Below, one piece after another: positions 1 through 46,142 of a stretch of 46,142 bases of DNA; positions within the stretch are counted from its first letter, which is position 1, and the number at the start of each line of letters is the position of its first letter. Origin of the DNA: Candidatus Uhrbacteria bacterium (GTDB taxonomy: Bacteria > Patescibacteriota > Patescibacteriia > UBA9934 > GWF2-40-263); NCBI GenBank assembly GCA_016209325.1, contig JACQWJ010000010.1, forward strand, positions 1 through 46,142. The letters run 5' to 3'. A model generated the notes under the pieces. The model saw nothing but the letters and a program-made list of their open reading frames with translations. It was not told where the DNA came from and searched no databases. Made by a program: the position numbers and the translations under genes.

Positions 1-79
1 TCTTAACAAGGATGGATGCCATACCCTGCCAGTGTACACGGTTGGACAGAATTAGCTAGTGGTTAATTGGGGATGGTAT
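1..79. repeat. Left copy of a perfect 79-bp terminal inverted repeat
   Basis: Positions 1-79 (tcttaacaaggatgg...ggatggtat) equal the reverse complement of 46047-46125. Confidence 0.97.
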
Positions 80-122
80 TAGGTGTGGAGACGGAAAAGA
101 AGGAAACGGCAAAAGAGTCGGT

Positions 123-668
123 GTGGTTGATGACGCGGTAAGACGTATCGCTGCCTATTTCGGAATCAACATCGATCCTTCAGAAGAGGTGATCTACGAC
201 GAAGTACGTGGCCCAGGATCTGGTGGGCACGTTATGGGTGCGGACGGAGGCATCCTAAGCCGAGACGTATGGTGGGGACGAATCCTTCGGCTCCTACAAC
301 GTTTCTGGTGCTTCCTAACAAATACCGAATACGAAAACCTTTGGGAAGATAGAAGGTCCGTCCTGCGTCAAGTAAAAAAATACTGGATGCTACACGGACA
401 AAATCTAATTATCCTCTCTACACACTGGGGGTGCGGTCGCGAAGGCGATCACAAACACGACCCGGTTGTGCTGCTTACCCATCTCTTGCAAGGCATGAGA
501 CGAATCAAGCGTTGTCTTCCAGATATGAAGGTGGCGGCGATGTTCCTTCGGATCGGTGATGACGGCCAAAAGATGGCCGAGATATTCGTCACAGAGGATG
601 CGCTGGAACAGCGCATTGAGCAACTTATCAAACCGTTGACAGACGCGTCAGTGACGGGCGCCGTCTGA
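123..668 (+). CDS. Hypothetical protein, possibly a degenerate beta-carbonic-anhydrase-like fold (LIILSTHWGCG)
   Basis: 181-aa ORF, GTG start; an HxxCG motif is present but no CxDxR motif. Confidence 0.55.
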   Translation: MVDDAVRRIAAYFGINIDPSEEVIYDEVRGPGSGGHVMGADGGILSRDVWWGRILRLLQRFWCFLTNTEYENLWEDRRSVLRQVKKYWMLHGQNLIILSTHWGCGREGDHKHDPVVLLTHLLQGMRRIKRCLPDMKVAAMFLRIGDDGQKMAEIFVTEDALEQRIEQLIKPLTDASVTGAV

Positions 669-702
669 CTCTCTCCGCCACCTGCGAACAACAGGTGGCT
701 TT

Positions 703-1848
703 TCAATTGGTGACGTTTTCCAACGCCTCAAGAATCTGCCCCGCAACTTCCTGAGAAGAAAATTTATTTTCTGAAGGAAAGGGTGAGGTTCGTACGGAAT
801 CCAAGGCCTCCCGAAGGGCAGCACTGAATCTCCCTTCATCCGTTAATCCAGTCTGCTGAAAGACTACGTTTTCAAAAGATGAAACGTCAAACGGCAACGT
901 CGAAATAACACGCGTTCCAATGGAGAGGGCTTCGGCGACAGGTATCCCGAACCCCTCATATAAAGATGGAAACAACAACGCCTGCGCTCCCGAAATCAGA
1001 GCCCATTTTTCTTCGGCTGTAACATAACCGAGCTCTCGCACGACCTCTCCCCTGCCCCGTTCCTGCCACTTGCGATTGACGCGCGCAATTTCGGCGATGG
1101 TTGGCTCGTACTTCCAGCCGCGCTTGCCGACGATGGCGAGACGAAAATCGGGATCGTCGACCGTCTCCAGCAGTCGGTCGAATGCCTGGACGGCGAAGGC
1201 CATGTTTTTTCTGGGCTCGATTGTGCCGACCATTAAAAAGTATTTGCCGGGCAGACCGAAGCGTTCCCACGTCTCCTGGGTGAGAGGTGAAATGTTGGCG
1301 GACGGCTCGACGACGGGAGGGATGATGCGGATCTTTTTTTCCGAAATCCGAAACAGGTCCATGGCTTCCCGCTTCGTGAACTCCGATACCGAGATGAATC
1401 CGGAAGCGCGCTGCATCGTCCATGGCACGACGACGCACATCGAGAAAAAACGGCCAAGGCCGCGGTCCGGGAACCATTCCGGGTGACGGTAGATGGCGAA
1501 GTCGTGGAGAGTGACGACGGCCTTGTCGCGGAAGCCGAGGGGAAGCTGTCCGGCGGGCGCGAACAGGACGTCCGCCTTTGTCTCGCGGACGCGTTTAGCG
1601 AATCCGAAATGATTGTTCCACAATGAACCGCGGCGGTAGGGTTCGATACGGATGTCGACCGTGGGATGTAGAGACCGAAGACGGTCCAAAACAGTCTGCG
1701 GAATATTATCACGTACAAACAGAACGAACGTGTGGTTCCCTCCCTCCTTCAAAAGCGCACGGACGACCCCGTCCACGTAGTGCGGGATGCCGGCGAAGGC
1801 CCCGCCCGCTGGGTTCAGCATCCACCTGGCGTCGACGGCGATCCGCAT
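703..1848 (-). CDS. Glycosyltransferase family 1/4 (GT-B)
   Basis: MRIAVDARW...GGAFAGIPHYV, VGTIEPRKN, PSLYEGFGIPVAEAL; start trimmed to the internal Met to avoid the upstream gene. Confidence 0.9.
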   Translation of the reverse strand: MRIAVDARWMLNPAGGAFAGIPHYVDGVVRALLKEGGNHTFVLFVRDNIPQTVLDRLRSLHPTVDIRIEPYRRGSLWNNHFGFAKRVRETKADVLFAPAGQLPLGFRDKAVVTLHDFAIYRHPEWFPDRGLGRFFSMCVVVPWTMQRASGFISVSEFTKREAMDLFRISEKKIRIIPPVVEPSANISPLTQETWERFGLPGKYFLMVGTIEPRKNMAFAVQAFDRLLETVDDPDFRLAIVGKRGWKYEPTIAEIARVNRKWQERGRGEVVRELGYVTAEEKWALISGAQALLFPSLYEGFGIPVAEALSIGTRVISTLPFDVSSFENVVFQQTGLTDEGRFSAALREALDSVRTSPFPSENKFSSQEVAGQILEALENVTN

Positions 1849-1852
1849 AGGG

Positions 1853-2347
1853 TTACCCGGCAAAGCCGACGACGCCGTAGAAGACCCCGACCACGATCGC
1901 GCCCGCAATCGCCATGCCAAGCAGGATAGCAGGCGCGGCGTAGCGCGGACGGATATGGAACAGGACCGCGAGCACGGAGGCAGTCCAGACGCCGGTAAAG
2001 GGCGTCGGAATCATAATAAACAGGCAGAGCGCGATCGCGCCGTACTTGTCGTAGGAGAATTGAAACCGCTCCCGCCGCTTGTGGAAAAAGGTGAAAAAAT
2101 GCCTATGTATCCAGGGCGAGCGACGCTCGGCCCATTCGAGAACAGGCGGCAAGAACCGCAGGATAAGGAGCATGGGAACTGCGTTGCCCAAAAACGACGC
2201 CGTGACGGCGAGCCAGAGCGGCAGGCCGAATACTTGAAGCGCGACGGGGATGGAGGCCTGCTGTTCCGTAATCGGAATCATGGCCAGGACCGCGGTCGCG
2301 ATCTCGGGGGGCAGACCCTTCAGAAGCGTGAGAAGCGCGTCAAGCAT
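1853..2347 (-). CDS. COG2426-type small multidrug export/membrane protein
   Basis: Multi-TM protein with MIPITEQQASIPVAL and FIMIPTPFTGVWTAS. Confidence 0.75.
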   Translation of the reverse strand: MLDALLTLLKGLPPEIATAVLAMIPITEQQASIPVALQVFGLPLWLAVTASFLGNAVPMLLILRFLPPVLEWAERRSPWIHRHFFTFFHKRRERFQFSYDKYGAIALCLFIMIPTPFTGVWTASVLAVLFHIRPRYAAPAILLGMAIAGAIVVGVFYGVVGFAG

Positions 2348-2350
2348 GGA

Positions 2351-3331
2351 TTAGGGCCAGATATAGGTCTTATATGCCCAGGCAACGAGGGCCTTGGCAT
2401 CCAGGATGCGCGTCTCGTTCGAGACGGATCCGAGGACCACGACGAAGATGGAGTCGTCGCCGTTCCGCTCGACCTCCATACCGAGGCAGTAGCCGGCGAG
2501 CGGAAGGTAGCCAGTCTTCCCTCCCACGATGCGATAGGGATCCGCGTCCAGGAAGCTGCCATGAAGGTCGTTCGTCGTCTCAAGAAAGTACGGGCGGCCG
2601 GAAGCGGTCGTCACGGTGGCGGAAACGCGCTGCGTGGCGTCACGGATTGTGTCCTCCTCGAGCACAGCCCGGAGGAGCGCGACGATATCCACCGGCATGG
2701 ACCGATTGTCTGACGAAAGACCGGTCGGGTCCGCGAAGGCCGTGTGGGTCATCCCGAGCTCCGCCGCTCTGGCGTTCATGCGCACGACAAAGTCCACTTC
2801 GGACAAGCCGGACAGCCGTGCTAAAGACATCGTCGCGGTGTTGTCGGAGCTGACCAGGCTCGCAAGGAGGAGGTCATGCGCGGTGACCGCGATACCCACC
2901 GGCAGGTGCTGGCGGCCGCCCGTGCGGACGTCCTCGGGCAGGACGCTCGCGGATGCCGCGAGGTCCGGGTCCCCTTCCAAGAAGACGAGCGCCGTCATGA
3001 GCTTGGTGATGCTGCCAATCGGACGGGGCTCCTCCCCTCCCTTCTCGAACAACACGGCTCCACTGACCGCGTCGACGACGAGCGCGCTTACAGCCGACGT
3101 GACAACGCCGAGGCTGTCGGGGTCGGTCTTGCGTGGGGCGCGATCGGCATCGGCGGCCGGAGGCAGGGAGGCCGCGGAGACGAGAGAGACGGCGGCGTCA
3201 AACGGAAACGGGCGACGGGCTTCCGACGTCGCGGGCAGGCGCGCGGCGCGCTCGAGCGTGGCGGCGTCGACCGGAAACAACTGAAATAGACTCGAAGCCA
3301 GGAACACTTGGGTGAGGACGCGAATGAGCAT
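2351..3331 (-). CDS. D-alanyl-D-alanine carboxypeptidase (peptidase S11)
   Basis: SITK, SDN and KTG active-site motifs in order; N-terminal hydrophobic segment. Confidence 0.9.
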   Translation of the reverse strand: MLIRVLTQVFLASSLFQLFPVDAATLERAARLPATSEARRPFPFDAAVSLVSAASLPPAADADRAPRKTDPDSLGVVTSAVSALVVDAVSGAVLFEKGGEEPRPIGSITKLMTALVFLEGDPDLAASASVLPEDVRTGGRQHLPVGIAVTAHDLLLASLVSSDNTATMSLARLSGLSEVDFVVRMNARAAELGMTHTAFADPTGLSSDNRSMPVDIVALLRAVLEEDTIRDATQRVSATVTTASGRPYFLETTNDLHGSFLDADPYRIVGGKTGYLPLAGYCLGMEVERNGDDSIFVVVLGSVSNETRILDAKALVAWAYKTYIWP

Positions 3332-3349
3332 AACGGGGAAGGAATGGGG

Positions 3350-3916
3350 TCAAGAGGGGGATTCAACGGACGCGGCTTGGCCGAGTTCCGCGAGCATACG
3401 GTCGATGCGCTCGTTCCCGTGGAAGTCACCGTAGGAAGGTAGCTCGTCGATCCGATGGATTCCGAGGTGGCGCAGAAGGTCTGGCGAGACCGCATACACG
3501 GGCTGCAACCGTTCCTTGTCCTCGCGTTCTTCAATCAGTCCACGCACGAGGAGGTTCCGCAGGATGAGGGAGCAGTTTACGCCGCGGATCTGCTCGATCT
3601 CGGGCTTCGTCAGAGGCCCGCGGTAGGCGACGATGGTAAGGGTCTCGAGGGACGGACGCGTCAACTCGCCGCTTGCCTCCTCTTTGGCAAAGGCGCGAAC
3701 GAGGGGGGCGAGGGAGGGATTGGTTGCGAGCTGGGCCTTACCCTCATGCTCCAGAAGGTGGATGGGTGTGTCTTCCCGATTGAGTCGGGAACGGAGTTCG
3801 GCGAGCGCTTCCCCAACGACCTCTTCGCTCGCTCCGAGGACGCGGGCCAGCTGGCGCACAGCCACGGGCTTACCGGCGGCGAACAGGACGGCTTCGATCT
3901 GGGCGGTCAACATCAT
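3350..3916 (-). CDS. scpB: Segregation and condensation protein B
   Basis: MLTAQIEAVLFAAGKPV..., TIVAYRGPLTKPEIEQIRGVN; adjacent to scpA. Confidence 0.93.
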   Translation of the reverse strand: MMLTAQIEAVLFAAGKPVAVRQLARVLGASEEVVGEALAELRSRLNREDTPIHLLEHEGKAQLATNPSLAPLVRAFAKEEASGELTRPSLETLTIVAYRGPLTKPEIEQIRGVNCSLILRNLLVRGLIEEREDKERLQPVYAVSPDLLRHLGIHRIDELPSYGDFHGNERIDRMLAELGQAASVESPS

Positions 3917-3920
3917 ACGT

Positions 3921-4634
3921 TCAGAATTCAAGCCGCTTAAGGGTGATGTCCTCAAAGGCGGACGCTTGCGCGGCCGAGACGATCCGCTGCTTCACGAGCT
4001 CGAGGACGGCGAGAAAGCTCACGACGACGTCGGCCCGCTCCGGCCGCGGACCGACGAGGTCCGCAAACGCGAGCCTGGCACGCTCAAATACGGCGCGCTG
4101 GATGTCCCGAATCTTTTCCTGGACGGAGATGACGCGCCGCAGGGAGGCCTCCTTGAGGGCCAAAAACGGTTCCAGGCGCTTGAGTAGGTGTCTGAAGGAT
4201 TCGCGAAGGGCGTCGGCGCCGAGCGATTCCGGAGGGACGAATCCCCGCTCGACGGGAAGCGGAACGTGCGGCCGGGCCAGCATGGCCTCCTCGGAAGCGT
4301 AGCGCTCCTCCACCCACTGGGAAACGCCGACAAACTCGCGATAGAGCCGGAGCTGGAGCGCGAGTTTGCCCGGGTCCGCGTCCACCTCGGCTTCCGCCAG
4401 AACCGGCAGAATGGCGTGCGACTTGATGAGAAGGAGCTTGGCGGCCACGACGAGAAAGTCCGCCAGCTCCTCGGCCGGAACGTCGTTTGCCTGGATAAAC
4501 CGCAGATAGTCGTCGGCGACCTGCGCCAGGGACACCTCGGTAATCGGCAATTGAGCACGCTCAATCAGGTCCAAGAGGACCGGCAGAGGGCCCGCAAAGG
4601 CGGGAAGCACGACGTCGTAGGGCACAGGACTCAA
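3921..4634 (-). CDS. scpA: Segregation and condensation protein A
   Basis: FAGPLPVLLDLIERAQLPITEVSLAQVADDYL, AAKLLLIKS. Confidence 0.93.
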   Translation of the reverse strand: MSPVPYDVVLPAFAGPLPVLLDLIERAQLPITEVSLAQVADDYLRFIQANDVPAEELADFLVVAAKLLLIKSHAILPVLAEAEVDADPGKLALQLRLYREFVGVSQWVEERYASEEAMLARPHVPLPVERGFVPPESLGADALRESFRHLLKRLEPFLALKEASLRRVISVQEKIRDIQRAVFERARLAFADLVGPRPERADVVVSFLAVLELVKQRIVSAAQASAFEDITLKRLEF

Positions 4635-4657
4635 GGCTAAGGACTAACGGCTCCCGG

Positions 4658-6061
4658 TCAATCTTGACGGATGGCGATGTGGGCCTCGCGGAGCGACTTG
4701 GCCGGCAGGTCGCTCGGGGCGCCCATCATGGGATCGCGCGCGTCGCCCGTCTTCGGAAACGCGATGACTTCCCGAATGTTCAGCTCGCCCGCCATGAGCA
4801 TGGCGATCCGGTCGATACCGGGAGCGAATCCGCCGTGCGGAGGGGCGCCGTAGGTGAAGGCCTCAAGCATGTGGCCGAAGCGAAGCTTCTGGTCCTCTTC
4901 GCTGACCTGCAGAAGGTCGAAAATACGCTTCTGGAGCTCCCGCTCGTGGATCCGGATACTGCCCGAGCTCAGCTCGTAACCGTTCAGGACGAGGTCGTAG
5001 GCGTTCGCGCGGATCGCCATGAGATCCTCACCGCGCATAAACTTCTCCCGGTCCTCCTCCTTGATGGAACAGAACGGGTGGTGCTTAGCGGCGATCGTCC
5101 CCTCGTCGTCGACCTCGAACATAGGAAAGTCGAGGACCCAGGCGAACGCGAGCTCGTTCGGATCGTTCTTGTCCTCACGCAGGTCCGGTTTATCGTTGCC
5201 GTAGCGCTTCATGCTCTCGGCATAGGTCAAACGGGGAAATGGCCGCTTGCTGATCCGCTTTTCGGGAAAAAGCGTCTCCACTAGAGCGATAAACATGGCC
5301 TCGGTGTACTGGAGGATATCCTCCTGAGTCACGAACGACATCTCGAAGTCGAGCTGGGTGAACTCGGGCTGGCGGTCGCCGCGCTGGTCCTCGTCGCGGA
5401 AGCAGCGGGCGATCTGGAAGTAGCGCTCGAAGCCGGCTACCATCGAGAGCTGCTTGAACTGCTGAGGCGACTGAGGCAAAACGTAGAATTTCCCCTCATG
5501 GAGACGGGAGGGCACGATGTACTCGCGCGAACCTTCCGGCGTTCCCTTCATGAGAATAGGCGTCTCAATCTCGACGAAGCAGTTCTTATGCATGTAGTCG
5601 CGAAAAAACGCGATGATCGTGTCACGAAGCCGGATGTTCCGCTGCATGCGTTCGCTCCGGAGGTCGAGGTACCGATACTTGAGCCGAAGCTCCTCGTTGA
5701 CCTGGCGCGTGTCCTGGTCGATTTCGAAGGGAGGCGTCGCGGACACATTCTGGACCGTGACCTGCTTGGCCACGACTTCCACGGTGCCGGTCGGAAGATC
5801 CGCATTTACCTGCTTGTCCCCGCGCTTCTGGACCACACCCTCGATCTGGAGGATGTACTCCGGACCGATCGCGTCAACAGCCGCGGCGGTGGCGGGGTCG
5901 AGGTCCGGCTTGTAGCAGACCACCTGGAGGAGACCTGTGCTGTCCCGGAGATCGATGAACACGAGCTTGTCCCCCATGCGGCGGACGCGGTGCGCCCAGC
6001 CGTTCACGCGAACCGTTTCGCCCACTTTTCCGACGGTTTCAATGTTCCAAGTTCGAAGCAT
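4658..6061 (-). CDS. aspS: Aspartyl-tRNA synthetase (short form, no GAD insertion)
   Basis: Class II aaRS motifs (FRDEDQRGDRQPEFTQLD, GGFAPGIDRI); DKPDLREDKNDPNELAFAWVLDFPMFE. Confidence 0.93.
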   Translation of the reverse strand: MLRTWNIETVGKVGETVRVNGWAHRVRRMGDKLVFIDLRDSTGLLQVVCYKPDLDPATAAAVDAIGPEYILQIEGVVQKRGDKQVNADLPTGTVEVVAKQVTVQNVSATPPFEIDQDTRQVNEELRLKYRYLDLRSERMQRNIRLRDTIIAFFRDYMHKNCFVEIETPILMKGTPEGSREYIVPSRLHEGKFYVLPQSPQQFKQLSMVAGFERYFQIARCFRDEDQRGDRQPEFTQLDFEMSFVTQEDILQYTEAMFIALVETLFPEKRISKRPFPRLTYAESMKRYGNDKPDLREDKNDPNELAFAWVLDFPMFEVDDEGTIAAKHHPFCSIKEEDREKFMRGEDLMAIRANAYDLVLNGYELSSGSIRIHERELQKRIFDLLQVSEEDQKLRFGHMLEAFTYGAPPHGGFAPGIDRIAMLMAGELNIREVIAFPKTGDARDPMMGAPSDLPAKSLREAHIAIRQD

Positions 6062-6067
6062 ATTTCG

Positions 6068-7120
6068 TTAGTGTACGACGCCGAGGTATTGCACGCTCGC
6101 GTCCGTTTCATGAGTAAGTTGCGTTTCCGTATGGGTCGTCAGATCGACAAGTAGCAAATTTCCGTCGCGATCGACGACCAGCGTATCGTTGAACCAATCA
6201 CGAATAACTCCCTGACCACTCTCAAGGCGCTCGTTTTTGTCCAGCGAAACCTCGTAGAGTTCGTAATCCGTCTCGTCGTATGTTTGAAACGCGTAGCGAA
6301 GTCCGTTCTCGTCCAATAAGGCATTTTCAAAAACGACTGATTCCGAGCTCTGGAGCGTCCGCGCCTCGCCCGTCAGCAGGTTGACCAAGTGCACCGCGGA
6401 CGGACCCGTCGGAGGAGCCCCAAGATTTTCCGGGGGGGTGAACGAGGTGCCGATGAGTTCTTTTGTTTTTGCATTGATATCGTACTGAAAAAGATGATTG
6501 TCGCGAACAAAAGAAACCTCACGAATGGCGCCACTAGGAATGTCCATGATCCACAGACCGGAAACGTACGACTCCGTTTCTACGCGTCGTCCCAGAAGAA
6601 TGGCACTCCCGTCATCAAACGCCCCAACGGGAACCAGAAATCCGCTCATGGCAGAAGGCTCTAGTCCGACGTCTTCCATGTGCAAGACTCTGTTCAGGAT
6701 GGGTTCAGCACTTCCTGTGAAAAAAAGACGAACCCTAAAACCTTCCGCCGCATTTTCACATTCCAGTCTCCATGAACCAAACGCAAATCCATAACCATCG
6801 CACAAATTACTTGACTGATTCATGCGATTTAGCGGCAGAAAGCCATCGAGCGGATCGAGTGGTCCATCACGCATGGCTGTACCTAATTGATACGACCAAA
6901 ACGTCCGCGTTCCGTCCAACGCATAAACGGCGTACAAAACAATGGGCGCAACATCAGCCTTTATTTCTTGAGCAGAAGGAGGCGTCTTCAAAGGCTGTGT
7001 TTCGGCTCTGTCGGCTAATGAGTGTACCCATGCCGTTAACAACCAAATCCCAACGACGAGAGTAATCAAAAACACGATGGAAAAAAATGTTGGAAGTGTT
7101 GATGTGGGGCGAGGAGACAT
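6068..7120 (-). CDS. Membrane-anchored/secreted hypothetical protein, possibly beta-propeller-like
   Basis: Starts MSPRPTSTLPTFFSIVFLITLVVGIWLL (TM anchor); the longer ORF start would overlap asnS. Confidence 0.75.
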   Translation of the reverse strand: MSPRPTSTLPTFFSIVFLITLVVGIWLLTAWVHSLADRAETQPLKTPPSAQEIKADVAPIVLYAVYALDGTRTFWSYQLGTAMRDGPLDPLDGFLPLNRMNQSSNLCDGYGFAFGSWRLECENAAEGFRVRLFFTGSAEPILNRVLHMEDVGLEPSAMSGFLVPVGAFDDGSAILLGRRVETESYVSGLWIMDIPSGAIREVSFVRDNHLFQYDINAKTKELIGTSFTPPENLGAPPTGPSAVHLVNLLTGEARTLQSSESVVFENALLDENGLRYAFQTYDETDYELYEVSLDKNERLESGQGVIRDWFNDTLVVDRDGNLLLVDLTTHTETQLTHETDASVQYLGVVH

Positions 7121-7122
7121 AC

Positions 7123-8451
7123 TTACGGCGCCATTCGATTCAGAAGGCGCGGAAACGGGATGGTTTCGCGAATGTGGTGCATGCTGGTGATCCAGCGCAC
7201 GGTCCGCTCGAGACCGATGCCGAATCCGCTGTGCGGAACGCTGCCGTACTTGCGGGTGTTCAGGTACCACTCGTACTGGACGAGCGGATATCCGCGGTCG
7301 ACAATTTCCTTGCGAAGGACGTCGTAGCTCTCCTCGCGCTGGCTCCCCCCGATGATCTCGCGGCCCTCCTCGGGCGCGATCAAGTCGGCACAGTGGGCGC
7401 GCAGGACGCCGGCCTCGTCCGTGAACCGCTTCATGTAGAAGGACTTCACCGCGGCCGGGTAGTCCTCGATGAACACGGGGAGCTTGTACTTTTCCCCGAG
7501 GGCAATCTCCTCTTCGGTGGACATGTCGTCTTGCCAGTAGGTGTCGTCGAACGTTTTTACGCCCGTGACCAGTCCTTCTTCCTTCAGGATCCGTTTCGCT
7601 TCCGCATGCGTGAGGCGCACGAACGGCTCGGCGACGAGGCGTTCCAGAATCGCCGTGTCGCGTTCGAGAATCTTGAGTTCCGGACGGCATTGGTCGAGCA
7701 CGTCCTTCACGATGCGTTTTACCATCCGCTCCTGAAGGTCCATGTTCATTTTTTGGTCAAAAAAGGCCATCTCCGCGTCCATCATCCACAGTTCCGACAG
7801 GTGGTGCCGCGTCTTGCTCTTCTCGGCCCGGAACACGGGCCCGAAGTCATAGACCTTGCCGAAGCCCATGATCCCCGCCTCGCTGTAGAGCTGACCGGAC
7901 TGCGACAGGTACGCCGTCTCGCCGTAGTAGTCGACATTAAACAGCTGGGTGGTGTCCTCGCAACTCGTCGGCTGCAGGATGGGCGTGTCGAAGCGGATGA
8001 ATCCCTCCTCGTGGAAGAACTGCTCGATGCTGAAGAAGACACGGTCCCGAATGCGAAGCACCGCCCACGGCGTCTGCGAGCGCAGGTACAGGTCGCGGTT
8101 GTCGAACAAGAACTCCGGACCATGTTCCTTCTTGCCGACGGGATAATCTTCGGACGCGAGATGAATGACGTCAAAGGAGGTCCCTTGAAGCTCGTATCCA
8201 GAAGGGGCGCGGGGCTCCGCTTTGACAAGACCACGAACGATCACGGATGATTCGATGCGCAGACCGTCGAGCTTCTTCCACTCGGCCTCCGGCAGGTCCG
8301 CCGCCGTATACACGGCCTGCACGCGGCCCGTCCCATCGCGAAACTGCAGAAAAAAAATCTTCCCGCTCGAGCGGAAATTATACGCCCATCCTTTGAGTTC
8401 CACCTCCTGGCCGATGAGTCCCGGCAGATCCGATATGTAGGCTGATTGCAT
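7123..8451 (-). CDS. asnS: Asparaginyl-tRNA synthetase
   Basis: VELKGWAYNFRSSGKIFFLQFRDGTG, FRAEKSKTRHHLSELWMMDAEMAF, SGFGIGLERTVRWI. Confidence 0.92.
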   Translation of the reverse strand: MQSAYISDLPGLIGQEVELKGWAYNFRSSGKIFFLQFRDGTGRVQAVYTAADLPEAEWKKLDGLRIESSVIVRGLVKAEPRAPSGYELQGTSFDVIHLASEDYPVGKKEHGPEFLFDNRDLYLRSQTPWAVLRIRDRVFFSIEQFFHEEGFIRFDTPILQPTSCEDTTQLFNVDYYGETAYLSQSGQLYSEAGIMGFGKVYDFGPVFRAEKSKTRHHLSELWMMDAEMAFFDQKMNMDLQERMVKRIVKDVLDQCRPELKILERDTAILERLVAEPFVRLTHAEAKRILKEEGLVTGVKTFDDTYWQDDMSTEEEIALGEKYKLPVFIEDYPAAVKSFYMKRFTDEAGVLRAHCADLIAPEEGREIIGGSQREESYDVLRKEIVDRGYPLVQYEWYLNTRKYGSVPHSGFGIGLERTVRWITSMHHIRETIPFPRLLNRMAP

Positions 8452-8476
8452 AGTGTTTCAGAAAAAGACTGTGGCC

Positions 8477-8505
8477 AGTGTAGCCAAAATGGGACACGGA
8501 CGCAA
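8477..8505 (-). promoter_or_regulatory. Putative sigma70-type promoter of asnS (TTGCGT-17-TACACT)
   Basis: Minus strand: -35 TTGCGT at 8505-8500, -10 TACACT at 8482-8477, 17-bp spacer. Confidence 0.5.
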
Positions 8506-8528
8506 TGCGGAATCCGTGGAAAACCGAA

Positions 8529-8658
8529 CGGGACCTCTGAAAAAGGAATGGATTTTCGTTGAGCGGGCTGTCCAGCCCCATGAGACGTACTAACGGTACG
8601 TTGAATGGGGTGGACGGGTGCCCGCGAGACGAAAAGACGCACTTTTGCAGAGGTCCCG
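8529..8658. ncRNA. Candidate structured RNA: closing stem, internal bubble, long apical stem
   Basis: Perfect 11-bp outer stem CGGGACCTCTG/CAGAGGTCCCG; inner stems GCGGGC/GCCCGC, GTCCA/TGGAC, CCCCAT/ATGGGG, ACGTAC/GTACGT in nested register; lies in a noncoding gap. Confidence 0.55.
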
Positions 8659-8659
8659 C

Positions 8660-9433
8660 TCAGCAGGCGGCGCAGGCTTCGTGGAGGGACAGGGCGGGAA
8701 TGGTCGGAAAATGGGCGGCCATGAGCGATTCGACGGCCTCATGAAACGGCGGCAGAAGGGGGCCCGGCAAATGGAGTCGTAGAAGATCCGAAAAGGGTTC
8801 CTGTATGCCAAAACGGACCAATTTAAGGGCTTCGTTGGGTAATGGGCGGGCCGCGAACCACTCTTGGGGAAAACGCCGCAGGCAGGCGTCGCAGACGATC
8901 CCTCCCTTCAACGGATGCCAGCGGTAGGCGTCCGGCAGCACCGCCGTCCGGCACCCGAGGCAATGCGACAACTCAGGACAGTACCCGAGCAGGTCGAGCA
9001 GCTTCAGGGCAAAGGCTGCCAGCAGGAACGCGGCCCGTTCGGCCCGGCACGGACCGGCGGTCTCGACGAACGCGAGCCATTCGAGTGCTCTCGCGTACAA
9101 CTTCGGATCGGCCTGGCGCTCGCGGGTCCCGAGATCGATGAGGTGCAAACCCTGATGGGCAAGCGTCATAGTCGATAAATTCCCGTAAATGCCGGGAAAC
9201 GTCCGAATCTGCTCGGCGCCCGCCACGGTCTCGTAGGTCCGTCCTTGGACGAGTAGAAGGTGTACCTCCGCGCACAGCTCGAGGTGCGAAGACAGTTTGG
9301 CAAGCGGCTTCGAGGCCCCACGCCCGATGACGTCGATCTTCCCGTGCTCGGGGGTGAGGACGGCGTAGGCGCGGTCCGCCTCCCGCCAGGGACGGCGCGA
9401 CAGCACGAGGCCGGTTGCGTGGTAAAGCGTCGC
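8660..9433 (-). CDS. recO: DNA repair protein RecO
   Basis: YHATGLVLSRRPWREADRAYAVLTPEHGKI; CPELSHCLGC...CDACLRRF zinc motif. Confidence 0.85.
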   Translation of the reverse strand, partial: ATLYHATGLVLSRRPWREADRAYAVLTPEHGKIDVIGRGASKPLAKLSSHLELCAEVHLLLVQGRTYETVAGAEQIRTFPGIYGNLSTMTLAHQGLHLIDLGTRERQADPKLYARALEWLAFVETAGPCRAERAAFLLAAFALKLLDLLGYCPELSHCLGCRTAVLPDAYRWHPLKGGIVCDACLRRFPQEWFAARPLPNEALKLVRFGIQEPFSDLLRLHLPGPLLPPFHEAVESLMAAHFPTIPALSLHEACAAC

Positions 9434-9446
9434 CATATGAAAACGG

Positions 9447-9842
9447 TTATCGGGTCCGGCGCATGTATTGGTCGACAATCAGCATGGCGGCCAAGGCGTC
9501 CTCGGCCGCTCCGGCCCCTTCCTCATGCTGGAGGCGGAGACTTTCGACCGTTGTATGCGACTCATCCTCCTCGACCACAGGAACCGGCACGGCCTCGGCC
9601 AGGCGGCGGACGAAGGCCTGGGCCTTGCGCAGCTGTCCCGCGCCGTGCCGCGCGTCGGTCGGAAGCGGGACCCCGACCACGATGAGGTCGATGTCCTCCT
9701 TCTTCGCGTGTGCGGCGAACGCCTCAAGGGTCGCCTGGCCCCGGTTGGGAACGACGTCAAGTGGGACGGCCACGCCGGCATCGGTATCTCCAAACGCTAA
9801 GCCGATCTTTTTGTCCCCGTAGTCGATGCCGAGGATACGCAT
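9447..9842 (-). CDS. ruvX: Holliday junction resolvase-like RuvX/YqgF
   Basis: MRILGIDYGDKKIGLAFGD, VVGVPLPTDAR, VPVPVVEEDESHTT. Confidence 0.88.
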   Translation of the reverse strand: MRILGIDYGDKKIGLAFGDTDAGVAVPLDVVPNRGQATLEAFAAHAKKEDIDLIVVGVPLPTDARHGAGQLRKAQAFVRRLAEAVPVPVVEEDESHTTVESLRLQHEEGAGAAEDALAAMLIVDQYMRRTR

Positions 9843-9843
9843 A

Positions 9844-9999
9844 CTAATCGTTCTGTATCAGCCATTGCAGACATGCGGCCGTACCGAGCAGAAGCACGAG
9901 AAGAACAAGAACGCGTGTCACTGGCCTCCATGTCGTTGTCCAAAGAAATACGGCGGTAATCTCCAAAACATACAACAAGAACGCAAGGGGGGTGATCAT
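9844..9999 (-). CDS. Small 51-aa membrane peptide, not in the supplied ORF track
   Basis: MITPLAFLLYVLEITAVFLWTTTWRPVTRVLVLLVLLLGTAACLQWLIQND; ATGA overlap with map stop; stop lies 1 nt before ruvX ATG. Confidence 0.65.
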   Translation of the reverse strand: MITPLAFLLYVLEITAVFLWTTTWRPVTRVLVLLVLLLGTAACLQWLIQND

Positions 10000-10775
10000 A
10001 CGGGAAGCGGAGTCACAATCTCGTTCCCTGCGGCGGTCAAAACAATGGTGACTTCAAAATGGGCGGCGAGACTCCCGTCGCGCATGACGACCGTCCAGCC
10101 GTCATCGGCGGTTGTGACACGCTCATCCCCCCCCATCGAAATCATGGGTTCGATAGCGAGACACATGCCTTCCTTCAGAGCCACACGGGGGGACCGCGGG
10201 TCGGCAAAATTCGGCACTTGCGGCTCCTCGTGCACGGCATGGCCGACGCCGTGGCCGGCCAGAGCTCGAACGATGCCATAGCGATGGGGCTGGATGACAT
10301 CCTGTACAGCGCGACCAATGTCCTTCACAAAGGCTCCCGGCCGCGCAGCGGCAACGCCTGCCAAGAGAGATTCCTTGGTCACCCCCATGAGCTTGACTAC
10401 CTTGTCCGACACCCGGCCAACAGGAACCGTGACTGCCATGTCGGTGCACAAACCCTCGAACCAGCACCCGATGTCAAGACCGATGATGTCGCCTTCCCGG
10501 AGGGTCATGCGGCGGTTGCCAGGCCCATGAACAACTTCGGCATTGACCGAAATACAAACCGTCGACGGAAACGGAATATCATCGGGAAAAACGCGGTATC
10601 CCTTGAACGAGGGAGTCCCTCCGCCATCCCGGATCACGCGCTCGGCCACCATGTCCAGTTCCCAGATGCCGATTCCGGGCCGCACCTCCGCGATGGCAGC
10701 CTGAAGAGCGCGGGAAAGAAGAAGGCCCCCACGGCGCATCTTGTCGATCTCTTCAGACGTCTTTACAAGGGCCAT
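9996..10775 (-). CDS. map: Type I methionine aminopeptidase
   Basis: DIIGLDIGCWFEGLCTDMAVTVPVG, GHGVGHAVHEEPQVPN, CLAIEPM. Confidence 0.95.
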   Translation of the reverse strand: MALVKTSEEIDKMRRGGLLLSRALQAAIAEVRPGIGIWELDMVAERVIRDGGGTPSFKGYRVFPDDIPFPSTVCISVNAEVVHGPGNRRMTLREGDIIGLDIGCWFEGLCTDMAVTVPVGRVSDKVVKLMGVTKESLLAGVAAARPGAFVKDIGRAVQDVIQPHRYGIVRALAGHGVGHAVHEEPQVPNFADPRSPRVALKEGMCLAIEPMISMGGDERVTTADDGWTVVMRDGSLAAHFEVTIVLTAAGNEIVTPLPV

Positions 10776-10787
10776 AGAAAATTTGCC

Positions 10788-11447
10788 TCAGGCTGGTTCC
10801 ATTCCAAGACAGGCGGCCACCCGGCGAGCGACCGCGTCGATGCCTCCCGAGCCGTCCACCCGGCAGAGGATCCCCATGCCTTCGAACCGCTCCAAGATGG
10901 GCTCCGTCTGCGTGTGGTAGATTTCGAGGCGCTTCCGGATCGCCTCCGGATAGTCGTCGTCGCGGCGGAGGAGGACGCCCTCGCAACGGTCACAGACGCC
11001 CTCGATCGCGGGCGGGACGTGACGGACGTGATAATTGTGCTTGCACTGCGCGCATTCGCGGCGTCCCTCCAGGCGGTCGATGGCCTCCTCGTCGGAAATC
11101 TGAAGCACGAGCGCGTGGGACGGCTGGGTGAAGCTCAGCATACCTTCGAGCTGCGCATGGTCGCGCGGATAGGCGTCAGCGATCCACCCCTCCAGGGCAT
11201 CGGGCTGAGAAAGCCGATCCTGCATAATCTGGGTGATAAGAATGTCGGGAACCAACTGGCCGCTCTTCACGTAGCGCTCGATCTCGAGCCCGAGTGAGGT
11301 CTGTTTGGTCACAGCCTCACGACAAATCATACCCGGCGAAATCGTCGGAATGTGGAGGCGTTCGGCAAGAATCTCGGCTTGTGTGCCTTTTCCGGCTCCC
11401 TGAGGACCGAGAACGACGAGTCGGAGGATGGAGGATGGGTTAGACAT
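10788..11447 (-). CDS. adk: Adenylate kinase (LID with Cys4 site)
   Basis: GPQGAGKGTQAEILAERL; CAQCKHNYH...CDRCEG; located after secY. Confidence 0.9.
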   Translation of the reverse strand: MSNPSSILRLVVLGPQGAGKGTQAEILAERLHIPTISPGMICREAVTKQTSLGLEIERYVKSGQLVPDILITQIMQDRLSQPDALEGWIADAYPRDHAQLEGMLSFTQPSHALVLQISDEEAIDRLEGRRECAQCKHNYHVRHVPPAIEGVCDRCEGVLLRRDDDYPEAIRKRLEIYHTQTEPILERFEGMGILCRVDGSGGIDAVARRVAACLGMEPA

Positions 11448-11587
11448 GCGTAAAAAATCACGATTGAGGACGGATCCAGTATATCAGAGGTCGCGTTCCC
11501 GCCAAACCAAGACGGACAGAAGACAGAAAAACCAAAAACACCCGTTTTCCAAGGGTGTTTCTGGCCAAGAAAGGGATGTGCTTATGT

Positions 11588-12853
11588 TTAGGCTTCGTAT
11601 TCGCGCATGGTCACTTGCGCCTCAATCTGCTTCACGCTTTCAATGACGACGTTCACGACGATCAGAATCGACGTCCCCCCGATGACGAGATTCGGATTGC
11701 CTGTCAACTGCTGGGCAGCGAGCGGAAGGATGGCAATCAGGGAAAGGAAGCCGGCGCCGACCAGGAGAATACGATTCGCAACATACGCGAGGTAAGCAGC
11801 CGTGGCCGATCCAGGACGAATGCCGGGGATGAATCCGCCCTGAAGTTGCAGGTTTTCCGCCACGCGGTCGGGATGGAACACCACGTTCGTGTAGAAGTAG
11901 GTGAAGGCGAACACGAGGACGAAGTAGAGGACGCCGTAGACGAGCTGGTTCCCGAGAAACGACAGCGTGAAGGCGGCCGCCTCGCGCAGCCAAGGCGTGC
12001 GTGCGTCCAGAAAAAACTGCGCCAAGGTTGTGGGAAACAGGATGATGGAAATGGCGAAGATGATGGGAATGACCCCGGCCATGTTGACCCGGAGGGGCAG
12101 GTGGGTGGACACGCCTCCCGACAGGCGGGATCCGCGCACTTGCCGGGCATATTGGACAGGGACGTTACGCTGGGCCTCGTGCATAACCACGACCCCGACG
12201 ATGGTGAGCACCATGGTCGCGAGAAAGAGGATCAGCGTGACGAGCTGGGAGCGGTCGTAGACGGACAGCGTCCGCTGGAAAAACGAGGGCAGCCCAGCGA
12301 TGATGCCAGCAAAGATCATGATGGAAATGCCGTTGCCGACCCGCTTTTCCGAAATGAGCTCTCCGAGCCATGTGACAAACACCGTCCCCGCAGTCAGGGA
12401 AAGGATGGTGAGCAAGAGATGGGAGCCGCCGGCCTCGGCCAGCACGGCGGGCGCCTGCTGCTTTAGCAGGACGACGAGGCCGTAAGCCTGGAGGGCAGCC
12501 AGGGGGACAGTCAGAAGACGGGTCCATTGATTGATCCGCTGACGTCCCTGCTCCTCCTTCTGCATCTCCTCCACCTGGGGCAGGATCATACCGAGGAGCT
12601 GGAAGATGATGGAGGCGGTGATGTAGGGAGCGACGCCGAGGGCCACGATGGAAAAGTTCTCGAGCGTGCCGCCGGAAAAGATGTTCAACAAGCCGAAAAA
12701 CTGGTTCGATCCAAAGAACGCGGCCAAGGCCTCGGCGTTGGCACCGGGAATGGGAATGTGAGCGGTCACCCGAAATAACACGAGCACGACCGCGACATAC
12801 AGGATGCTCCGACGGACCTCCTTCGTGCGCCAGATGCGTGCAAGGGAAAGCAT
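11588..12853 (-). CDS. secY: Preprotein translocase subunit SecY
   Basis: FNIFSGGTLENFSIVALGVAPYITASI, GAGFLSLIAILP, GGTSILIVVNVVIESVKQIEAQ. Confidence 0.97.
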   Translation of the reverse strand: MLSLARIWRTKEVRRSILYVAVVLVLFRVTAHIPIPGANAEALAAFFGSNQFFGLLNIFSGGTLENFSIVALGVAPYITASIIFQLLGMILPQVEEMQKEEQGRQRINQWTRLLTVPLAALQAYGLVVLLKQQAPAVLAEAGGSHLLLTILSLTAGTVFVTWLGELISEKRVGNGISIMIFAGIIAGLPSFFQRTLSVYDRSQLVTLILFLATMVLTIVGVVVMHEAQRNVPVQYARQVRGSRLSGGVSTHLPLRVNMAGVIPIIFAISIILFPTTLAQFFLDARTPWLREAAAFTLSFLGNQLVYGVLYFVLVFAFTYFYTNVVFHPDRVAENLQLQGGFIPGIRPGSATAAYLAYVANRILLVGAGFLSLIAILPLAAQQLTGNPNLVIGGTSILIVVNVVIESVKQIEAQVTMREYEA

Positions 12854-12859
12854 ACGGGG

Positions 12860-13297
12860 TTAGGCAACGGTTCCGCCCGCCTGTTCAATTTTTGCTTTGG
12901 CTGCGGCGGAAACCTGACATGCCTTCACGGTCACACGGACAGTCATATCTCCTACGGAGAGGATCTTCACACCGTGCGAGATATCGCTCACAAGCCCTTT
13001 GGTGTGGAGGATCTGCGGAGTGATCGTAGAACCGTCTCCGAAGACCTTCGTCAACGTGCGCAGGTTCAAGACGGCGGGCTTCGAAGCAAGACTGTTGAAT
13101 CCGCGCTGCTTGGGCAATTTCAACATGATGTTGCGTAAGCCTTTGAGCTGAAGACCGGAACGACCTCCGGAGCGCGCCCGCTGACCCTTGACGCCACGGC
13201 CGGAATACGCGCCGCGGGAGCCTAAGCCGCGCCCAACCCGCTTGCGGGGCCGCTTGGACCCGGGTGCCGGATTCACGGTATGTAATGCCAACGTCAT
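12860..13297 (-). CDS. rplO: 50S ribosomal protein L15
   Basis: KRPRKRVGRGLGSRGAYSGRGVKGQRARSG. Confidence 0.95.
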   Translation of the reverse strand: MTLALHTVNPAPGSKRPRKRVGRGLGSRGAYSGRGVKGQRARSGGRSGLQLKGLRNIMLKLPKQRGFNSLASKPAVLNLRTLTKVFGDGSTITPQILHTKGLVSDISHGVKILSVGDMTVRVTVKACQVSAAAKAKIEQAGGTVA

Positions 13298-13306
13298 ACG
13301 AGAAGG

Positions 13307-13885
13307 TTAGGATTTCTTGACGCGCGTCTTTGCTTGCCGCAGGGAACGAAGCGCCTGCATGGTGGCTTTGGCCACGTTGATCTTGTTGGTGGAGCCGAAA
13401 ATCTTGCTCACCGCGTTCGGGACCCCTCCGAGCTCAAGCAGAACACGGACCGCACCTCCGGACTTGAGGCCGGTTCCGCTCGGAGCGGGCTTGAGGAGAA
13501 CCGAGGCGGCACCGAACTTTTCCTTGACTGCGTGGGGGATGGTCTGCTCTGCCATGGGAATCTCGAACAAGTGCTTGCGCGCCTGATTGGTCGCCTTGTC
13601 GACCGCCATGGAGACGTCCGCGCCTTTGGCAAGTCCGAAGCCGATTGTGCCCTTACGGTTCCCAATGACGACGGCCGCACGGAAACGCATACGCTTGCCT
13701 CCCGCAGTCACACGTGTGACGCGGGCGAGGTCCAAAATCTTCTGGTCGTACTCCTTGGGTTCGGAGTTCGGGCGTCCCCGGCCAGGGGACCGTCGATCTC
13801 CCCCCCGTTGCGGGCCGCCTTGGGGACCTCTGCGGCGATCGGGCCGCTTGTCCGCCGCCGGAGCGGCCTTGGTGACTTCAGGCAT
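13307..13885 (-). CDS. rpsE: 30S ribosomal protein S5
   Basis: VTRVTAGGKRMRFRAAVVIGNRKGTIGFGLAKG; RG/P-rich N-terminal extension. Confidence 0.96.
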   Translation of the reverse strand: MPEVTKAAPAADKRPDRRRGPQGGPQRGGDRRSPGRGRPNSEPKEYDQKILDLARVTRVTAGGKRMRFRAAVVIGNRKGTIGFGLAKGADVSMAVDKATNQARKHLFEIPMAEQTIPHAVKEKFGAASVLLKPAPSGTGLKSGGAVRVLLELGGVPNAVSKIFGSTNKINVAKATMQALRSLRQAKTRVKKS

Positions 13886-13895
13886 AACGCAGAAC

Positions 13896-14258
13896 TTAGA
13901 AATTCAACCCGCTTTCCCGAGCGCCTTCCGCGAGGGCAGCCACACGTCCATGGTATCGGTAGCTTCCCCGATCAAACACCACTTCCGCGATCCCCTTCTC
14001 TTTCGCACGCGTTCCGAGCAAACTGCCAACGCGGCGCGCGGTCTCAACGGGGGTCCCCTTCTCCACGACATCGCGGTCCGAGGCGGCGGCCAGCGTGCGA
14101 CCAGCCGTGTCGTCCACGAGCTGGGCATAGACATGCTTCAGACTTCGCTTCACGGTCAGACGTGGCTGTGCAAGTGTCCCTCGCATGCGGGCGCGCACGC
14201 GCCGAGCACGCAGGGCGGCCTGCTGCCGCTTTTGTTTGATGACGTTCTTAGGCTTCAT
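13896..14258 (-). CDS. rplR: 50S ribosomal protein L18
   Basis: [55 protein letters not shown]. Confidence 0.95.
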
Positions 14259-14275
14259 AAAAAATATACAGCGGA

Positions 14276-14830
14276 TTAGCCGGCCGACTTACCTGTCTTG
14301 CCAGCCTTACGCCGAATGGTTTCGTCGGTGTACTTGATGCCGGTTCCCTTGTACGGCTCGGGCTGGCGAATGCGCCGTATGCGGGCGGCCGTTTCCCCGA
14401 CAGCCTGTCGGTCCGTGCCGGTAACGGTCACGACGTTCTTTTCGACCTTGGCACTGACTCCCATGGGTAGAGTGAACGTGACCGGATGAGAATAACCGAC
14501 GTCAAAAACAACGCTCGAACCTTGGACATTCGCGCGAAAGCCGACTCCCACGACTTCGAGTGATCGAGAAAATCCCTCCGATACTCCTTTGACGGCATTG
14601 GCAAGCAGGGCCCTCATTGTTCCCCACAGAGCTTTGTCCTGTTTCTGTGAGGGATCCGCCGAAAGGGTGACGGTCGTGACACCCTCTTCGGTGGCGACTT
14701 GAACCATGACGGCGGGATGCACATCAAGGAGGGCCTCTCCAAGGGGGCCTTTGACCGACAGACGGGAGCCGGCGGCTGTCAGTTGGACGGCGGCCGGAAG
14801 AACGATGGGTTTTGAGCCGATGCGCGACAT
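14276..14830 (-). CDS. rplF: 50S ribosomal protein L6
   Basis: [12 protein letters not shown]...[32 protein letters not shown]. Confidence 0.96.
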
Positions 14831-14839
14831 ACGAAACGA

Positions 14840-15232
14840 TTAGGCGACTTCACAAATGATCTCCCCCCCAAGCCGGCGGACCCGGGCATCCTTGTTCGTC
14901 ATGAGCCCGTTTGGTGTCGAGAGGATGGCGATCCCCATGCCGGACATGACGCGCGGAAGCCGGTCGGCCGTCGTGTACACCCGGTGTCCGGGAGTACTCA
15001 CGCGTCGGAGCGAATGGATGACCGGAAGATTGCGCTCGTACTTAAGCACGATGCGTAACTGGGGAAAACGCTCCGTCTCAAGGGTCTCGGTCCGTTCGAC
15101 GTACCCTTCCTGTTCGAGAATCTTGCCGATCGAGTACTTCATTTTGGAGAACGGCAACACCACGTCCGGTTTGTGGACGGACTGCGCATTGCGAATGCGT
15201 GTCAACATGTCTGAGATGGGATCTTGAATCAT
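14840..15232 (-). CDS. rpsH: 30S ribosomal protein S8
   Basis: DPISDMLTRIRNAQ, GMGIAILSTPNGLMTNKDARVRRLGGEIICEVA. Confidence 0.96.
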   Translation of the reverse strand: MIQDPISDMLTRIRNAQSVHKPDVVLPFSKMKYSIGKILEQEGYVERTETLETERFPQLRIVLKYERNLPVIHSLRRVSTPGHRVYTTADRLPRVMSGMGIAILSTPNGLMTNKDARVRRLGGEIICEVA

Positions 15233-15256
15233 ACCTGCAAGGATTAGGGGGAACGC

Positions 15257-15442
15257 TCACCAACTCGCTTTCGTGATACCGGGAATCTCTCCTCGATTCG
15301 CCAGTTCGCGGAAGCAGATGCGACACAGCTCGAAATCCCGGATGTACCCATGCCGACGTCCGCAGCGCCAACATCGATTAACGTGGCGGGTCGTGTACTT
15401 CGGTTTCAGGCGTGACTTGGCGCGTTGGTTCTCCGTCGACAT
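15257..15442 (-). CDS. rpsZ: 30S ribosomal protein S14 type Z
   Basis: 61 aa, [38 protein letters not shown]. Confidence 0.95.
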
Positions 15443-15456
15443 ACGCAGGCGAAAGG

Positions 15457-16008
15457 CTAGACGGTGCTAGCTGATTTCTTAAAAGGGAACCCCATGGCTT
15501 CCAAGAGGGCTTGGCCGGCTTCGCGGGAGGCGGCGGTCGTGGTCACGGTCATCTGGATACCATGCACGGTTTCGATCTCGTCCGGACGAATCTCCGGGAA
15601 GGACATATGCTCGCGGAAACCGACGGAATAGTTTCCCTGACGGTCGAATCCGTCGAGGGACAGCCCCCGGAAATCGCGCACGCGGGGCAAAGTCAGCTTG
15701 ACGAACTTCTCGAGGAAATCCCACATGCGCTTGCCGCGGATCGTCACCTTCATACCGATCACCATACCCTTCCGAATCTTGAAGTTGGAGATGGACAGAC
15801 GTGCGCGGGTCTTGACCGGCTGCTGGCCGGAAATACGGCTGAGCGTCTGTTCGGCTGTGTCCAGATACTTGGCGTCCTTGATGCCTTGCCCCAAACCGAC
15901 GTTCAGAGTGACTTTGGTGACACGAGGAACGGCCAGACGGTTCTTATATCCTCGTTCCTGCATAAGGCGCGGAACAACGACGTCGCGATAGTGTGCTTGC
16001 ATAGGCAT
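15457..16008 (-). CDS. rplE: 50S ribosomal protein L5
   Basis: [54 protein letters not shown]. Confidence 0.95.
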
Positions 16009-16009
16009 A

Positions 16010-16336
16010 TTATGCGATATCTTCAGACGCACCCCGCTTGCGCAACACGCGCACCTTCTTCGGAACACCGTCCGTCTGGATGATTTTGGATCCGAGGCGC
16101 CCACCCGTTCCGTTCTTTGGGGAAACGCATTGGACGTTGGAAACGTGGAGAGGGGCGGGAAACTGGATCTTTTGGCCGGGCTGACCCTTCTGACGGCTGC
16201 GCAGGTGGCGCACCGCCATATTCAAACTCTCAAGCACGACTTTCTCCAAGCGCGGAAACACCTGGATCACCTTGGCTTGCTTTCCCTTGTCTTTGCCCGC
16301 GAGAACGCGGACGGTATCGCCGGTTTTCATCTTCAT
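16010..16336 (-). CDS. rplX: 50S ribosomal protein L24
   Basis: KMKTGDTVRVLAGKDKGKQAKVIQVFP. Confidence 0.94.
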   Translation of the reverse strand: MKMKTGDTVRVLAGKDKGKQAKVIQVFPRLEKVVLESLNMAVRHLRSRQKGQPGQKIQFPAPLHVSNVQCVSPKNGTGGRLGSKIIQTDGVPKKVRVLRKRGASEDIA

Positions 16337-16340
16337 AACG

Positions 16341-16712
16341 TTACAACACTTCTGGGGCCAACGAAACGATTTTAGAAAACCCCTTTTGCCTCAATTCCCT
16401 CGCAACGGGTCCAAAAATGCGCGTTCCCTTTGGTTCCTTGGACTTCTGGTCGATAATGACGGCCGCATTCTCATCAAACCGGATATAGGTGCCATCCATG
16501 CGCCGCAGTTCCTTGTGGGCGCGCACAACGACCGCATGAACGACGTCTCCCTTTTTAATCGCGGCGTGAGGGGCGGCGCTCTTTACCGCAGCGGTCACAA
16601 CATCCCCCAACCGGCCGTAGCGCTTTTGGTAGCCGCCTTGAACCCGAATGACCTGAAGCTTTTTAGCCCCCGAGTTGTCGGCAACGTTCAACATGGTACG
16701 AAGCTGGACCAT
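16341..16712 (-). CDS. rplN: 50S ribosomal protein L14
   Basis: [24 protein letters not shown]. Confidence 0.96.
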
Positions 16713-16723
16713 ACGGGAAGGGG

Positions 16724-16990
16724 TTAGGCGATGGGTGCGACCTGGCGCAAGACCCGCCAACGCTTATGGCGCGACAAGGGCCGACATTCGACGAATTCCA
16801 CGAGATCACCAATATGGTGGGCATTCTGGTCGTCGTGCACCTGGAAGCGCTGACTGCGGATGTAGCGTTTGCCGTACTTTGGATGAAGGATCGTCCGGTC
16901 GACCTGAACGACGATCGTTTTATCCATCTTATCGGAGACGACCTTTCCCCGAAAGGTGCGGGGCTGGCGGGTAGGTGAGCTGAAAGGCAT
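16724..16990 (-). CDS. rpsQ: 30S ribosomal protein S17
   Basis: [31 protein letters not shown]. Confidence 0.94.
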
Positions 16991-17014
16991 AGGGAGATGA
17001 GTGACAAGATGGTC

Positions 17015-17197
17015 CTATGATTGGTTCAAGAGCGTACGGATACGCGCGATCTGCCGGCGGCACACGCGGACGTCACGCACGCGAGTCAGCTGATGGGAAG
17101 CAATCTGCGCATGCAGGCTGCGCAAGCGGGTTTGCGCCTCCATGAGGGCTTGACGCAGGCCGTCGGGAGACAAGCGCTTCAATTCCTTGAAATCCAT
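17015..17197 (-). CDS. rpmC: 50S ribosomal protein L29
   Basis: MDFKELKRLSPDGLRQALMEAQTRLRSLHAQIASHQL; position between L16 and S17. Confidence 0.9.
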   Translation of the reverse strand: MDFKELKRLSPDGLRQALMEAQTRLRSLHAQIASHQLTRVRDVRVCRRQIARIRTLLNQS

Positions 17198-17210
17198 AGG
17201 AAGCGGTCAG

Positions 17211-17627
17211 TTACTCTTCGCGGGAGATAAAACGGGTCTTGACGGGCAGTTTGTAGGCTGCCAAGCGGAGGGCTTCCTGAGCGATGATCGCCGTTACGCC
17301 ATCCATTTCAAACAGAATCGTGCCCGGACGTACGACGGCCACGTAATGGTCGACGGCCCCTTTGCCTTTTCCCATCGGCATCTCGTTCCCCTTACTCGTG
17401 ATTGGATGGTCGGGAAAAATACGAATCCAGATCTTCCCTCCACGTTTGATGTAACGGGTCATGGCACGACGTGCGGCTTCGATCTGTCGAGAGCTGATCC
17501 AAGTCTCATCCATGGCCTTGAGACCAAACGCACCAAAGGCGAGGTCAACCTTGCGGCTGGCCACCCGCTTGCCGCGAGCCCGTCCCTTGTGCCACTTACG
17601 ATGTTTTACCTTTTTCGGAATCAACAT
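17211..17627 (-). CDS. rplP: 50S ribosomal protein L16
   Basis: [48 protein letters not shown]. Confidence 0.96.
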
Positions 17628-17637
17628 AGATCATCTT

Positions 17638-18306
17638 TTAGGAACCTGTCGTGGAACTCTCCGTCGCCTTTTCAAAGACTTCCCCGCGATTGATCCATAC
17701 CTTGACGCCGATGGCTCCGTACATCGTATGGGCGGGAACCGAGGCAAAGTCGATGTCAGCGCGCAGGTTATGCAAGGGGACCCTGCCTTGCGCAAGGGTC
17801 TCGGTACGGGCAATTTCGGCACCATTCAGGCGTCCCCCGAGGGAGATCTTTACCCCTTCGGCATGTGCCTTTAGAACCCGCTCGATGGCCTGCTTCATGA
17901 TACGACGGAACGGAATACGGCGCTCGAGCTCCGCGACTATCTGTTGACCGACGATGTTGGCCGAAAGGGAGGGACGTGAGACTTCCTTCACGTTCAGGCT
18001 CACGTTGGTCCGCCGTCCACGGAAAAAGCGCGTATGGAGTTTCTTTTTAAGCTCCTCGATACCCGCTCCGGCACGACCAATAATGAACCCAGGTTTGGCG
18101 GAGTACACCGTTATCTGAACCTGCTGGCGCGTCCGCTCGATCTCGATACGCTCAACAAGTGCGAGTCGCAGCTCCTTCCGCAGGAACACGCGGATGGAAA
18201 CATCCTCCCGGAGGAACTGACTGAATTGCTGCTTGGAAAACCAGAAGGAATCCCAGCCCTGGACGGTGGAAAGACGAAACGCTCTCGGATGAACTTTGTG
18301 GCCCAT
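17638..18306 (-). CDS. rpsC: 30S ribosomal protein S3
   Basis: MGHKVHPRAFRL, GFIIGRAGAGIEELKKKL, GRLNGAEIARTE. Confidence 0.95.
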   Translation of the reverse strand: MGHKVHPRAFRLSTVQGWDSFWFSKQQFSQFLREDVSIRVFLRKELRLALVERIEIERTRQQVQITVYSAKPGFIIGRAGAGIEELKKKLHTRFFRGRRTNVSLNVKEVSRPSLSANIVGQQIVAELERRIPFRRIMKQAIERVLKAHAEGVKISLGGRLNGAEIARTETLAQGRVPLHNLRADIDFASVPAHTMYGAIGVKVWINRGEVFEKATESSTTGS

Positions 18307-18310
18307 AGGA

Positions 18311-18712
18311 TTACTTCTGGGGAGTCAGGCGCGCGCCGCTCTTCGCCGGGCGCTTGCGGCGCGGAACCTCCGGTTGACTGGCTCGCTCGGCAAGGGCAAT
18401 GGCCACATGGGACGTGCGTTTGCGAATCGGAGCCGACCGACCGAACGCTTTAGGCGTCCAGCGGTGAAGGGTCGGGCCCATGTCCGCCACGATACGCTTA
18501 ACAAACAGGCGGTCGGCGAGGAAATGGAAATTGTGCTCGGCGTTGGCCACAGCCGAGTCGAGGAGCTTCATAACCGGGCGCGCGGCAGCTTTGTTCATGA
18601 ACCGCAGCTGTTCCCGGGCCTGAGCCACGTCTAACCCACGGATGACGTCGATGACCAACCGTACCTTGCGCGGCGAAATGCGGATGTATGAGGCCTTGGC
18701 ACTGACTTCCAT
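18311..18712 (-). CDS. rplV: 50S ribosomal protein L22
   Basis: AKASYIRISPRKVRLVIDVIRG, GPTLHRWTPKAFGRSAPIRKRTSH. Confidence 0.93.
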   Translation of the reverse strand: MEVSAKASYIRISPRKVRLVIDVIRGLDVAQAREQLRFMNKAAARPVMKLLDSAVANAEHNFHFLADRLFVKRIVADMGPTLHRWTPKAFGRSAPIRKRTSHVAIALAERASQPEVPRRKRPAKSGARLTPQK

Positions 18713-18742
18713 AGGGCTTTCCATAGAGGGGACATCCCATCG

Positions 18743-19081
18743 TTATTTCTTCTTCGGAGCAACGGCTTTCGTGGGGGCTGCGGTCTTCGGGGCGGCGGCA
18801 GGAGGGGCTGCCTCGGCTTTCTGCATTTTGCCCCCGTGACGAACGAACTTGCGCGTCAGGGAGAATTCGCCCAGTTTGTGACCGACCATCTCCTCAACCA
18901 CACGGACGGGTATATGTTCCTTGCCGTTGTGGACCCCGATCGTGAGTCCGACCATCTCCGGCGTAATCGTCGAGGCACGGGCCCATGTTTTGACAACCGT
19001 CCTACTTCCGGAAGGAAGCGCACGGACCTTTTTCATCAAGTTCTGGTCGAGATACGGACCTTTCTTAGCACTGCGTGACAT
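18743..19081 (-). CDS. rpsS: 30S ribosomal protein S19 with Ala/Pro/Lys-rich C-terminal tail
   Basis: [39 protein letters not shown]. Confidence 0.95.
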
Positions 19082-19097
19082 AAGCGGCTATGTATGA

Positions 19098-19940
19098 CTA
19101 TCCGACAAACCGTCCCTTGGGCCGACGGCGCAAGATCCGGGCGTCGGATGTCTTGTGTCGGCGTGTCTTGACACCAAGTGCCGGCTTGCCCGTGGGCGTC
19201 TTTGGATGCTTCAACCCGATGGAATTTCGCGCTTCGCCGCCTCCGTGGGGGTGGTCGACAGGGTTCATGGCCTTGCCACGGACCGTCGGACACACACCAC
19301 GATGACGCAGGCGTCCGGCTTTCCCCCAGCGCACGAGGCGGTAATCGGAGTTGGAAACCTGACCGATCGTTGCAAGACACGTACATGGGAGCATGCGCAT
19401 TTCCCCAGAGGGAAGTTTCACCGTCGCATTGGCACCCTCGATCGCCATCAGGTGAACCATGGCTCCGGCCCCATGCGCCATTTGCCCGCCCTTCCCCGCT
19501 TCTATTTCGATGTCATGCAAGGCGATGCCGACGGGAATGTGCTCAAGGGGAAGTCTATTCCCGAGCTTGATTTCTCCCTTGGAACGGGTGGAAACGACCT
19601 GATCTCCGACCCGCAGACCCTCTGGAGCCAACATGTAGCGTTTCTCGCCGTCCGCATAGAAGACGAGGGCCAAACGCGCACCACGGTTCGGGTCATACTC
19701 AATGGCCGAAACGACCGCTGGGACGTCAAATTTTTCACGGCGGAAATCGACCAACCGGACATAGCGTTTCGCTCCGCCTCCGCGATGACGGACGGTAATA
19801 CGTCCCTTCGTACGACCCGCATATTCCTTACGGATGCGGATGAGGGATTTTTCCGGTTCTGTTTTCGTGACATCGCGAAAACTTTGGACGCTTGAAATGC
19901 GCCGTCCGGCAGAAGTTGGCTTGTAACGTTTGACCGGCAT
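19098..19940 (-). CDS. rplB: 50S ribosomal protein L2
   Basis: [34 protein letters not shown]. Confidence 0.97.
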
Positions 19941-19960
19941 AAATGGAGGAAACAGCGCCC

Positions 19961-20452
19961 TTAGACGCCTTCGTGAATCTTCAACGTCTGACCCTTAGGC
20001 ACGCTCACGATGGCTTTCTTCCAAGCCTTCTGCATTCCCCGGATCCGTCCAAAACGGACGGGCTCGCGACGCATATTCTGCATACGCACGCTCATCGGAG
20101 TCACACCATATACGGCCTTTATCGCCTGGCGCACCTGCACCCGAGTCGCATGATTCTGCACGACGAATGCATATTGGCCCAAGGAAGACTGGGCTGCCGC
20201 CTTTTCCGTCACCACGGGTCGCAACAGGACATCGGCTAATCCGGAAGGGACCAGCGCCTGCGATTTACGATCGGTCACAGGAGTGACAGACGCAGATGCG
20301 GTCGGATGTTTGGCCACGCGTCTCCTTGCGTCCTTCCCAGAAGACTGGACGGGAACGTCTGCTGTTGCCGAGGACGTCTCAGGACGTTCCATAACCTTTC
20401 CGCCTTCCACTTCCTGCTCCTTCTGTTTTTTGAAACGATCGAGGAATCCCAT
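19961..20452 (-). CDS. rplW: 50S ribosomal protein L23 with ~70-aa N-terminal extension
   Basis: [43 protein letters not shown] after a Lys/Ser/Thr-rich N-terminus. Confidence 0.92.
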
Positions 20453-20454
20453 AC

Positions 20455-21099
20455 TTATGACTTGGCCTGTTTGGCGTACAGCTGAACAAGGGTGTTAACC
20501 GCTTCGGAAGAGGCGAGCACAAACTCGTGACGTAAAACGTCAACGATGTTCAAGCTGCGTGCCGAAATGGCCGTCACGTGCGGGAGGTTGCGCACAGCGC
20601 GCGGAAGTCCCCGATTCTCCGGCTCGACAATGATGAGGGTCTTTTTGCCGAAAACCGGCAGCTTGCCCAAGAAGGCGGCTGCGTTCCTTGTTTTCGCCTC
20701 CGGGAGACGCAGGGAATCCACGGCCACAAATTTCTCTCCACGGACTTTGTCAGTCAAAGACATGGCGAGCGCAGCACGCTTGGCTTGGCGATTCATTTTG
20801 ACCCCGAACACGCGCTCATTGGTCGGTCCGAAGGTCACGCCCCCTCCCACCCAAATAGGGGAACGTGTAGATCCGTGACGGGCGCGGCCTGTTCCTTTTT
20901 GTTTCCAAGGCTTCCGTCCACCACCCCGCACCTCACCGCGACCTTTCGTATGGGCGATGACGGAACGGGCATTGGCCTGTTGGGCGATGACGGACTCATG
21001 CACGAGCGCGGGATTCACCTCGACTCCAAAGAGGGCGTCGTCCAGTTCCACGTCACCCACCCGAGCCCCTTCCTGGTTGTACAGGGTTACTTTTGCCAT
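20455..21099 (-). CDS. rplD: 50S ribosomal protein L4
   Basis: GGGRKPWKQKGTGRARHGSTRSPIWVGGGVTFGP. Confidence 0.96.
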   Translation of the reverse strand: MAKVTLYNQEGARVGDVELDDALFGVEVNPALVHESVIAQQANARSVIAHTKGRGEVRGGGRKPWKQKGTGRARHGSTRSPIWVGGGVTFGPTNERVFGVKMNRQAKRAALAMSLTDKVRGEKFVAVDSLRLPEAKTRNAAAFLGKLPVFGKKTLIIVEPENRGLPRAVRNLPHVTAISARSLNIVDVLRHEFVLASSEAVNTLVQLYAKQAKS

Positions 21100-21707
21100 A
21101 ACGTTGCGCCTTCACGCACATGAATACACAAAAGGCCTCCGCGCGCTCCGGGCACGGCTCCTTTCAAGGCTAAGATGTGCTTTTCCGAATCGACCGAGAC
21201 GATTTCCAAATTCTTGACAGTGACGCGCGCGGCTCCCATGTGGCCGGCCATGCGCTTTCCCTTTTGGACCGGTCCTTGGCGGCGGGAAGCGATAGATCCC
21301 GGCATGCGCAATTGGTCCTTGTGCCCGTGGGAGGCAGGACTTCCGCTGAAGTGGTGGCGCTTGACGACACCCGCGAACCCGCGACCTTTGGTAACACCAA
21401 CAACGTCGACATGTTCCCCGGGTTGGAACGTGGAAACCGCGACCTGGTCACCGCGCTTCAAGTCGGTCTGCGGTACGCGGAATTCCCGCAGCACACCAAA
21501 CAGCGAAAGACCAGCAAGATGTCCCGTCTCGGGTTTATTCAGGCTCCGACGGGGATCGCAGCCGATCTGAACGGCAATGGATCCATTTGCTTCCTCCACG
21601 CGGGTCACCACACAGGGTTCGGCGTGAACCAACGTGACAGGAATGACCGTTCCGTCTTCACGAAACTGCTGTGTCATCTCAAGTTTGCGTCCAACGATGA
21701 ATTTCAT
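21087..21707 (-). CDS. rplC: 50S ribosomal protein L3
   Basis: GRKLEMTQQF, VVGVTKGRGFAGVVKRHHFSGSPASHGH, RMAGHMGAARVTVKNLEIV. Confidence 0.96.
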   Translation of the reverse strand: MKFIVGRKLEMTQQFREDGTVIPVTLVHAEPCVVTRVEEANGSIAVQIGCDPRRSLNKPETGHLAGLSLFGVLREFRVPQTDLKRGDQVAVSTFQPGEHVDVVGVTKGRGFAGVVKRHHFSGSPASHGHKDQLRMPGSIASRRQGPVQKGKRMAGHMGAARVTVKNLEIVSVDSEKHILALKGAVPGARGGLLCIHVREGATLWQK

Positions 21708-21737
21708 AGCGTGCTTGGGCGTGCCAACTTAAAAGCC

Positions 21738-21814
21738 AGAAGCCGGAGGCGTCTTCACCTCATCCGCGAAGACGAACGCTTCCAACTTCTAGCCTTTAGG
21801 GAAAACGAAAGGCT
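21738..21814 (-). promoter_or_regulatory. Tandem hairpins upstream of rplC (candidate leader/attenuator)
   Basis: AGCCTTT...AAAGGCT (21791-21797/21808-21814) followed on the minus strand by an imperfect hairpin 21790-21738 ending GGCTTTT. Confidence 0.45.
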
Positions 21815-21959
21815 TTGTTCGGAATCTTCACATGTACCGAATACGTCGCTCCTTGCGCGTCGCGCCAAATCCCCAGGAAGGTTATCGTGATCTGTTTAGA
21901 CCTGATACACACGAACTTTCTTCCCCGTTTGTCGCTCCGCGTTCCCCACAAAGGGAATC

Positions 21960-22292
21960 TTACATTTTGATTTCGATGTCAACGCCTGCCGGCAGGTTGA
22001 GGCTCATGAGCGCGTCCATCGTGCGTTCGGTCGGCTCGACGATGTCGATGATCCGCTTATGCACCCGCATCTCGTACTGTTCCCGAGAATTCTTGTAGAT
22101 GAAGGTGGATCGGTTCACGGTATACCGACGCTTCTCGGTTGGAAGCGGAACGGGACCAAAGATTTTCGCTCCTGTTCGCTCAGCCGTCTTCATGATCGTC
22201 TGTGCGGCCTGATCGATGATCTTGTGGTCGTACGCACGGATTTTGATCCGAATACGCTGCTTGACCTCTTCTTCAGTTTTCGCATGGGACAT
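21960..22292 (-). CDS. rpsJ: 30S ribosomal protein S10
   Basis: [40 protein letters not shown]. Confidence 0.96.
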
Positions 22293-22327
22293 CTGCGGCA
22301 CAGCTTCCAAAAAGATCAGCGGGATTC

Positions 22328-22380
22328 CCGGAGGCCGGGAGCCAAGGCGCACATGTTTCGCCCTCGCTTCCGGCCTCCGG
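22328..22380 (-). promoter_or_regulatory. Strong 15-bp hairpin between tuf and rpsJ (attenuator/processing element)
   Basis: CCGGAGGCCGGGAGC (22328-22342) vs GCTTCCGGCCTCCGG (22366-22380), one non-Watson-Crick position. Confidence 0.5.
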
Positions 22381-22393
22381 ATCCCCATCGGTG

Positions 22394-23587
22394 TTACTTA
22401 AGGATTTTGGTCACGACGCCGGCTCCGACTGTGTGGCCGCCTTCCCGGATGGCGAAACGCTGCTTTTCCTCGAGGGCCACCGGCTGGATGAGCTTGACGT
22501 TCATGTTGACCGTGTCGCCCGGCATGACCATTTCCGTGCCGGCGGGAAGCGTAATTTCGCCCGTCACGTCGGTGGTGCGGATGTAGAACTGGGGCTTGTA
22601 GCCGTTGAAGAAGGGCTTGTGGCGGCCACCTTCCTCCTTCGACAAGGCGTAAATTTCAGCCTCAAATTCGGTGTGGGGGGTCACCGATCCGGGCTTGACG
22701 AGAACCATGCCGCGCTCGACGTCTTCTTTCTTGATACCACGGAGCAGGAGACCGGCATTGTCCCCGGCGCGTCCCTCATCGAGGAGCTTGTTGAACATCT
22801 CGATGCCCGTCACCACACTCTTCATGTTCTCAGGGCGCAGACCGACGAGCTCGACATCCTCGTTAATCTTGATCATACCGCGCTCGATGCGTCCGGTCAC
22901 GACCGTGCCGCGCCCTTCAATGGAAAACACGTCCTCAACCGGCATAAGGAAGGGTTTGTCGGTCTCGCGCACCGGCTCCGGAATGTAGGTATCCAAGGCG
23001 TTCAGGATATCCATGATGGGCTTAGCGGCTGCCTCGTCGCTGGGATTCTCGAGGGCCTTCAGGGCGGAACCACGGATGACAGGGACCTGGTCACCAGGGA
23101 AATCGTACTTCTTGAGGAGGTCGCGGACCTCCTCCTCGACGAGGTCGATGAGTTCCGGATCGTCAACCATGTCCACCTTGTTCAGAAAGACGACAATGGC
23201 CGGAACACCGACCTGGCGGGCGAGCAGAATATGTTCGCGTGTCTGGGGCATGGGACCATCGGCAGCACTCACGACCAAAATCGCACCGTCCATCTGGGCC
23301 GCGCCTGTGATCATGTTCTTGATGTAGTCCGCGTGTCCGGGACAGTCGACGTGGGCGTAGTGGCGGTTCGCGGATTCGTATTCACAGTGCGCTGTCGCAA
23401 TCGTAATACCGCGAGACTTGGACTCCGGTGCCTTGTCCAGATCATCAACGCCTTTCTTCTGGGCGATAAGCCCTTTGGCGTTCAAAACCGCGAGCAACGC
23501 GGCGGTGGTTGTGGTCTTACCGTGGTCGACGTGGCCGATCGTGCCCACGTTGACGTGCGGCTTGTTGCGTTGGAATGCTTCTGCCAT
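22394..23587 (-). CDS. tuf: Elongation factor Tu
   Basis: [49 protein letters not shown]. Confidence 0.98.
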
Positions 23588-23698
23588 AGGGATTGGCTCA
23601 ATGTCGCGGCTTGTCACGCGGTCCGTCCGAGAACGAAACGGGTGCAAAACAAACCAAATAGGCCGCGGATCGTGAATTAATGAATGAGAAGTGGCGCC

Positions 23699-23727
23699 AC
23701 TATAACAGGGAGGAAAAAATCACGCAA
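23699..23727 (-). promoter_or_regulatory. Putative tuf promoter (TTGCGT-17-TATAGT)
   Basis: Minus strand: -35 at 23727-23722, -10 at 23704-23699, 17-bp spacer. Confidence 0.6.
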
Positions 23728-23744
23728 GTCGCAAACGTTCCTTC

Positions 23745-24239
23745 CTACTCGATCGGTTCCAGATAGAACTGTTCCTCGCCTGTCTCCCCTTCCCCACCCT
23801 CCACTTTGGGGGGTTGCGAAATGGGAGGATGATCGGGTTCCTTTCCCCTCAGGTGTTCGAGGGTCTGGGCCATCGCGTCCCGCTCGGCATCCGTGAGTCG
23901 GGCGGGATCCCACGTTTGTCCGGAAGTCTGAACGCCTCCCATCACGTCCCATATGCGCTTCGATTCGAAGGGCGGAAGCGGTGCCGAAGGGGCGAGGGGT
24001 GCTACGGGCGAAGACATCGCCTGATCGGGAGGGGGGGACGGCACATCGGTGTCGGCCGTATCGGACTTCCCTTCCGTACCAGGAGGGAAAGAGGACATGG
24101 GTGCGGGAATGTCCATGAGGACTTCGTAGGCCTCAAGGCTCATGAGCACATAGGCGTCCGACCCCTCCGGATCCGTGACGATGATGCGGTCGCCCGTGCG
24201 CCGCACCAAAGAAAGAATGCGTTGAAATTTCCCATCCAT
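23745..24239 (-). CDS. Hypothetical protein with Phd/YefM-like N-terminal segment
   Basis: MDGKFQRILSLVRRTGDRIIVTDPEGSDAYVLMSLEAYEVLMD; Pro/Ser-rich C-terminus. Confidence 0.65.
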   Translation of the reverse strand: MDGKFQRILSLVRRTGDRIIVTDPEGSDAYVLMSLEAYEVLMDIPAPMSSFPPGTEGKSDTADTDVPSPPPDQAMSSPVAPLAPSAPLPPFESKRIWDVMGGVQTSGQTWDPARLTDAERDAMAQTLEHLRGKEPDHPPISQPPKVEGGEGETGEEQFYLEPIE

Positions 24240-24336
24240 AGTGGCGCTATTTTGCGTGAACGCACGCCGCCTGTCAAGCCGGCGGAAACGGCCAGGCCGC
24301 GCTGTATCCGATTGTGCTATACTGGCCCGCATCCCT

Positions 24337-24882
24337 ATGTTTTCCCCCGTCCTTCTCCTGCTGATCATCGCCTTGATCGGACTGACCGCTGTGAGCATCT
24401 ATCTGAGTTGGTGGTTCTACTGGCAACTCCAACCGCTCATGCACGGCGGAGGCCCATACGTCCCATCGCAGGCCGAGGAGGTGCGGCGAATGGTGGAAGC
24501 TGCAGAACTCACTCCTTCGGACGTGGTATACGACCTCGGTTCCGGAGACGGACGCATCCTCTTTCATGCCGTCGCGTCATCCGGCTGCCAAGGTGTGGGA
24601 TACGAAATCGATCCGGGGCTCGTCCGGCGGGCGCAAGCGGAAACGACTGCCAAAGGATTAGACGAACAGCTGCGTTTTGAGCGTAAAAATTTTTGGCACG
24701 TTCCCCTCGGGAATGCGACGGTGGTCTTTCTCTACCAGCTTCCCCGCACCATGAAGGGCCTGAAGAGGAAACTCTGCCGGGAACTGCCGGTAGGAGCACG
24801 GATCGTCTCGAACAACTTCGTCTTTCCCGGCTGGGAACCCGAGCGGATCGACGGAACCGTCCGACGGTACCGTCATCGGTAG
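24337..24882 (+). CDS. Membrane-anchored class I SAM methyltransferase (FAM173-like)
   Basis: N-terminal TM, VVYDLGSGDGRILFHAV, GVGYEIDPGLVRRAQ. Confidence 0.78.
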   Translation: MFSPVLLLLIIALIGLTAVSIYLSWWFYWQLQPLMHGGGPYVPSQAEEVRRMVEAAELTPSDVVYDLGSGDGRILFHAVASSGCQGVGYEIDPGLVRRAQAETTAKGLDEQLRFERKNFWHVPLGNATVVFLYQLPRTMKGLKRKLCRELPVGARIVSNNFVFPGWEPERIDGTVRRYRHR

Positions 24883-24898
24883 ATCTGGGGACAGACAG

Positions 24899-24926
24899 AA
24901 AAACGGACCCGCTGGGTCCGTTTTTT
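24899..24926. terminator. Bidirectional intrinsic terminator between methyltransferase and fusA
   Basis: AAAAACGGACCC gct GGGTCCGTTTTTT. Confidence 0.88.
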
Positions 24927-24936
24927 CTCGCGCATT

Positions 24937-27033
24937 CTAGGTGATACGCCGGTTGGTGCCACTCCGCGCGGCGATGATGGTTTCCGCCACGTTGCGGGGA
25001 ATGTCCTGATAGTGGTCAAATTGCATGCTGTAGCTCGCGCGACCCTGGGTCATGGAGCGAAGTGAGGTCGCGTAACCGAACATCTCGGCCAAGGGAACCA
25101 TGGCGGAAATGACCTTAACACCCGACCGCTCAATCATCTCCAAAATCTGACCACGTTTGGAATTGATGTCTCCCATGACGGATCCCATGAAATCCTCGGG
25201 GGTGACCACCTCCACTTTCATGATGGGCTCGAGGAGGACGAGCCCGGCCTTGCGGGTCGCATCTTGAAACGCCATCGATCCGGCGATCTTAAACGCGGCC
25301 TCGTTCGAGTCCACTTCGTGGTAACTGCCGTCGAAGACCGTCACTTTGACGTCAATGAGTGGATAGCCGGCAAGCACGCCACGGTCGGCGGCTTCGTGGG
25401 CGCCCTTCTCGATCGGGGCGATAAATTCGCGCGGAATGACGCCTCCCTTGATTTCTTCGACGAACTCGAATCCCTTACCGGGCTCGCTCGGCTCCACACG
25501 CAAGACGCAGTGCCCGTATTGTCCGCGTCCGCCGCTCTGGCGGATATACTTCCCTTCCGCCTCGGCCTTGCCGTGGATCGTTTCCTTGTAAGCGACCTGG
25601 GGCTGACCAACGGTGGCCTCAACCTTGTATTCCCGCCGCATGCGATCAACGATGATGTCCAGATGGAGCTCACCCATGCCCGCAATAATGATCTGAAGAG
25701 TCTCTTCGTCGGTTCGCACGCGAAATGTCGGATCCTCTTCAGCGAGCTTGGCCAGAGCGACACCCATCTTCTCCTGGTCAACCTTCGTCTTCGGTTCGAT
25801 CGCGACCGAGATGACGGGTTCGGGAAACACAATGGATTCGAGAACGATGGGATGATCGATGTCGGACAACGTATGTCCGGTAAACGTCGCCTTGAGCCCC
25901 ACGGCCGCCGCGATTTCTCCCGCGTAGACCTCATCCACGTCCTCGCGGTGGTTGGCATGAAGGCGAACGATGCGCCCAATGCGCTCCTTATCGCCAGTCG
26001 AGCTGTTCAGCACGTAGGAACCGGCCTTCAGGGTGCCGGAATACACCCGAAAAAATGCAAGCTTTCCGACGAAAGGGTCGGCGGCGATCTTGAACGCCAG
26101 AGCCGCGAACGGCTCCGCATCGTCCGCCTTACGCTCGATCTGCTGGTCCGGATGGTCGGGATCAAAGCCGACGACGGGAGGAATGTCGAGCGGAGATGGC
26201 AGGTACGCATTCACCGCATCCAACAGAAGCTGCACTCCCTTGTTCTTCAGAGCGGACCCGCACATGACGGGAAAAATTTCCCCCTGGATGACAGCCTTGC
26301 GAAGCGTGGCGCGCAGTTCTTCGGACGTGAGCTCGCCGCCAGCCAGATATTTCTCCATGAGCACTTCCTCGTTTTCGGCGATAGCCTCGATCATCTTTCC
26401 CCGCCACTCGACAGCTGAAGCGGCATAGGCCTCCGGGATTGCCGTTTCTTCCACGTCCTTGCCCATGTCATCCTTGAAGATGTGGGCCTTCTGGTCGATG
26501 AGATCGATGATACCCACGAACTGGTCCTCCGTGCCAATCGGTAGCTGGATGGGGTGGGCCTTCTTCGACAGGCGCGTATGGATGGAATCCAAATCTTTGA
26601 AAAAGTCAGCGCCTGTGCGGTCGAGCTTGTTGATGAAGCAGATGCGGGGAACCTTGTAGTCGTCCGCGTAGCGCCAGTTAGTTTCGGACTGAGGCTCAAC
26701 GCCGGCCACCCCGTCGAACACAGTCACAGCCCCGTCAAGCACGCGGAGCGAACGCTTCACCTCGACGGTGAAGTCGATGTGTCCGGGAGTATCGATCAGG
26801 TTGATGCGATGACCCTTCCAAAAGCAGGTCGTGGCGGCCGCGGTGATCGTAATGCCGCGCTCGCGTTCCTGCTCCATCCAGTCCATGGTGGCTTCCCCCT
26901 CATGAACTTCGCCAATCTTGTGCTTCTTGCCGGTATAAAAAAGGACACGCTCGCTCACCGTGGTCTTACCAGCATCAATATGGGCAATGATGCCGATATT
27001 ACGGGTTTTTTCCAAATGATATTCTCGGGGCAT
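24937..27033 (-). CDS. fusA: Elongation factor G
   Basis: [50 protein letters not shown]. Confidence 0.98.
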
Positions 27034-27094
27034 AAGAGGGGATGTGGTGGTACGCAAAGCCAAACGCGCCCCAGAGGGAGAGGCGCGGGGGATA

Positions 27095-27562
27095 TTAGCG
27101 GGCGAAGTGGGCGAAGGCGCGGTTGGCTTCGGCCATCTTCTGGACGTCCATCCGCTTCTTCACGGCATCTCCTTCGTTTTTGGAGGCGGCCACGAGCTCG
27201 TCGGCGAGCTTCTGGGCCATGGGACGGCCCTTCTTCAGGCGGGCGGCCAGGATGATCCAACGAAAGGCGAGATAAAACCGGCGTTCCCCGCGAACGGGAA
27301 TCGGCACCTGGTAGTTCGCACCGCCGACCCGCTTGCTCTTCACCTCGAGCGAGGGCATGGTGTTCTTGATGGCGAGATCGAACACTTCAAGAGGATCCTT
27401 CTCGGTCTTGACCGCGATGAGCTCGAATGCGTCGTAGACCACCTGCTGGGCCACGGTCTTCTTGCCGTCGTGCATGATGTAGTTGATGAGCTTCGCGACC
27501 CGCACGTCCTGAAACTTACTGTCGGGGAGGATGGTTCGTACGGTGGCTTGTTTTCCACGCAT
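27095..27562 (-). CDS. rpsG: 30S ribosomal protein S7
   Basis: [40 protein letters not shown]. Confidence 0.96.
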
Positions 27563-27636
27563 AAGATAAAAACACTTCCGGCCGGCATGATTCCCTGCGT
27601 GAGGTACTCCGCCGGAAAGCGGTGGTGATCAACGAA

Positions 27637-28068
27637 TTATTTCTTCTTCTTGGACTTCTTCTTCTTCATGCCGTAGAGGGAACGACTGCGGTTGCGGCCC
27701 TCGACACCTTGCGTGTCGTAAACGCCGCGCACCACATGGTAGCGGACGCCCGGCAGGTCCTTCACACGACCCCCGCGCACGAGCACGATCGAGTGTTCCT
27801 GAAGGTTGTGTCCCTCTCCGGGGATGTAGGCCGTGACTTCCATGCCGTTTGACAAGCGCACGCGCGCGATCTTGCGGATGGCCGAGTTCGGCTTCTTCGG
27901 CGTCATCGTGGTGACCTTGACGCATACGCCACGCTTGAAGGGACTTCCCTTGGCCAGCTCTGTGCGCCGGCGATGAAGCGAGTCAAGGCCGTACTGCATA
28001 GCTGGCGACTTGCTCTTTTCAGAAGTGGAATGACGTCCTTTGCGGATGAGCTGTTGAATCGTGGGCAT
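27637..28068 (-). CDS. rpsL: 30S ribosomal protein S12
   Basis: [48 protein letters not shown]. Confidence 0.97.
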
Positions 28069-28215
28069 ACATGATAAAAAGGGAACTTCCTAAAAACAAG
28101 TCAAAGGATATCCCTGGAACGCCTGTATTGATCTGACAGGCAAAAAAGGTGCCCCAAGGGTATCATGGAGACGAAATCAGCGTCAACTTAAAGATTCTGT
28201 TGGTTAGATCAGATA

Positions 28216-28418
28216 TGGGGCTCCGCCCCAGAAACCCTGCTCCATTTTCTTTGCTCTGCCAAAGAAAATGGAGGAAAAGAAAGGCATTTCACTCACCCAT
28301 TCCGCGCTGCGGAACGTCGCTTGCCCGCCGGCGTCCCCGGAGATTACGCACGGGGGACTTGGCGGGCTGCGCTCGGACCGTCCTCGCGCGGCGATGCGGG
28401 GATCGGGTGGGGTGGATC
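28216..28418. repeat. Dispersed composite palindromic repeat, copy A
   Basis: Shares atggggctccgccccagaaaccctgctccattttctttgctctgccaaagaaaatggaggaaaagaaaggcatttcactc and later blocks with 29481-29702. Confidence 0.93.
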
Positions 28419-28435
28419 AGTTGCTGTAAAATTTC

Positions 28436-29110
28436 TTAACTTAGGAGAAAACCGTACAGCCCGGCGCAGCTCCTTCCAAGGAGGGCGTCGCAGGAGGCGA
28501 ATGCGGGGAGGCTCACGAAGAAGAACACGTTTATGCCGACGAAGGAAAGTAGCACAAGGACGAGGAGGACATTCGGGCCGAGGGATGCCACGCGTTCGCG
28601 CAGGCCGGCCCAGCGAGGGGCGTCAAACAGGGCGAAAAAAAGCTTGGAACCATCGAGCGGATGGACGGGGATCAGGTTAAAAAACAGCAGGAATAAGTCG
28701 GTCAGGACAAGGAAAAACAGGAAGGCGACAAGCAGGGTCGAAGACGCGCCGATGCCCGCCGGCAGGAGCAGACGCATAGCACCAGCGGCCAGGACCGCGA
28801 GCAGCAGGTTAGACCCGGGTCCAGCCAAGCCGACCGCAACGCTGTCCCACTTGGGATGGCGCAAATTGTAGGGGTTGTAAGGAACGGGCTTGGCCCAACC
28901 GAACCCTAAAAGGAGGAGAGGGAGAAAACCAGCAAGATCAAGGTGTGCCAGGGGATTCAGGCTCAGGCGCCCTTCCCGCTCCCCCGTGCGATCTCCGAGC
29001 CACTTGGCCACGAGCGCGTGGGAAAACTCGTGGACGGTCAGGGCCGTCACGATGGCGGCTAGCCAGGCCACCGCCAGGGCCGGGGCGTGAGCGAGGAGGC
29101 TCAGAAACAT
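28436..29110 (-). CDS. Site-2-protease-like M50 metallopeptidase
   Basis: TALTVHEFSHALVAKWLGD (HExxH), NLIPVHPLDGSKL, multiple TM. Confidence 0.85.
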   Translation of the reverse strand: MFLSLLAHAPALAVAWLAAIVTALTVHEFSHALVAKWLGDRTGEREGRLSLNPLAHLDLAGFLPLLLLGFGWAKPVPYNPYNLRHPKWDSVAVGLAGPGSNLLLAVLAAGAMRLLLPAGIGASSTLLVAFLFFLVLTDLFLLFFNLIPVHPLDGSKLFFALFDAPRWAGLRERVASLGPNVLLVLVLLSFVGINVFFFVSLPAFASCDALLGRSCAGLYGFLLS

Positions 29111-29198
29111 ACCGGGACATGATACTCCCCTTGCACGCCCCCGTCGACCGTGGTAGAGTCCCACCGCTTTTTTGTTTTCCTCGCTACGTTTCCACCGT

Positions 29199-29435
29199 AT
29201 GTCTCAATTCTGTTCCGCCTGCGGCAAGGGGGCCCTGACCATCAACCTGCGCAGCAAGAGCATGCGTGCCACCAAGTCGACCCAGCGCGTCAACCTGCAG
29301 CGGCGCTCGATCGACGGCAAGCGCGTGAAAATCTGCACGCGGTGCCTCAAAACCCGGAGCACGAAGCCTGAGGCCGTGTCGATCGGAACCCGCACCGTGC
29401 GGCTTCCCAAGCGGCGCACCAAGCAGCGCGCGTAA
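29199..29435 (+). CDS. rpmB: 50S ribosomal protein L28 (Cys4 zinc form)
   Basis: CSACGKGALTINLRSKSMRATKSTQRVNLQ...ICTRCLKT. Confidence 0.85.
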   Translation: MSQFCSACGKGALTINLRSKSMRATKSTQRVNLQRRSIDGKRVKICTRCLKTRSTKPEAVSIGTRTVRLPKRRTKQRA

Positions 29436-29438
29436 CGA

Positions 29439-29467
29439 AAACATCGGCTGTATAAGCCGATGTTTTG
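29439..29467. terminator. Intrinsic terminator after rpmB
   Basis: AAAACATCGGC tgtataa GCCGATGTTTT. Confidence 0.85.
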
Positions 29468-29480
29468 TTATCGTACAGGA

Positions 29481-29702
29481 TGGGGCTCCGCCCCAGAAAC
29501 CCTGCTCCATTTTCTTTGCTCTGCCAAAGAAAATGGAGGAAAAGAAAGGCATTTCACTCCAAGTTCCGCGCTGCGGAACCTGTCTGCCGACAGGCAGGCG
29601 TCGCTTGCCCGCCGGCGTCCTCAGAGATGTTCGGAGGACTTGGCGGGCTGCGCTCGGACCGTCCTCGCGCGACGATGCGCGATCGGATTGGGTGGGTGGA
29701 TC
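29481..29702. repeat. Dispersed composite palindromic repeat, copy B
   Basis: Direct repeat of 28216-28418 with an extra CTGTCTGCCGACAGGCAG hairpin block. Confidence 0.93.
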
Positions 29703-29711
29703 GAAAAAAAA

Positions 29712-31013
29712 TCAATCTGATTTTCGTTCAATAGAAACGCCCAGATGGCGAAGCTTCTCCTCAAGACGCTCGTAGCCGCGGTCTAGATGTTCGATGCCGG
29801 ACAGAACTGAAGTTCCGTCGGCTACGAGGGCGGCGATCACGAAGGCGAGGCCGGCGCGAATGTCGGGGACCTCGATATGGGCGGCCTTGAGCATGCGGGA
29901 ACCGTTGATCACGGCGGAATGGCGGCAGTTCATGCCACGAAACCGGCACGGAATCTCGCCGAGACAGTTATTGAAAAGCGTGATGTCGGCTCCCATCTCA
30001 CGGAGCACTTCGGTGTAGCCAAAGCGGTCCTCGTAAACGGTCTCGTGGATCACGCTCGTTCCCGTAGCCTGGGTCAAGGCGACCGTGAGCGGTTGCTGCC
30101 AGTCGGTCATGAAGCCGGGATGCGTGTCGGTCTCAATCTCGATGCCGCGCAGTCCATTGACCGTCTTGAAGAGGATCCCATCATCCTGCACCTCGTAGGC
30201 GCCCCCCATGCGGCGCACGGTGTTCAAAAACGTAATAAGGTGGTCGTGGACGGCGTGCTTCACGAAAATTTCGCCGCGGGTCCCGAGGGCCATGCAGGCG
30301 TAGCTGACCGCCTCGATACGGTCGGGGATCACGCGCGCGCGGCACCCGCCGAGATGCTCAACGCCGACGATCTCAATCTCGCGGCCGAGCCCGACCTCGA
30401 TGATCGCCCCCATTTTCTGGAGCATCTTTACCAGCTCGATGATCTCAGGCTCGATGGCGGCGTTACGAATGACCGTGCGTCCCTGGGCTAGGACACCGGC
30501 CAGCATGGCCGTCTCTGTGGCCCCGACGGACGGATAGGGCAGTTCGATCAGCACGCCCCGCAAGCGGCCCTGCACGGACGCCCGATACCCTTCGGCTCCC
30601 TCCTCGAACCGAGCACCCATGCGCGACAGGATGTCGACGTGAAAATTGACGGGGCGCGGCCCGATCTTGTCGCCGCCAACGACGGGCACAATCCCTTCCC
30701 CAGCACGGTGCAAGAGGGGTGCAAGGGCCAAGATGGAAATGCGGTTCTTGCGAGACAAGCCGACCACCGAGGTAGACGCGATAGAAGAAGCATGAAGGAT
30801 CGCCTGGTGGTCGTCCCACGATACGCGGCTCCCGACGCGCTCGACAATCTCCTGGGTGATACCCGTCTCCTCCTGGCGCGGCACGTTGTCGATCACGACC
30901 GGCTCGTCTGTGAGAAGAGACGCGATCATCATCTTGGAAGCGGCGTTCTTCGCACCGGACAACTCAACGGTTCCCCTGAGTACCTGTCCGCCGTGAATAT
31001 GGAAGGTAGGCAT
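29712..31013 (-). CDS. murA: UDP-N-acetylglucosamine 1-carboxyvinyltransferase (Asp at catalytic Cys position)
   Basis: GGQVLRGTVELSGAKNAASKMMIASLL, GGDKIGPRPVNFH, ATGTSVIHETVYEDRFGYTEVLREMGADI. Confidence 0.95.
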   Translation of the reverse strand: MPTFHIHGGQVLRGTVELSGAKNAASKMMIASLLTDEPVVIDNVPRQEETGITQEIVERVGSRVSWDDHQAILHASSIASTSVVGLSRKNRISILALAPLLHRAGEGIVPVVGGDKIGPRPVNFHVDILSRMGARFEEGAEGYRASVQGRLRGVLIELPYPSVGATETAMLAGVLAQGRTVIRNAAIEPEIIELVKMLQKMGAIIEVGLGREIEIVGVEHLGGCRARVIPDRIEAVSYACMALGTRGEIFVKHAVHDHLITFLNTVRRMGGAYEVQDDGILFKTVNGLRGIEIETDTHPGFMTDWQQPLTVALTQATGTSVIHETVYEDRFGYTEVLREMGADITLFNNCLGEIPCRFRGMNCRHSAVINGSRMLKAAHIEVPDIRAGLAFVIAALVADGTSVLSGIEHLDRGYERLEEKLRHLGVSIERKSD

Positions 31014-31061
31014 ACAGGAGGAAAGGGTACGGAAAAGGGAGGGGGTTGGCAAGATATGCGC

Positions 31062-31130
31062 ATGGAGGGCTTGGCGGGGATCGCTCAAACAGTCCTCGGG
31101 CGGCGCGCACAGAAAGGTGGATCGGGGTGG
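31062..31130. repeat. Decayed 3' fragment of the dispersed repeat, copy C
   Basis: ggagggcttggcggggatcgctcaaacagtcctcgggcg resembles ggaggacttggcgggctgcgctcggaccgtcctcgcgcg of copy B. Confidence 0.65.
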
Positions 31131-31142
31131 ATTGGGTGAATC

Positions 31143-31550
31143 TCATAAAATCTGCTCCCATTTCTTGATACGACGAGAACCAACGAGGCGTTTCGTTATT
31201 TCGAACGCGCATGTGCGGCAGCTGGCGACTCGTCGATACAGAAATTCGGATGCGGGAGCGAATCCCGGAAGATGGCGGTAGGACCAAAGCAGTCTTCCCT
31301 TGCCCGGAACTTCCGCTAACGCACGAACAATGGCATGGGCGCCGCTCAGCGCTTCCCCATTTGGAAAAATCAGTTTCACGGATTGTTCAAATGTACTCAA
31401 CGGAATTTCAGGAAACTCCTTGGCCACTTCCTGAAACGGACGGTACGAGACGTAGTCGCCTGTCGCCCACTTCAAGCGCGCCGCCCACACGCGGCAAAAC
31501 TGGCAGGCGCCGTCGTAAACGAGGACGGGAACATGGCTGTGGGTCGACAT
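31143..31550 (-). CDS. DCC-family (DUF393) thiol-disulfide oxidoreductase-like protein
   Basis: VPVLVYDGACQFCRVWAARLKWATGDYVSYRPFQ. Confidence 0.85.
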   Translation of the reverse strand: MSTHSHVPVLVYDGACQFCRVWAARLKWATGDYVSYRPFQEVAKEFPEIPLSTFEQSVKLIFPNGEALSGAHAIVRALAEVPGKGRLLWSYRHLPGFAPASEFLYRRVASCRTCAFEITKRLVGSRRIKKWEQIL

Positions 31551-31787
31551 AGGATCGTCATGACTGTACCACACACAAATCGCTTCAGAAAAAACTGATC
31601 CCAATAGCCTCCGGTCTCTTTCCCCTTCACCACGACCGCTTTGGCTCCCTCGGGAATGGGGACTTGCTCCGGGGTGCACATGTCAAACTCGACCTCTGGA
31701 CATGCATCTTCGGGATGCGCGCGCGTCTCGTAGGCCACTCCGACCATCGAGCGTCTTTCTGATCAAGGTAAACGTGGCTTCACTCAT
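31551..31787 (-). pseudogene. Frameshifted, C-terminally truncated YbaK-like deacylase remnant
   Basis: MSEATFTLIRKTLD (frame 1) followed by VGVAYETRAHPEDACPEVEFDMCTPEQVPIPEGAKAVVVKGKETGGYWDQFF (shifted frame); ATGA overlap with gdhA stop. Confidence 0.42.
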
Positions 31788-33025
31788 AGGGACCCTTTCC
31801 GCCGCATGGCCTCCTCGATCCGCTCCAGGGCGAGCACGAAGGCCGCGCGGCGCAGGTCGCAGCCGAGCGCTTCCTTCTTTTCCCATACCACTTTGAGCGC
31901 GGCGGACATGCGCTCCCGGAGCCGCTCAAATACCTCGTTTTCCGTCCAGGTTTCGCCGCGCATGTTCTGCTCCCATTCGAAATAGCTGACCGTGACGCCG
32001 CCTGCGTTCGCGAGAATGTCGGGTACAACTGTGATGTGGCGGCTCGCTAGGACGTCGTCGGCCTCGGGGGTGACGGGGCCATTCGCGAGCTCGAGCACGA
32101 CCTTGGCCTGGACGCGCATGGCGTTTTCGAACGTAATCTGGTTCTCGAGAGCCGCCGGCACCAGAATCCCACAAGGCAGCTCGAGGAGCTCGGCGTTCGT
32201 CACGTCGTGAGCTCCCGAAAATCCCTGGACCGATCCCGTGGCACGCTTGTGCTCGGAGAGTGCCTTGATATCCAGCCCGTTCTCGTTATGGATCCCTCCG
32301 TGGGAATCCGAAACCGCGACGACCTTGTAGCCGTGGCGGTGGAGGAGCTCGGCCATGCGCTCGCCGGCGTTGCCGAATCCCTGGACGACGGCGGTCGACG
32401 TCTCGGGATCGAGGGCAAGACGCTCCCGTAACTCCTCAAACACGGCGTACCCGCCGTCCGCGGTCGCGGTCGCACGTCCGAGGCTGCCACCCTTCCCGAC
32501 CGACTTGCCTGTCACGACCGCCGCCGCCTTTGAGTGCCCGGTGCATAAGGCGTACTCGTCCGCGATCCAGTCCATCTCGCGGGAGGTGCTCCCAACGTCG
32601 GGAGCGGGCACGTCCTTCTCGGGTCCGATGACGTCCGCCATCGCGTGCGCCCACCCACGGGTGAGCTGCTCCATTTCCCGTGCGGAAAGTTCCTTGGGAT
32701 TGGCCTCAATTCCTCCCTTTCCTCCCCCGAACGGAATGTCCGCCACCGCGCACTTAAGCGTCATCCAAAACGCGAGCGCGCGCACCTCGTCGACGTTCGT
32801 GTCCGGATGGTAGCGGATGCCTCCCTTGAAGGGTCCCCGCACGTCGTCGTATTGCACGCGGTATCCGCGAAACATGTGCAGGTGACCCGCATCCATCGTT
32901 ACGGGAATGGCAATTTCGACCTCGCGCGCGGGCTGGCGCATGAGCGTAAGGAACTCCTCTGAAAACGCCTGAAGCTCCGCGGCGCGGTCCAGCTGGATGA
33001 GGGCGTTGCAAAAGGGGTTCTGCAT
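31784..33025 (-). CDS. gdhA: Glu/Leu/Phe/Val dehydrogenase (glutamate dehydrogenase family)
   Basis: GPFKGGIRYHPDTNVDEVRALAFWMTLKCAVADIPFGGGKGGI, VQGFGNAGERMAELL. Confidence 0.94.
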   Translation of the reverse strand: MQNPFCNALIQLDRAAELQAFSEEFLTLMRQPAREVEIAIPVTMDAGHLHMFRGYRVQYDDVRGPFKGGIRYHPDTNVDEVRALAFWMTLKCAVADIPFGGGKGGIEANPKELSAREMEQLTRGWAHAMADVIGPEKDVPAPDVGSTSREMDWIADEYALCTGHSKAAAVVTGKSVGKGGSLGRATATADGGYAVFEELRERLALDPETSTAVVQGFGNAGERMAELLHRHGYKVVAVSDSHGGIHNENGLDIKALSEHKRATGSVQGFSGAHDVTNAELLELPCGILVPAALENQITFENAMRVQAKVVLELANGPVTPEADDVLASRHITVVPDILANAGGVTVSYFEWEQNMRGETWTENEVFERLRERMSAALKVVWEKKEALGCDLRRAAFVLALERIEEAMRRKGSL

Positions 33026-33127
33026 AGGAGGAAACGTTAGGGGAAACAACCCGTCCAGCATAGAGCTGAAACGGGAAAACGGCAATGCGCGGAAGCCGGT
33101 CGGCGCGCGTGGTATCATGGAAGGGCT

Positions 33128-33658
33128 ATGTCTACCCTGACGCCCGTCTCCGATCCGTCCCGAGACGCCTCTTTCGACCCGATCGTGCCGCTCCGGCAGC
33201 GGAGCGGAAAGCCAGCCGAGCGGATTGCCGACTTCTTCACAGAAATCTTCGGCACCGTCTGGTTCTTCATCCTGAACGGCGTCTTCTTCTTTGCCTGGAT
33301 TTACTTCAACACCCCGTCGCTGTCCGGCGCCCCCGCGCTTGATCCGTACCCCTTCGGATTTCTGACCATGGTCGTATCCCTGGAAGCCATCTTTCTCTCA
33401 ATCATCGTACTCATCAGCCAGAACCGCTCAGCCAAGGTGGAGGATCTTAGGGAAGAGGTGGACTTCCAAGTGAACGTCCAGGCCGAGCGCGAGATCACCC
33501 GCATCCTGAACATGCTCGACCGCATCGAACACACGCTCAACATCGCCCACGACGACGACCCGGACTTCGAGCGGATGACCGAACGACTGGACGTGGACCG
33601 ACTGGAGAAAGCCATCGTCCACGCGCAACAAAATGGGAAAAGAACCAAAGCAAAATAG
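33128..33658 (+). CDS. DUF1003 membrane protein
   Basis: ADFFTEIFGTVWFFILNGVFFFAWIYFN, PYPFGFLTMVVSLEAIFLSIIVLISQNR. Confidence 0.85.
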   Translation: MSTLTPVSDPSRDASFDPIVPLRQRSGKPAERIADFFTEIFGTVWFFILNGVFFFAWIYFNTPSLSGAPALDPYPFGFLTMVVSLEAIFLSIIVLISQNRSAKVEDLREEVDFQVNVQAEREITRILNMLDRIEHTLNIAHDDDPDFERMTERLDVDRLEKAIVHAQQNGKRTKAK

Positions 33659-33683
33659 GCGAAAGCAATTGCTCTCGCCTATT
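33654..33683. terminator. Bidirectional hairpin between DUF1003 gene and trxB
   Basis: AATAGGCGAAAGC aatt GCTCTCGCCTATT. Confidence 0.65.
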
Positions 33684-33691
33684 GTCGAAAC

Positions 33692-34618
33692 CTACGCGCG
33701 ATGCGCGAGCCAGCGCTCGGCGTCGAGAGCGGCCATGCAGCCCGTGCCCGCGGCGGTAACGGCCTGGCGGTAGACGTGGTCGGCGACGTCGCCCGCGGCG
33801 AACACGCCCGGCACGCCGGTCTTCGTCGATCCCGTCTGGCAGCGGACGTAGCCTTTCTCGTCGATGTCGAGCTGTCCCTTGAAGAGATCCGTATTGGGCT
33901 TGTGGCCAATGGCGAGGAACAGACCTTCTGTGGCAAAGAACGACTGCTCATTCGTCTTATTATTCCAAAGCGTGAGCCCTGTGATGCGTTGACCGTCTCC
34001 CACGACCTCCTTGACGTCGGTATTCCATATGAAGGAAATCTTCGGGTTGGCCGTCGCCCGCTCCTGCATGATCTTCGAGGCGCGGAGCGTGTCCTTGCGC
34101 ACGATCACGGTCACCTTGGAAGCGAACTTCGTGAGAAATGTGGCTTCCTCCATGGCCGAGTCGCCGCCGCCGACGACCGCGATCTCCTTGCCCTTGAAGA
34201 AGAATCCGTCGCAGGTCGCGCAGGCCGAGACCCCGCGCCCCTGGTACTCCTTCTCGCCGGGCACGCCAAGCCACATGGCGGAAGCACCAGTCGCAACGAT
34301 CACGGCCTCGGCCCGGTAGGTCTGTCCGCCGGACGTGACCACAAACGGCATCGCAGAAAAATCGACCGCCGAGACGTCGGCTGCGAACATACGCGTGCCG
34401 AACCGTTCCGCCTGCTTGCGGAACAGGTCCATGAGCTCGGGTCCCTGGATGCCCATCGGAAACCCGGGATAGTTCTCGACTTCAGTCGTCAGCATGAGCT
34501 GACCTCCCGTCGGCTGGCCTTCAAACAAAAGAGGGGACAGCTCTGCACGCGCGGCATAGACGGCCGCCGTATACCCCGCGGGACCGGAACCGATGATGAT
34601 GAGCTTTTCAACCTCCAT
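33692..34618 (-). CDS. trxB: Thioredoxin reductase
   Basis: IIGSGPAGYTAAVYAARA, CATCDGFFFKGKEIAVVGGGDSAMEEA. Confidence 0.95.
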   Translation of the reverse strand: MEVEKLIIIGSGPAGYTAAVYAARAELSPLLFEGQPTGGQLMLTTEVENYPGFPMGIQGPELMDLFRKQAERFGTRMFAADVSAVDFSAMPFVVTSGGQTYRAEAVIVATGASAMWLGVPGEKEYQGRGVSACATCDGFFFKGKEIAVVGGGDSAMEEATFLTKFASKVTVIVRKDTLRASKIMQERATANPKISFIWNTDVKEVVGDGQRITGLTLWNNKTNEQSFFATEGLFLAIGHKPNTDLFKGQLDIDEKGYVRCQTGSTKTGVPGVFAAGDVADHVYRQAVTAAGTGCMAALDAERWLAHRA

Positions 34619-34637
34619 AACTGAAGCGGCCAAGCCG

Positions 34638-34958
34638 TCAGCCGATAAAAGGCTGGATAAGAGCCAGTAAATTTTCCTTGGCCATGGCGCCGCTCGCCTG
34701 CTTGACCGGCTCCCCGCCCTTGAACGTGATGAATGTGGGAATGGAGAGGATGCCGTAGCGCTGGGCGATTTCGGGCGCGTCGTCGACGTTCAGTTTGCCA
34801 ACACGGGCGCCTTGCAATTCTTCGATCAAGGCATCTACGACGGGTCCCATCACCTTGCAGGGAGGGCACCAGGTCGCCCAAAAATCCACGAGCACGGGAA
34901 CGGGCGACTGCAAGACTTCGCGGTCAAAGTTTTCAGTGGTCAAGACAATCTCAGACAT
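34638..34958 (-). CDS. trxA: Thioredoxin with WCPPC active site
   Basis: VPVLVDFWATWCPPCKVMGPVVDAL, YGILSIPTFITFKGGEPV. Confidence 0.92.
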   Translation of the reverse strand: MSEIVLTTENFDREVLQSPVPVLVDFWATWCPPCKVMGPVVDALIEELQGARVGKLNVDDAPEIAQRYGILSIPTFITFKGGEPVKQASGAMAKENLLALIQPFIG

Positions 34959-34993
34959 AAAAACGGTGTTAATGTAAACGAAAAGCAACCGGG

Positions 34994-37042
34994 TTAACGG
35001 GCCCGAATTCCCTTGATTTCGAGCAAGCGTCCCTTCACCTCTTCCACATAGGCCTCAAAGACGTCGCCCGGTTCGGCCTTGGTCCGGCCCTTGTAGCGGA
35101 TGCCACACTCCTGGCCAGCCTTCACGTCCTTGGCCTCGGTCTTGCCCGTCTGCACGGTGATGACCTCCCCTTCGCCGATGATCTCCGTGCCGCGCAGGAT
35201 ACGGAGCTTGGCCTTGGCCTTGAACTTGCCCTCACGCACCTTGGCACCCACGATCCACCCCTCGTCCATCTTACGAAAGTTGGCGAGGATCTCGGCATGC
35301 CCGAGCTCGGTAATGAAGGTCTCAGAAGGGAGGAGCTTCTGCAGGTCGGCGAGCAGGTCCTCGAACAGCTTGTAGATGACGGAGTACTGGCGGATGTCGA
35401 CTTCCTTTTCGCGGGCCAGCTCTTCGGCTGTGGTCGTCGGCCGCACGTTGAAGCCGAGGATCTTCGCCTTCGTAGCCTCCGCAGTCGAGATGTCGGATTC
35501 CGTAATGTTTCCGAGTCCCTTGGCCACGACCTGAACACCGACTTCCTCGTGCTGAAGCGTGTCGAACATACCGAGAATGGCCTCAAGCGAGCCGAGCACG
35601 TCCGCGCGGATGATGAGGGGGATGAAATGCTTCTTTTTACCTTCTTCCTCACCCGTCTCCGCATGCGAAGAGGGGGCGCCGTGCTTGATGGCCGCGACCT
35701 CCTCGACGGCCTGCACGGGGCGCGTAGCCTTCAGACGCTTCAGGGCCGAAGGATCCTCCGGCACTTCGAGGATATCTCCGACGGCAGGTGCGTACTTAAG
35801 CCCAATGATCTTGGCAGGCATCGAAGGCGAGGCAGCCTCGATCGACTGACCGCTCCAGTCGCGCATGCCGCGCACGCGGCCGTAGAGCGCGTCGCGCACG
35901 CCGAGCACATCGCCGACCCGCAGTGTGCCGCTCTGGACGAGTAGGGTCGCGACCGGCCCTTCGCCCGGATCCACGTGCGATTCGATGATGGTGCCGATGG
36001 CGGGCCGCACGGGATTGGCCTGGATCGAGTCCTTCGCGAGGTCGGCAGTCAAAATGAGCACATCAAGCAGGTCGTCGATGCCCGTTCCTGCCTTGGCAGA
36101 AATGGGAACCACGACGGTCTTTCCTCCCCAGTCCTCGGGAATGAGGCCAGCTTCGGCCAGCTGCCCCTTTACCCGCTCGACGTTGGCCTCGGCCCGGTCG
36201 ATCTTGTTCAGGGCAACAACGAACGGCAGGTGGCTCGACTGGATGATGTTGATGGCTTCCTTCGTCTGGGGCTGGACGCCGTCGTCGGCGGCCACGACGA
36301 GGATCGCGAGGTCGGCCACCTTGGCGCCGCGCGAACGCATGACGGTGAAGGCTTCGTGGCCCGGTGTGTCGATGAATGTCAGTTGGCGCCCTTTACGCTC
36401 CACCTGATAAGCACCGATGTGTTGGGTAATGCCTCCGGCTTCCGTTTCCATGACATGGGTCGTGCGGATGGCATCGAGAAGTTTGGTTTTGCCGTGGTCG
36501 ACGTGCCCCATAACGACAATGACGGGCGGCCGCGGGACATTGGAGGACGCCTCTTCCTTTTGGAGCACTTCGGCCAAACGGTGCACACCCGAATCCTCTT
36601 CCCCACTCGCCTCACCAACAGCTTCGGGGGCGACATTAAACTGGAGATCCTCGGCCACGATGGTCGCAGTCTCGAAGTCGATGCGTTCGTTCAACGAGGC
36701 GAACACGCCATTTTTCATGAGCTCCTGCATAACACGAGCCACCGACAGCTGCATGCGGCTCGCGAGCTCGCGAACGGTCACGACCGGCGGCAGCTCGATT
36801 GTCTTCCGCTCCTGCGGATCCAGACGGTGCTCCTGGCGCTCGGACTGGGTCTTCTGCGCCTCCATTTTCCGCTGCAGTCGCTGCTTGCGTTGCATCTCGG
36901 ACCAGGCGTCCATGATACGGCGGGCGACGCGGTCGTCCACCTTAATCGCCCGCTTGCCGATACTAAAACCGAGCTCGGGGAGTTTTTCCCTAAGCTCTTC
37001 CGGTTTGGTATTGAGACGCCGCGCCAGTTCGGTAATGTTCAT
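34994..37042 (-). CDS. infB: Translation initiation factor IF-2
   Basis: [70 protein letters not shown]. Confidence 0.97.
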   Translation of the reverse strand: MNITELARRLNTKPEELREKLPELGFSIGKRAIKVDDRVARRIMDAWSEMQRKQRLQRKMEAQKTQSERQEHRLDPQERKTIELPPVVTVRELASRMQLSVARVMQELMKNGVFASLNERIDFETATIVAEDLQFNVAPEAVGEASGEEDSGVHRLAEVLQKEEASSNVPRPPVIVVMGHVDHGKTKLLDAIRTTHVMETEAGGITQHIGAYQVERKGRQLTFIDTPGHEAFTVMRSRGAKVADLAILVVAADDGVQPQTKEAINIIQSSHLPFVVALNKIDRAEANVERVKGQLAEAGLIPEDWGGKTVVVPISAKAGTGIDDLLDVLILTADLAKDSIQANPVRPAIGTIIESHVDPGEGPVATLLVQSGTLRVGDVLGVRDALYGRVRGMRDWSGQSIEAASPSMPAKIIGLKYAPAVGDILEVPEDPSALKRLKATRPVQAVEEVAAIKHGAPSSHAETGEEEGKKKHFIPLIIRADVLGSLEAILGMFDTLQHEEVGVQVVAKGLGNITESDISTAEATKAKILGFNVRPTTTAEELAREKEVDIRQYSVIYKLFEDLLADLQKLLPSETFITELGHAEILANFRKMDEGWIVGAKVREGKFKAKAKLRILRGTEIIGEGEVITVQTGKTEAKDVKAGQECGIRYKGRTKAEPGDVFEAYVEEVKGRLLEIKGIRAR

Positions 37043-37137
37043 GCGAATGGATTCAGGAATTTCCCGCGCATCATAGACTGAACGGACCCCCGCGTCAATG
37101 AAATCGACCTATCTGGAAACGAAAACAAGGCGTCTTC

Positions 37138-37202
37138 CCCCTCCTTAACAAGGCTCGCCCGTAAGGGTTACGCCCGAGGGAGGGGCCAAGGGGAGGTCTT
37201 GC
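37138..37202. repeat. Palindromic intergenic repeat upstream of truB
   Basis: Nested inverted repeats (CTCG-CC-CGTAA/TTACG-CC-CGAG); 37186-37202 is the reverse complement of 38072-38088. Confidence 0.65.
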
Positions 37203-37316
37203 ATCATTAGAGTGTTTTGTTTTGATTGGAACAAACGGTAAGATCCTTTCCGAGGCGGTCAGGAAAGTGGTTGTTTTTAAAACCAATCTAACCCCCTATT
37301 CCCTAACCCCACAGAT

Positions 37317-38045
37317 ATGAACCCCCCGGAAGGATTCCTCCTCGTCGACAAGCCCCCTGGGCCAACGTCCCACGACATCGTGGACCGTGTTCGCCGGGTC
37401 GTCCGCCTGCGCCAGGTGGGGCACGCTGGCACCCTCGACCCGTTCGCGAGCGGTCTTCTCATCCTCGGAATCGGTAAGGCCACGAAGCAACTTTCCCATT
37501 TGGTCGGACTCGGCAAGACCTACGAGGCGATGTTCGTGCTCGGCGGCCGGAGCACGACAGATGACCGCATGGGCGCGATCACCTTCTCCGACGCCCCGCT
37601 TCCTTCCCCTGCACAGATAGAAGAAGCGATGGAAGTGTTTCGAGGCGATATCCTACAAATTCCGCCGACATATTCGGCCATCAAAATCGGCGGCAAAAAG
37701 ATGTACAAAGCCGCGCGGGCCGGCAAACCCCTTGAGGCCCCTCCCCGGCCTGCGACCGTTTACGCGTTCGACCTTGCCGGCGAGCTCGAGCAGATGACGC
37801 AAGACGGCCATGCCCTGCTCCGATTTCCGGTCCTCATCCGCTGCTCCTCGGGAACCTACGTCCGGGCGCTTGCCCGGGACCTCGGGGAACGCTTGGGAAC
37901 GGGCGGATACGTCGCGGAGCTCCGCCGCACGGAAATAGGGCCGTTCCAGGTGCAAGAGGCGCTGAACCTCGAAACGCTAGCTTCCGGGTGGGAAGGCCGC
38001 CTCAAGCCCGTCGATGAGATCCTGAAACGGGTTTCTGTTTCCTGA
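37317..38045 (+). CDS. truB: tRNA pseudouridine(55) synthase TruB
   Basis: GFLLVDKPPGPTSHDIV, QVGHAGTLDPFASGLLILGIGKATK. Confidence 0.96.
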   Translation: MNPPEGFLLVDKPPGPTSHDIVDRVRRVVRLRQVGHAGTLDPFASGLLILGIGKATKQLSHLVGLGKTYEAMFVLGGRSTTDDRMGAITFSDAPLPSPAQIEEAMEVFRGDILQIPPTYSAIKIGGKKMYKAARAGKPLEAPPRPATVYAFDLAGELEQMTQDGHALLRFPVLIRCSSGTYVRALARDLGERLGTGGYVAELRRTEIGPFQVQEALNLETLASGWEGRLKPVDEILKRVSVS

Positions 38046-38071
38046 CGGTTCAATTCATCCTTACCGGTTAG

Positions 38072-38192
38072 GCAAGACCTCCCCTTGGATAAGACTCCGG
38101 CAACCTCCCCTAACCCCTCCTTGGATAAGGAGGGGAAACCGGTTCGGAACGTGTGTCCCCCTTTCCAAGGGGGACTTATAGGGGGTTGCCGG
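38072..38192. repeat. Intergenic palindromic repeat cluster downstream of truB
   Basis: CCGGCAACC(38097-38105)/GGTTGCCGG(38184-38192) outer arms with CCCCTCCTTGGATAAGGAGGGG and CCCCCTTTCCAAGGGGG inner palindromes. Confidence 0.85.
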
Positions 38193-38491
38193 CGGATTAG
38201 CCATTGGCCCCAATCGTCTCTCCATCCGCTTGTCAACCTCGCGGATTTCTGGCAGTCTGTGGATAGACATGCATTTCATTCCCTATTTCATTTGACGACA
38301 ACGGAAGCGATCTCGCATTCGTCCATCCTGCCCATCTGACACTATGTCTGGCGCACCTATTGATCCCATGCTTCCCGACATGAGGCCGTATTCCTCTCAT
38401 TTTCCCAGAACGTCTTCTTGCAGGAAGTCCGATTTTTAGGATCATCGACGCATTGCCCGTGTTCGCTTCTCGCCTCGTACCGAGACGTTTT

Positions 38492-40045
38492 ATGGTTTCC
38501 CCGCTTCTTATGGCAAGCGTCCTTGCGGGCTTGGTTGTCGGCCTGGCCCTCGGATACCTCATCCGCCAAACCCTTGCCAAACGGTCCGTCCGCAGCGCCG
38601 AAGCGAACGCCGAAAAACTCCTATCCGAGGCGAAGTCAAAACAGCAGGAACTCTTACTCGAAGCCAAAGAAAAATCACTCAAAATCATCGAGGAATCCAA
38701 GCGCGAAGAAACGGCCCGCCAACAGCAAGTACAGGAGGCTCAAAAACGCCTGGAAAAACGCGAAGGCTTGTTTGACCAAAAGCTCATTGAGCTTGAGGAC
38801 AAAAAAACGAAAACCGACGAACGCGCGAAAGTCCTTGAGGACAAGATCAAACAAGTGGAAGAGGCCAAAAAGAAAGTTCTCGAACTCCACGAGCGAGAGA
38901 CATCAAAACTCCAGGAAATCGCGGGGCTCTCCAAGCAGGAAGCCGTCGACCGTCTCCTCCGGCTGATTGAAGACTCGCACCAGGATGCGCTTCTCAGCCG
39001 CATGCGCAAACTCGAGCAGGTGACGGAAGAGGAACTTGAGCGCCAGGCCCGGAAGCTCCTGTCGCTTGCCGTGACCCGCTACGCCTCGTCCCAGGCGATC
39101 GAGACAACAACGACAGCAGTTCCTCTGCCCTCGGACGAAATGAAAGGACGCATCATCGGCAAGGAAGGACGCAACATCAAGGCGATCGAGCTCTTGACCG
39201 GAACCGAAATCATCGTCGACGACACACCCGAGGTCATCACGATCAGCGGGTTCTCGCCTGTGCGCCGCCAGGTGGCCAAGCTCGCGCTCGAGATGCTCAT
39301 CAAGGACGGCCGCATCCATCCGGCGAGAATTGAGGAGTCAGTGAACGAGGCCAAGAAGGCGCTCGCAGCCGACATGAAAAAGAGCGGCGAGGAGGCTCTT
39401 TACGCCCTCGGCATCCCCGTGTCCTCGGTCGACCCGAAACTGGTCTCCATCCTCGGGCGACTCAAGTACCGTACGAGCTACGGCCAGAACGTGCTCCAGC
39501 ACTCGATCGAAGTGGCCCAGGTCGCGGCCGTCATCGCCGAGGAGCTCGGTGCCGACGTGTTCGTGTGCAAAAAGGGCGGCCTGTTCCACGACATCGGCAA
39601 GGCCGTCGACCACGACATGCAGGGTGCCCACCCCGAGATCGGCTACAACATCATGAAGAAGTTCGGCTTCCCCGAGGAGATGTGCTACCAGTCGATCGCC
39701 CACCACGAGGACCGTCCCCGCACGGTCGAGGGCGCGATCGTGAAGGCCGCCGACGCGGTCAGCGGTGCCCGGCCGGGGGCACGAAAGCAGTCCCTCGAGC
39801 AGTTTATCCAGCGCATGAAGGAGCTCGAGCAGACCGCGAACTCCTTTGAAGGCGTCGAGAAGGCCTATGCGATCCAAGCGGGCCGCGAAGTACGCGTCTT
39901 CGTCCAGCCCGAGAAGATCGACGACCTGACTGCCTACCGCCTGGCCAAGGACATCGCCATGAAGATCGAAAGCGAGCTCCAATACCCGGGTGAAGTAAAG
40001 GTCACTCTTATCCGCGAGACACGCGTCACCGAGTACGCGCGGTAA
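38492..40045 (+). CDS. rny: Ribonuclease Y
   Basis: N-terminal TM and coiled coil, KGRIIGKEGRNIKAIELLTGTEIIVDDTPEVITISGF, KGGLFHDIGKAVDHD. Confidence 0.96.
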   Translation: MVSPLLMASVLAGLVVGLALGYLIRQTLAKRSVRSAEANAEKLLSEAKSKQQELLLEAKEKSLKIIEESKREETARQQQVQEAQKRLEKREGLFDQKLIELEDKKTKTDERAKVLEDKIKQVEEAKKKVLELHERETSKLQEIAGLSKQEAVDRLLRLIEDSHQDALLSRMRKLEQVTEEELERQARKLLSLAVTRYASSQAIETTTTAVPLPSDEMKGRIIGKEGRNIKAIELLTGTEIIVDDTPEVITISGFSPVRRQVAKLALEMLIKDGRIHPARIEESVNEAKKALAADMKKSGEEALYALGIPVSSVDPKLVSILGRLKYRTSYGQNVLQHSIEVAQVAAVIAEELGADVFVCKKGGLFHDIGKAVDHDMQGAHPEIGYNIMKKFGFPEEMCYQSIAHHEDRPRTVEGAIVKAADAVSGARPGARKQSLEQFIQRMKELEQTANSFEGVEKAYAIQAGREVRVFVQPEKIDDLTAYRLAKDIAMKIESELQYPGEVKVTLIRETRVTEYAR

Positions 40046-40049
40046 TCTC

Positions 40050-40838
40050 ATGACATTCCTCATCTTCGGCGACGTCATGGGACGCATCGGGCGAGAAGCG
40101 ATGAAACGCTGCGTACCTGAGCTCCGCCATACCCACAAGCCCGACCTCGTGATCGCAAACGCGGAAAATCTGGCACATGGGGCCGGTATTTCAACAAAGA
40201 CGATCGAGGAGATGCGCAACGCGGGCGTGGACGTCTTCACCTCCGGCAACCACGTGTTCGACAATAAGGAGGGCATGACGCTGTTTGGCGATCCAAAAAT
40301 GACGGAACGCATTCTCCGGCCGGACAACTATCCACCTGGAGCTCCTGGGAAGGGATGGACACTCCTCGACGTAAAGGGAATGCCCGTCCTTCTCGTAAAC
40401 CTCATGGGGCGGGTGTTCTTCAAACCGGACTTTGACGACCCGTTCCGGGCCGCCGACCGAATCCTCGCGGAGCACCCAGCGCCGATCGTGCTCGTCGACT
40501 TTCACGCCGAAGCGACGTCGGAAAAAAACACCTTCAGTCTCTACCTCGACGGACGGGTAACGGCCATCTGGGGCACCCACACCCATGTGCCCACGGCCGA
40601 CGAACGGATCCTGCCGAAAGGCACGGCCTATGCCACAGACGTCGGTATGACAGGCGGTATGAACGGATCGATCGGGGTCAAATACGAACCCGTCCGCGAC
40701 ATATTCCTGCACCAGTGTGGTGTCTCATTCGAACCCATCGAAACCGGCCCCTGCGAGGTGAACGCGCTTCTTCTCACAGTGAAAGACGGCCGGGCAGCCA
40801 GGATCGAGCGCATCCGACGCATCGTCGACGTCGCCTGA
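40050..40838 (+). CDS. YmdB-family metallophosphoesterase
   Basis: FGDVMGRIGREAM, NAENLAHGAGIS, GNHVFDNKE, VDFHAEATSEK; adjacent to rny. Confidence 0.92.
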   Translation: MTFLIFGDVMGRIGREAMKRCVPELRHTHKPDLVIANAENLAHGAGISTKTIEEMRNAGVDVFTSGNHVFDNKEGMTLFGDPKMTERILRPDNYPPGAPGKGWTLLDVKGMPVLLVNLMGRVFFKPDFDDPFRAADRILAEHPAPIVLVDFHAEATSEKNTFSLYLDGRVTAIWGTHTHVPTADERILPKGTAYATDVGMTGGMNGSIGVKYEPVRDIFLHQCGVSFEPIETGPCEVNALLLTVKDGRAARIERIRRIVDVA

Positions 40839-40926
40839 CCACCAAACCCGTCTATCCCGTCTATCCCCCTCGACAAATCCCCCAAATTCCGCTACCCTTC
40901 TAGCAGATAAGTTAAATCTGATAGTT

Positions 40927-41211
40927 ATGAACAAAGCAGAACTCGCGACCAGATTGGCCGACCGGCTCAGTGTTTCTAAAAAAATTGCCGAGGATTTCAT
41001 CGCGTTATTCGAGGAAATCGTGACTAAGACGCTCACGGAGGGAGGCGAAGTCACGATTGCCGGCTTCGGCACCTTTTCCGCCAAGGTCCGGGCAGGCCGC
41101 ATGGGCGTGAACCCCCAGAGACCAACCGAGAAAATCCAAATCCCGTCCGTCACCGTCCCGAAGTTCAAGGCCGGCAAGGCCCTGAAAGATGCCCTGAAGG
41201 GGAAGGCGTAA
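40927..41211 (+). CDS. hup: HU family DNA-binding protein
   Basis: MNKAELATRLADRLSVSKKIAEDFI, VTIAGFGTFSAKVRAGRMGVNPQ. Confidence 0.94.
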   Translation: MNKAELATRLADRLSVSKKIAEDFIALFEEIVTKTLTEGGEVTIAGFGTFSAKVRAGRMGVNPQRPTEKIQIPSVTVPKFKAGKALKDALKGKA

Positions 41212-41238
41212 ACCAAAAACGAAAGACCAAATACCCCA

Positions 41239-41273
41239 AACAGGTGGGATCCCAATTCCCGCCTGTTGTTTTT
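41239..41273 (+). terminator. Intrinsic terminator after HU gene
   Basis: AACAGGTGGGATcccAATTCCCGCCTGTT followed by GTTTTTG. Confidence 0.8.
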
Positions 41274-41357
41274 GTCGCTTCATTGACCTTCTCCGTGTTT
41301 TCGGCTTAGATGCGGTCACGTCACGATCGTTCCACAAACAACAAAGGGGGAAATCCG

Positions 41358-42116
41358 ATGGAAGATAAGATCTTTTTTGTCCTTTTTCCAGGGGCCTTCG
41401 GGAACCGGAATGAGACCTTTTTTGAGTTCTGGTTCCGATGCATCCTCGCTTGGATTGCGGGGTGGAAGAATGAACGCGATGTTCAAGTGATACGTGTCGT
41501 CTACCAAGGCACGTCGTTGAAGAACCTCATCCAGGGCGCCTTGCGCCAACTCGATGTCATTCCGGCCGGAGCAACGGTCGTTCCAATCTGCTACAGCCTG
41601 GGAGGAGTATTCATGGAGCTGGTCGCGGAACGGCGACCGGATCTGTTCACCCATCCCATAGGGATTGGAACCAATGGGGTGGGAGCTCCATTGCGGACGA
41701 TCTTCCGAACCATCAAGTCCGTCTGGAAGCGGTTCCTTGTCGGACTTCTGACCGGTCAACTTGTGCTTGACCGGGCGGCAGCCAACAGCTTGTTCTGGTA
41801 CGGACGCGAAACCCCCGGCAACCTGGACGAACTCCTGCGTCACGCGCATCCGCAACCGATGCGGGGAATACTGGGACTCGCACGCACCATGATCTGGGAG
41901 GCTGTCAAAAACATCTTCCGTCGGGAAAAGCGTCTACCGTGGAGCACTTTTGCTTCCGCAACGGTGCTTGTACCTGAAAGGTGCGCGATATCGACCGGCA
42001 CCCGGTTTGCGCCGGGAGTGACGGTCATCACGTGTCCTGGCGGGCATGCCGTGATCTTTTCCTACCGGGAGATCCGACAGCTCATGGAGACCGCCGTTGC
42101 ATGGATCGACTTCTGA
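41358..42116 (+). CDS. Alpha/beta hydrolase-like protein
   Basis: Nucleophile-elbow-like VPICYSLGGVFMELV; late PGGHAVIF His segment; RBS-like aaaggggg upstream. Confidence 0.65.
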   Translation: MEDKIFFVLFPGAFGNRNETFFEFWFRCILAWIAGWKNERDVQVIRVVYQGTSLKNLIQGALRQLDVIPAGATVVPICYSLGGVFMELVAERRPDLFTHPIGIGTNGVGAPLRTIFRTIKSVWKRFLVGLLTGQLVLDRAAANSLFWYGRETPGNLDELLRHAHPQPMRGILGLARTMIWEAVKNIFRREKRLPWSTFASATVLVPERCAISTGTRFAPGVTVITCPGGHAVIFSYREIRQLMETAVAWIDF

Positions 42117-42131
42117 CGATTACTTCCCTCT

Positions 42132-42155
42132 TCCCTTCCTCGGAAGGGATTTTTC
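42132..42155 (+). terminator. Intrinsic terminator after alpha/beta hydrolase gene
   Basis: TCCCTTCC tc GGAAGGGA TTTTTCTTT. Confidence 0.8.
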
Positions 42156-42190
42156 TTTGGAAGAAAAGAACGGCAGGTCATCTGCCGTTC
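42155..42190 (-). terminator. Intrinsic terminator after MFS gene
   Basis: Minus strand: GAACGGCAG atgac CTGCCGTTC TTTTCTT. Confidence 0.75.
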
Positions 42191-42196
42191 AAAGCG

Positions 42197-43378
42197 TTAC
42201 GCGTCCGCCGCGGCGCGCGGACGGAGAAGGTAAAGGACGAGCGCCGCGGCCGCCATGAGGGAGCCGGCGGCGATCCAGACGGCCGCGATCGTTTCGTTCG
42301 TGTCGGGCAGGTCCCGGAGGAACAGCCAGGCAAAGAGCGGCACGAGCGCGAAGCCGACGCGGCCGACCAGGGACTGGAGGGATCCGTACGTGGCCGCGTG
42401 CGTGTTGTCCACCCGGTGGAGCGTGAACGACTCGAGGGCTGGTTCGAAGACGCCGCGCGCGAACTCGTGCAGGCACAGGACCCAGAAGGCCGGATGCCAG
42501 CCGTCTGTCAGCGGAATGGCCGCGAGCGCCGCGCCGGTCAGGCAGAGCGAGGCGGTCACATGCGCACCTTCCCTGCCCGCGGGCAGGCCGACGCGACGGA
42601 CCCACAGGCTCCCCACCGCGCACGCGCCGTACATGAGAATCCACAGGAATCCCAGCCGGAACGTTCCGAACCGGTGCCCGAAGTAGAGGGACCAGAAGAA
42701 GTTGAAGGCGACCACGAGCCCGAACGCCGCGAGGCAGGCGGCAGCCCATTGAAGGGCGCGGCTCCCCGCGAGAAGAGCGAGACTGTTGGTGAGCGCCTGC
42801 CGTTCGGTCAGTCGCGTCTCCGGTTCGCCAACCCCGCCCATACGGTCCTTTGCGATCCGAGATGCAAGGCATCCGCACAGGACGAGGGGCAGCCAGATGG
42901 CTGGAAGCCAGGCCTGGGCGATGAGCGCCCCGGCCACGCCGCCAACCAGCATGCCTCCCGACCGAATGAAGGAAGCGGTGGAAAGAACCCGCGGCAGCGC
43001 ATGCATCCTCCCTTCGCGGACGAGGACCGCCTGCACCCACGCCTGCTGCGCTCCCGACAGGAACGCGAAGCCGACGCCAATCGCGGATTCGCTGAGGAGA
43101 CAGCTCCAGAACCCCTGGGCGCACAGGTAAGAAAGGCTGCCGAGGGCGAAGAACCGAGCGCCCCACACAAGGGACCACGAACGACTCCGCCCGTCCGCGA
43201 GCATCCCGGTCGGGACTTCGGCCGCGATGATCGTGATCCAGAACCCCGCGTTCACGAGCGAGATCTCGCCGAGCGTGAGGCCGAGCGACCGGAGGTATGG
43301 GGCGTAGCAAACCACCGTGGTGCCAATGCCGAAGAAGAGAAGGCTGTTGAACAGGTAGTACGCATGGACTGGTTGCAT
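42197..43378 (-). CDS. MFS transporter
   Basis: ~12 TM, LRSLGLTLGEISLVNAGFWITIIAAEVPTGMLADGRSRSWSLVWG. Confidence 0.88.
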   Translation of the reverse strand: MQPVHAYYLFNSLLFFGIGTTVVCYAPYLRSLGLTLGEISLVNAGFWITIIAAEVPTGMLADGRSRSWSLVWGARFFALGSLSYLCAQGFWSCLLSESAIGVGFAFLSGAQQAWVQAVLVREGRMHALPRVLSTASFIRSGGMLVGGVAGALIAQAWLPAIWLPLVLCGCLASRIAKDRMGGVGEPETRLTERQALTNSLALLAGSRALQWAAACLAAFGLVVAFNFFWSLYFGHRFGTFRLGFLWILMYGACAVGSLWVRRVGLPAGREGAHVTASLCLTGAALAAIPLTDGWHPAFWVLCLHEFARGVFEPALESFTLHRVDNTHAATYGSLQSLVGRVGFALVPLFAWLFLRDLPDTNETIAAVWIAAGSLMAAAALVLYLLRPRAAADA

Positions 43379-43432
43379 GGATGTCCCCCATAAGTTCGGA
43401 ATGGATAGGCCGAACGAAACGCGCAGAAAACG

Positions 43433-43465
43433 AAACGGCCCGGAAACAATTCCCGGGCCGTACAG
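43433..43465 (-). terminator. Intrinsic terminator downstream of 37-aa ORF
   Basis: Minus strand: ACGGCCCGG gaattgttt CCGGGCCGT TTTCGTTTT. Confidence 0.75.
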
Positions 43466-43483
43466 GGGCTGATGACAAAGACT

Positions 43484-43597
43484 TTACATCTTTCGCATCA
43501 GAACCGAACGCTCCGAGAATCGCAAAACGCCCTGGCCGGCGAAGTCGCCGACCTGGAAGAGGTGCGTCATGGCAATCGGATAGCGGTTCGATTTCAT
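43484..43597 (-). CDS. Small 37-aa ORF (MKSNRYPIAMTHLFQVGDFAGQGVLRFSERSVLMRKM)
   Basis: Short ORF lying between promoter-like TTGACA at about 43655 and a strong minus-strand terminator. Confidence 0.5.
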   Translation of the reverse strand: MKSNRYPIAMTHLFQVGDFAGQGVLRFSERSVLMRKM

Positions 43598-43676
43598 ATT
43601 GATTGATGCGATATGTCTTATTTCGAGACTGTCACAAGACACGCTCGTTGTCAATAGATGAGTAAATTTTCCGTCC

Positions 43677-43922
43677 TTACAAATTTTCTTTGATCTGATC
43701 CCACGTAATCCCCGAAATAACCTCAATTTCCTTCAGAAGGTAGTACAGGACGTCTTTCCGCAAATCAGCGTCAACGGATACGGATTTCTGCGTTGCCGGC
43801 CAGACGATCTTTATATGGTCGCCTTTTCCTCCGACGGTATTGATCTGAAACCCGAGGCGGCGAATGGCGTTTAGGAATTTTGGTCGCGACAAGGATCCGG
43901 GCAGTTCGCTACGCGAAGGCAT
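43677..43922 (-). CDS. HicA-like mRNA interferase toxin
   Basis: SRPKFLNAIRRLGFQINTVGGKGDHIKIVWP...VSVDADLRKDVLYYLLKEIEVI. Confidence 0.72.
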   Translation of the reverse strand: MPSRSELPGSLSRPKFLNAIRRLGFQINTVGGKGDHIKIVWPATQKSVSVDADLRKDVLYYLLKEIEVISGITWDQIKENL

Positions 43923-44262
43923 ACTCCCTCTCGCCAACAGCATGAACTCCTGTTTGCCTCTCACCAACACGATGAACTCCTGCTTCTCTTGAGTAAGAAA
44001 AAGGAACTTCAAATGCAGTCAGGATGGCATCTTTTACTTTTTCATCCAACTCTTCCAGTCGCTCTGCCCGTGTAATGATGCTTCCATATCGAAAATCTTG
44101 ACTAATAGCAACAATGGAACCATCTTCTTGTTTCTCATGCCGAAAATGAATCGGCCCGTAAAAACGAAAATAATGATTAAGATCAACAAGCCCTCGTGGA
44201 ACAGCATTGCTCCCCAGAATAAGACGAACGAGTTGATCTTTTGCCTGCTTATAGAAGCTCAT
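43909..44262 (-). CDS. HicB-like antitoxin
   Basis: FRHEKQEDGSIVAISQDFRYGSIITRAERLEELDEKVKDAILTAFEVP; overlaps toxin start. Confidence 0.6.
   Translation of the reverse strand: MSFYKQAKDQLVRLILGSNAVPRGLVDLNHYFRFYGPIHFRHEKQEDGSIVAISQDFRYGSIITRAERLEELDEKVKDAILTAFEVPFSYSREAGVHRVGERQTGVHAVGEREYAFA
43928..43982. repeat. Two-copy 30-bp-period tandem repeat at the antitoxin/toxin junction
   Basis: Minus strand caggagttcatcgtgttggtgagagg / caggagttcatgctgttggcgagagg. Confidence 0.9.
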
Positions 44263-44296
44263 ATTGCCTGAAACGTACTACACAAGGACGAAAAAA

Positions 44297-44911
44297 TCAG
44301 TCGACAAACCGAAACGACGCGAACATCGCGCGCACTTCGGGCAGGAAGTACTGCTGGGTGTAGATGGAATAGGTCTTGCCATTATGCGCGACAAGGATCG
44401 AGCGGAACTCGGTATCGGCGACGCTGCCGCCCGACTCAACTAATCCCCCCACATCGGTGGGATTCACGTACAGGTATGCCTTCTCTCCACTGAAATCGAT
44501 CTCCGCCTCCACCGCCTGATTGCCCCCGCGCGGATCGGAAGCGATGCGGCGGAGCGTCTCAAGCGGCGCCTCTTCGACGCGGATGTGCAAGTACTCGGGA
44601 TCCTGGCCGTCCACGTATGGACGCGTCGCCGGATGAAAGACGACATCGCCCATTCCCGTCTGCGCGTCCGCGCCGCCGTCCTCCGCCTTCCAATCGGACG
44701 GCTGATCGATCGCAAACCCAATGGTCAAGTTGGCATATGCGACAGTTTCCGTCTTCTCGACTTCTGAGGCGAACATCTCTGCCTCTGCCGGTTCGCCAGA
44801 ACCCCCAAAACGGAAACCGCTTTTCCAAACGTATCCGGCCAGCCCGGCCATAATAACCATGTCCAGCACCATGAGATACAGGATCCAATGTTTCGATTTT
44901 TCTGGCATCAT
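44297..44911 (-). CDS. Membrane-anchored hypothetical protein, PsbP-like exported domain possible
   Basis: MMPEKSKHWILYLMVLDMVIMAGLAGYVW TM anchor then soluble domain. Confidence 0.68.
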   Translation of the reverse strand: MMPEKSKHWILYLMVLDMVIMAGLAGYVWKSGFRFGGSGEPAEAEMFASEVEKTETVAYANLTIGFAIDQPSDWKAEDGGADAQTGMGDVVFHPATRPYVDGQDPEYLHIRVEEAPLETLRRIASDPRGGNQAVEAEIDFSGEKAYLYVNPTDVGGLVESGGSVADTEFRSILVAHNGKTYSIYTQQYFLPEVRAMFASFRFVD

Positions 44912-45043
44912 AAAAAGAAGCGGGTTAATTGATCGAAGGATATCACCGCCCGAGACGAAAAGTACAGCCAATACCTCTTGCCTATAGTCTTTCCGCCTTT
45001 TCAGCCCCCTTCAGTCTTCAAAACCAAGCCAAAAAATCTCACC

Positions 45044-45086
45044 AAAAAAAGAAGCACACCCGACGAACGAGAGCCGAGTGGGCTTC
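45044..45086 (-). terminator. Intrinsic terminator downstream of the acidic 288-aa ORF
   Basis: Minus strand: GAAGCCCACTCG...CGGGTGTGCTTC TTTTTTT. Confidence 0.72.
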
Positions 45087-45128
45087 CCTGTTCGATCGGA
45101 TGTGCGACGTAGAAGTGAATGGGGCCGT

Positions 45129-45995
45129 TTAGGCGGCCCTGCGATCCCACGGCACGGGCCATCCCGTCCGTAGGTAACCGAGGTCTACCTCCTCGGAGTC
45201 GGGAAGAACCTCGTCAGGGAGAAGCAGGCGCTCCTCCGCCTCCGCTTCGCGCCGATCGACCCATTCGTCCGGATGACGGATCGTGGACCAGCCGTTCACG
45301 GTGTCCGTCGGGTCCTCCTCGGGCCACAGACGACGAATCTCCTCCCGAAGACCGTTCTCGACGGCCATGATCTGGTCATTCTCCCCCCGATTGCGATCGC
45401 GGCGGAGCAGGCTGTGGACCCCGTATGGCTTGTGGCGTGCCCACTGCGGACCGTGCCAGCCATCGTGGGTGTTGTCGTGGGGATGCTTGGCCTTGCGAGC
45501 AATGAGCTCGGCTACAACCTCAGAGTCGAAGTCGTCCGTCTCGGCGTCGTAGCAGCGTGCCCAGGACTCCCCCTCGTCCCAATCGGTATCCAAGGAATCG
45601 TCCTCGTCGGTCGTCTTCTCCTCCGACGCAACTTCGATTTCCTTGCGCGCCGCGTATTCCTCGGGGGTCTCACCCTCAAGGTCAGCGTACTCGGTGTCGA
45701 GATCGGGGTCGGAGGCCTTCTGACCGGCTCCCTCGTAGTCGTCGAGGAATTCGATCAGATGAGCCTCCTGGTCTTCCGCGTCGAAGTACCTCTCATCGTC
45801 TTCGTCGACGAATCCGATGCCGGCCTCTTCGGGGTAGTCCTCAAGTCGGAGAGATCTCGGCCGAAGCGGGTCATCGCCGGGGACTTCGAGGAAGTCCTCA
45901 ACCTCGGCATCTCCGTACAAACCAACCAGAGAGTCTTGGTGAAGATCGCCCATGAGGAACTTGCCACTATGGCCGGTCTGAACGTATCGCAACAT
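45129..45995 (-). CDS. Hypothetical highly acidic protein
   Basis: 288 aa rich in D/E, terminator downstream on the same strand, inverted repeat about 50 bp upstream of the start. Confidence 0.7.
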   Translation of the reverse strand: MLRYVQTGHSGKFLMGDLHQDSLVGLYGDAEVEDFLEVPGDDPLRPRSLRLEDYPEEAGIGFVDEDDERYFDAEDQEAHLIEFLDDYEGAGQKASDPDLDTEYADLEGETPEEYAARKEIEVASEEKTTDEDDSLDTDWDEGESWARCYDAETDDFDSEVVAELIARKAKHPHDNTHDGWHGPQWARHKPYGVHSLLRRDRNRGENDQIMAVENGLREEIRRLWPEEDPTDTVNGWSTIRHPDEWVDRREAEAEERLLLPDEVLPDSEEVDLGYLRTGWPVPWDRRAA

Positions 45996-46046
45996 GCTTG
46001 TACCTCGTATGCGCGGGTTGATCGAAAGGAAAAAATCCTATTTCTT

Positions 46047-46125
46047 ATACCATCCCCAATTAACCACTAGCTAATTCTGTCCAACCGTGTACACTGGCAG
46101 GGTATGGCATCCATCCTTGTTAAGA
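46047..46125. repeat. Right copy of the 79-bp terminal inverted repeat
   Basis: Exact reverse complement of 1-79. Confidence 0.97.
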
Positions 46126-46142
46126 ATCACGAGACTGTCGAA

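What the first reader, a model, noticed from the sequence alone, without database searches (positions are those of the whole stretch)
8529..8658. 130-nt compound palindrome between recO and asnS: candidate noncoding RNA with 6S-like outline
A perfect 11-bp closing stem (CGGGACCTCTG/CAGAGGTCCCG) encloses asymmetric A/U-rich bubbles of about 23 nt each and a long apical stem built from four nested helices (GCGGGC, GTCCA, CCCCAT, ACGTAC), about 34 bp in total. Each bubble can also form a small AAAAG/CUUUU or GAAAA/UUUUC hairpin, giving a cruciform alternative. A closing stem, open bubble and apical stem is the general layout of 6S RNA. No ORF explains it, and the likely asnS promoter (8477-8505) lies beyond it on the minus strand, so it need not be an asnS leader. 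This is my best candidate for an undescribed element.
Basis: partly seen in the sequence, partly recalled or inferred. Interest (0 to 1): 0.75.

Follow-up and report, generated by a model that had tools for sequence, protein, structure and literature searches.

The report
Fold-conserving palindromic mobile element (MITE)
The palindrome is one of many copies of a tiny jumping DNA element scattered through Candidatus Uhrbacteria genomes, not a 6S-like RNA gene; unusually, its copies change sequence in matched pairs so that one exact folded shape, including unusual non-standard base pairs, is kept.

Summary
The palindrome is real (element 8530-8657, 128 bp; fold -86 kcal/mol, z about -9.7). It is not a unique ncRNA gene: the same 766-kb genome holds 10 full-length copies, and a covariance model finds it in 55 of 73 genomes of its order (Candidatus Uhrbacteria), almost nowhere else. 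It is mobile. Exact 4-bp target duplications flank 26 of 108 copies (1 expected); the recO-asnS gap is empty in a relative; of 30 copies that could be placed in a relative, none is shared. It carries no gene and shares its terminal repeat (GAGACCWCTGCAAAACTC) with IS5-family insertion sequences in two other Uhrbacteria genomes, so it is best filed as a MITE mobilised in trans. No mobiliser was found in the copy-rich genomes.

What is unusual is the interior. Copies diverge with strong compensatory change (in one genome all 15 basal pairs covary), G-U exceeds A-C on one strand, and a tandem-G.A module switches between A.G and C.A at least 15 times and is never seen as C-G or A.A. So one strand's fold, as RNA or single-stranded DNA, is selected, most likely because mobility depends on it. 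Rfam and 6S: no match. The mobile-element verdict is strong; the role of the fold is inferred.

The parts
8530..8657 (+). whole palindromic mobile element (128 bp), + strand taken as the folded strand
   Evidence: copy boundaries in 10 full-length copies of the same genome, ends compared by eye and by script, model R1 match 1-129
8530..8544 (+). left terminal inverted repeat GGGACCTCTGAAAAA (basal stem, 5' arm)
   Evidence: same end on other MITEs and on IS5-family elements
8643..8657 (-). right terminal inverted repeat GGGACCTCTGCAAAA (basal stem, 3' arm)
8547..8552 (+). 5' side of conserved basal internal loop (AAUGGA; GAUGGA in most type-1 copies)
   Evidence: alignment A1; partner 8636-8640 GACGC
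8636..8640 (+). 3' side of the basal internal loop (GACGC)
   Evidence: alignment A1
8559..8562 (+). 5' strand of tandem-G.A module 1 (UUGA)
   Evidence: A.G or C.A at the third pair, never C-G or A.A
8626..8629 (+). 3' strand of tandem-G.A module 1 (GAGA)
8582..8585 (+). 5' strand of apical tandem-G.A module 2 (GAGA)
8601..8604 (+). 3' strand of apical tandem-G.A module 2 (UUGA)
8586..8600 (+). apical hairpin CGUAC/GUACG
8660..8662 (-). recO stop codon, 2 nt from the element (host context)
7123..8451 (-). asnS-like class-II aminoacyl-tRNA synthetase, downstream gene (host context, not part of the element)
   Evidence: PF00152; adjacent to recO with a 6-nt gap in relative G004

Best explanation
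[quoted passage not shown] SHOWN: dispersed copies with fixed ends, 4-bp target duplications in the GRGACCTCTG-ended group, empty sites, no sharing of sites between congeners, only intergenic copies, and a fold of the + strand kept by compensatory changes, including non-Watson-Crick ones. INFERRED: (a) the GRGACCTCTG group is moved in trans by an IS5-family DDE transposase that recognises the ends GAGACCWCTGCAAAACTC; (b) the element must fold, as single-stranded DNA or as RNA, at some step of its life cycle, and selection for spread keeps that fold while letting the stem sequences, including the outer 10 bp, drift in pairs. At recO-asnS it is an insertion 2 nt after the recO stop codon, with no sign of a host function.
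For: Copies in own genome, mostly 85-97% identical over the full length; 55 of 73 genomes of the order, against 3 weak hits among 380 other genomes of the phylum sample; named matches are all Ca. Uhrbacteria apart from one unnamed MAG. Exact 4-bp duplications: 26/108 copies, shuffled mean 0.98, max 5. Clean empty sites, e.g. G060:C111 CCCCCTTAT[element]TTATGACC against CCCCCTTATGACC in G004; recO-TGA-6 nt-asnS in G004 against recO-TGA-2 nt-element-80 nt-asnS here. 0 of 30 placed copies shared between G022/G060 and G004. None of 108 placed copies inside a gene at 81-85% coding; excess within 6 nt of gene 3' ends (18 vs 7.8, 26 vs 10.9). Same termini on an IS5-family transposase gene (L242, NF033581 185 bits over cut-off 140; terminal repeat 93 bp outside the start codon) and on both sides of a frameshifted 1.34-kb IS (L240). 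Fold: 96% of cells paired vs 84.5% shuffled in A1; in one genome 94% vs 73% and 141 double changes vs 38; G-U 43:16, 21:1 and 75:40 over A-C; module A.G 66, C.A 46, C-G 0, A.A 0 of 113, with at least 15 switches on a tree built without those columns.
Against: No transposase with these ends was found in the copy-rich genomes: DDE_Tnp_1 is absent from G000, G004, G022, G060, G052, G069, and no long pair of ends appears in about 96% of G004 apart from a weak 4.6-kb pair that looks like chance. MAG assemblies often lose multicopy IS, but that is not shown here. G052/G056 copies rarely show duplications (3 of 60 exact 5-bp in G056) and have many different end sequences, hard to square with one sequence-specific transposase. 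The window copy itself has no duplication. There are no experimental data.
Confidence: 0.78

Rival explanations
1. REPIN-like element: a single-stranded DNA hairpin moved by a RAYT / IS200-IS605-type Y1 (HUH) transposase, which would explain why one strand's imperfect fold is kept.
For: Size, intergenic position, hairpin and compensatory changes resemble REPINs (PMC3116915). Y1_Tnp proteins occur in 49 of 73 genomes of the order, and in G004 one Y1 gene appears to end next to a copy (C1, about 20.4 kb).
Against: Y1 is absent from copy-rich G056, G045, G014, G026 and G018, and abundant in G013 and G006, which have no copies. The GRGACC group has 4-bp target duplications, which ssDNA Y1 transposition does not make (general knowledge). 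No replication-strand bias (18:16 and 37:42).
Confidence: 0.12
2. Functional RNA element in place: once inserted after a stop codon, the transcript hairpin stabilises or ends the upstream mRNA, and host selection keeps the fold.
For: Excess right after stop codons; strong RNA-like modules; MITEs such as ERIC and Correia elements are known to affect mRNA processing (PMC10969869).
Against: No orientation bias relative to neighbouring genes (same 12: opposite 15, and 23: 27), although only the + strand fold is selected; no U-run after the stem; sites not kept between congeners (0 of 30).
Confidence: 0.1
3. The covariation is mutational, not selected: intrastrand template switching keeps correcting the arms of a palindrome to match.
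For: Long perfect stems unique to single copies, such as L139 and L145; would explain fast paired drift of the ends.
Against: Correction should make Watson-Crick pairs, yet the modules keep G.A with A.G or C.A and never C-G (0 of 113), and G-U exceeds A-C.
Confidence: 0.12
4. Single-locus noncoding RNA gene with a 6S-like plan.
For: Closing stem, internal loops, apical stem; stable fold.
Against: Many dispersed copies, target duplications, empty recO-asnS gap in G004, no Rfam match including 6S.
Confidence: 0.01

Closest known systems
Bacterial MITEs derived from IS elements (reviewed in PMC10969869)
   Same: short, no ORF, terminal inverted repeats shared with an IS family, target duplications, intergenic, tens of copies, strong hairpin
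   Different: the interior is not an obvious IS remnant; its fold is kept across a whole order by compensatory and non-Watson-Crick changes while the terminal repeats drift
REPINs / RAYT system (PMC3116915)
   Same: palindromic mobile unit of similar kind, intergenic, compensatory changes in the hairpin
   Different: 4-bp target duplications, no constant association with a Y1 transposase; here the interior modules are more conserved than the ends in G052/G056
ERIC (127-bp imperfect palindrome of enterobacteria)
   Same: nearly the same length, one imperfect palindrome, intergenic (general knowledge)
   Different: no sequence relation tested; host group and end sequence differ
Correia elements (Neisseria)
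   Same: short repeats with matched terminal repeats that fold in transcripts
   Different: different ends and hosts; no comparable non-Watson-Crick covariation known to me
6S RNA (RF00013)
   Same: only the outline closing stem - bubble - apical stem
   Different: no covariance-model match; dispersed and mobile

Membership tests
MITE | terminal inverted repeats | tested here: met
   15-bp ends GRGACCTYTGNAAAA in inverted pairs
MITE | target-site duplication | tested here: met
   26/108 exact 4 bp vs 0.98 shuffled; the window copy itself lacks one; weak in G052/G056
MITE | no transposase gene of its own, small, multicopy | tested here: met
   about 125-130 bp; 10 full copies here, tens in relatives
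MITE | ends shared with an autonomous IS | tested here: met
   IS5-family loci L242 and L240, one cut by a contig end and one frameshifted; none found in the copy-rich genomes
MITE | mobilisation in trans by that transposase | not testable with these tools
   needs a transposition assay
REPIN | co-occurrence with a RAYT / Y1 transposase | tested here: not met
   Y1 absent from several copy-rich genomes
6S RNA | match to the RF00013 model | tested here: not met
6S RNA | RNA polymerase binding and product RNA synthesis | not testable with these tools
   experiment
known RNA family of any kind | Rfam 15 gathering score | tested here: not met
   window at gathering; permissive search of the element and of loci with other copies gave no meaningful hit on the element

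The most novel reading that the evidence does not exclude
A mobile element whose spread requires a precise folded single strand with RNA-type tandem sheared G.A modules, so that the fold, rather than the end sequence, is its identity, and which has exchanged or drifted through many terminal repeats while keeping that core across an entire order of Patescibacteria.
Probability: 0.35. Interest if true: 0.75.

Novelty: new variant of a known kind. Interest (0 to 1): 0.5.

Why it matters
Patescibacteria have small genomes, yet a short non-coding element occurs here up to about once every 6 kb (60 full copies in about 360 kb of G056). Its fold evolves by compensatory and non-Watson-Crick changes, which is rarely documented for a MITE and points to a single-stranded step in its life cycle. 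Copies with broken and restored stems, and module swaps, make that directly testable in a laboratory host.

Tried and rejected
6S or other Rfam RNA: no match. Phage or plasmid origin: no match by DNA. Autonomous element by exact pairs of ends: one long pair in G012:C4 turned out to be two separate MITEs flanking a gene that looks like ksgA/rsmA by eye. Mobiliser by correlation with copy number: Y1_Tnp, DDE_Tnp_1, RVT_1 and rve are each missing from some copy-rich genomes; G026 lacks all four. Lagging-strand ssDNA transposition: no GC-skew orientation bias. Outer stems copied from the target: not seen in the empty sites looked at. Ends of the G052/G056 group on transposase loci there: none found. 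Literature: no paper in the library combines Uhrbacteria with palindromic repeats or transposases, or Patescibacteria with MITEs; broader searches gave nothing relevant; absence from an open-licence library is not proof.

Full report
OBSERVATION. The palindrome is real. 8520-8670 folds to -86 kcal/mol on the + strand (shuffles -46.5 +/- 4.1) and -79.4 on the - strand. It lies between RecO (PF11967/PF02565) and a class-II D/K/N tRNA synthetase (PF00152), both read on the - strand, 2 nt after the recO stop codon. No Rfam family matches, not even weakly for 6S.

COPIES. The 130-bp query has 10 full-length copies and 3 cut by contig ends in the same 766-kb assembly, two short derivatives, and copies in 18 of 60 relatives by BLAST. 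A covariance model built from 37 copies (A1, R1) finds it in 55 of 73 genomes of the order (some listed counts include both strands of one copy) but only weakly in 3 others of a 382-genome sample of the phylum. A named-genome scan with a core pattern gives 24 stretches, all labelled Candidatus Uhrbacteria except those of one unnamed MAG. Phage and plasmid collections: nothing.

MOBILITY. The ends are sharp: G-R-GACC...GGTC-Y-C. Immediately outside, 26 of 108 copies from this family have an exact 4-bp direct repeat, against a shuffled mean of 0.98 and maximum of 5 (first seen). The window copy has none. Empty sites: G060:C111 carries CCCCCTTAT[element]TTATGACC where G004 has CCCCCTTATGACC; the G004 recO-asnS gap is 6 nt and empty; further empty sites are. 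Of the G022/G060 copies whose two flanks could be placed in G004 (30), none is occupied there (G004 is about 96% held, and some placements are loose). So copies are young compared with species divergence in the genus. None of 108 placed copies (G004, G052, G056) lies inside a called gene, although 81-85% of the sequence is coding (gene calls are a simple codon-usage method). Copies lie within 6 nt of a gene 3' end more often than uniform placement in the same gap predicts (18 vs 7.8 in G004; 26 vs 10.9 in G052/G056), not so for 5' ends; target choice and purifying selection cannot be told apart.

MOBILISER. MITEs with the same ends but unrelated interiors exist (L057, L062, L063, L068, L075, L076), which says that the ends are a unit of recognition in this group. 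Among DDE_Tnp_1 loci of the order, two have these ends: L242 (G011), where GAGACCTCTGCAAAACTC lies 93 bp outside the start of an IS5-family transposase (NF033581, 185 bits, cut-off 140), the other end being beyond the contig; and L240 (G024, a genome without copies), where ACCACTGCAAAACTC brackets a 1.34-kb element with a frameshifted IS5/IS1182-like transposase. No mobiliser was found in copy-rich genomes: Y1, DDE_Tnp_1, RVT_1 and rve are each missing from several, and G026 lacks all four; no autonomous element was found in G004. The IS5 link is therefore an inference.

FOLD. In A1, 96.0% of cells are paired (84.5% shuffled; 38-48% in slid controls) and 27 of 46 pairs have double changes. In a single genome of another family of the order, G052, 17 copies keep 94% pairing (73% shuffled) although all 15 basal pairs change, with 141 double-change cells against 38. 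The shuffles do not keep relatedness, but the slid controls do, and there pairing falls to 31-46%. A3 was aligned with the model, so its counts lean towards the structure. Outside columns where G-U is the norm, G-U exceeds A-C on the + strand 43:16, 21:1 and 75:40, as expected if the + strand folds; the copies are related, so these are not independent counts.

NON-WATSON-CRICK MODULE. Both internal loops next to the long stems are tandem G.A modules. At the third pair of module 1, all but one of 113 copies have A.G (66) or C.A (46); C-G and A.A are never seen. On a tree of the G052/G056 copies built without the module columns the two forms switch at least 15 times, so the 5' and 3' halves, some 65 nt apart, change together; recombination between copies could help, but the two halves must still match. 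Work on sarcin-ricin motifs states that C-G cannot form the sheared (trans Hoogsteen/sugar-edge) pair and disrupts the motif (PMC8450098). That C.A is a good substitute here is my inference. This argues against simple palindrome correction and against dsDNA recognition alone.

ENDS DRIFT. In G052/G056 the outer 10 bp differ among copies of one genome yet pair to the last base; in G004 a series leads from GAGACC ends to quite different ones. Only 3 of 60 G056 copies have an exact 5-bp duplication, so the insertion mode of that group is less certain. No orientation bias relative to genes or GC skew.

VERDICT. A new MITE family of Ca. Uhrbacteria, inserted at recO-asnS. It is ordinary in kind, unusual in the strength and type of structural selection.

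Noticed in passing
L057 1189-1344 and 2373-2502; L062 2809-2969; L063 2697-2857; L068 1220-1375; L075 2637-2808; L076 2403-2568: Further MITE-sized elements with the same ends but unrelated interiors; those in L057 contain a GTGTCATCCCGAGCG...GAGGGATCAC palindrome.
   Followed up: partly
G056 (L195-L214): 60 full copies in about 360 kb, one per roughly 6 kb, in a genome of about 0.9 Mb.
   Followed up: partly
L054, L055, L056 (G012): Copies with an extra hairpin (CAGCCAAAGGCTGATCAGCCTCTGGCTG) inserted at module 1; L038 and L164/L146 carry inserts elsewhere.
   Followed up: no
L138 7964-8076, L139 812-921, L145 16320-16426 (G004): A shorter core (GGCGAGCCCCACA...GTGGGGTCGGACAG) inside long, nearly perfect stems of unique sequence.
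   Followed up: partly
L188 12595-12931 against L209 17437-17776: A 340-bp segment holding a copy is inverted relative to its syntenic surroundings in two congeneric genomes.
   Followed up: no
L030: GTCATTGCGAG...GCAATGAC palindromic repeats, a different dispersed family.
   Followed up: no
28 genomes of the order: Reverse transcriptase genes (RVT_1, mostly 330-380 aa) in 20 of 28 genomes searched, two of them in the window's genome; not linked to copy number.
   Followed up: partly
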